A model generated the notes under the pieces. That model was given only the letters and a program-made list of their open reading frames with translations, was not told the origin of the DNA and did no database searches. Both the position numbers and the translations under genes were made by a program. 64,000 nt of DNA, taken from positions 1 through 64,000 of the forward strand of contig NZ_JAUSUQ010000008.1 in assembly GCF_030814135.1 (NCBI RefSeq), written 5' to 3'. Shown here one piece after another: positions 1 to 64,000 of the stretch. Source of the stretch: Caldalkalibacillus uzonensis (GTDB taxonomy: Bacteria; Bacillota; Bacilli; Caldalkalibacillales; Caldalkalibacillaceae). How positions within the stretch are numbered: position 1 is the stretch's first letter; every line of letters starts with the position of its first letter.

Positions 1-1
1 A

Positions 2-289
2 GAACTAAACAGTGCCGTCGGCACCCTTGAAAAAGAGGCACACGAACAGCGCCTTGAAGAATTGATCAAGCAACTGGAACAATATCCAGAGGCTTTAGGA
101 GATTACCGAGATTGGCTCAAAGCACACGGCATTGACACAGAAGGCATGCGTCCCATGGGGAGTGCGGAAGGAACCATGAGCGTATTTGCCAAACGGCTCA
201 AAAACGGCCGGAGTTGGGTTGAAAAAGGTGTGAGTGCCATGATCACTGGACTGGTGGCATATCTGGACAACTTGCCCACAAATACTTGA
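2..289 (+). pseudogene. UPF0236-family transposase, C-terminal part (cut by window edge)
   Basis: The reading frame is open from base 2 and ends at the TGA at 287-289, so only the last ~95 codons are visible. The stretch with RPMGSAEG and FAKRLKNGRSW matches, in position and sequence, the RPMGSAEAQ and MAKRTKRGG region of the complete UPF0236 transposase at 36527-37876 in this window. UPF0236 proteins are the transposases of ISLre2-type elements; the Glu in GSAE is probably part of the catalytic triad. This copy stops about 40 residues after that motif, whereas the complete copy runs on by roughly 90 residues, so it is either a different subgroup or 3'-shortened. Whether its 5' part is intact cannot be seen here. 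Confidence 0.7.
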
Positions 290-312
290 CTCAGACCATC
301 CTAATTAAGATG

Positions 313-341
313 TTGACTCAGGACTCAACTTGTTGTATATT
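313..341 (+). promoter_or_regulatory. sigma-A-type promoter of the tRNA-Gly/tRNA-Arg unit
   Basis: TTGACT (313-318) and TATATT (336-341) are separated by 17 bases and lie about 35 bases upstream of tRNA-Gly. The -35 box falls inside TTGACTCA, a string that also occurs at 286-293 and at the right end of the intact UPF0236 element (37982-37989), so the promoter may have been built on the end of the upstream transposon remnant. The assignment is by sequence match only. Confidence 0.65.
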
Positions 342-352
342 ATATGATGTCG

Positions 353-370
353 CTAACGGGAGACCGTTAG
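353..370 (+). other. leader hairpin upstream of tRNA-Gly
   Basis: CTAACGG (353-359) pairs perfectly with CCGTTAG (364-370) around the GNRA-type loop GAGA. It ends six bases before tRNA-Gly and would be in the 5' leader of the tRNA transcript, where RNase P or another nuclease acts. No function is assigned. Confidence 0.5.
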
Positions 371-376
371 CTCCGT

Positions 377-450
377 GCGGGCGTAGTTCAGTGGTAGAAC
401 TCCAGCCTTCCAAGCTGGTAGCGTGGGTTCGATTCCCATCGCCCGCTCCA
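377..450 (+). tRNA. tRNA-Gly (anticodon UCC)
   Basis: A 74-base cloverleaf with the CCA end encoded. The acceptor GCGGGCG (377-383) pairs with CGCCCGC (440-446). The D arm holds TAGTTCAGTGGTAGAA, the anticodon loop reads CTTCCAA with anticodon TCC, and the T arm holds GGTTCGATTCC. First gene of a two-tRNA transcript. Confidence 0.95.
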
Positions 451-473
451 TATTATATGCATACCCTGTTCGC

Positions 474-550
474 GTCCCAGTAGCTCAGCTGGATAGAGCA
501 GCGGCCTTCTAAGCCGTCGGTCAGGGGTTCGAATCCTCTCTGGGACGCCA
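474..550 (+). tRNA. tRNA-Arg (anticodon UCU)
   Basis: A 77-base cloverleaf with encoded CCA. The acceptor GTCCCAG (474-480) pairs with CTGGGAC (540-546). The anticodon loop is CTTCTAA with anticodon TCT, which reads AGA and AGG, and the T arm holds GGTTCGAATCC. It lies 23 bases after tRNA-Gly and is followed by a terminator, so the two form one transcription unit. Confidence 0.95.
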
Positions 551-571
551 TTTTGATACGTAATGTAAGTG

Positions 572-600
572 AACGCCCTTGACGCCAGGGGCGTTTTTTT
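572..600 (+). terminator. rho-independent terminator of the tRNA unit
   Basis: AACGCCC (572-578) pairs with GGGCGTT (588-594) and is followed by a run of T to 600. It closes the tRNA-Gly/tRNA-Arg transcript. Confidence 0.85.
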
Positions 601-665
601 AGTACCTTAGCTTTGCAAGGAATGAAGCAGATTTCAAACTTTGTATATAAAATGAGGGAAGCATC

Positions 666-1310
666 ATGCCTGACAATATCATCCCGTTTCCGGGAAAAGA
701 ACGCAAGTCCCATCATCGGCCGAACGAGTTTGCAGCGGAGCGGATCAGCCGTTGGCAAAAAGGACTGCTCAGTGAAGATTTCAAACAGCAGTGGCAAACC
801 TTTGAAGAGATGGACTGTCTCACCGATATGACGGTGTTAAAGGTGATTGAAGCCTTTCTTCTGTTTGAGAAAGGTGACCGTACCCTGAAAACGAAACTGT
901 TGCAAGCTTTAAAGAAAAAATGTCCGTGGCCTATCTCCATGAAGGTGAGGAAAGGGGATCAACAGCAAACGGTCAATATACAGGATGTTCCTCTCCAGTG
1001 GGAGGAGTGGGACGAGCAAGCACTTAAGCCCTGTTTGGAGTTGGAAAGATTGGCGAGTGACGATCCCAGCCTGGTGCAGATGGCCAGAGAGTTGTGGTTG
1101 TATGGGCTGGAAAAACATTATCCTTTTCTGCCAACTTTTAATAAATATTTACAGTGGACAGCTGCTCTTCATTATTATACATTAGACATAATCAATCCCG
1201 AACTGGCCAAACAGCACCTGGAGCGTCAATTGCCAGCGGTGTATCAACTTGATAGGTCCGTCATTGAAGACAAGGCTGACGCCCTTGCCCGCTGGCTGAT
1301 GCAGTTGTAG
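666..1310 (+). CDS. hypothetical protein upstream of tig (ysoA position)
   Basis: A 214-residue soluble protein with no signal peptide or membrane segment. The ATG is preceded by GAGGGAAG at good spacing. The N terminus contains NIIPFPG; the rest is rich in Leu, Trp, Lys and Glu and looks helical, with segments such as VLKVIEAFLLFEKGD and QMARELWLYGLEKHYP that could be TPR-like helices. In B. subtilis the gene just before tig is ysoA, a TPR protein; this one occupies the same place but I cannot claim orthology from reading alone. It is a separate transcription unit from tig, because a promoter lies between them. Confidence 0.75.
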   Translation: MPDNIIPFPGKERKSHHRPNEFAAERISRWQKGLLSEDFKQQWQTFEEMDCLTDMTVLKVIEAFLLFEKGDRTLKTKLLQALKKKCPWPISMKVRKGDQQQTVNIQDVPLQWEEWDEQALKPCLELERLASDDPSLVQMARELWLYGLEKHYPFLPTFNKYLQWTAALHYYTLDIINPELAKQHLERQLPAVYQLDRSVIEDKADALARWLMQL

Positions 1311-1316
1311 AGTTTG

Positions 1317-1344
1317 TTGAAAACCCCTTAGTATATGTTATAAT
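1317..1344 (+). promoter_or_regulatory. sigma-A-type promoter of tig
   Basis: TTGAAA (1317-1322), a 16-base spacer and TATAAT (1339-1344), about 100 bases before the tig start. The untranslated leader this implies contains no obvious regulatory hairpin or CtsR-type repeat. Confidence 0.65.
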
Positions 1345-1442
1345 AAAGTGGTTATACGGTAAAATCATACATATATTTCTTTCGTTTCATGTTTTAGATT
1401 AATGAAAATGAGGGAAGGAATTATAGGAGGGAACAGCATATT

Positions 1443-2735
1443 ATGAGTGCAAAATGGGAAAAACTTGAGAATAATCAAGGCGTCTTGACCGTTGAGGTGG
1501 ATAAAGAGGAGTTTGCCAAAGCCCTAGATCAAGCCTTTAAAAAAGTGGTCAAGAAAGTAAATGTCCCTGGTTTCCGTAAAGGGAAAGTACCGCGCAAAAT
1601 TTTTGAAGCCCGTTTTGGCGTAGAGTCACTGTATCAAGATGCCTTGGACATTATTTTACCTGAAGCTTATCAACAGGCAGTGGAAGAAACAGGCATTGAA
1701 CCAGTTGACCGTCCCGAAGTGGACATCGAACAGCTGGAAAAAGACAAAAATCTGATCTTCAAAGCTACCGTTACAGTGAAGCCGGAAGTGCAACTGGGCG
1801 AGTATAAAGGTCTGGAAATACCAGAAAAAGATTTCTCCGTCACCGATGAACAGGTGGAGGAAGAACTGAACCGTGCCAGAGAACGACAAGCCGAGCTGGT
1901 TGTCGTTGAAGATGGAGAAGTCCAAGAAGGAGATACCGCTGTCATTGACTTTGAAGGATTTATTGATGGTGAAGCCTTTGAAGGTGGCAAAGGAGAAAAC
2001 TACAGCCTGGAAATTGGATCAAAAACGTTTATCCCCGGCTTTGAAGAGCAGCTTGTCGGCATGAAGAAAGGGGAGGAGAAAGAGATTCAGGTCACTTTCC
2101 CTGAAGATTATCATGCCGAGGAATTCCAGGGCAAAGAAGCCACGTTTAAAGTAAAAGTGAAGGAAATTAAGCGTAAAAACCTGCCTGAACTGGATGACGA
2201 ATTTGCCAAAGATGTATCCGAATTTGACACGCTGGAAGAATACAAAGCTGACCTGCGCCAAAAACTGGAAGAAAGAGCCAAGCAGGAAGAAGAAAATTAT
2301 AAGCGGGAAACTGTGGTAGAAAAAGCAGCTGAGAATGCCACCATCGATATTCCCCAAGTGATGATTGATCATGAAATCGAGCACATGGTGCGGGACTTTG
2401 AACAGCGCCTGCGTCTGCAAGGGCTGGATTTGGACACTTACTTCAGCTTCTCCGGCACAGACAAAGAAGGGTTAAAAGAACAATTTAAGGACGACGCTGA
2501 AAAGCGGGTGCGCATCAATCTGACTCTGGAAGCTATTGCCAAGGCAGAAGAGATCGAGGTTACCGATGAAGAGATAGAAGCTGAGCTTGACAAGCTGGCT
2601 GAAATGTACGGCCGTGACAAAGAGGAAATTAAGAAGATCTTTACGGCCCAAGGCAACATGGAAACGATCCAGCAAGACATCAGATTCAGAAAAACGATCG
2701 ATCTTTTGGTCAATCACAGCAAAATAGTTGCATAA
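1443..2735 (+). CDS. tig: trigger factor, ribosome-associated chaperone and peptidyl-prolyl isomerase
   Basis: 430 residues, the usual family length. The N-terminal ribosome-binding domain carries the signature [11 protein letters not shown] (about residues 41-51), which docks near the peptide exit tunnel. A FKBP-type isomerase domain follows (about 160-245, with [14 protein letters not shown] and the [17 protein letters not shown] segment) and then a long charged helical C-terminal domain that cradles nascent chains. Start chosen at the ATG after AGGAGGG. It heads the protein-quality-control run: clpP, clpX, lonB and lon follow on the same strand. Confidence 0.97.
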
Positions 2736-2759
2736 ACTAGCATATTAAAGTTAAAGTTA

Positions 2760-2794
2760 GAAACAAGGTACGTGTCAAAAGCGTGCCTTGTTTC
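2760..2794 (+). terminator. hairpin between tig and clpP
   Basis: GAAACAAGG (2760-2768) pairs with CCTTGTTTC (2786-2794), and TACG/CGTG partly extends the stem. The following sequence is ATAAACTTGTTTTT rather than a pure T tract, so it may be a weak terminator or a processing or attenuation site separating tig from clpP. Confidence 0.55.
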
Positions 2795-2831
2795 ATAAAC
2801 TTGTTTTTCAGGCCCGGAAGGGAGTGGTCCA

Positions 2832-3422
2832 ATGAACCTGATACCTTATGTCGTAGAGCAAACCAATCGCGGGGAAAGAGCTTACGATATTTATTCACGT
2901 CTGTTGAAAGACCGCATTATTTTCTTAGGCACCCCCATTGATGATCATGTCGCCAACAGTGTGATTGCCCAGCTGTTATTTTTGGCGGCAGAAGACCCTG
3001 AAAAAGATGTTCATCTATACATAAACTCGCCTGGAGGTTCTGTAACTGCCGGACTGGCAATTTACGATACCATGCAATACATAAAACCTGATGTTTCCAC
3101 CATTTGTGTAGGGTTGGCTGCCAGTATGGGCTCGTTCCTATTGGCGGCCGGGGCCAAAGGCAAACGCTATGCTTTGCCAAACAGTGAAGTGATGATGCAC
3201 CAACCTTTGGGTGGTGTCAAAGGGCAAGCGGCAGACATCAAGATTCATGCCGACTGGATTATCAAGACTAAAGAAAAATTAAACCGTATCTACGCTGAAC
3301 GGACTTCTCAGCCACTCGATAAAATTGAACGGGATACGGACAGAGACTTCTTCATGGGTGCCGAAGAAGCAAAGGAGTATGGTTTAGTGGATCAGGTGAT
3401 CACCCGAATCAACCAAAGCTAG
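2832..3422 (+). CDS. clpP: ATP-dependent Clp protease proteolytic subunit
   Basis: 196 residues, full length. The serine-protease triad is readable: Ser98 in [11 protein letters not shown], His123 in MMHQPLGG and Asp172 in DTDRDFFM. ClpP forms a double heptameric chamber fed by ClpX or ClpC. The ATG is preceded by AAGGGAG. clpX begins 13 bases downstream, so protease and unfoldase are co-transcribed. In B. subtilis clpP is elsewhere on the chromosome under CtsR control; the tig-clpP-clpX order here is the arrangement known from E. coli and many clostridia. I saw no CtsR-type repeat upstream. Confidence 0.97.
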
Positions 3423-3435
3423 AGGGGTGGGAAAC

Positions 3436-4704
3436 ATGTTTAAATTTAATGACGAAAAAGGCCAACTGAAATGCTCATTTTGCGGAAAATCACAGGACCA
3501 GGTGCGCAAACTGGTAGCCGGACCTGGTGTTTATATATGTGACGAATGTATCGAGTTGTGTACTGAAATCGTGGAAGAGGAACTGGGCCATGAAGAGGAA
3601 CTGGATTTTAAAGAATTGCCTAAACCGCATGAAATCCGCAAGCATCTGGACGATTATGTGATCGGACAGGACATGGCCAAGAAAGCTCTGTCTGTTGCGG
3701 TGTATAATCACTATAAGCGCATCCGTTCCGGGGCTAGAAATGATGATGTGGAACTGGCCAAAAGTAACATTTTGCTCCTAGGTCCTACCGGAAGCGGTAA
3801 AACATTGTTGGCCCAGACTTTGGCCCGCGTTTTAAATGTTCCTTTTGCCATCGCTGATGCCACATCCTTGACCGAAGCCGGTTACGTGGGCGAAGACGTG
3901 GAGAACATCTTGCTGAAATTGATTCAAGCGGCCGACTACGATGTAGAGCGAGCTGAAAAAGGGATCATCTATATTGATGAAATCGATAAGGTGGCCCGCA
4001 AGTCAGAAAATCCGTCCATCACCCGTGATGTCTCCGGTGAAGGTGTGCAGCAAGCCTTGCTTAAGATTTTGGAAGGGACCACAGCCAGCGTACCTCCCCA
4101 AGGGGGACGCAAACATCCGCACCAGGAGTTTATCCAGATCGATACCACTAACATTCTGTTTATCTGCGGCGGTGCTTTTGACGGCATTGAACAAATCATC
4201 AAGCGACGCATCGGCAAAAAGGTGATCGGTTTCGGCACGACGGCAGAGAGCCGGGACTTAAAGCCAGGGGAATACCTGTCCAAAGTGCTGCCGGAAGACC
4301 TGCTCAAATTCGGCCTGATTCCGGAGTTTGTCGGTCGTTTGCCGGTCATCTCCACTTTGGAACCGCTGGATGAAGAGGCATTGGTCGAAATCTTAACCAA
4401 GCCGAAAAACGCGCTGGTGAAGCAGTACCAGAAGCTGATGGAAATGGACAACGTGGAGCTTGAATTTGAGGAAGAGGCCTTGCGTGCCATTGCTAAAGAG
4501 GCCATCAAACGCAACACAGGGGCCCGCGGATTGCGCTCCATCATTGAGTCCATTATGTTGGATGTCATGTTTGATCTGCCGTCCCGCTCCGACATTAAGA
4601 AATGCCTGATTACCAAGAGTGTAGTTGAAAATCAGCTTCCACCGGTCCTGATCACCACTGAAGGTGAAGTGGTGCAAAACGAAAAACCGAAGGAAAGTGC
4701 CTGA
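3436..4704 (+). CDS. clpX: ATP-dependent Clp protease ATP-binding subunit ClpX
   Basis: 422 residues. The N-terminal zinc-binding domain has CSFC (from Cys13) and CDEC as the two cysteine pairs. The AAA+ core has Walker A GPTGSGKT, Walker B IIYIDEID, sensor and arginine-finger regions, and the RIG-type pore loop (KRRIGKK) that binds ClpP substrates. I place the start at the ATG at 3436 ([10 protein letters not shown], as in B. subtilis ClpX) because AGAGGGG precedes it at normal spacing; an upstream in-frame GTG at 3427 lies within that ribosome site. Followed by a strong terminator. Confidence 0.97.
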
Positions 4705-4724
4705 TCCCATTGCCATAAATCGTC

Positions 4725-4757
4725 AGCCGCTTAAGGCATTCTTAAGCGGCTTTTTTG
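4725..4757 (+). terminator. terminator after clpX
   Basis: Perfect 11-bp stem AGCCGCTTAAG (4725-4735) / CTTAAGCGGCT (4741-4751), loop GCATT, then a T run. It separates clpP-clpX from lonB. Confidence 0.92.
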
Positions 4758-4838
4758 TTTATCTCTCTCCCCTTGAGGCAATACTACAAAATATCAACAG
4801 GAAACCACGTGTACCAACATCGGGGAGGGAATAAACAA

Positions 4839-6524
4839 ATGGATTTTATGATGATTGTGATCCTGGTACAGGTCTTTTTCGGGATCATCATCGGGCTCTA
4901 CTTTTGGAATTTGTTGCGCAATCAGCGGTCCAGCCGCATCGCTGTCGATAGAGAATCAAAAAAGGAATTGGAGCAGTTGCGCCGTCTGCGCTCCATCTCC
5001 TTAACACAACCGCTCAATGAAAAAGTGCGGCCCTCTTCATTTAGCGAGATTATTGGACAAGAAGACGGTATCCGCGCGCTACGGGCAGCCCTGTGTGGCC
5101 CTAACCCACAACATGTAATCGTTTACGGACCTCCCGGGGTAGGGAAAACAGCAGCCGCCCGTCTTGTTTTGGAAGAAGCCAAAAAAAGCAGTGCTTCCCC
5201 TTTTAGGGAGGATGCCAAGTTTGTGGAATTGGATGCGACAACAGCACGCTTTGATGAACGGGGCATCGCCGATCCATTAATCGGCTCCGTGCATGATCCC
5301 ATTTACCAGGGTGCCGGAGCCATGGGGCAAGCAGGCATCCCCCAGCCCAAGCCCGGGGCAGTGACCAAGGCACACGGAGGTGTCCTTTTTATTGATGAAA
5401 TAGGCGAATTGCATCCTATCCAAATGAATAAATTATTAAAGGTCCTTGAAGACCGCAAAGTGTATTTGGAGAGTGCCTATTACAGTGAAGAAAACCCCCA
5501 GATTCCGACTCATATTCATGATATTTTCCAAAACGGACTGCCTGCCGACTTTCGTCTGATCGGAGCCACCACCCGTACACCGGAGGAGATCCCGCCAGCC
5601 ATTCGTTCCCGTTGCCTGGAGATTTTCTTTCGTGCACTCAAGCCGGATGAAATCGCTAAAATCGCCAAGGGCGCCATCAAAAAGATCCGCTTTGAATATG
5701 AACAGGGGGCTATTGATGTGATTACCCGTTATGCCACTAACGGACGGGAAGCGGTCAACGTGATTCAAATTGCTTCCGGTATTGCTTTAAGCGAGGGACG
5801 CCATACCATTAAAACCAGTGATGTGGAATGGGTGATCCACAGCAGCCAGAAATCCCCCCGTCCGGAGAAGAAGGTGCCGCCTGAGCCCCAAGTCGGCTTT
5901 GTCAATGGCTTGGCTGTTTACGGCCCCAATATGGGTGCTCTCTTGGAGATTGAAGTAACAGCCATACCAGTGACTGACGGCAGCAGGGGAACCATCAACA
6001 TTACCGGCGTAGCAGAAGAGGAAACAATGGGTAACCGGGGCCGCTCCATCCGGCGCAAATCGATGGCCAAAGGGTCAATTGAAAACGTCTTGACCGTCTT
6101 GCGCCGCACAGATATCGATCCGTATGCCTATGATCTGCATGTCAACTTTCCGGGAGGCATTCCCATTGACGGACCCTCCGCTGGCATCACTATGGCCACG
6201 GCCATTTACTCGGCCGTCAAAAATATCCCGGTGGATAACAAACTGGCCATGACGGGGGAACTCAGCATTCACGGCAAGGTCAAACCGGTTGGCGGTGTGG
6301 TGGCCAAAGTGGAAGCAGCCATACAAGCAGGTTGTAACCGGGTGATTATTCCCCGTGAAAATGATCAGGCCATCTTCAAAGAGATGGACAATATTGAAGT
6401 GATCCCGGTTGATTATCTGGAAGACGTATTCAAACTTGCCCTTGTCACCGAGAAAGAGAAGCAAGGTGTTGATATGCCTCAGGAAGCTGAGATCCTGACA
6501 GCCCAAACGACTCCTGTCAGCTGA
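4839..6524 (+). CDS. lonB: Lon-like protease LonB (forespore-type, membrane-anchored)
   Basis: 561 residues. An N-terminal membrane segment (about residues 3-22, FMMIVILVQVFFGIIIGLYF) replaces the LAN domain of classical Lon. AAA+ domain: Walker [10 protein letters not shown], Walker B GGVLFIDEIGEL. The C-terminal Lon peptidase domain has the Ser-Lys dyad Ser447 (DGPSAG) and Lys490 (VAKVEAAIQAG). In B. subtilis LonB is made in the forespore under sigma-F; I found no convincing sigma-F box here. The start is the ATG at 4839 after GGGGAGGG; an upstream in-frame start at 4755 overlaps the clpX terminator and is unlikely. Confidence 0.95.
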   Translation: MDFMMIVILVQVFFGIIIGLYFWNLLRNQRSSRIAVDRESKKELEQLRRLRSISLTQPLNEKVRPSSFSEIIGQEDGIRALRAALCGPNPQHVIVYGPPGVGKTAAARLVLEEAKKSSASPFREDAKFVELDATTARFDERGIADPLIGSVHDPIYQGAGAMGQAGIPQPKPGAVTKAHGGVLFIDEIGELHPIQMNKLLKVLEDRKVYLESAYYSEENPQIPTHIHDIFQNGLPADFRLIGATTRTPEEIPPAIRSRCLEIFFRALKPDEIAKIAKGAIKKIRFEYEQGAIDVITRYATNGREAVNVIQIASGIALSEGRHTIKTSDVEWVIHSSQKSPRPEKKVPPEPQVGFVNGLAVYGPNMGALLEIEVTAIPVTDGSRGTINITGVAEEETMGNRGRSIRRKSMAKGSIENVLTVLRRTDIDPYAYDLHVNFPGGIPIDGPSAGITMATAIYSAVKNIPVDNKLAMTGELSIHGKVKPVGGVVAKVEAAIQAGCNRVIIPRENDQAIFKEMDNIEVIPVDYLEDVFKLALVTEKEKQGVDMPQEAEILTAQTTPVS

Positions 6525-6558
6525 TCTTCCTCACTCTGCTGATCGCTTTCGCTTCCTG

Positions 6559-6588
6559 TTAGACAAATCTAAACGGATAAGCTAAAAT
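6559..6588 (+). promoter_or_regulatory. possible sigma-A promoter of lon
   Basis: TTAGAC (6559-6564), an 18-base spacer and TAAAAT (6583-6588), about 65 bases before the lon start. The match is moderate. Confidence 0.4.
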
Positions 6589-6651
6589 GAGACATACATT
6601 CAGCATTGTACAACAGGTCCTGAACCGCATAGCTATTGGAGGTGAACGTTT

Positions 6652-8997
6652 ATGGGGAACGGGCAAGATGAACAACGTGAACGGGTGATTCCTCTGTTGC
6701 CCCTAAGAGGAATCATTGTTTATCCCACGATGGTCTTGCACCTGGATGTAGGCCGTCCAAAATCGGTTAATGCCCTGGAAAAGGCGATGGTGGATGATCA
6801 TCAGATTTTCCTAGCTACCCAAAAAGATATTCATATAGATGAACCGGCGGAAGAGGACATTTATCAAGTGGGTACAGTGGCCCACGTGAAACAAATGTTA
6901 AAGCTGCCCAACGGCACGATCCGGGTCTTGGTAGAAGGCTTGTACCGTGCCAAGATCAAGGCCTTCCTGGAGGATGATGAGGCTTTTATGGTGCGTGCGG
7001 AACGAGTCGCTGACCGGGATGACAATGAACTGGAAACGGAAGCGTTGATGCGCGCTGTCTTAAAGCAATTTGAGCAATACATCTCTTTATCTAAAAAGAT
7101 TACCCCGGAAACACTGGCTGCAGTCAGGGATATTGATGAGCCCGGCCGGCTGGCTGATGTGATCGCCAGCCATCTCTCCCTCAAAGTGAAGGATAAACAG
7201 GCTATTTTGGAGACGATTAATGTTCGCGACCGGCTGGAAAAGATTTTGTCCATCCTCAGTAATGAAAAAGAAGTGTTGGAGCTGGAGCGCAAAATTGGCC
7301 AGCGGGTTAAGAAATCCATGGAAAAGACGCAGAAAGAATACTACCTGCGGGAACAAATGAAAGCCATTCAAAAAGAGTTGGGAGAGAAAGAGGGACGGGC
7401 CGGTGAAGTGGAAGAGCTGCGCAAAAGGCTGGAGGAAAAAAACGTTCCGGAGCGGATCAAAGAGAAGGTGGAAAAAGAACTGGAACGTTACGAAAAAATG
7501 CCGCCCACGTCTGCTGAAAGCAGCGTAATCCGCAATTATATCGACTGGTTGCTTAACTTGCCTTGGACCGAGCGCACAGAGGACCGCATCGATATTGCCG
7601 AAGCAGAGAAGATTCTGGACGCTGATCACTATGGCCTGGAAAAACCGAAAGAGCGCGTCTTGGAATACTTGGCTGTTCAAAAGCTGGTCAATAAAATTAA
7701 AGGCCCCATTCTCTGTCTGGTGGGACCTCCTGGGGTGGGCAAGACATCGTTGGCCCGCTCCATTGCCAAATCGATGGGCCGCAAATTTGTCCGCATTTCA
7801 CTGGGCGGGGTGCGTGATGAAGCGGAAATACGCGGGCACCGCCGCACCTATGTGGGGGCCTTGCCGGGACGCATCATCCAGGGCATGAAAACAGCCGGTA
7901 CGGTCAACCCTGTTTTTTTATTGGATGAAATCGATAAAATGGCCCATGATTTCAGGGGAGACCCAGCCAGTGCGCTGTTGGAGGTTTTGGACCCAGAGCA
8001 AAACAATACGTTTAGCGACCATTTTATTGAGGAACCTTATGACTTGTCTAAAGTGATGTTTATCACCACAGCCAATACCACCCATACCATCCCCCGTCCG
8101 CTGTTGGACCGGATGGAATTGATCTACATTCCCGGCTATACGGAAGTGGAGAAAAAAGAAATTGCCTTTCATTATCTGCTTCCGAAGCAAATGGACGAAC
8201 ACGGTCTGAAAAAGAACCAATTGCAGTTGAAGGAAGAGGCCTTGTTAAAAGTGATTCGCCGCTACACCCGGGAAGCAGGCGTGCGCAACTTGGAGCGGCA
8301 ACTGGCCACCATTTGCCGCAAAGCGGCCAAGCTGATCGTTGCTGGAGACAAGAAGCGGGTTGTTGTGACTGAAAATACCCTGGAGGACCTGTTAGGCAAG
8401 CCCAAATTCCGCTATGGCCTGGCTGAAGTGGACGATCAGGTGGGTGTGGCCACCGGGCTGGCCTGGACATCAGTTGGCGGTGATACTTTAAGTATTGAAG
8501 TGACCGTTGTCCCAGGCAAAGGGAAACTGACCTTAACAGGCAAATTGGGGGATGTGATGAAGGAGTCGGCCCAGGCTGCTTTCAGTTACATTCGCTCCAA
8601 AGCCGAATCCCTGGACATTGATCCTGAGTTTCACGAGGAGAATGATATTCATATCCATGTTCCCGAAGGGGCCATTCCCAAGGATGGTCCGTCAGCCGGC
8701 ATCACCATGGCCACTGCGTTGGTATCAGCTTTAAGCGGCAAGCCAGTCTCCAAAGAAGTGGGCATGACCGGAGAGATTACCCTCCGCGGCCGGGTGCTGC
8801 CCATCGGTGGTTTGAAAGAAAAGGCCTTAGCTGCCCACCGGGCCGGCTTGAAAAAAATCCTCATCCCCAAAGAGAATGATAAAGATATTGATGATATTCC
8901 CGAAAGCGTCCGTGAGGAACTGTCCATCATCACCGTGGAACATATGGATGAGGTTTTAAAGCACGCCTTGGTAGAAAAAGAGGGGGAACAGACATGA
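6652..8997 (+). CDS. lon: ATP-dependent protease Lon (LonA)
   Basis: 781 residues with the three classical parts: the N-terminal LAN substrate-recognition domain (about 10-205, starting [14 protein letters not shown]), the AAA+ module (Walker [10 protein letters not shown] near residue 358, Walker [12 protein letters not shown]) and the peptidase domain with Ser681 (KDGPSAG) and Lys724 ([11 protein letters not shown]). Degrades misfolded and regulatory proteins in the cytoplasm as a hexamer. Start ATG follows GGAGGTG. The last codon overlaps the ysxC start (ATGA), so the two are translationally coupled. Confidence 0.97.
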
Positions 8998-9590
8998 AGG
9001 TGACCCAAGCCGAACTGGTGATCAGTGCGGTTAGTGCCAAACAATATCCACAGGAAGCCCTGCCAGAGATTGCTTTGGCCGGGCGTTCTAATGTGGGCAA
9101 ATCTTCGTTTATCAACAAGCTGATTAACCGTAAAAATCTGGCCCGGACAAGTTCTAAGCCGGGCAAAACGCAGACACTTAACTTTTACAGGATTAACAAA
9201 CAGTTTTTCTTCGTGGATTTGCCAGGTTACGGATATGCCAAAGTATCCAAAACAGAACGGGAACGCTGGGGCCGCTTTATTGAAGAATACTTAACCACCC
9301 GGGAACAGTTGCAGCTTATTTGCCATCTGGTCGATATCCGCCATCAGCCGACAAAGGATGACCAGACGATGGCCGACTGGCTAAATCATATGGACCTGCC
9401 CCGACTGGTGGTTGCCACCAAAGCGGATAAAATTCCAAAAGGAAAAATACATCAACATCTCAAAATCATCAAGGAAACCTTGCAACTTGACAAGGATGTC
9501 CCGCTCATTGCCTTCTCTGCCGAAACAGGTCAGGGTAAGGATGAAGTTTGGCAAGCGCTGAATCCTTATATCCTGCCTGAAAGCGGTTAA
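8994..9590 (+). CDS. ysxC: ribosome biogenesis GTPase YsxC/EngB
   Basis: 198 residues of the TrmE-Era-EngA-EngB family, needed for 50S subunit assembly. G1 is [10 protein letters not shown]2 lies around the [10 protein letters not shown] stretch, G3 is [10 protein letters not shown]4 is ATKADK and G5 is FSAETG. The start overlaps the lon stop by four bases, the same coupling as in B. subtilis. It is the last gene before the hem promoter. Confidence 0.96.
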
Positions 9591-9640
9591 TATTGTCGCA
9601 TAGTTTTCATATTTTTTACACAGAATAAACAGGGCAGATT

Positions 9641-9649
9641 TGCTATAAT
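9641..9649 (+). promoter_or_regulatory. extended -10 promoter of the hem operon
   Basis: TGCTATAAT: a consensus TATAAT (9644-9649) with the TGN extension at 9641. A TTTACA at 9615-9620 is too distant (23 bases) to be a normal -35, so the promoter probably relies on the extended -10. It lies 75 bases before the hemA start. Confidence 0.6.
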
Positions 9650-9724
9650 AGGGTAGAGTCATGATTGTCCAGTGTCGAATTGTGGATTACATTGGCTATG
9701 GTTGTAGGATTAGAGGTGAAAGAG

Positions 9725-11101
9725 ATGCATCTCTTGACGGTCAGTTTAAATTACAAACGGACACCGGTTGAGCTCAGGGAACGTTTTGCTGTGGCTAAAG
9801 AAGAGATTCCGGTTGCCCTTGGCCAGCTGTTCAATACGAAAAGCATTCTGGAGTGCGTGTTATTGTCAACCTGTAACCGTACGGAAGTGTTTGCTGTTGT
9901 TGACCAGCTGCACCGGGGACGGGATTTTATCACTAAGTTTTTAGGCGATTGGTTTCAGGCTGAACGCCATGAATTTGCTCCTTACCTGGACTTTAAGGAA
10001 GATGACGAGGCCACCCTCCATTTGTTCAGACTGGCTGTTGGCCTGGATTCTATGGTAATCGGGGAGACACAGATTTTGGGGCAAGTGAAAGAAGCCTTTT
10101 TTGCCGCCCAAGCTCAAGGGGCTACGGGCACCATTTTTAACACCTTGTTCAAACAAGTGATCACTTTAGCCAAAAGGGCCCATTCAGAGACTCAAATCGG
10201 GCAGCATGCCGTGTCGGTCAGCTATGCCGCCGTTGAATTAAGCCGTAAGATTCATGGTGATCTTAACCGGAAAGCCGCCTTGATCATCGGAGCCGGAAAA
10301 ATGAGCGAATTGACGGCCAAGCATTTGGCCGACAATGGTGTGACTGACGTGATTGTGCTTAACCGCACGCTGGAAAGGGCTAAAGTACTGGCCGCCAAAT
10401 TCGGAGGCCGTGCCTTGCCTTTTGACCGGCTTCCAGAGGCTTTGGGTCAAGCGGATATTATCATCAGTTCCACAGGAGCCAAGGGATATGTCCTCACTCG
10501 TCAGGATGTGGAGGCCGCCATGCAACTGCGTCCGGCCCGTCCGCTGTTTTTAATTGATATTGCCGTTCCGCGTGATCTCGATCCGGCCATCCATGACGTG
10601 GAAAACGTGTTTCTGTATGATATTGATGATTTGAATGGCATTGTGGAAGCTAATTTAAAGGAACGGGAAAAAGAGGCACAAAAAGTCCAAATGATGATCG
10701 AAGAAGAAATGGAAGCATTTAAACAATGGGTCGCCACGCTAGGTGTGGTTCCTGTGATTAATGCCCTGCGTCACAAAGCAATGGCCATTCAAGAGGAAAC
10801 AATGAGGCGGATTGAAAATAAATGTCCCGATTTGACCGAACGGGAGCGCCGGGTGATCCGCAAACACACCAAGAGCATTATTAATCAGATGATGCACGAT
10901 CCCATCGTGCGCCTGAAAGAAATGGCGGCGGAACCGGATGCCCGGCAGTCATTGGAATTGTTCACTAAAATTTTTGCCCTTGAAGACGAGTTGAAGGAGC
11001 AGGAAAAAATAGAACAGGCCAGAAAGCTGGCTGAAAACCTGGAAAAACCACATAAAGAATTTCAAAAAACGCGTGCCAAAGAACTTCCCATCCAACTTTA
11101 A
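9725..11101 (+). CDS. hemA: glutamyl-tRNA reductase
   Basis: 458 residues. Makes glutamate-1-semialdehyde from glutamyl-tRNA(Glu) with NADPH, the first committed and normally rate-limiting step of tetrapyrrole synthesis. The catalytic Cys50 lies in LLSTCNRTEV. The NADPH-binding fold starts at ALIIGAGKMSELTAKHL and a dimerisation helix region follows at the C terminus. The start is placed at ATG 9725 (MHLLTVSLNYK) after AGAGGTGAAAGAG. First gene of hemA-X-C-D-B-L; the following genes are packed without terminators. Confidence 0.96.
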   Translation: MHLLTVSLNYKRTPVELRERFAVAKEEIPVALGQLFNTKSILECVLLSTCNRTEVFAVVDQLHRGRDFITKFLGDWFQAERHEFAPYLDFKEDDEATLHLFRLAVGLDSMVIGETQILGQVKEAFFAAQAQGATGTIFNTLFKQVITLAKRAHSETQIGQHAVSVSYAAVELSRKIHGDLNRKAALIIGAGKMSELTAKHLADNGVTDVIVLNRTLERAKVLAAKFGGRALPFDRLPEALGQADIIISSTGAKGYVLTRQDVEAAMQLRPARPLFLIDIAVPRDLDPAIHDVENVFLYDIDDLNGIVEANLKEREKEAQKVQMMIEEEMEAFKQWVATLGVVPVINALRHKAMAIQEETMRRIENKCPDLTERERRVIRKHTKSIINQMMHDPIVRLKEMAAEPDARQSLELFTKIFALEDELKEQEKIEQARKLAENLEKPHKEFQKTRAKELPIQL

Positions 11102-11119
11102 AGGAGGTTCTTTTCTCCC

Positions 11120-11935
11120 GTGCTTGCCCACAGCTGGTTTTATTCTTTGCTGTTAGTCCTATATATCTGCAGTCTGCTGTTATACTTCATAGATATGCTT
11201 CAATCCAACCGGAAGGCCAATAGGCTGGCCTTCTGGTTGCTTTCTATTGTCTGGGGATTACAAACCTTTTACTTTACAACCAAGGCCATCGAGCAGCAGA
11301 CGTTGTTGTTTTTGTCCCAATCTGACACATTATTTTTTTATGCCTGGCTGATCATCACCTTTAGCTTGCTTACCAACTGGTTTTTAAAGATGGACCTTAT
11401 TCTGTTCAGTTCTAATATTTTTGGTTTTGTTGTGATGTCCTTAAGCCTGTTTCTGGTGGGACGGGAATTTTCCCCCGAACTGGCCAGCCAACTCCATTCG
11501 GAATGGGTATTTATTCACATTGCTTTGGCCTTTCTCAGTTATGCCGCTTTTACCATCTCTTTTATCGCATCGGCCCTCTACCTGGTGCAACATGCTTTGT
11601 TGAAACGGAAAAAGATCAGGCAGTTTTACCGCTGGCCCAGTTTAATGCAGCTGGATCAGGCCGCTTTGTGGGTGAATATGGTAGGTGTACCACTGTTATT
11701 GATGAGTTTGGTGCTGGGTGTGATTTGGGCCTACCATACTTTAGAGAGGGCAGTTTGGCTGGATGCCAAAGTGCTGTTTTCCGTGCTGGTGATTGGGTTA
11801 TACAGTACGTATCTTTATCAGCGCCTGGCCCGGGGATGGGCAGGCAAACAATTGGCCGAGTTAAATGTGATCTGTTTTTTGGTCCTGTTGGCCAACTATT
11901 TAATCTCGACGCAATTTACGCAATTTCATATTTAA
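11120..11935 (+). CDS. hemX: HemX, CcmC-type membrane protein that limits HemA level
   Basis: 271 residues with about eight hydrophobic segments and the conserved tail region of the cytochrome c assembly (CcmC/CcsA-like) family. In B. subtilis HemX lowers the cellular amount of HemA. GTG start at 11120, preceded by AAGGAGG with a somewhat long spacer of 12 bases. Lies between hemA and hemC, its usual place. Confidence 0.9.
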   Translation: MLAHSWFYSLLLVLYICSLLLYFIDMLQSNRKANRLAFWLLSIVWGLQTFYFTTKAIEQQTLLFLSQSDTLFFYAWLIITFSLLTNWFLKMDLILFSSNIFGFVVMSLSLFLVGREFSPELASQLHSEWVFIHIALAFLSYAAFTISFIASALYLVQHALLKRKKIRQFYRWPSLMQLDQAALWVNMVGVPLLLMSLVLGVIWAYHTLERAVWLDAKVLFSVLVIGLYSTYLYQRLARGWAGKQLAELNVICFLVLLANYLISTQFTQFHI

Positions 11936-11996
11936 AGGGGCAGTACATGTCATGTGCAGCAAGTGAGCACCTTTGTTTGGAGAGGATGATTGAAAC

Positions 11997-12929
11997 ATGG
12001 CCCGACACATCGTCATCGGTTCAAGGCGAAGCAAACTGGCTTTGACGCAGACCCGCTGGGTGATTAGCAAGCTGGAAGCATTGGGCTTGCCCTACACTTT
12101 TGAAATTAAAGAGATTGTGACCAAAGGGGATAAGGTTGTGGACCGCATGTTGTCCAAGGTAGGCGGCAAAGGGCTGTTTGTCAAGGAAATTGAGCAGGCT
12201 TTGCTTGATGAAAAGATTGATTTTGCGGTGCACAGTGTGAAAGATATGCCTGCTGAGCTGCCCCCTGGGCTGGAGCTGGCTAGTGTGCCGGAGCGTGAGG
12301 ATCCACGGGATTGTCTTATTTCCAAGAAAGGTCTGCCCCTGGAGGAGCTCCCGCAAGGGGCTGTGATCGGGACGAGCAGTTTGCGCCGTTCAGCTCAAAT
12401 CTTGCATGCCCGGCCCGACTTACAGATAAAATGGATTCGGGGCAATATCGATACCCGGCTGAGGAAGCTGAAGGAAGAGCAGTATGATGCCATTATCCTG
12501 GCGGCGTCTGGCTTAAAGCGCATGGGTTGGAACGATGAGGTTGTCACGCAGTATCTTGAGCCGGACATGTGTCTGCCGGCTGTGGGGCAGGGGGCGTTGG
12601 GCATCGAATGCCGCACCAGTGACCAGGAACTGAAACGGTTATTGGCACATATCCATCATGAACAGACCGGGCTTGCCGTGACAGCTGAACGCACTTTTTT
12701 GGCTGAAATGGGGGGCAGCTGCCATGTTCCTGTGGCCTGTTATGCACAAAAAGGTGATACAGGTCTGGTGTTGACCGGCCTGATTGCTTCACCGGATGGA
12801 CAGACGGTGCTCAAAGAACGCCTGACTGGGGATGAGCCCGTTGAGCTGGGGCGCCAGGTGGCCAGGGTCTTAAAATGTCGCGGGGCAGAGGAGATATTAG
12901 CTCAGGTCAAGAAAGACCTGGACTTATGA
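11997..12929 (+). CDS. hemC: porphobilinogen deaminase (hydroxymethylbilane synthase)
   Basis: 310 residues. Condenses four porphobilinogen units on a dipyrromethane cofactor held by a Cys, here in the [12 protein letters not shown] stretch. The N-terminal signature [15 protein letters not shown], the [11 protein letters not shown] segment and RRSAQI match the family. ATG start after GAGAGGATGAT. The stop overlaps an ATG of the next gene (ATGA). Confidence 0.96.
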
Positions 12930-12946
12930 ACGGGGGATTAGGGAGA

Positions 12947-13753
12947 ATGAACAGTTCGGCTTTAGCCGGAAAAACAGTGGTGGTGACACGACCAAGGGAA
13001 CAGGCAGAGGATATAATTGCCAAGCTGGAAATGTGCCAGGCACAACCCTATCTTCTGCCCTTAATCCAGACGACTTGGGCCAATGATCTTGCTCCACTGG
13101 ATCAGGCCATTCATCGTCTGGACAGTTACGATGGTGTGCTGTTCAGCAGTGTCAACGGCGTGCGTTACTTTTTCCACAGGGCCGGGGAATTAGCTGCTGC
13201 GGACGGTACAAATGGGGTTATCTCCCGGCTGAATGGCCTGTTTGTGGCAGCGGTGGGTCCCGCAACAGCCCGCGCTTTACACAAGGAGAGCCTGTCCCAA
13301 GTTCATGTGCCCCACTCTTATAAACAGGAAGAACTCGTTCAATTGCTGCAAAACAGATTGCAACCGGGAAGCCGGCTGCTATACCCCCGGGCAAAGGTGG
13401 TCCGCCCCCACTTGCTTGAGCAGTTGGTCCAGTCCGGGTTTGACGTTGATGATGTGGTGGTTTACCAAACAGAATATAGACTTGAGGGCAAGGAAAAATT
13501 TGTACGTGATTTGGCGCAAGGCAAAGTAGATGTTGTCACCTTTACCAGTGCTTCCACCGTTAAAGCATTTGACCAACTATTAAGTTCTCACAAGATGCCC
13601 AAGACAGACTTACCGGTTACGATCGCTTGTATTGGGCCTATAACAGCCAAAGAGGCTGAAAAACGGGGTATTCCAGTCCATGTGGTGGCTCGTGAGCATA
13701 CCGTAAATGGCTTAATCCGGGCATTAGAAGATTATTATACATATAAGGGGTGA
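12947..13753 (+). CDS. hemD: uroporphyrinogen-III synthase
   Basis: 268 residues. Closes and inverts ring D of hydroxymethylbilane to give uroporphyrinogen III. The fold has two halves; the motifs [13 protein letters not shown] at the N terminus and the [13 protein letters not shown] and [13 protein letters not shown] stretches are typical. Sequence conservation is low in this family, so operon position supports the call. Two starts are possible: ATG 12926, overlapping the hemC stop but without a good ribosome site, and ATG 12947, preceded by GGGGGA. I chose 12947 because the family begins a few residues before GKTV. Confidence 0.93.
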
Positions 13754-13757
13754 TACC

Positions 13758-14735
13758 ATGTTTGAGCGTTTGCGTCGTTTGCGTTCATCAGCTGCGATGA
13801 GACGCATGGTCCGCGAAACAGACTTAACTGTCAATGATCTGATTTATCCCTTATTTGTGGTCGAAGGGGAGAACAAAAAAGAGGAAGTTACCTCTATGCC
13901 GGGTGTGTATCATTATTCCCTTGACCGATTGGAAGAGGAAATTGAATCAGTTCGCTCCCTCAACATTCCTGCTGTGATCTTATTTGGTGTTCCCAACCAT
14001 AAGGATGAACAGGGCAGTGAGGCCTATGCTGAGGAGGGCATTGTCCAGCGGGCGGTTCGGCTGATTAAGGAGCAAGCCCCTGACTTGGTGGTGATGGCCG
14101 ACACTTGTTTGTGCCAATACACCGATCATGGTCACTGCGGCGTTGTGGAAGATGGAGAAGTAAAAAATGATCCTTCCCTTGAGTTACTGGTCAAAACAGC
14201 CGTTTCCCAGGCCCGTGCCGGGGCTGATGTGATTGCTCCCTCCAACATGATGGATGGTTTTGTCTATGCGATTAGGCAAGGCTTGGATGAAGCTGGTTAT
14301 GAGCATCTCCCCATTATGTCTTACGCGGTTAAATATGCTTCTGCTTTTTACGGTCCTTTTCGTGATGCCGCCCATTCGGCGCCCCAGTTTGGCGACCGTA
14401 AAACTTATCAGATGGATCCGGCCAACCGCTTGGAAGCATTGCGTGAAGCACAAGCTGACATTGAGCAGGGAGCAGATATGCTGATGGTGAAACCAGCCAT
14501 GGCCTATATGGACGTGATCCGGGAACTGAAGGACCGCTTCCCCTATCCGCTGGCTGCCTACAATGTGAGTGGTGAATATGCAATGATTAAAGCAGCAGCC
14601 CAAAATGGCTGGATCAATGAGCGGGATGTGGTGCTGGAGTTATTAACCGGTTTGAAACGGGCCGGTGCTGACTTGATTTTGACCTATTTCGCCAAAGATG
14701 TGGCCAAATGGTTAGGAGGGAAAAGCGATGCCTAA
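13758..14735 (+). CDS. hemB: delta-aminolevulinic acid dehydratase (porphobilinogen synthase)
   Basis: 325 residues. Joins two 5-aminolevulinates into porphobilinogen. The zinc-type metal site is visible as [14 protein letters not shown], so this is the zinc-dependent class. The two active-site lysines lie in [14 protein letters not shown] and [13 protein letters not shown] start four bases after the hemD stop with AAGGGGTGAT. Its end overlaps the hemL start by eight bases. Confidence 0.97.
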
Positions 14736-16026
14736 TTACGAACGTTCCATTGCTGCTTTTAAGGAGGCACAAAAATACATCCCCGGTGGCGTGAACAGTC
14801 CGGTGAGGGCTTTTAAATCGGTGGGGATGAACCCCATCTATTTTGAACGGGGGCAAGGATCCAAAGTTTATGATATTGACGGAAACGAATACATTGACTA
14901 TGTGGCCTCCTGGGGACCGCTCATTGCCGGCCATGCCCATCCTCAAGTGGTGGAAGCGCTGAAAAAAGTGATGGAAAAAGGAACCAGCTTCGGTGCGCCA
15001 ACTGAAATTGAAACAGCGCTGGCCAAGCTGGTGGTGGAACGGGTACCTGGTGTGGAGATTGTGCGTATGGTCAACTCCGGAACAGAGGCGACGATGAGTG
15101 CCTTGCGTCTGGCCCGGGGGTATACTAAGCGCAACAAGATCATCAAATTTATCGGCAGCTATCACGGTCATGCCGACTTTCTGCTGATTAAAGCCGGTTC
15201 AGGCGTGGCCACACTGGGCTTGCCTGACTCTCCCGGCGTTCCCGAGGCTACGGCTCAGCAGACGATTACAGTGCCGTACAATGAACTGGACAGTGTCCAA
15301 CTGGCCTTTGAACGCTACGGAGATGATATTGCTGCCGTCATTTTGGAACCGGTGGCCGGCAACATGGGTGTAGTGCCGCCTGTGGCCGGATTTTTAGAAG
15401 GGTTACGGGAGATCACCAAAAAATATGGTGCGCTGTTAATTTTTGATGAAGTGATGACCGGCTTCCGCGTGGATTATGCGTGCGCCCAAGGTAAGTATGG
15501 AGTAATCCCTGATTTAACCTGCTTTGGCAAGGTGATCGGTGGCGGATTGCCTGTCGGGGCTTACGGCGGCAGAAAAGAGATCATGGATCAGGTGGCACCG
15601 GTGGGCCCCATTTACCAGGCGGGAACATTATCGGGCAACCCGCTGGCCATGACAGCTGGTTATGAAACACTGTCCTTGATGACCCGGGAGCGATATGAAG
15701 AACTGGAGGAGAAAGGGGCCTACTTGGCAGAGGGGCTGCGCAGAAATGCAGAGAAACATGGCATCCCTTGCACCATTAACCGTGCGGGTTCCATGGTCGG
15801 GTTCTTCTTTACAGAGGGGCCGGTGACCAACTTTGAACAGGCTGCCCGCTCCGACCTGAATCGGTTTGCCCGTTACTTCCAGCTGATGGTGGAACAGGGC
15901 GTCTATATCCCGCCATCCCAATTTGAAGGGATGTTTATCTCCATCGTACACACCAAAGAGGATCTTGATCGGACCATTGCTGCGTGCGACAAAGCCCTGG
16001 CTACTTTGGTTAAAGAAGGCCTGTAA
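14728..16026 (+). CDS. hemL: glutamate-1-semialdehyde 2,1-aminomutase
   Basis: 432 residues, class III aminotransferase fold. Converts glutamate-1-semialdehyde to 5-aminolevulinate using pyridoxamine phosphate. The PLP lysine is in [14 protein letters not shown], and the phosphate-binding [14 protein letters not shown] and the [10 protein letters not shown] motif are present. The start overlaps hemB; AGGAGG lies at 14715-14720. With hemA it completes the C5 route from glutamyl-tRNA. Last gene of the operon. Confidence 0.97.
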
Positions 16027-16064
16027 AAAGGTTTTTTAACTGACAGCACTATATCGCTTTTATT

Positions 16065-16132
16065 TGCCACACTCTTCTCTTTAATGAGGCTCGTGACAGT
16101 CTCTGCAGGATGAAGGGAGTGGCTCTTTTTTT
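16065..16132 (+). terminator. probable terminator after hemL
   Basis: GCCAC-A-CTCTTC (from 16066) pairs imperfectly with GAAGG-GAG-TGGC (16112-16123) across a long loop, followed by CTTTTTTT. The stem is imperfect and the loop long, so the call is tentative. Confidence 0.5.
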
Positions 16133-16146
16133 ACGCTAATCAAGAG

Positions 16147-16175
16147 TTATAAATGGGGGGACATTCCCATATATA
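16147..16175 (+). promoter_or_regulatory. possible sigma-E promoter of spoVID
   Basis: TTATAAA (16147-16153), a 14-base gap and CATATATA (16168-16175) loosely fit the mother-cell sigma-E pattern (KMATATT, then CATACAMT). In B. subtilis spoVID is transcribed by sigma-E. Several mismatches keep the confidence low. Confidence 0.35.
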
Positions 16176-16219
16176 TAAGCATAAAGCCCTTATTGTGGGA
16201 TTGGAAGGAGGATGGCCTT

Positions 16220-17605
16220 ATGTCGTTGGAGCACGGTTCTCCGGTTCGGTTTCATTTGGAGGAGACGGTTTGGCTGGATGACCGGGCCGATGTCACTGAG
16301 ATTATCAGCTTGGATCTGGAACCTGATGTTGAAGTGTCAGAAGAAGATCAACTTGTCAACATTAAAGGTTATCTTGTCTTAACTGGGCGTTTTCAAACAC
16401 TGAATGATGAGCTGGATCTTGATAAAGGCTCGCTGAAAGAGCAGTTACAGTTTCAGTCCTTGCAAGTTGAACAGAAAGAAATTGATTACCCTCAGTTTGG
16501 AAAAATTGAAAAACGGTTTCCCCTTGATGTCACCGTCCCCTCAACCAAAGTAGACAAACTGGAGGATGTGTATGTCAGCGTTGATCAGTTTGATTATTCG
16601 GTGGAGCATGGTCATTGTTTAGTGATTGAAGCAGATATTTCATTGCTCGGGGTGAAAAACGGGCTAAAAGTGGATAACACATCCCGTAAAAAAAGCCCGC
16701 GCATTGATCAAGGGACAGCTGTTAGTCAATCTGACGGAAGGGAGTTGGAAAGCACGGTGAGTGCAGAGGACAGCCGGAAAGGAGAAGAGGAAAAAGAGCA
16801 TCTAGAGCATCTTGATGCTGTCAGGGCAGAAGGAACAAGTCAAGAGGATGACTCAGACCAAGTACAAGTACAGGAAGGCAATCAAGTACAGGAAGGTAAT
16901 CGAGTACAGGAAGAGGTTCAAGCACAGGAAGCAGAATCAGGAGCGGAATTAAAAGAAAGAAAGGAGCTTGCTGCACAGAGCCAATTTAGTTTTGAAGTGA
17001 GCGCGTCAAACACAGAAGCGGCACGTTCTGCCCACGACCTGCCAAATGGAGAGGAGCACATTGCTGGACAAGAAACAGATGCGACGGAACCGCAGTCCAG
17101 GACAGAGGAAGAAGAGCAGGAGCCGCAGGCAGAAAAAGAGCAGGAGCTGCAGGAAACTGAAGAGGTGTCTGCCAGTCAAGGTGAAGAGTCCAGGGACCAG
17201 ATTAACGACAGAGACCAGATTGACGAGTCCGAAGAGAGCACTCCCCGTGTAGAGACAACCATTCGTCCCAAAGACGAGGGAGATCAAGAAGAAGTGCAAG
17301 CGGCAAGTTACGGGAACCCAGCTGATAGTAGTGATCAAGCCACAGAAACGGCGGAAGAAGAGCCACGTCCGGCTAAAGTGACTAGTTTTCTTAGCAAGCT
17401 GATGTCAACGAAGGAAGAGGAAGCACCCAAACGGGCCAAGCTGAAAATGTGTATTGTGCAGCGCCACGAAACTTTGGATCAGATCGCTGAGCGTTATGAG
17501 GTAACGGTGGAAGAGATTATCCGCTTTAACCGTTTGGAGACCGGGCAAGTGGCTGCCGGGGACGTGGTGTATATCCCCATTCGCCACCAGCAACAAAGCA
17601 ATTGA
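16220..17605 (+). CDS. spoVID: stage VI sporulation protein D, spore coat encasement protein
   Basis: 461 residues. The N-terminal domain (1-155, beginning SLEHGSPVRFHLEE) matches SpoVID; in B. subtilis that region drives encasement and binds SpoIVA. A long acidic, Glu/Gln-rich low-complexity middle follows (about 165-390), then a C-terminal LysM domain (about 410-458, CIVQRHETLDQIAERYEV to GDVVYIPI), also implicated in SafA and lipid II interaction. Start at ATG 16220 after GGAAGGAGG. The middle region contains four tandem copies of an 18-base repeat. It is followed by two CotS-like genes, as spoVID-ysxE in B. subtilis. Confidence 0.93.
   Translation: MSLEHGSPVRFHLEETVWLDDRADVTEIISLDLEPDVEVSEEDQLVNIKGYLVLTGRFQTLNDELDLDKGSLKEQLQFQSLQVEQKEIDYPQFGKIEKRFPLDVTVPSTKVDKLEDVYVSVDQFDYSVEHGHCLVIEADISLLGVKNGLKVDNTSRKKSPRIDQGTAVSQSDGRELESTVSAEDSRKGEEEKEHLEHLDAVRAEGTSQEDDSDQVQVQEGNQVQEGNRVQEEVQAQEAESGAELKERKELAAQSQFSFEVSASNTEAARSAHDLPNGEEHIAGQETDATEPQSRTEEEEQEPQAEKEQELQETEEVSASQGEESRDQINDRDQIDESEESTPRVETTIRPKDEGDQEEVQAASYGNPADSSDQATETAEEEPRPAKVTSFLSKLMSTKEEEAPKRAKLKMCIVQRHETLDQIAERYEVTVEEIIRFNRLETGQVAAGDVVYIPIRHQQQSN
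16865..16936 (+). repeat. four tandem 18-bp repeats inside spoVID
   Basis: Units at 16865, 16883, 16901 and 16919, consensus CAAGTACAGGAAGGYAAT with increasing divergence. They encode QVQEGN-type hexapeptides in the acidic linker of SpoVID. In-frame, so length changes would be tolerated. Confidence 0.85.
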
Positions 17606-17666
17606 CGGTCTCTTCCTTCCAGGAGCTTGGCATCTGACTTTCCCATGAACCAAAGGGGGTGAGAGC

Positions 17667-18668
17667 TTGACTCGCCTTCTGTTTACCTCTCCTGAAGTGG
17701 AAGCAGTCAGTCAAGCATACCATTTTCATGTCTATCAGGCCCAGCGGACCGCAGATGGTTATGATCTGGAAACGGACTGCGGGTCTAAATCGGTCACTGA
17801 AATTAAGGATCCCGATGCTTTGAAATGGTCCTATCACTGGCGGGAAGCAGTGGTAAAAAGAGGCTTCCGCCAAGTGGACCGTTTCATTTTGACCAGGGAC
17901 AAAACAGCTTACCTTTCAACTCAATCGTCCTATTTGGTCGTGCGGGACCGCCTGGCAGGAGAGCCGGTCGATTTTTCCCGCTCTGAAGCGTGGCAAGCCC
18001 TGGGGACAAGTACCGCTTTAATCCATTGCGCCTTAGAAGATACTGCCAAACTAAAGCTGGGTTTGGGAGCCGTGGATACACCGTCTGCCTTTATGTCTCC
18101 CGGGGAACTGGCCCGCTTAAAACACAAATTAAAAAAGAAGAGGAGCGCGGTTGCTTCTCTCCTTGTGAAACAATGGCCCCTGCTTTATAAACGCTATCTT
18201 GTCGCAAGGAAACTTTACCGCAAAAGTCAGCCTGTTTTGTCCCAGATGCTGTCACTGCCTGTGCTTGATTACTCCTTTTGGAAGATGGTGGGCGGGGGTT
18301 GTCTGGCCTTTGAAGGGCCCCTAGATAAACCTGTGCTGGGCTTTCAAGCCTTAAGTAAATTGATCCAAGAGCTGTGGCTTCGCTTTGGTATAGATGAGGA
18401 GCAATTGGTCCTTTTTTTCACAGCCTTTGAACACGATTACCAGCCGTCTGTCTATGTGTTTTATCACATGCTTGCTCATCTTGTCTATCCGGAGCAGCTG
18501 TTAACATTTATCCAAGGGTATGTTGAACAACAAGAAGAGGGGACAGCCGCCCAAGACGAATGGGAGCAGATGGTCACACAGCAAGAAAAACTGGACCGGC
18601 TGCATATCTGGCTGGCGGAGCGCATTGATCAAATGCGGGAGGATTTAGGAGGACATGTTGCTGATTGA
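17667..18668 (+). CDS. CotS/YsxE-like spore protein, degenerate kinase fold (putative)
   Basis: 333 residues; TTG start after AAAGGGGGTGAG. The segment FILTRDKTAYLSTQSSYLVV followed by VRDRLAGEPVDF and a helix ending ALIH resembles the hinge of CotS-family proteins, which have an aminoglycoside-phosphotransferase fold. The HxDxxxxN catalytic loop of that fold is not recognisable, so it is probably a structural or degenerate member. It lies between spoVID and ysxE and overlaps ysxE by 14 bases, so all three are likely one mother-cell operon. B. subtilis has no gene at this place. The family link is my reading of a weak similarity. Confidence 0.6.
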   Translation: MTRLLFTSPEVEAVSQAYHFHVYQAQRTADGYDLETDCGSKSVTEIKDPDALKWSYHWREAVVKRGFRQVDRFILTRDKTAYLSTQSSYLVVRDRLAGEPVDFSRSEAWQALGTSTALIHCALEDTAKLKLGLGAVDTPSAFMSPGELARLKHKLKKKRSAVASLLVKQWPLLYKRYLVARKLYRKSQPVLSQMLSLPVLDYSFWKMVGGGCLAFEGPLDKPVLGFQALSKLIQELWLRFGIDEEQLVLFFTAFEHDYQPSVYVFYHMLAHLVYPEQLLTFIQGYVEQQEEGTAAQDEWEQMVTQQEKLDRLHIWLAERIDQMREDLGGHVAD

Positions 18669-19695
18669 CCGTGAGCAAGCCGATTCCATTGTCAAGGACT
18701 TGGTGTTGAGTGAATACGACTTGCACCCCCAAACAACAGCAGCGTACGGCTGCGTGACCAAACTGGTCTGCCCACAGGGAGCATATGCCTTGAAAGAGAC
18801 CAAAGTCACAGCCAAACAGCTGCAGCTTCTTGCCGGGTGGTTCGACAAACTAGCCCAGGAAGAGTCAGCACCTGTGGTCCCGTTTTATCCCAATAAATTT
18901 GGTGATCCCTTTGTTGATTATCTGAACAGATTATACTATGTGACCCCCTGGCTTGATGATGATATTGAAGCAAAGTACCGGCTAGATTGGGAGCCAAGCG
19001 TGCTTACGGCACTGGGACGGCTTCACCGCTTCACCTTAACCGTCACTCCTGCGGTCCAGAAACACCTGGAAGCATTGACACGGGTGAAGATACGCTGGCT
19101 GAAACAGCTCAGGCGCATGGAATACTACCAAAGACGAGCCGAGGCAAAGCCGTTGTTTTCTCCTTTCGAGGGTAGCTTTCTTCATGCCTTCGACTATTTA
19201 TATCAGTGTGCCGTCCGGTCCATCCGCTATTTAGAAGCTTGGATTAAACGGGGGGCGGGGCTGAAGCACTGGCCCCTCGTGCTTTGTCATGGACGTCCGG
19301 CCCGTTCCCATGTGGTGTTTAGAAAAGGGAAGTGTTATATCATCAATTTTGATCGAAGTAAAATGGCCCATCCCGTCATGGATCTGGCTCTGTTTTTCAG
19401 ACGGCATCTCGTACCCTCCCTGCATGTGAGGGCGGGGTACGGAATGAACTGGATGGCTGCTTATGAAAATCAGTTTCCATTGGGCCGCTTCGACAAAGGA
19501 TTGCTGGCTATTTTGCTACTCTTCCCCGAACGCCTCTTTACAGAGGTTGAAGCCTATTATCAGGGGAAAAAGGACCTCTCCCCACTGAAGCGTCTCCATC
19601 GTTTTAGAAAGGAATTAGACCGTTTTAATACGCTGCGGACGTTTGCCAGAGCGTTGCTGGCGACTACAGCCAGTCAATCAGCAGGAAGAGAATAA
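18655..19695 (+). CDS. ysxE: spore coat-associated protein YsxE, pseudokinase-like
   Basis: 346 residues, close to the length of B. subtilis YsxE, and directly downstream of spoVID as there. CotS family with a protein-kinase/APH-like fold: the N lobe carries YALKETKVTAKQL, the hinge is LNRLYYVTPWLDDD. Where an active enzyme has HxDxxxxN, this protein reads CHGRPARSH, so the catalytic Asp is replaced; the following INFDRSKMAHPVMDLALF keeps the metal-site-like Asp. ATG start overlaps the previous gene, with GGAGGA before it. Its 3' end overlaps a convergent small gene on the - strand. Confidence 0.8.
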   Translation: MLLIDREQADSIVKDLVLSEYDLHPQTTAAYGCVTKLVCPQGAYALKETKVTAKQLQLLAGWFDKLAQEESAPVVPFYPNKFGDPFVDYLNRLYYVTPWLDDDIEAKYRLDWEPSVLTALGRLHRFTLTVTPAVQKHLEALTRVKIRWLKQLRRMEYYQRRAEAKPLFSPFEGSFLHAFDYLYQCAVRSIRYLEAWIKRGAGLKHWPLVLCHGRPARSHVVFRKGKCYIINFDRSKMAHPVMDLALFFRRHLVPSLHVRAGYGMNWMAAYENQFPLGRFDKGLLAILLLFPERLFTEVEAYYQGKKDLSPLKRLHRFRKELDRFNTLRTFARALLATTASQSAGRE

Positions 19696-19888
19696 TCGCA
19701 AAGATAACCAAGAGCAGAAAGACATCAAACGGCGTGGGGAAAAAGATGGTGCGGACCAATTGGAAGATGGCCAGCGGAATAAAAATCTGTGCTGCAATCT
19801 CTTTCGACTGGTAACCCCAATACTTGCAACGCTGCTTGAACTGCAAATAATAGTGTTTAATTTTATATTTGTTCCATTTTAAGTTCAT
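19664..19888 (-). CDS. small membrane protein of unknown function
   Basis: 74 residues on the - strand. The ATG (complement of 19886-19888) is preceded by AAAAAGGTGATTATT, a good ribosome site. The N-terminal third is basic and aromatic (NLKWNKYKIKHYYLQFKQR), then two hydrophobic segments cover about residues 30-74 (PLAIFQLVRTIFF and FLLLVIFAIILFLL). Its last ~32 bases overlap the 3' end of ysxE in antisense orientation. I do not recognise the family. Membrane-anchored, positively charged side probably cytoplasmic. Confidence 0.6.
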   Translation of the reverse strand: MNLKWNKYKIKHYYLQFKQRCKYWGYQSKEIAAQIFIPLAIFQLVRTIFFPTPFDVFLLLVIFAIILFLLIDWL

Positions 19889-19978
19889 AATAATCACCTT
19901 TTTTAGGCCTAAGAATGACATGTGGTGTCTATGACAGCATATGCAAGGGATAGATGAACTGATACAAAGTGTCGTTCC

Positions 19979-20050
19979 CTTTCGGAGAGAGTCCGAGAGA
20001 GGTTGGAGCAGTTCTTCCTAGAACTCCCGCCTTTAGGCATGGGAGGCTCA
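19979..20050 (+). mobile_element. orphan structured element resembling an IS200/IS605 right end / omega RNA
   Basis: Two hairpins sit in a gene-free stretch. The first is a full 8-bp stem CTTTCGGA (19979-19986) / TCCGAGAG (19992-19999) with one G-U pair. The second is CTCCC-GCC-TTTA-GGC-AT-GGGAG (20024-20045), followed by GCTCAG. A CCCGCCTTTAGGC-GGGAGG-TCA pattern is what I know from the right ends of many IS200/IS605 and IS607 elements, where it forms the 3' part of the TnpB omega RNA. No tnpA or tnpB gene lies here, so this would be a remnant or a solo element. Identification is by memory of the motif, not by alignment. Confidence 0.45.
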
Positions 20051-20060
20051 GAGACTGGGC

Positions 20061-20089
20061 TTGACGAAGGCAGGTATAGACAGTAAAAT
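20061..20089 (+). promoter_or_regulatory. sigma-A promoter of the valS T-box transcript
   Basis: TTGACG (20061-20066), exactly 17 bases, TAAAAT (20084-20089). The -35 begins 11 bases after the structured element that ends at 20050. The implied leader is about 480 bases, which accommodates the whole T-box. Confidence 0.75.
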
Positions 20090-20134
20090 AATGGTCAAAC
20101 ATAGATGTAGCGTAACGATTAACATCATCTCATA

Positions 20135-20470
20135 CAGATTGATGACAATGAGAGGGAAGAGTAAATAGCGGCGTCATTGCAGAGAGGAAAATGCGTGGCT
20201 GAAACATTTTCCATGACAAGGCTATTGAAGGTCGCCCTCGAGTCATTTTCCTGAACCTTGGCCCTAGAGGGGCAAGCAGTAAGGAAAATCGGTTGATCCG
20301 TTATCTCTTTGAGCGTACTTGTTCCTGACGGCTTATGGCAAGCGCCGGCCTCTTATGTGAAATCTGCACTGTTAATCCCTGACTTAGTGGCTGTTGGCCG
20401 TCGCAAGAGCAAGTAAAAAAAGGTGGTACCGCGGAGTCTCTTCGTCCTTTTGGGTGAGAGGCTTTTTTTA
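20135..20470 (+). promoter_or_regulatory. T-box riboswitch (valine) of valS
   Basis: The T-box sequence AGGTGGTACCGCGG lies at 20421-20434. Stem I can be traced: GAGGG pairs with CCCTC (20234-20238) at the base, AATAGC pairs with GCTATT (20221-20226) above the specifier loop, and the loop has AGTA on its 5' side and GAAGGTCG on its 3' side. The specifier triplet is GTC (20231-20233), a valine codon, in agreement with the downstream gene. Uncharged tRNA-Val would pair with the specifier and the T-box bulge and favour the antiterminator, so valS is read when charged tRNA-Val is scarce. Confidence 0.93.
20435..20469 (+). terminator. T-box terminator hairpin
   Basis: AGTCTCT (20435-20441) pairs with AGAGGCT (20457-20463, one G-U pair), with TCC/GGG extending inside, followed by seven T (20463-20469). 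It competes with the antiterminator that uses the adjacent T-box sequence. Confidence 0.85.
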
Positions 20471-20573
20471 ATTATACAGGTGTTTCTGCTGTTTAACTTG
20501 TTCACAAGCAAGTGATATCAAACAAATGTGCCAAAGTGAGACAAAAAGAAGTATGCCTGAAGGAGTGAACCTG

Positions 20574-23249
20574 ATGAATAACGACACACAATTATCTATG
20601 CCCACCAAATATGAGCCTCGTCAAACTGAGGGGAAATGGTATCAATACTGGCTGGATCATCAGTTTTTTAAGCCCAGCGAAGATCCGCAGAAAGAGCCAT
20701 TTACCATTGTTATCCCGCCGCCTAATGTGACTGGTCGTCTGCACTTGGGACATGCCTGGGATGGCACCCTGCAAGATATCATTATCCGCATCAAACGGAT
20801 GCAAGGCTACGATGCCTTGTGGCTGCCGGGAATGGACCATGCTGGCATTGCCACGCAGGCCAGGGTAGAGGCCAAACTGAAAGAAGAGGGCAAAACCCGC
20901 TATGATTTGGGGCGGGAAGCTTTCGTCAAGCAGGTTTGGGAATGGAAAGAAGAGTACGCTTCCGTGATCCGTGAACAATGGGCCAAGCTGGGCTTGTCCC
21001 TGGACTATTCCCGGGAGCGTTTCACTCTGGATGAAGGGCTGTCCAAGGCAGTCCGGGAAGTGTTTGTCCGCCTCTATGAGAAAGGGTTAATCTACCGGGG
21101 CAAATATATCATTAACTGGGATCCTGAAACCCGCACCGCATTATCAGATATTGAGGTCGAGTACAAAGAAATAAACGGTCATCTGTATCATTTGCGCTAT
21201 CCACTCGTTGAAGGCAGCGGTTCTATTGAAGTGGCGACTACGCGACCTGAAACAATGCTGGGAGATACGGCTGTGGCGGTACATCCTGAGGATGAGCGTT
21301 ACAAGCATCTGATCGGCAAAACGGTGAAGCTGCCCATTGTTGGCCGAGAAATCCCCATTATTGCTGATGAGTATGTCGATATGGCCTTTGGCAGTGGGGC
21401 GGTGAAAATAACCCCTGCCCATGACCCCAATGACTTTGAGATTGGACAGCGGCACAACCTGGAGCAAATTCTGGTGATGGACGAAAGCGGCCGCATGAAT
21501 GAGAACGCCGGTCCATATCAGGGCTTGGACCGTTTTGAATGCCGGAAATTAATTGTGAAGGATCTGCAAGATCAGGGGGTGCTGTTCAAAATTGAAGATC
21601 ACGTGCATAGTGTGGGGCACAGCCAACGGAGCGGGGCTGTGGTGGAGCCGTATCTCTCCACCCAGTGGTTTGTCAAAATGAAGCCGCTGGCTGAACAGGC
21701 CATCCGCCTGCAGCACGAAGCTGATACCAAGGTTAATTTCGTGCCGGAGCGCTTTGAAAAAATCTATCTGCATTGGATCGAAAATGTGCGCGACTGGTGT
21801 ATTTCGCGCCAGTTATGGTGGGGACACCGCATCCCAGCCTGGTATACACCGAACGGGGATGTAATTGTAGCTCGCACAGAGGAAGAGGCCACACACATCG
21901 CCCAGGAAAAATACGGCACAACAGACATTACCCAGGATGAGGATGTGCTGGACACCTGGTTCAGCTCCGGCTTGTGGCCTTTTTCCACCATGGGCTGGCC
22001 CGATGAGACAGCGGATATGAAGCGCTACTATCCCACGGATTGTCTGGTGACAGGCTACGACATTATCTACTTCTGGGTGGCCCGCATGATCTTTACAGCT
22101 CTGGAGTTCACCCACAGCCGCCCCTTTAAAGATGTGCTGATTCATGGCCTGATTCGCGACGCTGAAGGGCGCAAGATGTCCAAATCGCTGGGCAACGGAG
22201 TGGACCCCATGGATGTGATCGAGAAACACGGGGCAGATGCCTTGCGCTTCATGTTGGCCACGGGAAGTTCCCCGGGACATGACCTGCGCTTCCATTGGGA
22301 AAAGGTAGAAGCGGCCCGCAACTTTGCCAATAAAATTTGGAACGCTTCCCGCTTTGCCCTGATGAACCTGCAGGACTTTGACGGGGAAAAGACTGACATC
22401 AGCGGGGAACTGTCCACGCCAAACCGCTGGATTTTACACCGTCTCAACCATACCGTACGTGAGGTCACCAAACTGGCTGATCAATATGAGTTTGGTGAAG
22501 TGGGACGGCTCCTCTATCACTTTATTTGGGATGAGTTTTGTGACTGGTATATTGAAATGGCCAAGATTCCGCTGTACGGTGACGATGCCGGGGCCAAGCG
22601 GGAAACACAGGCTGTCCTTGCTTACACATTGGATCGGACACTGCGTTTGTTGCATCCGTTTATGCCCTTTATAACCGAGGAAATTTGGCAGCACCTGCCA
22701 GGCAGTGGAGCAAGCATCACAGTAGCCAGCTGGCCGGAAGCCAGAGCAGAGTTTGACCAGCCTGATGCAGAAAAAGAGATGGCTTTGATCATGGATGTGA
22801 TCCGGGCGGTGCGCAATATCCGCGCCGAAGTAAACGTGCCCCTGGGCAAAGCAGTAGATATCATGATTAAACCTTCCACTGTACACCATGAGCAATATTT
22901 ACGGGGAAATGAAGATATTATTGCCCGCTTAACCAATCCGCACAAACTGGAGATCAGCACGAATTTAGAGGTGCCGGAACAAGCCATGTCCTCTGTCGTC
23001 AGCGGGGCTGAAATTTATCTGCCTCTGGCTGGCTTAATCGATGTGGAGCAAGAACTGGCCCGACTGGATAAGGAAAAACAAAAACTTGAAGCAGAGGTGG
23101 CGCGGGCTGAGCAGAAACTTGCCAACAAAGGCTTTACCGCAAAAGCCCCGCAACATATTGTGGAGGCAGAGCGGGAGAAACTGAAGGATTATCAGGAACA
23201 ATTGCAGCAAGTACAAGAGCGGATCAATGAGTTGAAAAAAATGAGCTAA
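20574..23249 (+). CDS. valS: valyl-tRNA synthetase
   Basis: 891 residues. Class I synthetase that attaches valine to tRNA-Val and edits mischarged threonine. HIGH-type motif in [20 protein letters not shown] in [14 protein letters not shown], editing domain with [18 protein letters not shown], and a C-terminal coiled coil (about 820-888, rich in Lys, Glu and Gln) that contacts tRNA. Start at ATG 20574 after GAAGGAGTGAACCTG; an upstream in-frame ATG at 20526 lacks a ribosome site. Controlled by the T-box leader. folC follows 13 bases later. Confidence 0.97.
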
Positions 23250-23262
23250 CGAGGGATGCATC

Positions 23263-24600
23263 ATGAGTTTTCAAACAGCACAGGAAGCGATTGAGTGGAT
23301 GCACAGCTTGGAACATTTGGGCATTAAACCCGGATTGAAGCGGATGGAATGGCTGATGGAACGCCTGGGCCATCCTGAGCGGCTGCTTAAGTTTGTCCAT
23401 ATCGGGGGAACCAATGGTAAAGGGTCCACTTTGGCCTTTCTGAGTCATGTGTTACAAGAAGCAGGGTATCAGGTGGCTGCGTTTACCTCACCTTACCTGA
23501 TCCGCTTTCAAAACCGCATTCAGAATAATGGAGAGGACATCGCCGATGAGCATCTGGTACAGGTGGCGAACAAAATCAAGCCGCTGGTGGAGGAGTTGGC
23601 CCGGACTGAGCTGGGCTCTCCAACCGAATTTGAAGTGGTGACCACCTTGGCCATCGAATATTTTGCCCGTATTGCCTATCCTGATGTGGTTCTGTGGGAG
23701 GTGGGTCTGGGCGGCCGTCTGGACTCCACCAACATTGTCACTCCAATTGCTTCTGTGATTACCAATGTGGGTTACGACCACATGCACATTTTGGGTGATA
23801 CCTTGAAGGAGATTGCCGCAGAAAAAGCAGGTATTATTAAGCCCGGGGTTCCACTGATCACAGGTGTTCAAGACGAGGGTCCTTTGCAGGTGATCGAGGG
23901 TATAGCCAAGGAGAAAAAAGCTTCAGTCTACCGTTTAGGACAAGCCTTTTTTATTGAGGATGAAAGCTGTGATGAACATGGACAATCGTTCTCGTACCGT
24001 TCCATGTTTACCCGTTTGCAGGATGTACGTATTGGTTTAAAAGGTTCTCATCAGCTTCAAAACGCTGCCGTGGCCATGATGACGCTGGAAGTGCTCAAGC
24101 AATTTTATGCCCTGATTTGGGAAGAGGAAGAACTGCGCCGGGGCCTGGAGCAGACCAGTTGGCCCGGCCGCTTGGAAGTGATACAAAGAGAGCCCCTGGT
24201 GCTGATTGATGGAGCCCATAACCCCCAAGGAATGGAAGCTTTGGCTCAGTCGCTGGTGCGTCACTATCCCCATCACCACTGGACGGTCATCTTTTCGGCC
24301 ATGCAGGACAAGCCGGTGGCAGAGATGATCAAGCCTCTGACTGGTGTAGCCAAGCGTGTGGTGCTGACTCAGTTTGAGGGGGGACCGCGAACAGCATCAG
24401 CACGGGATTTGTATCAAGCGGTTCAGCAGGAGGGGATCTCTTCCGAGCTGGAAATGAGTGTGGAACCGGATTGGGAGAAAGCGTTTCGCGAGGCCTTAGC
24501 CTCGTCAGGGAAACAGCAGGCGATTTGCTTTGCGGGCTCACTGTATTTTATTGCTCACATTCGACAAACTATAAGTCAAAACGACCAGCGTTATCACTGA
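23263..24600 (+). CDS. folC: folylpolyglutamate synthase / dihydrofolate synthase
   Basis: 445 residues of the Mur-ligase superfamily. Adds glutamate to dihydropteroate and reduced folates with ATP. P-loop GGTNGKGSTLAFL (about residues 46-58), the VGLGGRLDSTN stretch, the family lysine region and the C-terminal LIDGAHNPQGMEALA motif are present. ATG start 13 bases after valS, so probably read from the T-box promoter as well. Ends at a terminator. Confidence 0.95.
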   Translation: MSFQTAQEAIEWMHSLEHLGIKPGLKRMEWLMERLGHPERLLKFVHIGGTNGKGSTLAFLSHVLQEAGYQVAAFTSPYLIRFQNRIQNNGEDIADEHLVQVANKIKPLVEELARTELGSPTEFEVVTTLAIEYFARIAYPDVVLWEVGLGGRLDSTNIVTPIASVITNVGYDHMHILGDTLKEIAAEKAGIIKPGVPLITGVQDEGPLQVIEGIAKEKKASVYRLGQAFFIEDESCDEHGQSFSYRSMFTRLQDVRIGLKGSHQLQNAAVAMMTLEVLKQFYALIWEEEELRRGLEQTSWPGRLEVIQREPLVLIDGAHNPQGMEALAQSLVRHYPHHHWTVIFSAMQDKPVAEMIKPLTGVAKRVVLTQFEGGPRTASARDLYQAVQQEGISSELEMSVEPDWEKAFREALASSGKQQAICFAGSLYFIAHIRQTISQNDQRYH

Positions 24601-24618
24601 TAGACAATTTATGACATA

Positions 24619-24643
24619 AAACAGGGAAATAAGTCCTGTTTTT
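24619..24643 (+). terminator. terminator after folC
   Basis: AAACAGG (24619-24625) / CCTGTTT (24635-24641), loop GAAATAAGT, then T to 24643. It ends the valS-folC unit. Confidence 0.8.
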
Positions 24644-24680
24644 AGAGGACAATTGGCATAGTTAATTTTTACTAAATTCA

Positions 24681-24709
24681 TTGTCAAGCCCCGTAAAAAG
24701 GTGTAAGAT
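24681..24709 (+). promoter_or_regulatory. sigma-A-type promoter of the diguanylate cyclase gene
   Basis: TTGTCA (24681-24686), 17 bases, TAAGAT (24704-24709), 70 bases before the start codon. Confidence 0.6.
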
Positions 24710-24778
24710 TAATCTGCATTATGGACCTGGATGAGTAACTATGGTGGGTTGTTAAGTTTGATAAGGAGCGTAGAGTAG

Positions 24779-26515
24779 ATGGGGCGTTGGAAAAAAATCT
24801 TGATATTGAGCTGTGCCATTGTCCTCTATTCTGTCTTTTTCTTGTTCATGTGGCAAAGTTTCGATTGGCACCGGCTTCAAGCTCAGGACATGATCGGCAT
24901 CTTCTGTTTTTTGGGTTTAATGGTGCTCATTAATGCCTTCCCAATTGAGATTAAGGGAACCAATATCGTCTTGACCAATGCCGTGTCAATGGCTGCGTTT
25001 TTACAATTTGGACTGTGGGTAGAGGCCATATTAACCCAATTGTCCATTTTGGTCACGTTGGTCAGGATTAGAGCCACAACGTGGGAACGGTATATGGGTA
25101 ATTTAATGATGTTTTTGACTACGTCAGTCTGTTCGGCGGCTATCTTTTACGCTCTAGGAGGGGTGACCGGTCCATTCACTCCCGATACTTTTCCTGCTTT
25201 AATCGTGCCGATCATCGGTTATATCTGTACTTCCGTTGTGATCAATCATATTTTGCTTAATCTGTTAAAATGGTTGTTTTACCATCAAAAGCCTGAATTT
25301 TTCGGGAAGTCACTGTGGTGGGAAGTGATTCCCCTCGGTATGATGACACCTACTGGCATCCTCATCTATATGCTGTATGCTCAGGTTGGTCCCTGGGTTT
25401 TTCTCTATGTTGTTCTTCCTGTTGTTTCATTTACTGTGATTTTCAGTTTGTTTGTCCGACTTAATACCATTAATCATAAATTGCGTACACTTCATAATTT
25501 AGGTAACCAGATGACGGCCAATCTCCATTTTGAAGATGTGATCGACCGTTTGGTGCAGGCGGTTTCCAAGTTGGTGCCCTATCAGTATTGCTATTTGTTT
25601 CGTGTGGATCGAGGGCGAGGAACATTAAAGCCGGTCCGTTTGCTTGGCAAAGGGATTCCGCCGGATGAATATGTGAGCTTTATGGGCATAGAAGTGCAGA
25701 TTGGCGAAGGTCTGAGTGGTCAGGTGGCCAGCCAGGGAGAAACAAAGGTGATCGGCAGTGAAAGAGAAGATCTCCATTTTAAGCACGAGCCTGATTTTTT
25801 GCACGATCAGCAGTCTATCCTGGCCGTGCCTCTAAAATATGATCAAAAAGTATACGGTGTGTTAACAGTTAGCGACAACAAACCGAATCGGTATAGTAAA
25901 GAGGATGTGACACTTTTAGAAATTTTGGCTAGCCAGGCGGCTATCGCTTTTAAAAACGCCTATGATTACCAGCGGACCAAACGGCAAAGCGAGCGGGACG
26001 AGTTGACAGGTCTATATAATTACCGTTACTTTACACGGTATTTGTCCAAACAGCTAGAGCAAGCTGATCAAAATCGCCCGCTCGCGCTTATTTTGTTAGA
26101 TATCGACCACTTTAAACAGGTGAATGACCAATATGGTCATTTAGCGGGGAATGAGATTCTGAAGCGGATTGCTGCTATCATACAGGAAGTTGTTAATGGA
26201 AAAGGGATTGTCGCCCGTTACGGAGGAGAAGAGTTTACTATTTTGCTGATTAACGTGACTGAGCAAGAAGCGTATGAGTGGGCGGAGCGGTTGCGGGCGA
26301 AGGTAGAGCAAACGAGGATTGAGGTGGTCCCCTGTTTAAATGATGAGAAACCAGCGGGCCCTGTTCTGCTCAATGTGACGGTTAGCATAGGCCTGGCCCT
26401 CTACCCCCATCATGCTGATGACGCGGCTAGTCTGTTGCGCTATGCCGACCGGGCCATGTATATGGGGGCCAAGCAAAAGGGACGCAACAAAGTGGCGGTT
26501 TATCAAGAGGGTTAG
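24779..26515 (+). CDS. membrane-bound diguanylate cyclase with GAF and GGDEF domains
   Basis: 578 residues. About 1-230 is a membrane domain with roughly seven or eight hydrophobic segments, probably a sensor. A GAF domain follows (about 245-395, from FEDVIDRLVQAVSKLVPYQYC to ASQAAIAFKNA), then a GGDEF domain (about 405-575) with the active-site loop RYGGEEF near residues 480-486 and the LLDIDHFKQVND metal-binding stretch. The catalytic residues are intact, so synthesis of cyclic-di-GMP from two GTP is likely. The RxxD inhibitory site that normally lies just before the loop is absent (NGKG instead), suggesting no product inhibition. B. subtilis has nothing comparable between folC and comC. 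Start ATG after AAGGAG. Confidence 0.88.
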   Translation: MGRWKKILILSCAIVLYSVFFLFMWQSFDWHRLQAQDMIGIFCFLGLMVLINAFPIEIKGTNIVLTNAVSMAAFLQFGLWVEAILTQLSILVTLVRIRATTWERYMGNLMMFLTTSVCSAAIFYALGGVTGPFTPDTFPALIVPIIGYICTSVVINHILLNLLKWLFYHQKPEFFGKSLWWEVIPLGMMTPTGILIYMLYAQVGPWVFLYVVLPVVSFTVIFSLFVRLNTINHKLRTLHNLGNQMTANLHFEDVIDRLVQAVSKLVPYQYCYLFRVDRGRGTLKPVRLLGKGIPPDEYVSFMGIEVQIGEGLSGQVASQGETKVIGSEREDLHFKHEPDFLHDQQSILAVPLKYDQKVYGVLTVSDNKPNRYSKEDVTLLEILASQAAIAFKNAYDYQRTKRQSERDELTGLYNYRYFTRYLSKQLEQADQNRPLALILLDIDHFKQVNDQYGHLAGNEILKRIAAIIQEVVNGKGIVARYGGEEFTILLINVTEQEAYEWAERLRAKVEQTRIEVVPCLNDEKPAGPVLLNVTVSIGLALYPHHADDAASLLRYADRAMYMGAKQKGRNKVAVYQEG

Positions 26516-26564
26516 CTTGCTTTTAATATGAAAAGATTACGTTTTAACTTGTGAGGGATACCCT

Positions 26565-27314
26565 TTGTTTGTCATAGATAGTTTGATCTTCGTGACAGCC
26601 CTGTTTTTGGGCAGTTTTTATAATGTACTGGCCATTCGCCTATTGAAGAAGCAGTCTTTCGTTTATCCACCTTCCCATTGTCCCCAATGTCAACATCGGT
26701 TAGCTCCTTGGGACCTTGTACCGCTTCTCAGTTACCTTGTTTTAAGAGGAAAATGCCGCTATTGTCAGTCACCCATTTCTCCCCTGTATCCTGCAGGAGA
26801 GCTGCTCACCGGCCTCAGTTTGTATCTGGCCTACCGTCACTTAGGCTTACAGCTCGAACTGCTGCCGGCTGTGATTTTGATTTCGGTTCTTGTCTTGGCC
26901 GTGCTGACTGACCTGAGGAAAAAGCTGATTTTAGATGTAATTACCCTGCCGGCACTTGTGCTCCTGCTTGTATTGCGCCTTGTGATCGGAGAGTATTCTT
27001 TTTGGTTTTACCTGGCGGGAGGTCTCACCGGTTTTGGTCTATTGCTCTTAATTAGCATAGTGAGCCGGGGAGGGATGGGGGGAGGAGATATTAAACTGTA
27101 CGCCTTGATCGGTGTGGTGCTTGGTCCTTCGCTGACGCTGCTCAGCCTGGTCTTAGCTTCTTTTATGGGAGCGTTGGTTGGCGGCGTGATGATCTTGCTA
27201 GGGCGTTGGCAGCGTAAAGAAACTATCCCGTTTGCTCCCTTCATTTTTGTGGGGACTTTTGTGGCCTACTTCTACGGAGAGACGGTGTGGGTGTGGTATC
27301 TTCAACTTTGGTAG
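26565..27314 (+). CDS. comC: type IV prepilin peptidase / N-methyltransferase ComC
   Basis: 249 residues, polytopic membrane aspartic protease that cleaves and methylates ComG-type pseudopilins for DNA uptake. The methyltransferase-linked zinc site is present as two Cys pairs, Cys39/42 (HCPQCQ) and Cys64/67 (KCRYCQ). The two catalytic aspartates are in VLTDLRKKLI and GGGDIKLYA. The call fits the gene order folC-comC-spoIIB of B. subtilis. TTG start at 26565 with GAGGG upstream. Implies a competence pseudopilus elsewhere in the genome. Confidence 0.93.
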   Translation: MFVIDSLIFVTALFLGSFYNVLAIRLLKKQSFVYPPSHCPQCQHRLAPWDLVPLLSYLVLRGKCRYCQSPISPLYPAGELLTGLSLYLAYRHLGLQLELLPAVILISVLVLAVLTDLRKKLILDVITLPALVLLLVLRLVIGEYSFWFYLAGGLTGFGLLLLISIVSRGGMGGGDIKLYALIGVVLGPSLTLLSLVLASFMGALVGGVMILLGRWQRKETIPFAPFIFVGTFVAYFYGETVWVWYLQLW

Positions 27315-27360
27315 GGGATGATGGTCTGTTGCAGTTCTAATTCGGCACGTTCCTCATAGA

Positions 27361-27379
27361 CTAGTGATAAAAGCACTAG
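27361..27379 (+). repeat. short inverted repeat upstream of spoIIB
   Basis: CTAGTG (27361-27366) / CACTAG (27374-27379) around ATAAAAG. It lies 22 bases before the chosen spoIIB start and could be an operator or a leader hairpin. No T run follows. Confidence 0.4.
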
Positions 27380-27401
27380 ATTGATAGAGGAGCGAGAGGC
27401 C

Positions 27402-28559
27402 ATGACGAGAAAAAACAAGCTCACCTTCCTGTTTCCCCCCGATAAGGACGGCGATCATCCTGATATCCAGTGGGAAACCTATTACACTGGCAGGACAAGC
27501 AACATGCACAACGACAACAAGAAAGACGCCAGGGCCTATGCAGGGCCTGTCCGGCGCCCATCCTGGTCCAGAGAGATAAAAAATGAAGATGCGCCCTTTC
27601 TTGTTGACTTGCCTGAAAACAAAGAAACGACACGCCGTCCCAGTTTACCTCCCAGCCGCTACGAACGGCGCAGTAAAATAAAAAAGAACAAGGAGCGGAG
27701 CAGAACAGTCCTGTCCCTGCCCCAACTGAAAGTGGGCTCCAAGCTGGCCTTGATTGCAGCGTCAGCGGTGGCCCTGGGGGTGATGATGGGCATGATGGTA
27801 TTTTCTTTTTTTGCCGTGGAGGGCACAGATGGGGCTCAAATCGGCAGTTCTCAAGCGCCTGCTGCCGTGTCCCAAAGTGGGGCAGAAAATGGAGTACTGG
27901 TCATGCCGGCGGGTTATGTGCAGGATGGCCGCTTGTATTTGCCTTCACGCACCTATTATGTTGTTCAGGCTGGCGCTTTTTCTGAGCAGCAAGCAGCACA
28001 AAAAGTGAAGGAACAGGTTCAAAACCAGGGACTGGCCGGACTAGTTCCCCCGGGTGAAGCCCCGTTTCGTTTATATATGGGTCTCGGCTTAGCCAGAGAT
28101 GATGCAGAGCGGCTGGGGGCCTATCTAGAGGAGCAGGGCATTGAGGTTTATATCCACGTCCATGAAACGAGGGAAGTCCAGGCGGATATCGGTAACCTGG
28201 AAGAGTCATTTGCCCCGCTTCCTGCATACCTGGCCAGGGGAGAACAGCTGCTTGGGGAGCTGACCCGCACCACAGCTGCCCTTTTGGAGCAAAGTGATGC
28301 TGAATTAACGGAAGAAAAATGGCAGGCCTTGCAAGAGCAACATCGCTTGTTTTTGAATGAGGGACGGGAGCTGTTGAGCGGTCTGAGCGGTGAAACAGCC
28401 CAAGCCGGGGAACAGTTAATGCGAACGTTGTCAGCGGCAGTGACAGCTTTGGAGGCTTACCGCAAGCAGTCTCATTCCAGTTACTTATGGCAGGCGCAGC
28501 AAGCCGGTTTAAACTACCTGACCTATTATGAGCAACTGGTCAACCAATTTGATTCCTAA
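27402..28559 (+). CDS. spoIIB: SpoIIB-like sporulation protein with SPOR domain
   Basis: 385 residues. The N-terminal ~110 residues are cytoplasmic, charged and probably disordered; one membrane segment lies at about 113-140 (LALIAASAVALGVMMGMMVF). Outside is a SPOR peptidoglycan-binding domain at about 183-260 (YYVVQAGAFSEQQAAQKV to EVYIHVHE), then a helical tail. SpoIIB in B. subtilis helps septal peptidoglycan thinning at the start of engulfment and lies between comC and maf exactly as here. Start at ATG 27402 after GAGGAG; an in-frame TTG at 27381 is possible. Residue identity to SpoIIB outside the SPOR domain cannot be judged by eye, so the name rests on domain order and position. Confidence 0.82.
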   Translation: MTRKNKLTFLFPPDKDGDHPDIQWETYYTGRTSNMHNDNKKDARAYAGPVRRPSWSREIKNEDAPFLVDLPENKETTRRPSLPPSRYERRSKIKKNKERSRTVLSLPQLKVGSKLALIAASAVALGVMMGMMVFSFFAVEGTDGAQIGSSQAPAAVSQSGAENGVLVMPAGYVQDGRLYLPSRTYYVVQAGAFSEQQAAQKVKEQVQNQGLAGLVPPGEAPFRLYMGLGLARDDAERLGAYLEEQGIEVYIHVHETREVQADIGNLEESFAPLPAYLARGEQLLGELTRTTAALLEQSDAELTEEKWQALQEQHRLFLNEGRELLSGLSGETAQAGEQLMRTLSAAVTALEAYRKQSHSSYLWQAQQAGLNYLTYYEQLVNQFDS

Positions 28560-28650
28560 ACCCGTTGAGGTGTTCAACATGCATGTCGATGCTGAATGGA
28601 CAGGGAAATGTATATATTTGGATGTCAAAATATCTCTTTCGTTCCCGTCA

Positions 28651-28696
28651 AAAAAACCTCACTTTTGACGAACTACGTCTTGAGTGGGGTTTTTTG
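28651..28696 (+). terminator. terminator after spoIIB
   Basis: CCTCACT (28657-28663) pairs with AGTGGGG (28683-28689), an inner GACG/CGTC extends the stem, and TTTTTT follows. A-rich sequence on the 5' side suggests it could also work in reverse. Confidence 0.85.
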
Positions 28697-28837
28697 GTTC
28701 ACTTTTTTTGCTACACTTTTTCATCTATTACTGTTAAAATATAATCGTGCTTGTATGAGCAGAAGCAAGAAGCCAACACTAAACATGACCGCTTTTAATC
28801 CGCTCAACCTGAAGAAACAAACAGAGGAGATCAGGGC

Positions 28838-29446
28838 ATGACAGTCAAGACTATCCCCCCCATTATTCTTGCTTCATCATCGCCCCGACGAAAAGAGCTG
28901 CTAAATAGTCTGGGCCTCGCTTATCATATACATCCCAGTCAGGCGGAAGAGACGTTTGATCCCCGGAATTCGCCTGAGATGGTGGTTCAAAAGCTGGCTC
29001 ACCAAAAGGCGTCTGATGTGGCCCGCCACTATGAACAGGGACTGGTGATTGGGGCTGATACCATCGTCGTGTTAAACGGTGAGGTGTTGGGCAAACCTAA
29101 GGATGAATCTGAGGCGTTTCAAATGCTGTCCCGCCTGCAGGGAGAGACGCATACCGTCTATTCAGGCCTTGCTGTCATCGATGCAGACAGCGGCAAAGAG
29201 TGTGTTGGCTGCCAGGGGACAAAAGTACTGATGCGGCCTATGGGTGCTGATGAGATTAAGGCCTACATTGCCACCGGTGAGCCCATGGACAAAGCCGGCA
29301 GTTATGCCATCCAAGGACTTGGGGCTACTTTGGTGGATAAAATCGAAGGAGACTACTTTACAGTGGTAGGGATGCCGGTTGCCTTATTGGCCCGCTTCCT
29401 GCACCAATTTGGCATCAATGTGTTAACAGTGGCTCGTCAATCTTGA
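28838..29446 (+). CDS. maf: Maf-family nucleotide pyrophosphatase (septum-associated Maf)
   Basis: 202 residues. Hydrolyses dTTP, UTP and modified nucleotides to monophosphates; in B. subtilis it can arrest septation when overproduced. Motifs: ILASSSPRRKELL at the N terminus, the VIGADTIVVL acidic motif and KAGSYAIQGLG. ATG start after GAGGAG. A TATAAT at 28740-28745 may be part of its promoter, but the -35 is poor. First gene of the maf-radC-mreBCD-minCD run. Confidence 0.95.
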   Translation: MTVKTIPPIILASSSPRRKELLNSLGLAYHIHPSQAEETFDPRNSPEMVVQKLAHQKASDVARHYEQGLVIGADTIVVLNGEVLGKPKDESEAFQMLSRLQGETHTVYSGLAVIDADSGKECVGCQGTKVLMRPMGADEIKAYIATGEPMDKAGSYAIQGLGATLVDKIEGDYFTVVGMPVALLARFLHQFGINVLTVARQS

Positions 29447-29462
29447 TTAATGGAGGGTGGCT

Positions 29463-30155
29463 ATGGCAACGGACAATTCTCCTTTGATGGTCCGTGACTA
29501 CCCGCAAGAAGAACGACCACGAGAACGGATGATCAAAGAAGGTGCTGAGGCACTGACGAATCAGGAGCTGTTGGCGATCTTACTGCGCACTGGAACGCAC
29601 CGGGAATCTGTGTTTCACCTGGCTTCCCGTATTTTAAAAGAAATTGGTTCGCTCAAGCGCCTGCACGATGTCAGTGTTGAGGAATTGATGCAGATTAAAG
29701 GTGTGGGACAAGCCAAGGCGGTACAGATTAAAGCGGGTGTGGAACTGGGAAGACGTGTGGCCCAAAAGCAGAAGGCCCCTTCTGCCATTCGTTCCCCCGA
29801 AGATGCGGCCGCCTACTTAATGGAGCGTTTAAGCCTGGAGATGCAGGAGATTTTTTATTGTTTGTATTTAAACACCAAGAATCAGGTGGTTTTTGAAAAA
29901 GCTGTTTTTATGGGAAGTTTGAATGCTTCCATTGTCCATCCCCGTGAGGTTTATAAAGAGGCGTTAAAGTGGAGTGCGGCCTCTATTATAGTGGCTCACA
30001 ACCATCCCAGCGGGGACCCTGCCCCCAGCCGTGAAGATATTGAAGTAACCAAACGTTTGCAACAGGCAGGGGAGATTTTGGGCATAGAGTGTCTGGATCA
30101 TCTGATCATTGGTGATGGTCGCTATACGAGCCTGAAAGAAAAAGGTTACATATAA
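29463..30155 (+). CDS. radC: RadC/JAMM-domain protein (YsxA)
   Basis: 230 residues. The N-terminal helix-hairpin-helix region (about 40-95, LMQIKGVGQAKAVQIKAGVELG) is followed by a JAMM/MPN metalloprotease-like domain with HNHPSGDPAPSREDIEVT as the zinc motif. The historical DNA-repair name is not supported by function; its role is unclear. I prefer ATG 29463, seven bases after GGAGG, to the GTG at 29457. Confidence 0.93.
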   Translation: MATDNSPLMVRDYPQEERPRERMIKEGAEALTNQELLAILLRTGTHRESVFHLASRILKEIGSLKRLHDVSVEELMQIKGVGQAKAVQIKAGVELGRRVAQKQKAPSAIRSPEDAAAYLMERLSLEMQEIFYCLYLNTKNQVVFEKAVFMGSLNASIVHPREVYKEALKWSAASIIVAHNHPSGDPAPSREDIEVTKRLQQAGEILGIECLDHLIIGDGRYTSLKEKGYI

Positions 30156-30199
30156 GCACAACACGATTTTGAGGGTTGCATGAAGGGAGAATACAAACC

Positions 30200-31204
30200 A
30201 TGTTTGGTGGATTTACAAGGGATATGGGCATCGATTTGGGAACGGCCAATACATTGGTCTACGTCAAAGGCAAAGGTGTGATTGTGCGGGAACCATCCGT
30301 GGTGGCGATTCGCACCGATACCGGGACGATTGAAGCAGTCGGCAATGAAGCAAAAAACATGATCGGCCGTACCCCTGGCCACATTGTGGCTGTGCGCCCC
30401 ATGAAAGACGGGGTGATTGCCGATTTTGAAACAACTGCCACCATGATGAAGCATTTCATTTCTCAAGCGCAGAAGACAAAACCGTGGTTGTCCCGTCGGC
30501 CTAATGTGGTCGTCTGTGTACCTTCCGGGATTACTGCTGTGGAAAAAAGAGCAGTCGAAGACGCCACCAAGCAGGCCGGAGCCAAAGAAGTGTTTACCAT
30601 TGAAGAACCGTTTGCCGCGGCCATTGGTGCCGATTTGCCAGTATGGGAGCCGACGGGCAGCATGATTGTAGATATTGGCGGCGGCACAACTGAGGTAGCC
30701 ATTATTTCTTTGGGCGGCATAGTGACCAGCCGTTCCATCCGGGTGGCTGGTGATGAAATGGATGACGCCATCATTCAATATGTGAAACGTAAATATAACT
30801 TAATGATTGGTGAACGTACGGCAGAACAACTGAAAATTGAGATTGGTACGGCAGACAGCGGTGATGAGTCGGAAGAAATGGAGATCCGCGGCCGGGACCT
30901 GGTCACGGGATTGCCTAAAACGATTACCATCACCTCCAAAGAGATTGCCGAAGCATTGCAAGATACGGTACAATCGATCATTGAAGCAGTTAAAATCACG
31001 CTGGAAAAAGCGCCACCCGAATTGGCTGCTGATGTCATGGACCGGGGGATTGTCATCACGGGGGGCGGTGCGTTACTCCGCAACCTGGACCATGTCTTAA
31101 GTGAAGAGACCGGCATCCCTGTCATTGTGGCGGAAAACGCCCTGGACAGCGTAGCCATCGGCACTGGCCGCTATTTGGAATACAAGTTCAGTTCTAGAAA
31201 ATAA
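30200..31204 (+). CDS. mreB: rod shape-determining actin homologue MreB
   Basis: 334 residues, actin-like ATPase. Phosphate 1 motif [19 protein letters not shown], phosphate 2 motif [14 protein letters not shown], adenosine motif [15 protein letters not shown]. Forms membrane-bound filaments that guide lateral wall synthesis with MreC and MreD. Start at ATG 30200 ([11 protein letters not shown]) after AAGGGAGA; an in-frame TTG at 30176 is less likely. Confidence 0.97.
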
Positions 31205-31218
31205 GTAGGTGTATAACC

Positions 31219-32103
31219 TTGCCATCCTTTTTTTCCAATCGACGATTAATTGTGCTTTTGGTCAGCACCATTGTGATGGTGATGGTGGTTGGTGTCACCT
31301 TGAAAGAACGCCCCCAGCCAACGTGGGGGGAACAATTTATTCGTGATACCTTTGGTTTTTTCCAATCCCTTGCTTATAAGCCCGCTCGTCAGGTAGCGGG
31401 TTTCTTTGAGACTATCAATGAGTGGCGTACCCTTTATTCTGAAAATCAGCGCTTAAAGGCCAATTTGCAAGAGAATGCGAAATTGATGGCCAGAATACGG
31501 GAATTGGAACTGGAGAATGAGAGTTTAAAAGAGATGCTGGAAGTAGAGTCCAATTTGAGTGAGTATACGTTGCAAGCGGCGGAAGTGATCAGCCGCTCAC
31601 CTGACCGCTGGTATCAGCAAGTGACCATCAACAGGGGAGCCAAGCATGGTGTAGAAGCGAATATGGCGGTGATTACCACAGAAGGACTAATTGGCCGGGT
31701 TAAAAGTGTCTCTCAATTTACTTCTCAGGTGGAATTGTTAAGTGATGTCAACCGCACCATCCATATTTCAGCGATTGTCCAGGGACAGGAGCATATATTT
31801 GGCGTAATTGAAGGCTATGATCTGGAACGAGGCGCCCTTCTGTTTCAAAAAGTCCCCAAAGACACTCCTTTGGAAGAAGGACAGACAGTGATCACGTCCG
31901 GGATGGGCGGCATTATTCCCCGGGGCTTGTACATTGGTAAAATTATTGAGGTTGTGCCTGATCAGTATGATTTGACCCAATCTGCACTGGTAGAACCAGC
32001 TGCCAATTTATATCATCTGGATTATGTCTTCGTGGTGGAACGATCCTCTCTCCCTCCTGTAGACATTCCCGTATCTGCTGAAGATAAGGAGGGAACGGAG
32101 TGA
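31219..32103 (+). CDS. mreC: rod shape-determining protein MreC
   Basis: 294 residues. A single membrane segment near the N terminus (about 9-27), a coiled coil (about 65-115, with ELELENESLKEMLEVES), then the extracytoplasmic beta-barrel part (AEVISRSPDRWYQQVTINRG through GMGGIIPRGLYIGKI). TTG start at 31219 after TAGGTG. Scaffold between MreB and the penicillin-binding proteins. The stop overlaps the mreD start. Confidence 0.95.
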   Translation: MPSFFSNRRLIVLLVSTIVMVMVVGVTLKERPQPTWGEQFIRDTFGFFQSLAYKPARQVAGFFETINEWRTLYSENQRLKANLQENAKLMARIRELELENESLKEMLEVESNLSEYTLQAAEVISRSPDRWYQQVTINRGAKHGVEANMAVITTEGLIGRVKSVSQFTSQVELLSDVNRTIHISAIVQGQEHIFGVIEGYDLERGALLFQKVPKDTPLEEGQTVITSGMGGIIPRGLYIGKIIEVVPDQYDLTQSALVEPAANLYHLDYVFVVERSSLPPVDIPVSAEDKEGTE

Positions 32104-32621
32104 TGACCCGTTTTCTCTTTATCTTAACCATTTTTACCTTGCTTATCTTTGAAGGTACGGTAGTCCAAGTGTTTACGGCAGGATGGTGGGACCTGCATTT
32201 AACCATGGTCCCTCGTTTTGTTGTGGTCATGCTGATTTTTGCAGCATTGTTTTTGGGACGGGTTCAGGGACTGTTTATGGGGCTCATCTTTGGTCTGTTT
32301 TACGATATCATTTACGGCAGTGTGGTGGGCATTTACGCCTTTACCATGGCCATTATTGGTTATTTTACAGGCCTTGTCTTCCGCATTTTTCAGCAAAATA
32401 TTTTTTTGATTTGGTTAACGGTTTTGCTGGCTTTAGTTGCCTTCGAATTTATGGTGTACGGTTTAATGACTCTGGTTAATGTGACAGCGCTGGATCTGCA
32501 CATCTTCTTTTTTGACAAATTGCTCCCCACCCTGGTGCTCAATATGATTTTTGCCTTATTGGTTTCCTACCCTGCCCGTAACATTCTCATTCAAATGAGG
32601 GACGAAGAACAACAAATTTAA
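32100..32621 (+). CDS. mreD: rod shape-determining protein MreD
   Basis: 173 residues, almost entirely hydrophobic with five or six membrane spans. Start is GTG 32100, overlapping the mreC stop, or the next codon ATG 32103; AAGGAGG lies a few bases upstream. Part of the Rod complex with MreB and MreC. Confidence 0.92.
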   Translation: MMTRFLFILTIFTLLIFEGTVVQVFTAGWWDLHLTMVPRFVVVMLIFAALFLGRVQGLFMGLIFGLFYDIIYGSVVGIYAFTMAIIGYFTGLVFRIFQQNIFLIWLTVLLALVAFEFMVYGLMTLVNVTALDLHIFFFDKLLPTLVLNMIFALLVSYPARNILIQMRDEEQQI

Positions 32622-32683
32622 AGGGACTTAGCAGGAATTTGAAGACGCGGTGTTGAATAGTTCTTGCATGGGGTGATCTGTGC

Positions 32684-33382
32684 ATGTACACCACAAAATC
32701 AAATGTTACCATCAAAGGGACCAAAGATGGCCTTGTTTTTTACCTTGATGATACATGTGCCTACGAGGAACTGCTGGCGGAACTGGAAGATAAGTTGCAG
32801 GATCATCCTCAGTTTTTAAATGGCCCCTTGATTCACGTGACGATTCAATTGGGATACCGTTATTTAACGGATACACAACGTCGTGAGCTGCGGGACTTAA
32901 TTCGCACCCAGGGCAACCTGGTTGTGGACAAGATAGAGAGTCTGGTGGTACTCAGAGAGGAAGCAGAGCAAGCGCGGGCTGAAGCCGGCATCCAGGTCAT
33001 TTACAAAACGGTTCGTTCCGGGCAAGTGATTGAATCACCGGGCAATATACTGGTCTTAGGTGATGTCAATCCTGGCGGCCAAGTGGTAGCCGGCGGGCAT
33101 ATTTTTGTTTTAGGTGCCTTGCGGGGTATGGCTCACGCCGGTGTGAACGGGAACAGAGAAGCGATCATTGCGGCCTCTGTGTTGAGTCCTACCCAGCTGC
33201 GCATCGCTGCAGTGGTCAGCCGCCCGCCTGATGAGGTGGAAATATATGAACGGGAATTTGCGCATATTGCCGGGGATCAAATTGTCATTGACAAACTGCA
33301 ACACCTGTTACGTATCCGCCCACAATTAAAGGCGTTGTGTGCATCGATGGCCAACTTGTCATCTAAACAGCGACAAGGCTGA
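32684..33382 (+). CDS. minC: septum site-determining protein MinC
   Basis: 232 residues. N-terminal FtsZ-inhibiting domain (1-100), then the C-terminal right-handed beta-helix that binds MinD (about 110-210, with SGQVIESPGNILVLGDVNPGG and AGGHIFVLGALRGMAHAG). Blocks FtsZ assembly near the poles. ATG start after GGGGTGAT. minD follows with a short gap. Confidence 0.95.
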   Translation: MYTTKSNVTIKGTKDGLVFYLDDTCAYEELLAELEDKLQDHPQFLNGPLIHVTIQLGYRYLTDTQRRELRDLIRTQGNLVVDKIESLVVLREEAEQARAEAGIQVIYKTVRSGQVIESPGNILVLGDVNPGGQVVAGGHIFVLGALRGMAHAGVNGNREAIIAASVLSPTQLRIAAVVSRPPDEVEIYEREFAHIAGDQIVIDKLQHLLRIRPQLKALCASMANLSSKQRQG

Positions 33383-33419
33383 ACATGTTAACAGGCAGGG
33401 TGAAAGAGGAGGGTCCAAC

Positions 33420-34217
33420 GTGGGAGAAGCAATTGTCATTACTTCGGGAAAAGGCGGAGTTGGTAAAACAACGACATCGGCTAACATCGGCACGGCTCTG
33501 GCTTTACAGGGCAAAAAGGTATGTCTGGTGGATACGGATATTGGTTTGCGTAATTTGGATGTGGTGATGGGCCTTGAAAACCGCATCATCTATGATTTGG
33601 TTGATGTGGCCGAAGGAAATTGCCGCTTAAAACAAGCTTTAATCAAAGATAAGCGCTTTGACGAGCTGTACTTGCTGCCAGCTGCCCAGACCAAGGATAA
33701 AGATGCAGTAGCTCCGGAGCAGATCAGCGGCATCATTGCTGAATTAAAGCAAGATCATGACTATGTGATCATCGATTGTCCAGCCGGGATTGAACAAGGG
33801 TTTAAAAACGCGGTGGCCGGGGCAGACAGGGCGATTGTGGTGACCACGCCAGAAGTATCTGCTGTTCGTGACGCTGACCGCATCATCGGCCTGTTGGAGT
33901 CGTTCAAAATTCAAAATCCCCGTCTGATTGTCAATCGCATCCGCCCCCAGATGATGAAAAGAGGAGAAATGCTGGATGTGGATGAAATCGTCAATATTCT
34001 GGGCATTGATTTGCTGGGCATTGTGCCCGATGACGAGCAAGTGATCAAATCTTCCAATCTGGGCGAACCTACGGTCATCAATCCCAACACCAAGGCTGCC
34101 ATAGCTTACCGCAATATTGCCCGCCGTATTTTAGGCGACAGTGTGCCGTTAATGAAACTGGACGAAGATAAGGGTGTGCTGTCCAAAGTAAAACGGCTGT
34201 TGGGCATCAGATCTTAA
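33420..34217 (+). CDS. minD: septum site-determining ATPase MinD
   Basis: 265 residues. Deviant Walker A SGKGGVGKTTTSANIG (from about residue 9), Walker B DYVIIDCPAGIE, and a C-terminal amphipathic helix (VLSKVKRLLGIRS) that attaches it to the membrane. Start is GTG 33420 (MGEAIVITSG) after AGAGGAGGG. Recruits MinC. A strong hairpin follows the gene. Confidence 0.97.
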   Translation: MGEAIVITSGKGGVGKTTTSANIGTALALQGKKVCLVDTDIGLRNLDVVMGLENRIIYDLVDVAEGNCRLKQALIKDKRFDELYLLPAAQTKDKDAVAPEQISGIIAELKQDHDYVIIDCPAGIEQGFKNAVAGADRAIVVTTPEVSAVRDADRIIGLLESFKIQNPRLIVNRIRPQMMKRGEMLDVDEIVNILGIDLLGIVPDDEQVIKSSNLGEPTVINPNTKAAIAYRNIARRILGDSVPLMKLDEDKGVLSKVKRLLGIRS

Positions 34218-34254
34218 GCATCAGACTGACCCATCGTTTGATCATGCTATGCAT

Positions 34255-34316
34255 AAGGCTCCTTGCTGTAACACATGCTAATTGCAAACAGCATGTATAA
34301 AGCAAAGGAGCTTTTT
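34255..34316 (+). terminator. terminator after minD that also covers the next ribosome site
   Basis: AAGGCTCCTT-GC (34255-34266) pairs with GCAAAGGAGCTTTT (34302-34315), and an inner perfect stem ACATGCT (34273-34279) / AGCATGT (34290-34296) stacks above it. A T run follows. The 3' arm contains AAAGGAG, the only ribosome site for the small gene that starts at 34319. Confidence 0.8.
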
Positions 34317-34318
34317 CT

Positions 34319-34606
34319 ATGCCCAAAAAAAGGCGAGACACCTTGGAAAAAAGCGGGGAACATAACCCGTTTACCCCGTTGTCAACCGAATATCACAACC
34401 TCCACTCCCGGACACTGGAGGAATTTCCTGAAGGGCCTTATGGCTCCCCTCTCCAGGGCCTCTTGGGTAAACAATCCGGCTGGGATACCGGAGAAGAAGT
34501 CAATCCCATCTTCTCTTATGAAAATGAGCAGTTGCATGAAGCGGCCACCCGCCCCTATCCCCAAGCGGATCCCCTGCGCAAAAATCCGGAAGGCCATCCG
34601 GAATAG
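34319..34606 (+). CDS. small acidic hydrophilic protein of unknown function
   Basis: 95 residues; ATG start eight bases after AAAGGAG, which is part of the preceding terminator-like hairpin. The protein is rich in Pro, Glu, His and Asn, with EHNPFTPLSTEYHNLHS, an EEFPEGPYGSPLQGLLG stretch and a C-terminal PQADPLRKNPEGHPE. No membrane segment, no cysteine. Its own terminator follows. Placed between minD and spoIVFA, where B. subtilis has no gene. I do not recognise it; the arrangement of good start, length and private terminator argues that it is real. Confidence 0.6.
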   Translation: MPKKRRDTLEKSGEHNPFTPLSTEYHNLHSRTLEEFPEGPYGSPLQGLLGKQSGWDTGEEVNPIFSYENEQLHEAATRPYPQADPLRKNPEGHPE

Positions 34607-34626
34607 GAAACTGTCTTTTAAGAAGA

Positions 34627-34664
34627 AGAGAGCATAATGCAGAGAGCATGATGCTCTCTTTTTT
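34627..34664 (+). terminator. terminator after the small gene at 34319
   Basis: AGAGAGCATAATGC (34627-34640 region) pairs with GCATGATGCTCTCT (34646-34659) with a single mismatch, followed by TTTTTT. Confidence 0.9.
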
Positions 34665-34672
34665 CGTAAGAG

Positions 34673-34701
34673 GCATATCCCAAGTAGACAAGTCATATAA
34701 G
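34673..34701 (+). promoter_or_regulatory. probable sigma-E promoter of spoIVFA-spoIVFB
   Basis: GCATATC (34673-34679), 14 bases, CATATAAG (34694-34701). This fits the sigma-E pattern (KMATATT, 13-15 bases, CATACAMT) with 6/7 and 6/8 matches and lies ~60 bases before the spoIVFA start. The B. subtilis spoIVF operon is sigma-E dependent. Confidence 0.6.
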
Positions 34702-34762
34702 TTAGTAACGATGGCCAAACAGACAAGACTGGGTGAGCGACTTGTAAGGGAGTGATCAAGCT

Positions 34763-35521
34763 GTGAGTGTCAAACATTACAGAAAAGGAGTGAAAAAGCG
34801 CCGTGAAGAACGGTTACGGCTGTTAAAAGCCAAACAGCGCCGCTCTAACCCCATTTCTTTCCGGGAAGGGGGGAACGTACCGTCTCAACCCTCCTTCCCA
34901 CGTTCCCGGACAGGAGGACGTGCGTCTTCTACACTGATGTTTAAAATGATTTGCGCCATGCTCCTGTTTACCACTGTGCTAATGGTGATGAACACAGATC
35001 ACCCTCAGCTTAGAGAGGCCAAAACGTTCATCAGGGATGTGATGACGCTCGATTTTAATGTCGAAGGAGTGATGGCCCTGTATGAGCAAAAGGTTGGCAG
35101 CCAACTTGGTTTTCTGCCCCAATTCATAGCCAAAGATGACAACTCCCATCCCCACAGCTCAGATTATGTGCTTCCCGTATCAGGGGCTCGAATTGTTTCC
35201 GGTTTTAACCAGGATCAACAAGGCATTGTGCTGGAGACGGGAACAACTTTGCCTGTGGAAGTGATTAAAGAAGGGTGGGTCACCTATGTGGGTGAGAAGG
35301 ACGGGCTGGGCCAGGTGGTGATTATTGACCATGGCCAAGGAGAGGAATCGTGGTATGGCCAGTTGCAGGAAATTAAAGTCCAACTGTACGATTGGGTTAA
35401 GCAGGGAGAGGTGATTGGAACCACCAGTGTACAGGAGGGAAGCCAAGAGGGTGTGCTGTATTTTGCCTTGCGTAGAGACGCTGTATTTATAGACCCCTTG
35501 GACGTGATTCCATTTGAGTAA
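34763..35521 (+). CDS. spoIVFA: stage IV sporulation protein FA
   Basis: 252 residues. A very basic N terminus (KGVKKRREERLRLLKAKQRR), one membrane segment at about 59-75 (FKMICAMLLFTTVLMVM), and a C-terminal M23/LytM-like domain (about 135-250) without the zinc-binding histidines of an active peptidase. Anchors and inhibits SpoIVFB in the outer forespore membrane until the forespore signals. GTG start after AAGGGAGTGAT. The stop overlaps the spoIVFB start by eight bases. Confidence 0.92.
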   Translation: MSVKHYRKGVKKRREERLRLLKAKQRRSNPISFREGGNVPSQPSFPRSRTGGRASSTLMFKMICAMLLFTTVLMVMNTDHPQLREAKTFIRDVMTLDFNVEGVMALYEQKVGSQLGFLPQFIAKDDNSHPHSSDYVLPVSGARIVSGFNQDQQGIVLETGTTLPVEVIKEGWVTYVGEKDGLGQVVIIDHGQGEESWYGQLQEIKVQLYDWVKQGEVIGTTSVQEGSQEGVLYFALRRDAVFIDPLDVIPFE

Positions 35522-36368
35522 AGTGGCTATTCACCCCTTATTTTACATTATATTTTTATTTGCTGTACTGCATGGATTTATCTATGAACTGCTGCTCTTG
35601 TTCATCATTGTCATTATTCATGAACTGGGACATGTTTGCACGGCCCTTAGTTTGGGGTGGCGGGTGAAAAAGGTGGAGCTCTTGCCTTTTGGCGGTGTTG
35701 CTGAAGTGGAAGAACACGGAAATAAAGCCCCCCGCGAAGAGGGCTGGGTGATTATTGCTGGTCCTCTGATGAATGTGATCATGGTTGCGGTGGCTTTGTT
35801 CTGTTTACAGTGGGGATGGTGGAGCCCATCCTTCAGTTATCAGTTCATCGAATATAACCTGATTATTTTAATCTTTAATCTGTTGCCCATTTGGCCGCTG
35901 GATGGGGGAAAGCTGTTGCAGCTGGGACTCTCTCTGTATGTGCCGTATAAAAAAGCGATTCAACACTCTCTGCTGGTGAGTGGAGGGTGTTTTGTTTTCT
36001 ATGTTCTGGTTGTTCTTATCTTTTTTCCTTCTTATTTTTCGTTATGGGTGATGGCCGTATTTCTGTTTATTTCCCAATGGATGGAATGGAAGCAGGTCCC
36101 CTATCAATTTATGCGTTTTTTATTGGAAAGACAAAAGCAGCACCACAACAGGGAAGTCTTCAAAGATCGGGATATATTAAGTGTCACCTTGTTTCCCCAG
36201 CATAGCATTAAAGAGGCACTGGAGCAGATGTTCCGTCACAAACACCACTATTTTTGTGTCATCACCCCTGCCGGGAAAGTGGACCAGGTCATCACTGAAC
36301 AGGAGTTGTTGCACTGTTTTTTTAACGGCTGCGGGGGGAATCGGACAGTGGGGGAGATTTTCCGTTAA
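35514..36368 (+). CDS. spoIVFB: sigma-K processing intramembrane metalloprotease SpoIVFB
   Basis: 284 residues, site-2-protease family. Zinc motif HELGH at residues 36-40 within a membrane helix; the second motif LLPIWPLDGGK supplies the third ligand. Six hydrophobic segments, then a cytoplasmic CBS-like domain (about 205-284, DILSVTLFPQHSIKEAL to NRTVGEIF) that senses ATP in B. subtilis. Cleaves pro-sigma-K in the mother cell. TTG start at 35514 inside spoIVFA, so the two are translationally coupled. Confidence 0.95.
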   Translation: MSKVAIHPLFYIIFLFAVLHGFIYELLLLFIIVIIHELGHVCTALSLGWRVKKVELLPFGGVAEVEEHGNKAPREEGWVIIAGPLMNVIMVAVALFCLQWGWWSPSFSYQFIEYNLIILIFNLLPIWPLDGGKLLQLGLSLYVPYKKAIQHSLLVSGGCFVFYVLVVLIFFPSYFSLWVMAVFLFISQWMEWKQVPYQFMRFLLERQKQHHNREVFKDRDILSVTLFPQHSIKEALEQMFRHKHHYFCVITPAGKVDQVITEQELLHCFFNGCGGNRTVGEIFR

Positions 36369-36377
36369 CGTTCTTTG

Positions 36378-36384
36378 CCACTCT
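36378..36384 (+). repeat. left target-site repeat of the UPF0236 element
   Basis: CCACTCT at 36378-36384 recurs at 37992-37998 on the other side of the element; the identity extends to CCACTCTTGT if the first bases of the element are counted. Exact length of the duplication is therefore 7-10 bases. Confidence 0.6.
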
Positions 36385-36462
36385 TGTGTAAGAGTAAAAT
36401 GTTTGTGGGCAGAGGGAAGAATGAGTAAATGAATTAAAATGATGATCGTTGGATATAGAAAA

Positions 36463-36526
36463 AGGGCCCTTCTCCTTGGTAGAGTGTTAAATGGGAAAAA
36501 CCAACACCAAGAAAGGAGAAGGCCCT
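36463..36526 (+). promoter_or_regulatory. hairpin covering the transposase ribosome site
   Basis: AGGGCC (36463-36468) and TTCTCCTT (36470-36477) pair with AAGGAGAA (36513-36520) and GGCCCT (36521-36526), with GTGTT/AACAC extending the stem. The Shine-Dalgarno AAGGAG is in the 3' arm, immediately before the ATG at 36527. This arrangement would block translation from transcripts entering the element from outside, as known for IS10 and IS50. Confidence 0.65.
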
Positions 36527-37876
36527 ATGCAAAAGCTTACCACGAAAATCCCCACAATAAAAGATCTCGAAGGCTTATTGTTTCGGAAATTGCAGGAGCA
36601 GTTTTCAGAGGGGATGCGCCGGATTTTGGAGGCGCTGGACGATTGGATCATGGAACAACGGGATACCGCTCGCTTTCGCCTCAAAGACCAACGAGAGATC
36701 AGTATCGATACATTGTTTGGCACGGTTCGGTTCAAACGGCGGTTGTACCTGGACCGGAAGACAGGGAAGCATGTCTTTTTGCTGGATCGGATGATGCAAT
36801 ATGAGGGTCGGGACAAACTCAGTCCGAACCTGGAGGAGTTGGCGATCCAGTTTGCCAGCCAGGGGCCATCGTATCGGGATAGCGCCCAGCGTCTGGAAGC
36901 CTTGTTGGGATATCGGGTACTGAGTCATGAAGCCATCCGGGACAAACTCATCGTGCAGGCTGAACGTACAGAACCTTCGGAAGGGGAACGGCGTCCCGTC
37001 CGGGTATTGTTCGTGGAAGTGGACGGACTGTATACCAAACTGCAACGAGAGCGACGCCGCGGGATGGAAAATCGTATAGCAGTGGTGCATGAGGGATGGG
37101 AAAGCGAAGGGGGACGGGTACGGCTGAAGGCGAAGCGGTATTATTACCATACAGGTGACGGCGATTTTTGGGAAGGATTTGGTGATTTTTTGGTGCAACA
37201 CTACGATATGGATGAACAGACGTGGCTGGTGGTGAATGGGGACGGAGCGGACTGGATCGGGGAATGTACTTCATACTTTACCCGTTGCATCTATACATTG
37301 GACCGGTTTCATGTCGTTCGGGAGCTAAGGCGGTATGTGGGACATTTGCCGAAAGTATGGAAAGCGATTCGAAAGTCATTGGCTTCGTTCGATGCCGATA
37401 TGTTGCTGGAGACCCTAGCGGCCGTTCCGGAAACGCAAATTGCGGAAGAGTGGCGGGAGGAATGGAGAAAGTACCGGGCGTTTTTGAAACATCATCGGGA
37501 ACATTTGAGAGATTACCGGGACAAATTGCGCAAAGCAGGTATAGACACGAGCAAAATGAGGCCGATGGGAAGCGCAGAGGCGCAAATGCGCATCATGGCC
37601 AAACGGACCAAACGGGGAGGATATAGTTGGAGTGTCCGGGGCGTACGAGCCATGCTAAAAACAATCATGAAATCCAAGGAAGGACGTCCCTTGACGAATC
37701 TGAAAGGGGACACGAGCCAAAACTTTCCGTTTGTAAATACTACGATCCGCCAGTGGTTGCAGGAAGTGAAACGACAGTCGAAAGGGTGTATCAACGGGAC
37801 GATCCGCTTGTTGTTGGGTCCGATGCAAAGCAGTCCGACAGGGAGAGCATTGAAAGGATTGATAAGAGGAAATTAA
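36527..37876 (+). CDS. UPF0236-family transposase
   Basis: 449 residues. Features of the family: an N-terminal helical part, VLFVEVDGLYTKLQ (first acidic residue), LVVNGDGADWIG (second), LDRFHVVRELRRY, and MRPMGSAEAQMRIMAKR (Glu) toward the C terminus, which I read as a DDE-type triad. The reading frame is intact, so the element may be active. Start at ATG 36527 in the hairpin-covered context; an in-frame ATG at 36491 lies inside the hairpin loop. Related to the fragment at the left edge of the window. Confidence 0.88.
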   Translation: MQKLTTKIPTIKDLEGLLFRKLQEQFSEGMRRILEALDDWIMEQRDTARFRLKDQREISIDTLFGTVRFKRRLYLDRKTGKHVFLLDRMMQYEGRDKLSPNLEELAIQFASQGPSYRDSAQRLEALLGYRVLSHEAIRDKLIVQAERTEPSEGERRPVRVLFVEVDGLYTKLQRERRRGMENRIAVVHEGWESEGGRVRLKAKRYYYHTGDGDFWEGFGDFLVQHYDMDEQTWLVVNGDGADWIGECTSYFTRCIYTLDRFHVVRELRRYVGHLPKVWKAIRKSLASFDADMLLETLAAVPETQIAEEWREEWRKYRAFLKHHREHLRDYRDKLRKAGIDTSKMRPMGSAEAQMRIMAKRTKRGGYSWSVRGVRAMLKTIMKSKEGRPLTNLKGDTSQNFPFVNTTIRQWLQEVKRQSKGCINGTIRLLLGPMQSSPTGRALKGLIRGN

Positions 37877-37991
37877 AGGAAAACGACGAATCGCAAATGA
37901 AAGGATGATAAACGAAAGCGCTACCAAGCGAGAGAGGGGCAAAACTTTTTCAAGTCATTTTGGAAAGGTGCCCACGATGACTTGACTCACA

Positions 37992-37998
37992 CCACTCT
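37992..37998 (+). repeat. right target-site repeat of the UPF0236 element
   Basis: CCACTCT, matching 36378-36384 on the left side of the element. Confidence 0.6.
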
Positions 37999-38090
37999 TG
38001 TCGAGAGAGGGAAAACCTTGCTGCTCTTGTGTTAAAATAGAACATAATGACTGATTCGCCAGGGTGTGAGGGAGAGGAGGGGTGGCCGTA

Positions 38091-39386
38091 TTGAAGCGGA
38101 ATATCTTGATTCAGAAGGGTTTACACGACACAGAAGTGGCTGTTATTGAAAATGGGCAGTTAGTAGAATATTGGACCGAGAGCGGCGGAGGCAGGCGCCC
38201 TTGTGCTGTGTACAAGGGGCGGGTGACAGACGTGCTGTCCGGCCTGGATGCTTGCTTTGTGGATATCGGCTTGAACAAACCCGCTTATTTGCGGAGAGAG
38301 GACCTGCTGTACGTGAAGCAGCTGGAACATGGACAAGGACGGGGGGCTATTTCCCAGCTGGTGAAAAGGGGAGACATGCTGCTGGTGCAGATCAATATAG
38401 AAGGGGGCAGAAACAAGGGGCCCAAGGTGACCACCAACCTCCACTTGCCAGGCCAATTTTTGGTTTATTTGCCTTATGGCCGCAAGGTGACCATTTCCCG
38501 GCGCATTACAGATAACAAAGAGCGCAGCCGGTTGGCCAGCTGGGGAGATGCCTGGCTTGAAGAGCAAGAGGGGCTCATTTTTCGCACAGCAGCCCGAACA
38601 GCGGACAAAGATACATTGTTCAAAGAGCTGAAAGAGTTGCGCCGGACGTGGGCAGGCGTCCAACAGGCAGCCAGCCAGCAGGAGGGGCCGGGATTGCTTT
38701 ATAAACAAGATGATCTCCTGGAGCAGGTGGTGCGCGACTTTTTCCAGCAAGGACCTGTCCAGTGCACAGTGAGTAATAAACAGCTTTATGCCTGGCTCAA
38801 AACCAAAGCAGAGTCTGCTCCGATGCAGCCGGTCACCCTCTCCCTTTATACGGGACAAGCTCCCTTATTTGAGGCCCATGGTATCTCGGGTGAAATCAGC
38901 AAACTGTTGCAGCACAGAGTATGGCTGAAGAGCGGCGGCTACCTTGTCATCGATGAAACAGAAGCCTTGACGGTCATTGATGTCAACACAGGGCGCTGTA
39001 CAGGAAAGGGGGAATGGGAGCAAACCGCACTGCATGTTAATTTGGAAGCGGCTTGGGAATTGGCCAGGCAAATCCGGCTTAGGGACATTGGCGGGATTAT
39101 AGTCATCGACTTTATTAATCTGGAAGAGGACACAGGGCGCAAGCAAGTCTTAGACACTTTGGAGGAAGCGTTACAAGCTGACCGTAAAGAAACGCACGTA
39201 GTGGGCTATACGGCTTTGGGCCTGGTGGAGCTGACCAGGAAAAGAACGAACCAGAGTCTGTGGCGGAGATGGACCCGCCTCTGTCCCCAGTGCCAGGGCA
39301 CGGGTAGAGTCACGATCCCTATGGGGGAGAGGGATGGGTCACAGACAGAGGAAAGAAAGAGCTCAGAGGGACGCCCGCAATATTGA
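38091..39386 (+). CDS. rng: ribonuclease G/E family endoribonuclease
   Basis: 431 residues, the size of RNase G rather than RNase E. Contains an S1 domain inserted near the N terminus (about 35-120, VYKGRVTDVLSGLDACFVDIGL), the DNase I-like catalytic part with metal-binding Asp in TVIDVNTG and IIVIDFINLEED, and the zinc-link motif CPQCQGTGRV near the end. Acts in mRNA turnover and rRNA maturation. I choose TTG 38091 because AGGAGG lies 10 bases before it; a GTG at 38082 is only one base from that site. B. subtilis lacks this enzyme and uses RNase Y/J instead. Its stop codon lies within the rplU promoter. Confidence 0.9.
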   Translation: MKRNILIQKGLHDTEVAVIENGQLVEYWTESGGGRRPCAVYKGRVTDVLSGLDACFVDIGLNKPAYLRREDLLYVKQLEHGQGRGAISQLVKRGDMLLVQINIEGGRNKGPKVTTNLHLPGQFLVYLPYGRKVTISRRITDNKERSRLASWGDAWLEEQEGLIFRTAARTADKDTLFKELKELRRTWAGVQQAASQQEGPGLLYKQDDLLEQVVRDFFQQGPVQCTVSNKQLYAWLKTKAESAPMQPVTLSLYTGQAPLFEAHGISGEISKLLQHRVWLKSGGYLVIDETEALTVIDVNTGRCTGKGEWEQTALHVNLEAAWELARQIRLRDIGGIIVIDFINLEEDTGRKQVLDTLEEALQADRKETHVVGYTALGLVELTRKRTNQSLWRRWTRLCPQCQGTGRVTIPMGERDGSQTEERKSSEGRPQY

Positions 39387-39411
39387 CAGATAAGCACAAC
39401 CATGGTATGAT
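39383..39411 (+). promoter_or_regulatory. sigma-A promoter of rplU
   Basis: Consensus TTGACA (39383-39388), 17 bases, TATGAT (39406-39411). It overlaps the rng stop codon, so rplU-prp-rpmA has its own strong promoter. Confidence 0.85.
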
Positions 39412-39419
39412 TGTCATTG

Positions 39420-39510
39420 TTTTAGGTCAAGTGTGCCCCTCGCGGCATACTGTAACCGCACGCTTAAGGTTTTAAGCTTGGTCACCTTAAGTGGCGAGTC
39501 TGAGTAGCAG
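39420..39510 (+). ncRNA. ribosomal protein L21 leader (autoregulatory mRNA element)
   Basis: Between the promoter and rplU lies a structured stretch: CTCGC near 39440 pairs with GCGAG near 39494-39498, and CTTAAGG/CCTTAAG-type repeats (about 39463-39490) form an inner stem. Position, size and the closing helix agree with the L21 leader known upstream of rplU in Bacillota, thought to bind L21 and repress its own mRNA. Boundaries are approximate. Confidence 0.75.
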
Positions 39511-39524
39511 AGGAGGTGCAAATG

Positions 39525-39836
39525 ATGTACGCAATCATTGAAACTGGCGGCAAGCAGTACAAGGTAGAAGAAGGAACTGTATTATATGTGGAAAAATTGG
39601 ACGCAGCTGAAGGCGATACAGTGACGTTTGATACTGTGCTGTTGGTCAGCAAAGACGGTGAAGTGAAAGTGGGTACACCCACAGTGGAAGGAGCAACCGT
39701 GACAGGTACGGTTAAAGAACACGGTAAGGGTAAAAAAATTGTTGTGTTCAAGTATAAACCCAAGAAAAATTACCGCCGCAAACAGGGTCACCGTCAACCC
39801 TATACCAAAGTGGTTGTTGAATCCATCAACGCCTGA
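39525..39836 (+). CDS. rplU: 50S ribosomal protein L21
   Basis: 103 residues, the normal length. Begins [17 protein letters not shown] and ends with the typical [17 protein letters not shown] segment that binds 23S rRNA. Start at ATG 39525, eight bases after GGAGG; the ATG just before it (39522) is also possible. First gene of rplU-prp-rpmA. Confidence 0.97.
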
Positions 39837-39856
39837 GCCGAAAATGGTGACGTTAA

Positions 39857-40204
39857 GTGATTAACATACACATTTATCGTAATCAAAGCGGGATGATTGA
39901 TGCCTTTACACTGGATGGGCATGCCGGCTTTGCTCAAAAAGGGGAAGACATCGTCTGTGCAGCTGTTTCCGCTTTGACATTCGGAACCATTAACGCCATT
40001 GAACACTTGCTGAACTTGCCCCTTTCCATCCAGACAAAGGAGAATGACGGCTTTCTCCACTGTGTCGTCCCGGACCTTGAGGATAAGGCGACACAAGAGA
40101 AAGTTCAGCTTCTGCTAGAAGCCATGGTCCTCTCCTTACAGGCGGTGGAGGCCGACTACGGGGACTATGTTCAGCTAACGGTCCAATCGGAAAACGGTAA
40201 TTAA
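39857..40204 (+). CDS. prp: ribosomal-processing cysteine protease Prp (YsxB)
   Basis: 115 residues. Catalytic pair His22 and Cys34 in DGHAGFAQKGEDIVCAAVSAL, the diagnostic motif. Removes the N-terminal extension of ribosomal protein L27, which is essential in Bacillota whose L27 carries the extension; the rpmA gene immediately downstream encodes such a precursor. GTG start. Confidence 0.95.
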   Translation: MINIHIYRNQSGMIDAFTLDGHAGFAQKGEDIVCAAVSALTFGTINAIEHLLNLPLSIQTKENDGFLHCVVPDLEDKATQEKVQLLLEAMVLSLQAVEADYGDYVQLTVQSENGN

Positions 40205-40228
40205 CAATTCTGTGAGGAGGTGACGAAC

Positions 40229-40513
40229 ATGCTTAAAATGAACTTGCAGTTCTTTGCTCAGAAAAAAGGGGTTGGCAGCACCAAAAACGGACGTGATTCC
40301 ATTTCCAAGCGTCTGGGTGTGAAACGCGGCGACGGCCAAGTGGTGCGTGCCGGCAACATTCTTGTTCGTCAGCGCGGGACCAAAATCTACCCCGGTCTTA
40401 ACGTAGCTAAAGGGGGAGACGATACCCTTTTTGCCAAAGCAGACGGGGTTGTTAAATTTGAACGTCTTGGACGGGACCGTAAGAAAGTGAGTGTCTATCC
40501 TGTTGTTCAATAA
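40229..40513 (+). CDS. rpmA: 50S ribosomal protein L27 (precursor with Prp-cleaved extension)
   Basis: 94 residues. The N terminus [17 protein letters not shown] carries the Bacillota-type extension; known Prp specificity puts the cut after FFA, leaving [14 protein letters not shown] as the mature start that reaches the peptidyl-transferase centre. ATG 40229 follows GAGGAGGTG. Last gene of the ribosomal-protein unit. Confidence 0.97.
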
Positions 40514-40547
40514 ACAACAACACCTAACAACTTTAAATCTAAATTCA

Positions 40548-40573
40548 AAGCCCAGCAGTTGTGCTGGGCTTTT
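40548..40573 (+). terminator. terminator after rpmA
   Basis: Perfect 10-bp stem AAGCCCAGCA (40548-40557) / TGCTGGGCTT (40562-40571), loop GTTG, then TTT. Confidence 0.9.
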
Positions 40574-40586
40574 AAGTTCGATTCTA

Positions 40587-40595
40587 TGTTATAAT
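40587..40595 (+). promoter_or_regulatory. extended -10 promoter of spo0B-obg
   Basis: TGTTATAAT: TATAAT at 40590-40595 with a TGN extension at 40587. No good -35 is seen because the terminator of rpmA occupies that position. Confidence 0.55.
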
Positions 40596-40641
40596 GGGGT
40601 CACGTGAACCTCAAGTTCAGTTGTCACGGGAGGCGCTTAAT

Positions 40642-42547
<1,906 letters not shown>

Positions 42548-42578
42548 ACGTCAAGCCGGTTGGTAAGGGAGAGAAAAG

Positions 42579-43289
42579 ATGAAAGTTAAAATCGGCATCA
42601 CGACCGGGTTGGAAGGAGAACAGCAGGTTAAGTTGTCACAGGATAATGTGGATGCGGTGGTTCAGGCCGGGGGCCTTCCCTTGCTGCTGCCCAATGTGTG
42701 GGAAGAGGATTGCATTCGCCAGATGGTCACAGAACTGGATGGCCTCTTAGTGACAGGGGGAGGAGACATTGATCCTACTTTGTTCGGAGAGGAGCCCCAC
42801 CCCAGGCTGGGCACGATCACTCCTCGGCGCGATTTTTTTGAATGGCAGCTCATCCGTCTGTTTTTAGAAGCAAACAAACCTGTATTAGCCATTTGCCGTG
42901 GATGCCAAATGCTCAATATTGCTGCTGGAGGAGATATGTATCAAGATATAGAGGCTCAGCATGGCACCCCGCCCTTACAGCATACCCAGCACGCCCCTAA
43001 AACCCATGCCTCCCATTATGTGCACATTGCAAAATCATCCATGTTATACACCATTTTAGGCAAAGAACGGATTAAGGTTAATAGTTTTCATCACCAGGCC
43101 ATTCGCCGGCCGGCCCCGGGCTTTGAAGTGAGTGGCCGGGCCAGTGACGGCATCATTGAAGCTTTTGAAAGCAAACGTCACCGCTTTGTTCTCGGTCTGC
43201 AGTGGCATCCGGAATGCTTAGCGGCGGCGGGCGACCCGGACTCCCTTAAACTGTTTAAAGCCCTGATCACGGCCACCCGGAAGGGTTAG
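42579..43289 (+). CDS. class I glutamine amidotransferase-like hydrolase (gamma-glutamyl-GABA hydrolase family)
   Basis: 236 residues of the peptidase C26 / PuuD family. Nucleophile Cys in AICRGCQMLNIAAGG, His and Glu of the triad in LQWHPECLAAAGD, and the LVTGGGDIDPTLFGEEPHP stretch typical of the PuuD subgroup. Probably hydrolyses a gamma-glutamyl amide; the exact substrate cannot be deduced. Lies between obg and pheB, where B. subtilis has no such gene. ATG start with AAGGGAGAG. Confidence 0.85.
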   Translation: MKVKIGITTGLEGEQQVKLSQDNVDAVVQAGGLPLLLPNVWEEDCIRQMVTELDGLLVTGGGDIDPTLFGEEPHPRLGTITPRRDFFEWQLIRLFLEANKPVLAICRGCQMLNIAAGGDMYQDIEAQHGTPPLQHTQHAPKTHASHYVHIAKSSMLYTILGKERIKVNSFHHQAIRRPAPGFEVSGRASDGIIEAFESKRHRFVLGLQWHPECLAAAGDPDSLKLFKALITATRKG

Positions 43290-43370
43290 AATGCGGATTG
43301 AGTGATCCTTATGACTTATCCATCTTATTGGAATATTTAAATTAGGGATGTACTGGGGCTGAAAATGCTG

Positions 43371-43376
43371 TATAAT
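43371..43376 (+). promoter_or_regulatory. -10 box of a possible promoter of pheB
   Basis: Consensus TATAAT at 43371-43376, 43 bases before the start. The -35 position holds ATGTAC, a weak match. Confidence 0.45.
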
Positions 43377-43418
43377 GCTTGTAAAGCGACAATTGTATAT
43401 GTGGGGAGGACACCATAC

Positions 43419-43880
43419 ATGCCAGTACACAAGATACGCGATAAAGATACTTTTTATCTGATACGGGCCGATATTTTGCCCGAATCCATGCAAAAAACGA
43501 TTGAAGCTAAAAAATTGCTTGAAACCGGCGTTGTCCATTCCGTCCAGGAAGCGGTTGACCGGGTCAACTTGAGCCGCAGTGCATTTTACAAGTATAAAGA
43601 TGCCATTTTTCCCTTTAATGCGGCGATGAAACAAAAGATCATGACCATATCTGTCAATTTGGAACACCGAACAGGAGTATTGTCCCGCATGCTCAGCTAT
43701 ATCGCCCAAAACAGAGGCAATATTTTGACGATTAATCAATCGATCCCCTTGCAAGGATTAGCCAACGTGATTTTGTCCGTTGAAACCGCCCAAATGGATA
43801 TGGATGCCACACAACTGGCGGAGGGATTAAAAGCCTTAGATGGTGTGCAAAAGGTGATGATCATCGGTCAAGAAACCTGA
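43419..43880 (+). CDS. pheB: ACT-domain protein PheB (YszB)
   Basis: 153 residues. The N-terminal part has a helix-turn-helix-like stretch (SVQEAVDRVNLSRSAFYKYKD) and the C-terminal half is an ACT domain (about 70-150, IMTISVNLEHRTGVLSRML), which usually binds an amino acid. Often annotated as chorismate mutase, but the mutase residues are absent. In B. subtilis pheB precedes pheA; here pheA does not follow. Start at ATG 43419 after GGGGAGGA. Confidence 0.88.
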   Translation: MPVHKIRDKDTFYLIRADILPESMQKTIEAKKLLETGVVHSVQEAVDRVNLSRSAFYKYKDAIFPFNAAMKQKIMTISVNLEHRTGVLSRMLSYIAQNRGNILTINQSIPLQGLANVILSVETAQMDMDATQLAEGLKALDGVQKVMIIGQET

Positions 43881-44023
43881 TCCGGTCGCAATTGCTCTGT
43901 TAAAGAGTGCTTATCCTTCCATAACTTACTCTGATCTGTTAACAGGATGGAAAAAATAATGAGCAAACCGCCTACTTATGCATAAGATGTAGAGACTGAG
44001 TTTTAGAGGAGGGGTAAGTGCTC

Positions 44024-45028
44024 GTGAAAATTCATATTGTGCAAAAAGGGGATACGTTGTGGAAGTTGGCCGAAAAGTATGGGGTGGACTTTGAAAAGCT
44101 AAAGCAGGTCAACACCCATTTAGCTGATCCGGATCAACTGATGCCTGGTATGAAAGTAAAAATACCCGTTGGACCGGTGCCAGCCAAGAAGAAACCGCCC
44201 AAGGATGAGGTGGCACCCCATCCGCCGGTCAAAGAAAAGCCGAAGGTGGTGCCTAAGCCGGAAGTAAAGCCCAAAGTTGAAGTACCCATACCTGAACCGA
44301 AGGTGGAAGTGCCTCCAAAAAAGGATGATCACGAATTACTGAAAGCCTTGATTAAGAAAGCAGCACCTTATGTCTTAAAAAAGTTATTGCAGGAAGAAAA
44401 GCCGGAAGTGATTAATCAGATTAAAATTGAACTTGATATGGCTCACTTTAATCAGCTGCAGCAGACCCACTTTAACCAGTTGCACCAGATTCAGCAACAA
44501 CCGCTTTCCCTTTATCACCAGCCCATGCACATGGTTCATTATCCCCCGGTTCATCCTGTGGCCATCCCGCCCAAGGCAGAGCCTAAGAAACCCATGCCCA
44601 CACCACCGAAAAAAGTGCCGGTTGAAGAAGTCAAACCGAAGCCGGTCAAACCGAAGCCAAAAGTCAAACCGGAAGTCTTGCCACCTCCGGCTCCAAAACA
44701 TGAGGCATTCTATCCATGTCCACCCTTCTCGCCGTACTTACCGTCAACAATGCATATGCCGCCCAAATGGCCCCACTGCGGACCAGCTTACCATTATCCG
44801 TCAATGCCCTATGGAATGCCTCAGGCCCCAATGCCTCACATGCCTTATGACATGCATGGCCCAGGGACTTACATGCCCCAGCATATGACTCCCGCTGGAT
44901 ATCAAGCTGCTCCCTACGGGCAGTTCGCCGCATCTGACCAGCCCATGCACAGAGGGGGCAGCCTGGATCAGCAGACGGGGCAAAAACGGGAGCAGGGCGG
45001 AGAGGGACAAGGAGATTACACGTATTGA
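44024..45028 (+). CDS. safA: spore coat assembly protein SafA-like (LysM)
   Basis: 334 residues. N-terminal LysM domain (1-46, KIHIVQKGDTLWKLAEKYGV to MPGMKVKIPV) as in SafA, which localises at the cortex-coat interface and recruits inner-coat proteins. A Lys/Pro-rich linker (47-110), a short helical segment (about 112-165), a second Lys/Pro stretch and a C-terminal tail rich in Pro, Met, His, Tyr and Gln follow. Gene order pheB-safA agrees with B. subtilis apart from the missing nad genes. GTG 44024 gives the SafA-like start MKIHIVQKGD; GTG 44018 has better spacing to AGGAGG and is an alternative. Confidence 0.85.
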   Translation: MKIHIVQKGDTLWKLAEKYGVDFEKLKQVNTHLADPDQLMPGMKVKIPVGPVPAKKKPPKDEVAPHPPVKEKPKVVPKPEVKPKVEVPIPEPKVEVPPKKDDHELLKALIKKAAPYVLKKLLQEEKPEVINQIKIELDMAHFNQLQQTHFNQLHQIQQQPLSLYHQPMHMVHYPPVHPVAIPPKAEPKKPMPTPPKKVPVEEVKPKPVKPKPKVKPEVLPPPAPKHEAFYPCPPFSPYLPSTMHMPPKWPHCGPAYHYPSMPYGMPQAPMPHMPYDMHGPGTYMPQHMTPAGYQAAPYGQFAASDQPMHRGGSLDQQTGQKREQGGEGQGDYTY

Positions 45029-45055
45029 AGAGAAGCATTTTTTGCTTCTCTTTTT
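45028..45055 (+). terminator. terminator after safA
   Basis: AGAGAAGC (45029-45036) / GCTTCTCT (45044-45051), loop of A and T, then TTTTT. Confidence 0.9.
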
Positions 45056-45090
45056 AATATGATGAATAATAAGCTTAGGGAGGGTGGAGC

Positions 45091-46113
45091 ATGAACGACA
45101 CGGAGATCAAGAGTTTCAAACAATCCTTTTTTGAGGGATATGGAAAAACGATCAAGAAACTGGATGTGATTCGCCCTCACCGTGTGTATGTGGCCCTCAC
45201 CGACTCAGATTGTTTTGTTGTTAAATTTCTTAAGGATGCAGACACTTTAAACTGGCAGGGTAAATGTATTCAGCAATTGTTGGGAAAGGAGACAAAGGGT
45301 GTTGTCCCTTTTCTTTATAATAAATATCATTCCGTTGTGAATACATTTGACGGACAGGTTTACGGTGTAATGCCCTATATTCCGGGCAAGACCATCAATC
45401 TTAATCAATCCTCTCACATTGAAAACAGTCTGAAGTTGCTCGCTCATGTTCACCGGCAGGGCGGGGGCATTTTTGGACAGCAGCCAGCCGTCCCCTTCCA
45501 CTCCAAAACTTATGTCAAGTGGCGTGATCGGTTTCTCCAATTTAAGCGTTCTGTCCGGGACGCAGCGTACCAGGATGAACCATATGGGGGGGTGAAGAGT
45601 TTGGCCCACCTGATCAACTGTCTGGCCGATGAGGCCCTGGACTGGGCTGAACGGGTTCTGGATGCCTTTCCGCAAGCCTATATGCTGTACTTGGAGGAAC
45701 AGGCCCAATGGGAGCGGCAAATTGCCCATCAAGATATGGCCCCCCACAATTTTCTGGTGATTGATGACCAGTTTTTTTATATGATTGATTATGACCGGAT
45801 GTCCTATGCGCCTCCGTTTTTAGACCTGATTCATTTTATAAGTATGGTGCTGCCGTATGTCCGCTGGGAGTATGCTGCGCTTGGACACCTGCTTGGGCAC
45901 TATGAACAATACTTTCCTCTGGAACAGGAACAAAAGCGTTATCTTCCCCTGTTGCTCATATTCCCCCAAGATGTATTCCGAGAATGGCTTGGGGTTTGGC
46001 GGCGGGAACCAGGTTACCATCCCGGGCAGGTGCTTCATTATTTTAAGGAGCTGGAACACAACTGGGACCGACGCAGAACATTTGTCCAACATTGTCTGGC
46101 TGTGCTAAAATGA
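45091..46113 (+). CDS. CotS/YutH-family kinase-like spore protein
   Basis: 340 residues with an aminoglycoside-phosphotransferase / CotS fold. N lobe FVVKFLKDADTLNWQGKC, hinge YGVMPYIPGKTINL, catalytic loop IAHQDMAPHNFLV and metal site FFYMIDYDRMSYAPPFLDL. Unlike YsxE in this window, the HxDxxxxN catalytic loop is intact, so it may be an active small-molecule or protein kinase. Placed between the SafA and CoxA-like genes, in a spore-coat context. ATG start after AGGGAGGG. Confidence 0.82.
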   Translation: MNDTEIKSFKQSFFEGYGKTIKKLDVIRPHRVYVALTDSDCFVVKFLKDADTLNWQGKCIQQLLGKETKGVVPFLYNKYHSVVNTFDGQVYGVMPYIPGKTINLNQSSHIENSLKLLAHVHRQGGGIFGQQPAVPFHSKTYVKWRDRFLQFKRSVRDAAYQDEPYGGVKSLAHLINCLADEALDWAERVLDAFPQAYMLYLEEQAQWERQIAHQDMAPHNFLVIDDQFFYMIDYDRMSYAPPFLDLIHFISMVLPYVRWEYAALGHLLGHYEQYFPLEQEQKRYLPLLLIFPQDVFREWLGVWRREPGYHPGQVLHYFKELEHNWDRRRTFVQHCLAVLK

Positions 46114-46143
46114 GAAAAAACGAGAGCAAAAGGGGTATTATTA

Positions 46144-46890
46144 ATGATGGACAAAAAAATTCAATTTACCGTGGAGTGGTTAAAGGCACTGGCCACAAAT
46201 GCAGGTGCGAACGGCCTCTTGGTGGGGGTAAGCGGCGGCGTTGACTCTGCTCTCACCGCTTTTTTGATTAAAAAAGCTTTTCCTGATCATTCGCTAGGGG
46301 TGATATTACCCTGTGACAGCCATCCTCAAGACCGGGAAGATGCATTAAGTGTGGTGAAAGCAGCCAATCTTAAACATGTAGAAATCGACCTGACGCCTAC
46401 TTTTCAGACCCTGTCACAAACCGTTCAGTGTCAGCTGGAGAATCTAGGTGAGTGGAATAAGGAACAGGAGCGCTTAAGCCTGGCTAATTTGAAAGCCCGT
46501 TTGCGCATGAGCACTTTGTATCTTTTGGCCCAGAACTACAATTATCTGGTTGTGGGGACGGATAATGCGGCCGAATGGCACCTGGGCTACTTTACCAAAT
46601 ATGGTGACGGTGGTGTGGACTGTGTACCGCTGGCCAACTTAACCAAAGGGGAAGTGCGGCGCTGGGCTGCCCATGTAGGGGTACCGGAGCGTGTGATCAA
46701 TAAAGCCCCCAGTGCAGGCTTGTGGTCAGGTCAGACCGATGAGGAAGAAATGGGTACCACCTATGATATGGTGGACCGTTACTTGGAAGGCAAGGATATT
46801 CCTGAGAAAGATCGCCTGATCATTGAGCGTCTGCATAGGCGCTCCGAACATAAACGGCATATGCCACCCAAACCACCCGTGTTCAGATGA
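46144..46890 (+). CDS. nadE: NH3-dependent NAD(+) synthetase
   Basis: 248 residues. ATP-pyrophosphatase motif VGVSGGVDSALTA, the NLKARLRMSTLYLLAQ stretch and the VVGTDNAAEWHLGYFTKYGDG segment define the family. Amidates nicotinate adenine dinucleotide using ammonia; there is no glutaminase domain. Start at ATG 46144 or the adjacent ATG 46147. In B. subtilis this interval carries nadABC near safA, so an NAD theme at this place is shared although the gene is different. Confidence 0.95.
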   Translation: MMDKKIQFTVEWLKALATNAGANGLLVGVSGGVDSALTAFLIKKAFPDHSLGVILPCDSHPQDREDALSVVKAANLKHVEIDLTPTFQTLSQTVQCQLENLGEWNKEQERLSLANLKARLRMSTLYLLAQNYNYLVVGTDNAAEWHLGYFTKYGDGGVDCVPLANLTKGEVRRWAAHVGVPERVINKAPSAGLWSGQTDEEEMGTTYDMVDRYLEGKDIPEKDRLIIERLHRRSEHKRHMPPKPPVFR

Positions 46891-46953
46891 CGCTTGTTAC
46901 CATTAAAAAATATATAGTAGCATTTCGTAAAAGAGGTTAATCTTAACGGGACT

Positions 46954-46999
46954 AAAAGCATCTCCTGCTCCCCATGATAAAGGGTGAAGGAGGTGTTTT
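46954..46999 (+). terminator. hairpin ahead of the spore lipoprotein gene, covering its ribosome site
   Basis: AAAAGCATCTCCTGCTCCCC (46954-46973) pairs with GGGTGAAGGAGGTGTTTT (46982-46999) with a few mismatches. It may terminate nadE transcripts (TTTT end), and its 3' arm holds AAGGAGGTG, the ribosome site of the gene at 47002. Confidence 0.65.
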
Positions 47000-47001
47000 G
47001 A

Positions 47002-47742
47002 ATGAAAAAATTAGCTTTAGGCTTAACCATGGCCTTTACCATTTCAGCAGCTGTGGCCTGCGCACCAGCCGACGACACGGCTTATGAAGGATACCGTGCT
47101 CCAGACCGTCAAGAAGTGAGGCAAGATGTTCGCGGCTTTGATGCCAACCGGCAAGATATGTGGGGCGGTTTTACCCGTAACCGACAATTTGGCCGCTATG
47201 ATGATACTGGCATGAGAGGATTGAGACAGTATCATCGCTATGGTGAGCGCGGCATGTTTGAGCGGTATGGCGATCCTATGGGGCCACGTGACCGTACCCT
47301 TGGCTATGATTGGATGAGGGGAGATCTCAGGCTGAGGGACGGTGAGAATGCAGGTGGGATTGGTGGGCAAACCGGGATAGGAAGGACCGATCAATTTGCT
47401 CAGCCTGATATGCGCTTAGCACAGCGTCTGACTGACCGTTGTCAAAATATTCCGGGTGTGCGCAATGCGGAAGTCATCGTGTATGAAGATGACGTCATTG
47501 TTGGTGTGCAGCCTGAACAAGGTCAAAATGAAGAAGAGCTTGAGTCCCGGGTTGAGTCTGCTTTAAGGGATCAGGTCAGAGGTAAAGAGATCACTTGCAT
47601 CACCGATCGTGACCAATTTAACCGTTTGGGTGAAATTAATCGCGGTCTGCGTGATGGACAGCCTATTGGCAACTTTGCCCGCGATCTTGGTGACATGATT
47701 CAAGATGTCGGGCGTGCTGTCACTGAACCTTTCAGACGATAA
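47002..47742 (+). CDS. YhcN/YlaJ-family spore lipoprotein (CoxA-like)
   Basis: 246 residues. Lipoprotein signal peptide with lipobox AVAC, so the mature chain starts at Cys20. The middle (25-130) is rich in Arg, Gly, Asp and Tyr (repeated RYG, RYD, RGM) and looks disordered. The C-terminal YhcN/YlaJ domain covers about 135-245 (RCQNIPGVRNAEVIVYEDDVIVGV). In B. subtilis CoxA (YrbB), a cortex-associated member of this family, sits between safA and yebC, as this gene does. Start ATG two bases after the end of its hairpin. Confidence 0.82.
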   Translation: MKKLALGLTMAFTISAAVACAPADDTAYEGYRAPDRQEVRQDVRGFDANRQDMWGGFTRNRQFGRYDDTGMRGLRQYHRYGERGMFERYGDPMGPRDRTLGYDWMRGDLRLRDGENAGGIGGQTGIGRTDQFAQPDMRLAQRLTDRCQNIPGVRNAEVIVYEDDVIVGVQPEQGQNEEELESRVESALRDQVRGKEITCITDRDQFNRLGEINRGLRDGQPIGNFARDLGDMIQDVGRAVTEPFRR

Positions 47743-47771
47743 CCTCCTTACCCAATCATGTAACTTGTAAT

Positions 47772-47803
47772 GAGCAGGTGCTGTTGGCCTGCTCTTTTTT
47801 TTT
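47772..47803 (+). terminator. terminator after the CoxA-like gene
   Basis: GAGCAGG (47772-47778) / CCTGCTC (47788-47794) followed by nine T. Confidence 0.92.
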
Positions 47804-47864
47804 CAATGTTCCTGTGCTAAACTGTATACGTCATAATGAACAGTTGTTATACGGAGGGAAAGTA

Positions 47865-48590
47865 ATGGCTGGACATTCGAAATGGAAAAATATACAGCAT
47901 CGCAAAGAAAGACAGGATGCCAAACGGGCTAAAATTTTTACCAAAATATCAAAAGAGATTTTTGCAGCGGTGAAAAGCGGGGGAGCGGATCCTGAGCAGA
48001 ACACCCGCTTGCGCATGGCTTTGCAGAAGGCCAAACAAGCCAACATGCCCAGCGACAACATTCAGCGCACCATCAAAAAAGCGACAGGTGATGTTGAAGG
48101 GGTAACCTATGAGGAAATCGTGTATGAAGGCTACGGTCCTCATGGTGTAGCCATTATGGTGGATGTGTTGACGGACAACCGTAACCGCTCTGCAGCAGAA
48201 GTGCGCCATTTGTTCAGCAAATACGGCGGCAACCTGGGAGAAAGCGGGTGCGTCGCTTATTTGTTCGAGCGCAAAGGATTGCTTGAAATTAATAAACAGG
48301 AGTTACCACTGGAGGAAGATGAGCTCATGCTGGTGGCCATTGAGGCTGGTGCGGAAGATTTACGGGTAGAAGAAGACCGGTATGAAGTGGTGACGACCCC
48401 GAGTGATTATGAAACGGTCAAGGAGACCTTGGAGAAGGAAAACATTCCGCTGGCTGAGGCCCAGGTCACGATGCTGCCTGCCACAACCGTTCAGCTCGAT
48501 GATGAGCAAAAAGAACAAGTGCTGAAGCTCATTGATGCTTTGGAAGACAATGATGATGTGCAAAACGTCTACACCAATGTAGACTGGTAG
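47865..48590 (+). CDS. yebC: YebC/PmpR-family protein
   Basis: 241 residues. Family signature MAGHSKWKNIQHRKERQDAKR and the downstream YEEIVYEGYGPHGVAIMV. YebC1-type proteins help ribosomes through proline-rich stretches, others bind promoters; in this group the translation role is the better-supported one. The start is ATG 47865 after ACGGAGGGAAA, not the earlier frame position inside the previous terminator. Confidence 0.96.
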   Translation: MAGHSKWKNIQHRKERQDAKRAKIFTKISKEIFAAVKSGGADPEQNTRLRMALQKAKQANMPSDNIQRTIKKATGDVEGVTYEEIVYEGYGPHGVAIMVDVLTDNRNRSAAEVRHLFSKYGGNLGESGCVAYLFERKGLLEINKQELPLEEDELMLVAIEAGAEDLRVEEDRYEVVTTPSDYETVKETLEKENIPLAEAQVTMLPATTVQLDDEQKEQVLKLIDALEDNDDVQNVYTNVDW

Positions 48591-48638
48591 CCCGGCCGCT
48601 GGCAGATGTATACCCCTTGGGCAAGCTGGAGATAATGA

Positions 48639-48668
48639 GAAAAAACCAGTAGACAAAGGGGTTTTTTC
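48639..48668 (+). terminator. hairpin between yebC and bofC, covering the bofC ribosome site
   Basis: GAAAAAACC (48639-48647) / GGTTTTTTC (48660-48668). It has the layout of a terminator for yebC (T run in the 3' arm), and the loop and 3' arm contain AAAGGGG, the ribosome site of bofC at 48670. Confidence 0.6.
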
Positions 48669-48669
48669 A

Positions 48670-49044
48670 ATGTCCATCTGGAGAAAATTAAAGAAATTGT
48701 TACGCAGCAGAAAAGGCCTTATTGCTCTTGCCACCATTCTCATTTGTTTGACGGTCTATGCCATGATGTTTACTGGGGCGGATGAAGAAAGCCGGGAAGT
48801 GATGTCTTATGAACAGGGACAGCTCTTTTTCGGCTTGTCCAAAGAAGGCGTGTTAACCCTGTACCAAGGTCCTCCGGAAGATAACCAGGTGATTGAGACC
48901 TTTTTTCGCATTGATACCGACTTGTTGAAATCAGAACTTCCCGAAGAGAAACTTCGGCAATTAAAAACCGGTATCCGGATTAATAATGCTGAGGATTATG
49001 AAACGGTCATTGCCACCTTTAAACCGTTTGCTGCAGAGTATTAG
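48670..49044 (+). CDS. bofC: BofC-like protein, short form with C-terminal domain only
   Basis: 124 residues. One membrane or signal segment at about 17-35 (LIALATILICLTVYAMMF) and then the BofC C-terminal domain (about 48-122, YEQGQLFFGLSKEGVLTLY to NAEDYETVIATFKPF). In B. subtilis BofC is about 170 residues and has an additional N-terminal domain; it restrains SpoIVB, the forespore protease that triggers sigma-K processing. The gene lies between yebC and ruv, as bofC does there. The shorter form and the absence of the N-terminal domain make the inhibitory function uncertain. Confidence 0.78.
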   Translation: MSIWRKLKKLLRSRKGLIALATILICLTVYAMMFTGADEESREVMSYEQGQLFFGLSKEGVLTLYQGPPEDNQVIETFFRIDTDLLKSELPEEKLRQLKTGIRINNAEDYETVIATFKPFAAEY

Positions 49045-49075
49045 GGCTCTGTAGCTTTTTTGCTTGGTCAAAATA

Positions 49076-49084
49076 TGGTACAAT
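49076..49084 (+). promoter_or_regulatory. possible extended -10 promoter of the ruv operon
   Basis: TGGTACAAT: TACAAT at 49079-49084 with TGN at 49076. The -35 is a T-rich stretch of poor match. It lies about 55 bases before ruvC. Confidence 0.45.
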
Positions 49085-49141
49085 ACTGAACATGCATGGA
49101 ATATATGTTCGTTGAGAGACAGGGATAGGGGAGGAAGCGGA

Positions 49142-49648
49142 TTGATTATTTTAGGAATTGACCCGGGGATTGCCATCGTGGGTTTTGCGGTTGTGCAAAA
49201 AGACGGCAGACGGCTTAAACCGCTGCAGTATGGCACACTGACAACCAAGCCGGACTTAACGACACCGGCCCGCCTGAGACAGATTTACCGCGGCATGACC
49301 ACCCTCCTTAGTGAATACAAACCGGACGTGCTGGCCATTGAAAAGCTGTTTTTTAACCGCAATGTGACCACAGCATTTACAGTGGGACAGGCCAGGGGCG
49401 TGATGCTGTTGGCCGCTGAAGAGGCCGGTGTGCCGGTTGTGGAATACACGCCCCTGCAGGTCAAACAGGCCGTGGTGGGCTATGGGGTGGCCGAAAAGCG
49501 GCAGGTACAGGAAATGGTTAAAATGTTACTGGGGCTCAGTGAACGCCCTAAGCCTGATGATGCCGCTGATGCCTTGGCTGTGGCGATCTGCCATGCCCAC
49601 TCAGTCCAGCTGGAGGGTCAACTGCTGCGGAAGGGGCTGAGGGGATGA
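49142..49648 (+). CDS. ruvC: Holliday junction resolvase RuvC
   Basis: 168 residues. RNase H-like nuclease; acidic residues Asp7 (LGIDPG), Glu67 (LAIEKLFF) and the Asp cluster in KPDDAADALA near residues 139-143. Cuts Holliday junctions with RuvA and RuvB. TTG start after GGGGAGGAAG. The B. subtilis model lacks RuvC and uses RecU; other Bacillota have both. Overlaps the ruvA start by four bases. Confidence 0.95.
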   Translation: MIILGIDPGIAIVGFAVVQKDGRRLKPLQYGTLTTKPDLTTPARLRQIYRGMTTLLSEYKPDVLAIEKLFFNRNVTTAFTVGQARGVMLLAAEEAGVPVVEYTPLQVKQAVVGYGVAEKRQVQEMVKMLLGLSERPKPDDAADALAVAICHAHSVQLEGQLLRKGLRG

Positions 49649-50289
49649 TCGACTATATTAAAGGCAAGTTGACTCATGTTGATCTTCGCTATGTGGTGGT
49701 GGAAACAGGGGGCATTGGTTATCAGGTGATTACTGGCAACCCCTTTCAATTTCGGCGGCAGGAAGGGGAAGAGGTGCTGATCTATACATACCAATATGTT
49801 CGTGAGGATGTGCTTGCCCTGTACGGTTTCGGGACACGAGGGGAGCGCACGCTGTTTGCCAAACTGTTGGGTGTGTCCGGGGTGGGTCCTAAGGCGGCGC
49901 TGGCCATTGTGGCAGCAGCGAGTCCGGCTCAAATTATTCTGGCCATTCAAAACGAAGATTTGTCCTTTTTAACCAAATTCCCGGGGATTGGCAAAAAAAC
50001 GGCCCAGCGCATGATTGTGGATCTCAAAGATAAAGTGAATGAACTTGCTGAGGGCGGGAATATAGGAGGAGATGCCCTCCACAACGCCCACCAAGTGACC
50101 GCAGGACATGGGCCGGGAGAAGAAGCAGGCGAGAACATGGTCTTGCAGGAAGCACTGGCTGCCTTGGAGGCCTTGGGTTACGGAGAAAAGGAAGTGAAAC
50201 GGATTCTTCCCGAATTGAAACAGCACATTCAATCCGGTGCAACCACGGAAGCGGTGATCAAGCTGGGCTTGAAATTGCTCATGCGTTAG
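49645..50289 (+). CDS. ruvA: Holliday junction branch migration protein RuvA
   Basis: 214 residues. OB-fold N terminus (MIDYIKGKLTHVDLRYVVVE), two helix-hairpin-helix motifs (LLGVSGVGPKAALAIV and LTKFPGIGKKTAQRM), and a C-terminal domain III (about 155-212) that contacts RuvB. ATG start overlaps the ruvC stop (ATGA). Confidence 0.97.
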   Translation: MIDYIKGKLTHVDLRYVVVETGGIGYQVITGNPFQFRRQEGEEVLIYTYQYVREDVLALYGFGTRGERTLFAKLLGVSGVGPKAALAIVAAASPAQIILAIQNEDLSFLTKFPGIGKKTAQRMIVDLKDKVNELAEGGNIGGDALHNAHQVTAGHGPGEEAGENMVLQEALAALEALGYGEKEVKRILPELKQHIQSGATTEAVIKLGLKLLMR

Positions 50290-50313
50290 ATTAAGGAATG
50301 GGAGTTGGATGGG

Positions 50314-51315
50314 ATGGAAGAGCGGATCATAACCTCCCACATGACTGAACATGACCACGAAGTCGAATTTAGTTTGCGTCCCCGGTATTTGCAAGAATAC
50401 ATCGGCCAGGCGCAAGTGAAGGAAAATTTAAAGGTGTTTATTGAAGCGGCCAAAATGCGCCAAGAAGCTTTGGATCACGTGCTGTTGTATGGGCCGCCTG
50501 GCTTGGGCAAAACAACACTGTGTCATATCATTGCCAACGAGTTAGGTGTGAAGCTGTATACCACATCAGGCCCAGCTATTGAGCGGGCCGGTGATTTGGC
50601 CGCGATTTTAACCAATCTGGAGCAAGGGGATGTGCTGTTTATTGATGAGATACACCGCTTGCACCGCAGTGTGGAAGAGGTTTTATACCCGGCCATGGAA
50701 GATTATTGCCTGGACATCATGATTGGCAAGGGACCCAGCGCCCGTTCGGTCAGACTTGATCTGCCGCCGTTTACTCTGGTGGGGGCCACCACAAGGGCTG
50801 GGCAACTCTCCTCTCCGCTCAGGGATCGTTTTGGCGTGGTCAGCCGCCTGCAATATTATACGGTTGAGGAATTAAGCTTGATTATTACCCGCGCCGCTGA
50901 TTTGTTGCAGGTGGAGATCCGCGGAGAAGCAGCGGTGGAAATTGCCCGCCGTTCCCGGGGCACACCGCGTATTGCCAACCGTTTGTTAAAACGGGTGCGT
51001 GATTTTGCCCAGGTGATAGGTGATGGAATGATCACGGAAGAGGTCACCCATGCAGCACTGGAAAAATTGCAGGTAGATGCCTATGGTTTGGATCATATTG
51101 ACCATCAGTACCTGCAAGCCATTATCCGCCATTTTAGAGGGGGACCGGTAGGCGTGGAAACCATTGCGGCCATGATTGGTGAAGAAGTAGACACGATAGA
51201 AGATGTGTATGAACCTTATCTGATGCAAATTGGTTTCTTGCAGCGCACCCCGCGGGGACGGATGGTGACCCCCCGCGCTTATGAGCACTTTCAGCTTGAT
51301 CCCCCTGAACGATAG
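50314..51315 (+). CDS. ruvB: Holliday junction branch migration ATPase RuvB
   Basis: 333 residues. AAA+ motor: Walker [12 protein letters not shown], Walker [11 protein letters not shown], sensor [17 protein letters not shown], and a C-terminal winged helix. Hexamer that drives branch migration with RuvA. I place the start at ATG 50314, 10 bases after GGGAG, in preference to TTG 50305 which is too close to that site. Confidence 0.97.
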
Positions 51316-51325
51316 GAGTATGACG

Positions 51326-52354
51326 ATGAGAGTGGATGAATTTGATTTTGAACTGCCTGAAGAATTAATCGCTCAACAACCATTGGCGGACCGTTCCAGC
51401 TCCCGGCTGCTCCACCTGGACAAGCAAAGCGGTGCTGTCTCTCACCGCCGCTTTGTTGATATCGTCCACCTTTTAAAGGCCGGGGATGTGTTGGTTCTGA
51501 ACGATACCAAGGTGTTGCCTGCCCGGCTGTTTGGGGTGAAGGAAAACACCGGGGCCAAAGTGGAGGTCCTTTTGCTCAAACAGTTGGAAGGGGATACTTG
51601 GGAAACACTGGTCAAACCGGCCAAACGGGTTAAGCCCGGAGTCACTTTAAATTTCGGTGACGGACGGCTACGGGCAACATGCACAGGCAGCACAGATGCA
51701 GGAGGCCGTGTTTTGCACTTTGCCTACGCAGGCATCTTTCAGGAATTATTGGCTGAACTGGGCCAGATGCCCTTGCCCCCTTACATTAAAGCGCAATTGG
51801 ATGATCCTGACCGCTACCAGACGGTGTATGCCCGCCATGAAGGCTCGGCAGCCGCACCTACTGCCGGCTTGCATTTTACCCCTGCCATTTTGCAGGCGTT
51901 AAAAGCTAAAGGGGTGATGCTCAGTTACATTACCTTGCATGTTGGTTTGGGCACCTTCCGTCCTGTTCAGGTGGACGAGGTCGAAGAGCATAAAATGCAT
52001 GCCGAATTTTTTCAGATGTCGGCCCGCACGGCACAGATGCTGAATCAAGCCCAGCATGAGGGACGGCGCATTATCGCTGTCGGCACCACTTCTGTGCGCA
52101 CCCTGGAAACGGTCGCCCGGGATTACCAGGGAGAATTCAGGGCTTGTTCAGGCTGGACCGATATTTTTATCTATCCCGGTTTTCGCTTTCAAGCCATTAG
52201 CGGCATGCTGACCAACTTCCATCTGCCCAAATCCACTTTGATTATGCTGGTCAGTGCCTTTGCTGGCAATGAGACCATCATGCGGGCCTACAGGGAGGCC
52301 GTACAGGAACGCTATCGTTTTTTCAGCTTTGGAGACGCCATGCTGATCGTGTAG
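51326..52354 (+). CDS. queA: S-adenosylmethionine:tRNA ribosyltransferase-isomerase
   Basis: 342 residues. Transfers the ribosyl group of S-adenosylmethionine to preQ1 in tRNA to make epoxyqueuosine. N terminus [17 protein letters not shown], the LLHLDKQSG stretch, the [13 protein letters not shown] motif and the [19 protein letters not shown] segment are the family landmarks. Start at ATG 51326, seven bases after AGGAG. Lies with tgt in the queuosine pathway order. Confidence 0.97.
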
Positions 52355-52399
52355 CATGCTGCTAATTGTGCAGAATGGACCACAGCGGCGCAGGTTTAG

Positions 52400-53560
<1,161 letters not shown>

Positions 53561-53606
53561 TTGCATACTTGTCCCTCAGGTGGCATAAATATTTTACGGG
53601 CAAGGG

Positions 53607-53635
53607 TTGTCAGGCCTGTCACGTTTTTATACAAT
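53607..53635 (+). promoter_or_regulatory. sigma-A-type promoter of yajC
   Basis: TTGTCA (53607-53612), 17 bases, TACAAT (53630-53635), 45 bases before the yajC start. Confidence 0.65.
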
Positions 53636-53679
53636 TAAGAGCATAGCCAACCACTCATTGGAGAAGGAGTGAATGATCA

Positions 53680-53949
53680 ATGGAAGAATTGATGGGCTTT
53701 CTGTTGCCCTTAGCTTTAATGTTTGCCATTTTTTACTTTTTGCTGATCCGTCCTCAGCAGAAACGTCAGCGGGAACGCAACCAGATGCTGGCCAATTTGC
53801 AAAAGGGAGACAAGGTGATCACGATTGGCGGATTGCACGGCACTATTGTGGATCTGACAGAGGAAAAAGTGACTTTGAAAGTGGCCGACAATGTGCGTTT
53901 AACATTTGAACGGAGTGCGGTCAATGCTGTTGTCAACGATAACAACTAA
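53680..53949 (+). CDS. yajC: preprotein translocase subunit YajC
   Basis: 89 residues. One membrane segment (about 5-24, MGFLLPLALMFAIFYFLLIR) followed by the conserved PQQKRQRERNQML and LQKGDKVITIGGLHGTI. Associates with SecD and SecF, which are encoded about 4 kb downstream. ATG start after AAGGAG. Ends at a convergent terminator with yrzE. Confidence 0.96.
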   Translation: MEELMGFLLPLALMFAIFYFLLIRPQQKRQRERNQMLANLQKGDKVITIGGLHGTIVDLTEEKVTLKVADNVRLTFERSAVNAVVNDNN

Positions 53950-53969
53950 TCGGGTACATAGCTGAACTG

Positions 53970-54015
53970 AAAAACCCTCACCTCCAAGTACGAACTTGGC
54001 AGGAGAGGGTTTTTT
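53970..54015 (+). terminator. bidirectional terminator between yajC and the - strand yrzE
   Basis: AAAACCCTC (53971-53979) pairs with GAGGGTTTT (54004-54012), with inner CTCC/GGAG and AAGT/ACTT pairs, flanked by A and T runs on both sides. It serves yajC and, read the other way, the gene on the - strand. Confidence 0.88.
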
Positions 54016-54049
54016 GGGCAGAAGGAAGCGAAAAATTTCTGCTTCTCTT

Positions 54050-54427
54050 TTACCTTCTTTGTGGACTAAGATTGACGCCGATGATGCCTCCCAACATGGC
54101 AATCAGTAAAAATCCGCTGTACAGCATTAAGGTATACAGACTGACAGACGCATCGTAGCCCAGGAAGGAAAACAGCCAGGATAGCACAATAAAACCGAGT
54201 CCTGTCAGTCCTCCAAAATACCAGCCTTTACGCCCCGATTGATACCCTGCAATCAGTCCGCCAATCAGCACGGTGATTAAGGTGGTTGGCAGCAAAAACC
54301 ATTGCAGTGAAGTTTCCGGGACAGAGGTGAAATGCAGCACAAGGGAGAAAATAAGGCTGAGACTGAGCAGGATCATAATGATAAACAACAGTCCCATTAG
54401 AACAGGCCGCAGAGAAAGTTTCCCCAT
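54050..54427 (-). CDS. yrzE: TIGR04086-type membrane protein (YrzE-like)
   Basis: 125 residues on the - strand. Four hydrophobic segments (VLMGLLFIIMILLSLSLIF, WFLLPTTLITVLIGGLIAG, GGLTGLGFIVLSWLFSF, LMLYSGFLLIAMLGGIIGV) separated by short loops. Start ATG (complement 54425-54427) after AAAGGAGGCG; earlier in-frame positions lack a ribosome site. Same place as yrzE in B. subtilis, next to yajC. Function unknown. Confidence 0.82.
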   Translation of the reverse strand: MGKLSLRPVLMGLLFIIMILLSLSLIFSLVLHFTSVPETSLQWFLLPTTLITVLIGGLIAGYQSGRKGWYFGGLTGLGFIVLSWLFSFLGYDASVSLYTLMLYSGFLLIAMLGGIIGVNLSPQRR

Positions 54428-54591
54428 ACAAACGCCTCCTTTCTGTGCGTTACACCTGAATAGGCTTTGGTACAAGATATTCACCTGTCCCACAATTTAG
54501 CACAGTAAAATTGATTCAAGGGTGGAAAAATAACAGTTAGAAAATAAACGGCGTAATTCAAAACCAATGCCGTCAGCGGGAGGGCATTTTC

Positions 54592-55284
54592 ATGGATTTG
54601 TTGGCACTGGCGCTGCGCACCCTGTTTGTCTATTTTTTCATCCTGCTGATCATGCGCATTATGGGGAAAAGAGAAATCGGCAAGCTGTCTATTTTTGACC
54701 TGGTGGTCTCCATTATGATTGCGGAGTTGGCTGTCCTGGCTGTTGAACGACTGGATGTTCCCTTGTTTATCAGCCTGATTCCCATTGTTGTTCTGTTTTT
54801 AACCCAGATCACCTTGTCTTACATCTCCTTAAAATCAAAAACCATCCGCCAAATCGTAGACGGCAAACCTTCAGTACTAGTGGAGAATGGCCAAATACGG
54901 GAAGAAGAGATGAAAAAGCAAAGGTATAACTTGAATGATTTGCTCATGCAGCTGCGTGAAAACAATATTCAATCCTTAAGCCAGGTGGAGTTTGCCATTC
55001 TGGAGCCTTCCGGAAAATTAACGGTGATCCCCCGCGAAGAAGATAAATATGTCACCAAAAAAGACCTCCATTTGCCAGTCAGAAAAGTGGAGCGGCCGCT
55101 CATTCTGATTGAAGATGGAGAAGTAAATCATGATAACCTGCTCAAGATTGGACGCACTCTGCTATGGTTAAAACAAGAGATCAAAAAGCGAACGGGTACC
55201 TCCGCCCTCAAAGACATCTCCTTCTGCAGCTTGGATACGGACGGTGTGTTGTACATCGATTTAAAAGATAAGCCTAAGCCTTAG
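54592..55284 (+). CDS. yrbG: DUF421 membrane protein (YrbG/YetF family)
   Basis: 230 residues. Three membrane segments at the N terminus (about 1-75), then a cytoplasmic DUF421 domain with VDGKPSVLVENGQIREEEMKKQRYNLNDLLMQLRE and the FAILEPSGKLTVIPRE motif. Same gene order as B. subtilis yrbF-yrzE-yrbG-spoVB. Related YetF-type proteins are linked to sporulation and envelope functions; the mechanism is unknown. ATG start after GGGAGGG. Confidence 0.88.
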   Translation: MDLLALALRTLFVYFFILLIMRIMGKREIGKLSIFDLVVSIMIAELAVLAVERLDVPLFISLIPIVVLFLTQITLSYISLKSKTIRQIVDGKPSVLVENGQIREEEMKKQRYNLNDLLMQLRENNIQSLSQVEFAILEPSGKLTVIPREEDKYVTKKDLHLPVRKVERPLILIEDGEVNHDNLLKIGRTLLWLKQEIKKRTGTSALKDISFCSLDTDGVLYIDLKDKPKP

Positions 55285-55312
55285 CCTTAGCTTTGATTCA
55301 GAAGCGCAGCCC

Positions 55313-56902
55313 TTATCGTTTGGGAAAGAAAGGGGCGATATGTGGGCCAATGAGGGGAATACGCTCAATATCCTGGCGTCCGATCACCTTCATAACGAGC
55401 AAGGACAGAAAATAGATCCCTCCTGCAAAGAACAGGGTCAGCACCAGCGCCCATGACAATGACAGGTTAAGCTCAGACTGCAGTGACTCAAGACAATATA
55501 AGCCTCCCACAGCCATCACAGCCATGGCGATTCCCACTTTGAGTACGTCCTGAAAGTGGATGGAAAAACCCTTGATGACCTTAACCACGGAGAAAAAGTG
55601 AAGCAGCGTGACCAGACAGACGTTAATATTGATGGCTAATGCAGCACCATAAATACCCAGACTGGGACGGGAAGCCAGGATCACGATGGCCATCATCTTA
55701 ATCATGGCACCGTATAAGGTGTTCATCATTGCTGTCTTAGCCATATCCAATCCCTGCAGCGTAGCCTGCAGGGGGCTCTGGAAATACAACAGCAGAAAGA
55801 AGGGGGCCAAAAGTTTCAAAAAAGTCCCTGCTTCGGGTGTGCCATATACCACTGTTGTTAACGGTTCGGCAAAAAAGATCATCACCACCGTACTGGGAGC
55901 GCCGCAAATCAGGGCGATGCGCAGGGCCTGGTACAGGCGGCGGTGAATCAGAGCATGATGATGGGTTGCCTGAGCCTCACTGATAGCAGGAACCAGGGAG
56001 ACAGACAGCGAATAGGTGATAAACATGGGCAACATGACCAGAGGAATCGCATACCCGGACAATAGTCCGTACTGTGCGGTGGCCACGGCCGTGGCCACCC
56101 CCGCTGCTGCCAAACTTTGGGCCACCAAGATGGGTTCCAAGGTCCAAGATACTGAACCGATCAGCCCGCTGCCTGTGGCCGGCAAACCAATGCGCAATAA
56201 ATCATGCAATGTCTCCTTTCCTTTCTGCAACTGGGTAAAAAATCCTTGACGAATGCGAAATGTTTTTTTTCTTTTTCCATATTTAAAAGTGGTTAACAAA
56301 TAAAACAAGGCTGCGGCTTCCCCGATCACGACGCTAATCATGGCCCCTGCTGCGGCAAATTCAAGTCCGAGAGGCAGAAGCAAGGTAGCCAGAAAAACGA
56401 CCAGACTGATGCGCACCACCTGTTCGATCACTTGGGCGTAAGCAGAGGGGCGCATGTTTTGTTTACCTTGAAAATACCCTTTGATAACAGATGAGATGGC
56501 CACAATGGGGATAATGGGCGTTATGGCCATCAATGGCCAATAAGCCCGTTCATCTGTTAAAAACCAGGCGGAGATCACTTTGGCTCCCAGAAGAGTTAAC
56601 ACGGTACAGATGATGCTTAATACTGCAGTGATAGACAAAGAGACAACCAGGATGCGTTTGACGCGAATGCGGTCTCCCTGGGCTTCAGCTTCGGCGACCA
56701 GTTTGGAGATGGCCACGGGCAGCCCCAGGCGGGTGAGGGTAATCACCAGGATTAATATAGGCACCGCCATCATATACAAGCCAACACCCTCGGGCCCGAG
56801 AATGCGGGCCATCACAATTCTGTTGACAAACCCTAGTATTTTGGTGATAAAACCTGCTAGAATGAGAATGACAGCCCCTTGAATAAAAGATTGTTTGCTC
56901 AT
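55313..56902 (-). CDS. spoVB: stage V sporulation protein B, lipid II flippase-like (MOP superfamily)
   Basis: 529 residues on the - strand with about 14 membrane segments (polysaccharide transport/MurJ-like fold). N terminus MSKQSFIQGAVILILAGFITKILGFVNRI matches SpoVB. Required for spore cortex synthesis in B. subtilis. ATG start (complement 56900-56902); the ribosome site AAGGGA is eight bases upstream. It converges on the DUF421 gene and diverges from the export protein. Confidence 0.93.
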   Translation of the reverse strand: MSKQSFIQGAVILILAGFITKILGFVNRIVMARILGPEGVGLYMMAVPILILVITLTRLGLPVAISKLVAEAEAQGDRIRVKRILVVSLSITAVLSIICTVLTLLGAKVISAWFLTDERAYWPLMAITPIIPIVAISSVIKGYFQGKQNMRPSAYAQVIEQVVRISLVVFLATLLLPLGLEFAAAGAMISVVIGEAAALFYLLTTFKYGKRKKTFRIRQGFFTQLQKGKETLHDLLRIGLPATGSGLIGSVSWTLEPILVAQSLAAAGVATAVATAQYGLLSGYAIPLVMLPMFITYSLSVSLVPAISEAQATHHHALIHRRLYQALRIALICGAPSTVVMIFFAEPLTTVVYGTPEAGTFLKLLAPFFLLLYFQSPLQATLQGLDMAKTAMMNTLYGAMIKMMAIVILASRPSLGIYGAALAININVCLVTLLHFFSVVKVIKGFSIHFQDVLKVGIAMAVMAVGGLYCLESLQSELNLSLSWALVLTLFFAGGIYFLSLLVMKVIGRQDIERIPLIGPHIAPFFPKR

Positions 56903-57004
56903 TCCTGTGGTCCCTTCTTTCACAAAACTCTTGTCCTCTTTTAAAACTATCTATATGCTAGAAGGGACTAGGAGCATGACCAAAAGAATGTAAAGGGGAT
57001 TGAC

Positions 57005-57511
57005 ATGAGTGAATTGAAAGAGCAATTAATCATTTTTATCACCAACACTTTGAATGCACTGCCAGCAGAAGTGATTGTCGTCATCATCAGCACTTTTCCC
57101 ATTTTGGAGCTAAGGGGCGGACTGCCTTGGGCCTTGTTAGAATATGGGATGCCCTTTTGGAAAGCTTACTGGCTTAGTGTGGTGGGCAACATGTTGCCAG
57201 TGATTCCTTTACTGCTCCTGTTTCGCCCACTCAGTGATGTTCTGATGCGCTTTAAATGGTACGCCCGCTTTTATGACTGGTTGTACAACCGTACCATGCG
57301 CAAAAGCGAAAAGGTGCAGCGTTATGGGGCGCTGGGACTGATCCTGTTTACAGCGGTTCCTTTTCCGACCACCGGGGCCTGGACTGCTTGCGTGGCGGCC
57401 AGCTTGTTTAATATCCGCTTAAGCTACGCCTTTAGCGCCATATTGGCGGGTGTGTTGATTGCCGGCCTGCTTGTGGGGGCTGCTTTTGGACTGATCACCT
57501 TTTCGCTGTAA
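57005..57511 (+). CDS. small multidrug export family protein (COG2426)
   Basis: 168 residues, four or five membrane segments. The ELRGGLPWALLEYGMPFWKAY and FTAVPFPTTGAWTACVAASLF motifs are typical of the Sm_multidrug_ex family; the actual substrate is unknown. ATG start with AAGGGG nearby. Lies between spoVB and comN. Confidence 0.85.
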   Translation: MSELKEQLIIFITNTLNALPAEVIVVIISTFPILELRGGLPWALLEYGMPFWKAYWLSVVGNMLPVIPLLLLFRPLSDVLMRFKWYARFYDWLYNRTMRKSEKVQRYGALGLILFTAVPFPTTGAWTACVAASLFNIRLSYAFSAILAGVLIAGLLVGAAFGLITFSL

Positions 57512-57549
57512 ATATCGGCTATAAACACCTTAAAAGGAGGCGTGGGCAC

Positions 57550-57810
57550 ATGGACAAGACTGATTTGTTAAAAAAGAAGCTGGACGAGGTTCTGGCCAGT
57601 AAAGTGGATGAGTTACGTCTCTTGGGTTATGAAGAGGTATCCAAGGATGAAGTGTGGGATTGTGTCACGTCCAAATATAAAGGGGAGTGGCCGCCCCTTC
57701 ACCGCCTGGTGAATGATATTTACGGCCTGAAAGCAACCGACCTGATGAACTGGTTAACGGTGGGTGCCTATCAAGGAACCATTGACTTTGGAAAAAATAG
57801 TCTTTTATAA
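57550..57810 (+). CDS. comN: post-transcriptional regulator ComN
   Basis: 86 residues, small acidic helical protein: LLKKKLDEVLASKVDELRLLGYEEVSKDEVWDCV. In B. subtilis ComN (YrzD) lies just upstream of secDF and influences comE mRNA. ATG after AAAAGGAGG. Its stop overlaps the possible ATG of secD. Confidence 0.9.
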   Translation: MDKTDLLKKKLDEVLASKVDELRLLGYEEVSKDEVWDCVTSKYKGEWPPLHRLVNDIYGLKATDLMNWLTVGAYQGTIDFGKNSLL

Positions 57811-57845
57811 TGGACCTATTGGACAAGAAGGAGGCACTCGGAGTA

Positions 57846-59126
57846 ATGAGATGGAGCATGATCTTGATCTTTGTGGCCATCGTCATCGGCGGCTTAACCT
57901 TTATGGCTTTCAGCGTGGACGAAGTGGTCAGTGATATTACCCTAGGCCTTGATTTGCAAGGCGGGTTCGAAATTTTGTACAGGGTTATACCAATTGATGA
58001 AGACCAAGAAATAACACAGGATTTGTTAAATGATACATATACGGCCCTTTACCGGCGGGTAGATGCCATGGGTGTCAGTGAGCCTGATCTCCGGGTGGAA
58101 GGGGAAGACCGCATCCGTGTCCGGCTGGCGGGGGTGCATGATCCGGAGGAAGCCCGGCGCTTTCTCTCCACAGAGGCCCGCCTCTCGTTTCGCAATACGG
58201 ATGATGAGCGTTTGTTTGGGGGAGAACACCTAAAAGAAGGGTCGGCCAGAGCGGTCTTCGATGAATTCAACCAGCCCGTTGTTACGGTAGAATTTAAGGA
58301 TCCGGAGCTGATTGGCCAGGTATCGGCTGAATATCTCGGAGATATCATCGTCATTTGGCTGGATTTTGATGAAAAGACAGATTCCTTCGCTGAAGAAAGC
58401 TTGAAAGAGGATCCCAAGTATTTGTCAGCTCCTGTGGTTCGGCAACCATTCAGCACAGGGGCCTCCATTACAGGCATGCCCAGTTATGAAGCTGCCCAAG
58501 AACTGGCCAGCCTCTTAAATGCCGGTGCCTTGCCTGTACAGTTGGAGGAGCTGACCGCGCGCAGCGTGAGCCCCACCCTTGGGGAGCGGGCCATGGATCT
58601 CACGGTCAGGGCGGGGATGATCGGCGGGGCCCTGATCGCCCTGTACATGCTCCTCTACTACCGCTTACCCGGTCTGGTGGCTGCGTTGGCCCTGTTCTTT
58701 TATGTGTATTTGGTCCTGGTTATCTTCAACTGGATGGATGCGGTGCTGACCTTGCCGGGGATTGCTGCCCTTGTGCTCGGGATCGGCATGGCGGTGGACG
58801 CCAATATTATTACCAATGAACGGATCAAAGAGGAGATCCGTTCTGGTAAAACGATCATGTCTTCCTTCCGGGCCGGATCAAAACGTTCGCTCCGCACCAT
58901 TATGGATGCCAATATCACCACCATTATTGCCGCTGGGGTGCTGTTTTACTTCGGGGACTTTGCCATTCAGGGTTTTGCCCTGATGCTCATTGTCAGCATC
59001 GTGCTTAGTTTGGTTACTGCTGTCTTGGGCTCCCGCCTGTTACTTGGCCTCTTGGTGGCCAGCCGGGCCTTTGATAAGCAGCCTCGCTGGTTCGGTGTGA
59101 AGGAGAGTGAGATCAGTGAACTTTAA
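57846..59126 (+). CDS. secD: protein translocase subunit SecD
   Basis: 426 residues. First membrane segment at about 5-25, then the large extracytoplasmic domain starting with DITLGLDLQGGFEILYRV, and five C-terminal membrane segments with LVLGIGMAVDANIITNERIKEE, the conserved motif of SecD. Uses the proton motive force to help protein export. ATG 57846 follows AAGGAGG and aligns with the family start; ATG 57810 is possible. In B. subtilis SecD and SecF are one chain; here they are separate genes. Confidence 0.94.
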   Translation: MRWSMILIFVAIVIGGLTFMAFSVDEVVSDITLGLDLQGGFEILYRVIPIDEDQEITQDLLNDTYTALYRRVDAMGVSEPDLRVEGEDRIRVRLAGVHDPEEARRFLSTEARLSFRNTDDERLFGGEHLKEGSARAVFDEFNQPVVTVEFKDPELIGQVSAEYLGDIIVIWLDFDEKTDSFAEESLKEDPKYLSAPVVRQPFSTGASITGMPSYEAAQELASLLNAGALPVQLEELTARSVSPTLGERAMDLTVRAGMIGGALIALYMLLYYRLPGLVAALALFFYVYLVLVIFNWMDAVLTLPGIAALVLGIGMAVDANIITNERIKEEIRSGKTIMSSFRAGSKRSLRTIMDANITTIIAAGVLFYFGDFAIQGFALMLIVSIVLSLVTAVLGSRLLLGLLVASRAFDKQPRWFGVKESEISEL

Positions 59127-60042
59127 CTTTGATCCGGAATCTAACCGCTATCAATTTGTCAAGCACCGCTACAAATACTTCCTTCTATCGGGCCTGTTAA
59201 TCGGCCTTGGCTTGCTGATTATCGCCATTATGGGCATTAACCTTGGCGTGGACTTTGAAAGTGGATCTACCTTGGAAATTATGATCCAGGATCAGGCTTT
59301 TACATCTGAAGAGGTTGAGGCTGTTTTGGCTGACCTCGGTTTGGAACCGGGAAGCATCCGCTTGATCGGAAACAACAATGAGATTGCCGAAGTCCGTTTT
59401 ATTGGCACGCTGGATCAGGAGCAGATCACCCAGGTGCGCCAAGCTTTTGCCGAGCATTTCGGCCAGGTTGATATCAATGAATCCACCGTGTCACCCATGG
59501 TGGCCCGGGAGCTGGCCCGCCAGGCTGTGTACGGCATTTTGCTGGCTTCGGTGGCGGTGATTATCTACGTGGCCATCCGCTTTGAATATCGCTTTGGCGT
59601 GGCGGCCATTATTGCCTTGTTCCATGATGCCCTGTTCATTGTAGCCCTGTTTGCTCTGTTGCGTCTGGAAGTTGATCTCACATTTATTGCCGCCGTGTTA
59701 ACCATTGTGGGTTACTCCATTAACGATACCATCGTCATTTTTGACCGCTTGCGGGAAAATATGAAGTTTGCCAAACTGAAAACCGTGGAGGACTTGGAAC
59801 AGCTGGTCAATCGCAGCATTGTGGAAAACTTGCCCCGTACCTTGAATACGTCTATCACCGTTGTTTTTGCCGCCCTGGCCCTCTATCTTTTGGGCGGAGA
59901 GGGGATTCGCAACTTTTCCTTGGCCCTGTTGGTTGGCCTGTTGGCTGGGACCTACTCATCGATATTTATTGCTGCCCAATTGTGGTTCGAATGGAAAAAA
60001 CGGGAGCTTAAAAAGAAGTTGTTTCATCCCCAGAATGCATAA
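59116..60042 (+). CDS. secF: protein translocase subunit SecF
   Basis: 308 residues. N-terminal membrane segment (about 17-38), MGINLGVDFESGSTLEIM at the start of the external domain, five further membrane segments and the TIVGYSINDTIVIFDRLREN motif of SecF. GTG 59116, 10 bases after AGGAG, overlaps the end of secD by 11 bases; an upstream GTG at 59107 is too close to the ribosome site. Confidence 0.94.
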   Translation: MNFNFDPESNRYQFVKHRYKYFLLSGLLIGLGLLIIAIMGINLGVDFESGSTLEIMIQDQAFTSEEVEAVLADLGLEPGSIRLIGNNNEIAEVRFIGTLDQEQITQVRQAFAEHFGQVDINESTVSPMVARELARQAVYGILLASVAVIIYVAIRFEYRFGVAAIIALFHDALFIVALFALLRLEVDLTFIAAVLTIVGYSINDTIVIFDRLRENMKFAKLKTVEDLEQLVNRSIVENLPRTLNTSITVVFAALALYLLGGEGIRNFSLALLVGLLAGTYSSIFIAAQLWFEWKKRELKKKLFHPQNA

Positions 60043-60045
60043 AGT

Positions 60046-60072
60046 AAACCGTGGAGCACTCCACGGTTTTTC
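60046..60072 (+). terminator. terminator after secF
   Basis: AAACCGTGGAG (60046-60056) / CTCCACGGTTT (60059-60069) with a two-base loop CA, then T. Almost perfectly palindromic. Confidence 0.88.
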
Positions 60073-60138
60073 TTTGTCATGGGCTAAAATGTTGGCAACA
60101 GGCAAAAGATAGATGAGAGAAGGAAAGGAAAGATTGAC

Positions 60139-61032
60139 ATGACAACCAATCAACGTTTTCAACAAGCGGAATTTGCCGCCTGGGTGGGAATTCTAGGCAA
60201 CCTGCTGCTGGCTGTGTTAAAAGTGGTGGTGGGTACCATCGGCAACAGCCGGGCCTTGGTGGCCGATGCGGTTCATTCCGCTTCGGATGTGATCGGTTCA
60301 GTTGCCGTCCTGATCGGTTTAAAAGCGGCCAAATTGCCCCCTGACCGGGACCATCCCTACGGACATGGCAAGGCGGAGTCCATTGCGGCCATCATTGTGG
60401 CTGTGATCTTATTCCTGGTCGGGCTGCAAATCGGTTACGGCTCCTTTCAAGCATTATTTGAACCGATTGTGTCCCCCAGTGTGATTGCTGTGTTTGTCGC
60501 TCTGTTTTCCATCCTGGTTAAAGAGCTCATGTTTCAGTACAAATACCGTCTGGGGAAAAAATTGAACAGCGATGCCTTGATCACCAATGCCTGGGAACAC
60601 CGTTCCGATGTGTTTTCCTCTGTGGCTGCCTTGATCGGTATCGGCGGGGCAGTGCTTGGCGGCTATGTGGGTCTGCCTTGGCTGGTCTATCTTGATCCAG
60701 TGGCGGGCATCGTTGTCTCTGTGCTGGTGATGCGGGTAGCCTGGCATTTGGGGAAAGAGTCAATCCACAATACACTGGACCATGTATTGCATGAGGAAGA
60801 TGCGCTGGAGTTGCGCAAAACGGCTGAATCGGTCCACGGGGTGATTCAAGTGGATGAATTATATGCCCGTGAACACGGCCACTATGTGATTGTAGATGTC
60901 AAAATTGCCGTAGACCCTGAGATCACAGTAGAAGAGGGACATGACATCGGCAAGCAAGTGAAGGAAAAACTCATTGAAGATCATGCCCATGTCCAGGATG
61001 TATTGGTGCATATCAATCCTTATCGCAAATGA
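60139..61032 (+). CDS. cation diffusion facilitator family efflux transporter
   Basis: 297 residues. Six membrane segments; metal site ADAVHSASDVIGS in helix 2 and the histidine-rich HPYGHGKAES loop typical of CDF exporters, second site NAWEHRSDVFSS in helix 5, and a C-terminal cytoplasmic ferredoxin-like domain (about 205-297). Most similar in layout to manganese or iron exporters such as MneP/MneS, but the metal cannot be fixed by eye. Occupies the place where B. subtilis has yrvC and yrvD between secDF and recJ. Confidence 0.9.
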   Translation: MTTNQRFQQAEFAAWVGILGNLLLAVLKVVVGTIGNSRALVADAVHSASDVIGSVAVLIGLKAAKLPPDRDHPYGHGKAESIAAIIVAVILFLVGLQIGYGSFQALFEPIVSPSVIAVFVALFSILVKELMFQYKYRLGKKLNSDALITNAWEHRSDVFSSVAALIGIGGAVLGGYVGLPWLVYLDPVAGIVVSVLVMRVAWHLGKESIHNTLDHVLHEEDALELRKTAESVHGVIQVDELYAREHGHYVIVDVKIAVDPEITVEEGHDIGKQVKEKLIEDHAHVQDVLVHINPYRK

Positions 61033-61094
61033 AACATTGTCACTCCTGTCCCCTTCCAGTATAATGAATGGGGATTCAAAGGAGTGACGTTACT

Positions 61095-63494
61095 ATGCTG
61101 GCTTCACGAACGCGATGGAAAGTGGCTTCCCCCGCAGTTGAACGGGTGAGGCAGCTGCAAAAAGAATTGGGCCTAACTTCCCTTGTGGCTAAAGTCATGG
61201 CGGCCAGGGACTGGGACGTAGAACAAGCCCGCCAGTTTATGGACGTAGATAACCAAACCTTTCACGATCCATTTCTGATGGATGGCATGGCGGAAGCTGT
61301 CGAGCGGATTCAGGAGGCCTTATTAAACGATGAAAAAATCCGTGTTTACGGGGATTATGACTGCGATGGCATTACCAGCACAGTGATTATGTATAAGACA
61401 TTGTCAGGGCTGGGTGCCTCCGTCGATTATTATATTCCTAACCGCTTCAGTGAAGGGTACGGCCTGAACAAGGCTGCCATTGACAAGGCCAAAGCTGAAG
61501 GGATTCAGCTTTTGGTGACGGTGGATACCGGCATTTCCGGGCGGGAGGAAATAGCGTATGCCACGCAGCTTGGCATTGATGTGATTGTGACGGATCACCA
61601 TCAGCCACCCCCTGAATTGCCAGAATGCCTGGCCGTCATCAATCCCAAGAAGCCTGGTTGTTCGTACCCGTTTAAGGACTTGTCCGGAGCGGGCCTTGCC
61701 CTGAAAATGGCCCAGGCCTTGCTGGATGACATACCACTGGAGCTTGTGGATATTGCAGCGATCGGCACCATTGCCGACCTGGTGCCACTTGTGGACGAAA
61801 ACCGGTTAATTGCCTATCACGGGCTGAAGGTGCTTAACCATACCCAGCATGTGGGCCTGCAAGTCTTAATTGAACAAGCGGGGCTGGGTGACGCGTCTGT
61901 TGATGAGCAGCATGTGGGTTTTGCCCTCGGTCCCCGTCTCAACTCATGCGGCCGGCTGGCTTCAGCCGATACGGCCGTTCAACTTTTTTTAACGAACGAC
62001 CGCGGGCAAGCCACGGCCATTGTGCAGGAGATGGAGAAGTTAAATACGGAGCGCCAGCGTTTGGTCCAGCAGATTGTGCAGGAAGCCAAAGCTCTGATTG
62101 AAACGGATTATCCTCACTCGAAGCCCAAAGCGCTTGTGGTGGCATCGGAAGGCTGGCACGAAGGTGTGTTGGGGATTGTAGCCTCCAAATTGGTGGAACA
62201 CTATTATGTACCGGTTGTGGTGCTGACCATTGATGCAGAAAGCGGCCTGGCCAAAGGTTCAGCCCGCAGTATCGAAGGATTTGATATTTATCAAGCTTTA
62301 TCAACTTGCCGGGAATGGCTGCCTCATTTCGGCGGACATCCCATGGCTGCCGGCTTAAGTTTAGCTGCTGAACATATTCCATACATACGCACCCGTTTGG
62401 ATCAACTGGCAGAACAATGGTTGTCGGAAGAAGATTTACAGCCTGCTACCCGCATTGATATCCTCTGCACCGCCAGTGAACTGACGTTGGAGGCTATTGA
62501 ACAGCTGCGCCGGCTGGCTCCGTTTGGTGAGGGCAATCCCAAGCCGGTGCTTCTCCTGGAACAACTGAGTATTCAGGAACTGCGCCAAGTAGGTACAGAT
62601 GGGCAGCATTTAAAATGTGTATTTCACCAAGAAGATACATATCTGGAGACAATAGGCTTTGGCTGGGGTGAGATAGCCCACCAGATCAGCCCGGCAGCTA
62701 AAGTCAACCTGATTGGGGAAGCGTCCATTAACGAATGGAATGGCCAGCGCAAGCCACAGATTATGATGACTGACCTGGAAGTCCGTGAACGCCAGTTCTT
62801 CGATTGGCGCAGCAAAAAGGACTTGGCCGAACTGGACCGCCTGTTACCGGCTGATGAGACTGTGGCCGTGTGTTGCTTTCGGGACAGTCGGCCGGAGGGG
62901 TTCCTGGAGCAAGCGCACCCTATCTCCGTTGCCCTTAACGGACAGCCGGACCAGCCCCCCTTACTTGGCCAGGCCGGACGTGTACTCTTGTATGACCTGC
63001 CCCGTTCAGAGGAACAACTGCACCGTTTTTGCCGCTATCTGGGACATGTGGGACGGATTTATATGATGTTTCACCATGATGGCAGCCATTTTTTCTCCAC
63101 CATTCCAACGCGGGAGCATTTTAAATGGTATTATGCCTTTTTGCAACACAAGGGTCCTTTTGATCTGAAGGCATGGGGCCCCCGGCTGGCCAAGCAGAAA
63201 GGCTGGACCATGGATACCCTGCAATTTATGACCGATGTGTTTTTGGAACTGGAATTTGCTACAATAAGAGAGGGTAAAATACAACTCATTCCCCATCCAC
63301 GGAAGAAAGATTTGAGCCAATCAACTTGTTATCAGCTGAAACAGGAAGAACTGAAGTTGGAGCAAGTACTGATTTATTCGTCATATCAGGAACTGATCCG
63401 TTACTTATCTCACCATATTGAGAGTCATCAGGCCGATGAAAGCAGTCAGGCCAACTCGGACATGAACAAGGAGGAAAAGGCTTATGGATTTTAA
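61095..63494 (+). CDS. recJ: single-stranded-DNA-specific exonuclease RecJ
   Basis: 799 residues. DHH phosphoesterase core: [19 protein letters not shown] (motif I), LLVTVDTGI (motif II), [13 protein letters not shown] (motif III), then DHHA1 and an OB fold (about 460-560). The C-terminal 230 residues are the extra region found in Bacillus RecJ. Degrades single strands 5'-3' in mismatch repair and recombination. Start at ATG 61095 after AAAGGAG. The stop overlaps apt by 11 bases. Confidence 0.96.
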
Positions 63495-63999
63495 AGCAAA
63501 AATCAGAGTGATCAAGGATTTCCCCCAGCCCGGTATTCGTTTCAAGGACATTACCACACTGTTAAAAGATGGCCAAGCTTACCAGGCAGCCATTGACCAG
63601 CTGGCCAGCTTTGCTGAATCGAAAGGGGCAGACCTTGTTGTCGGACCGGAAGCCAGGGGGTTTGTCATCGGGGCACCGATCGCCTATAAACTGGGCAAGG
63701 GATTTGTGCCTGTGCGTAAATCCGGTAAGCTTCCCGCTGAAGCAGTCCAAGCTGAATATGACTTGGAATATGGCAAAGATGCACTGGCGATACATAAAGA
63801 TGCCATTGTCAAAGGACAGAAAGTACTGGTGGCCGATGACCTCTTGGCGACCGGGGGGACCATTTCCACAACGATCAACTTGGTTGAACAACTGGGCGGT
63901 GAAGTTGTGGGTTGCGTCTTTCTGATCGAATTGACCTATCTGAATGGCCGGGAAAAACTCGGTTCTCATTACGATGTTTATTCCCTTGTGCAGTACTGA
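63484..63999 (+). CDS. apt: adenine phosphoribosyltransferase
   Basis: 171 residues, complete to the TGA at 63997-63999. PRPP-binding motif [17 protein letters not shown] (PRT signature), purine-recognition N terminus with [18 protein letters not shown], and [18 protein letters not shown]. Converts adenine and PRPP to AMP. ATG start after AAGGAGG inside the last codons of recJ. In B. subtilis relA follows; it would lie beyond this window. Confidence 0.97.
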
Positions 64000-64000
64000 G

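Follow-up and report, generated by a model that had tools for sequence, protein, structure and literature searches.

A probable relic of an IS200/IS605-type right end of the TnpB kind upstream of the valS promoter in Caldalkalibacillus uzonensis

The TnpB guide RNAs that have been studied are about 150 nt long and span the 3' end of tnpB together with the right end of the element, their last 16 or so bases being derived from the flanking DNA (PMC8612924). Smaller derivatives are represented by a PATE-like element of Halanaerobium, which combines an IS605 left-end hairpin with a right end (PMC7290912). Here we describe a short intergenic region of C. uzonensis with partial likeness to such elements. 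It is located within a window of 64,000 nucleotides (positions 1 to 64,000 of contig NZ_JAUSUQ010000008.1, forward strand). The features referred to below are the following:

19979-19999, plus strand: hairpin 1, CTTTCGGA-GAGAG-TCCGAGAG, 8 pairs, -11.0 kcal/mol
20014-20050, plus strand: right-end-like core, CCTAGAA-CTCCCGCCTTTAGGCATGGGAG-GCTCA, putatively the 3' end of the scaffold of a TnpB guide RNA, or an IS200/IS605-type right end
20024-20045, plus strand: hairpin 2, CTCCC-GCC-TTTA-GGC-(AT)-GGGAG, -12.0 kcal/mol, followed by GCTCAG
20039-20040, plus strand: AT bulge of 2 bases in hairpin 2
20048-20050, plus strand: TCA where right ends have their terminal triplet (TCA-G here), as at many TnpB loci; likely right border of the relic
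20061-20089, plus strand: predicted valS promoter, TTGACG-17-TAAAAT, whose first bases overlap the supposed guide
20139-20452, plus strand: T-box leader of valS (Rfam RF00230, 121 bits), a neighbour outside the relic
20526-23249, plus strand: valS, valyl-tRNA synthetase, a neighbour

The core, which sits just upstream of the valS promoter, is probably a decayed, dead or truncated IS200/IS605-type right end of the TnpB kind, with an insertion border at about 20050. According to this reading, an ancestral IS200/IS605-type copy would have been present directly upstream of the valS promoter and would subsequently have lost its tnpB gene and its left end along with the more upstream portion of the guide-RNA scaffold, so that the terminal hairpin and TCA would be left beside the old flank. 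Arrival by transposition and present inactivity are both deduced from the comparisons presented below.

Both hairpins are real, and the initial annotation had given the sequence of 19979-20050 correctly except for the bulge in hairpin 2, which was left out. The folding of the region as a whole is unremarkable against shuffled sequences, with z values of -1.63 for 19960-20080 and -1.23 for 19972-20052. In Markov sequence, a descriptor composed of GAA, a hairpin with TTTAG and TCA reaches the score of this site about 5 times per Mb when one strand is counted, and the shape alone is therefore not significant. As neither fold nor shape is remarkable, the case rests on sequence similarity to TnpB 3' ends. 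Both properties are also what would be expected under the main rival explanation, under which the hairpin ahead of the valS promoter would be an ordinary intergenic one that resembles a right end by accident; in view of the points weighed below, we consider this explanation unlikely, but not negligibly so. A search of 19900-20140 against Rfam gave no family above the gathering threshold, a null result that is uninformative because six comparison loci likewise have no right end flagged, and in five of these, right-end motifs are located next to tnpB-like genes or to the remnant of a tnpB.

An independent set of 80 TnpB loci selected by protein similarity was built because the virus loci collected earlier had been found with patterns derived from the window. 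The 3' flanks of these loci commonly contain GAA, a hairpin that often has a CTTTAG loop, and an (A)GTTCA or GTCA end. A model of 28 of the protein-selected 3' ends, designated R1, scores sequence only, without base pairs, since RNAalifold found none on the shaky alignment. With filters switched off, R1 ranks 20021-20050 first in the 64-kb window at 9.7 bits (E 0.13); with default filters this stretch is missed. In the comparison loci, R1 gives 12.5-19.6 bits, and among the matches listed for 29 of these loci almost all lie on right-end motifs. The low score relative to the comparison loci marks the window copy as a weak, probably decayed member of the family; it is also a point in favour of an accidental likeness. 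The site has a terminal hairpin with GAA before it, TCA after it and TnpB-flank-like sequence, the last with a weak model score (E 0.13). Similarity to some IS right end, on which the initial annotation had depended, exists by way of TnpB 3' ends.

In virus contigs, which were searched with window-derived patterns so that matches at the bases of the pattern are in part a circular result, the exact 22-base core GCCTTTAGGCNTGGGAGNNTCA is present at 16 sites, GAA precedes it at about the expected place in all 16, and a tnpB or tnpB-like gene is located upstream of it in L064, L069, L070, L071, L074 and L076. The reversed 22-base pattern has no site in the same contigs. This imbalance of 16 right-end-like sites versus none reversed argues against a chance resemblance, as does the occurrence of GAA and TCA at their expected places. 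A second pattern, to which the same circularity applies, recovered 12 stretches in virus contigs, most of them with tnpB directly upstream. L078, L079, L081, L084 and other loci with this arrangement end in TAGAANCCCCNGCCTTTAGGCNTGGGGAG..TCA and can be aligned with the window. Beyond the virus contigs, a genome-contig collection that possibly does not include the window's own genome lacks the exact 22-base hairpin, a search of 400 Bacilli genomes for a 25-mer with up to 2 mismatches hit the window's own genome alone, and a 121-base query had no BLASTN match in plasmids and phages. A 44-base query returned short matches only, to an Aneurinibacillus iscB gene at its 3' end (other strand) and to phage phiNIT1. 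Both carry a different motif, GCCCATCGCCTTTAGGCATGGGA, and were dropped as a source of the element; the motif is located at L058 3001-3019 at the iscB 3' end on the opposite strand and at L059 2501-2517 in an unannotated stretch of the Bacillus phage phiNIT1. Exact 17-mer matches in L060 and L061 were judged to be due to chance, and the fact that such short accidental matches occur counts on the side of the chance explanation.

One virus contig, IMGVR_UViG_2885633469_000002 (146 kb), contains the same right end three times (L066 6782, L071 7034, L076 841). Two of these right ends adjoin divergent tnpB-like genes, the protein encoded in L071 having no Pfam match, and L066 has no such gene nearby. 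Together with L071 and L076, L066 possibly represents a natural orphan guide RNA with TnpB in the same genome.

Within the genus, the valS locus was compared with that of one congeneric genome, G001, which belongs to a sister species. The right flank at 20052-20104 is identical there in 53/53 positions, the promoter TTGACG-17-TAAAAT included, and the conserved flank starts at 20052, 2 bases past TCA. The left flank is recognisable up to about 19970; the interval between the flanks is unalignable and is occupied in G001 by about 65 other, unrelated bases. The element is thus absent from the valS locus of G001, which speaks against an ordinary intergenic hairpin as its origin, and the interval has been replaced rather than leaving a clean empty site. 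In the initial annotation, conservation at the same place in many genomes would have counted against a mobile element; the one relative compared lacks the sequence, and unrelated bases stand in its place. The same gene neighbourhood was not found in further species among the genome contigs searched, and in the three remaining genomes of the order, the valS locus matches the window in short pieces only, mainly around the T-box. It may be noted separately that complete identity of the valS promoter region between two species is found here although the intergenic sequence just upstream of it cannot be aligned.

In the G001 genome as a whole, the C-terminal domain of TnpB is matched 37 times, and a single Y1 transposase is present. 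On contig C22 (L007, about 3950-4635), a broken tnpB terminates in AAGAATCCCCTGCCTTTAGGCATGGGGAGTGGTCAA, and the hairpin of this remnant, GAATCCCCTGCCTTTAGGCATGGGGAGTGGTCAA, is identical to the window core in 17/18 bases, with GAA before and TCA after it. That this match terminates the remnant of a tnpB gene in a congeneric species argues against an accidental likeness. The IS200/IS605 load of the two species differs sharply: against the 37 TnpB matches of G001, the genome of the window (G000) has one scrap and is without a Y1 transposase.

The window's genome (3.88 Mb, completeness 100%) contains a single copy of the element, which would also be compatible with a chance origin. Neither genes nor traces of a transposase or TnpB, and no similarity to TnpB, were detected in the 64-kb window, in agreement with the initial annotation, which had reported no linked transposase or nuclease gene. 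In the genome, no Y1 transposase and no PF01385 domain were found, nor an intact TnpB by Pfam and NCBIfam models, which a very divergent TnpB would escape. The sole TnpB trace is a C-terminal scrap of about 38 residues on contig C19, and its 3' flank has no right-end match. Adjoining this scrap are two short overlapping genes of 130 and 110 aa (L002 732-1453), which, judged by eye only, resemble a HEPN / minimal nucleotidyltransferase pair. Among the three options raised initially, a dead remnant therefore fits best, given the absent machinery and the likeness to TnpB right ends.

The second option, a solo element mobilised in trans, corresponds to a PATE-like miniature non-autonomous element with hairpin 1 as left end, hairpin 2 as right end and a transposase provided in trans. 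The presence of two hairpins inside about 70 bases and the precedent in Halanaerobium (PMC7290912) would be in line with it, but the complete genome lacks a Y1 transposase and a second copy, G001 has no empty site, and hairpin 1 matches no transposon end. We therefore regard this explanation as very improbable. In comparison with the TnpB-linked loci, nothing convincing was found for 19979-19999; this hairpin is unlike every end compared, its assignment as a left end was discarded, and it falls inside the interval that is unalignable with G001. As far as can be judged from the sequence, nothing ties hairpin 1 to the transposon end. The initial proposal that both hairpins belong to a right-end scaffold is thus supported for hairpin 2, which with its GAA and TCA borders is like TnpB ends, and not for hairpin 1.

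The third option was an RNA served by a TnpB-like protein encoded elsewhere in the genome, with the bases after 20050 as guide aimed at the valS promoter sequence. The core is like the 3' part of guide-RNA scaffolds and promoter bases come next; in addition, other orphan right ends occur in genomes of viruses, and one such genome also has tnpB-like genes beside the same end (L066, L071, L076). Against this, no intact TnpB accompanies the 38-residue scrap in the complete genome, and the tnpB 3' end, which is part of the published guide RNAs of about 150 nt (PMC8612924), is missing. The bases of the supposed guide belong to the native promoter region of valS, which is conserved in G001 although the element is absent there. 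The upstream part of a scaffold of about 150 nt is not recognisable, and the site therefore does not qualify as a functional omega RNA or reRNA with variable guide and bound TnpB, as far as can be read from the genome; a functional orphan guide RNA is accordingly rated slightly lower still than the PATE-like element. Lowest of all we place the idea that the right end is maintained to tune valS, as a small RNA or an element close to the promoter, and is served by a highly divergent TnpB-like protein that escapes the family models.

A dead right end of this kind is of little weight alone, since IS200/IS605 fragments are common. More general is the motif itself: GAA, a hairpin with CCTTTAGG and TCA together genuinely mark TnpB right ends, which Rfam leaves unflagged. 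As the motif is real and Rfam is blind to such ends, it can be used for spotting orphan right ends.

Compared with known systems, the relic shares with the Halanaerobium PATE-like miniature IS605 derivatives a right-end hairpin without genes, but in those a left-end hairpin can be recognised and the remainder of the IS is present in the genome as well (PMC7290912), neither of which was found here; the marks of a miniature IS605, namely a pair of left-end and right-end hairpins with either multiple copies or a transposase acting in trans, are likewise lacking. An orphan right end in a tRNA-rich stretch of virus contig IMGVR_UViG_3300036876_000145 (L057 5200-5362) has, like the window, no adjoining tnpB and the sequence CCTAGAA(T)CTCCCGCCTTTAGGC(G/A)TGGGAG(TA/GC)TCA; unlike the window, it has kept scaffold-like upstream sequence, which is common to the tnpB-linked copies in L079 and L087. 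The tnpB remnant on C22 of G001 agrees with the window in the hairpin and its GAA and TCA borders, but it has kept broken tnpB sequence upstream and has a CCCC/GGGG stem whose inner part is TGCC/GGCA. Intact IS200/IS605 ends differ from the window in several respects: here neither tnpB or its 3' end directly upstream, nor a left end, nor any trace of an upstream scaffold remains next to the core, the copy is single and the model score is low. Because the window has no TnpB similarity, the site is classed only as the relic of a right end and not as an intact one. With the TnpB-associated right ends of IS200/IS605 elements (IS605 / IS1341 type), which form the 3' end of reRNA or omega RNA, it has in common the GAA, the G+C-rich hairpin with CTTTAG loop and the TCA, in the same orientation as in right ends beside tnpB.
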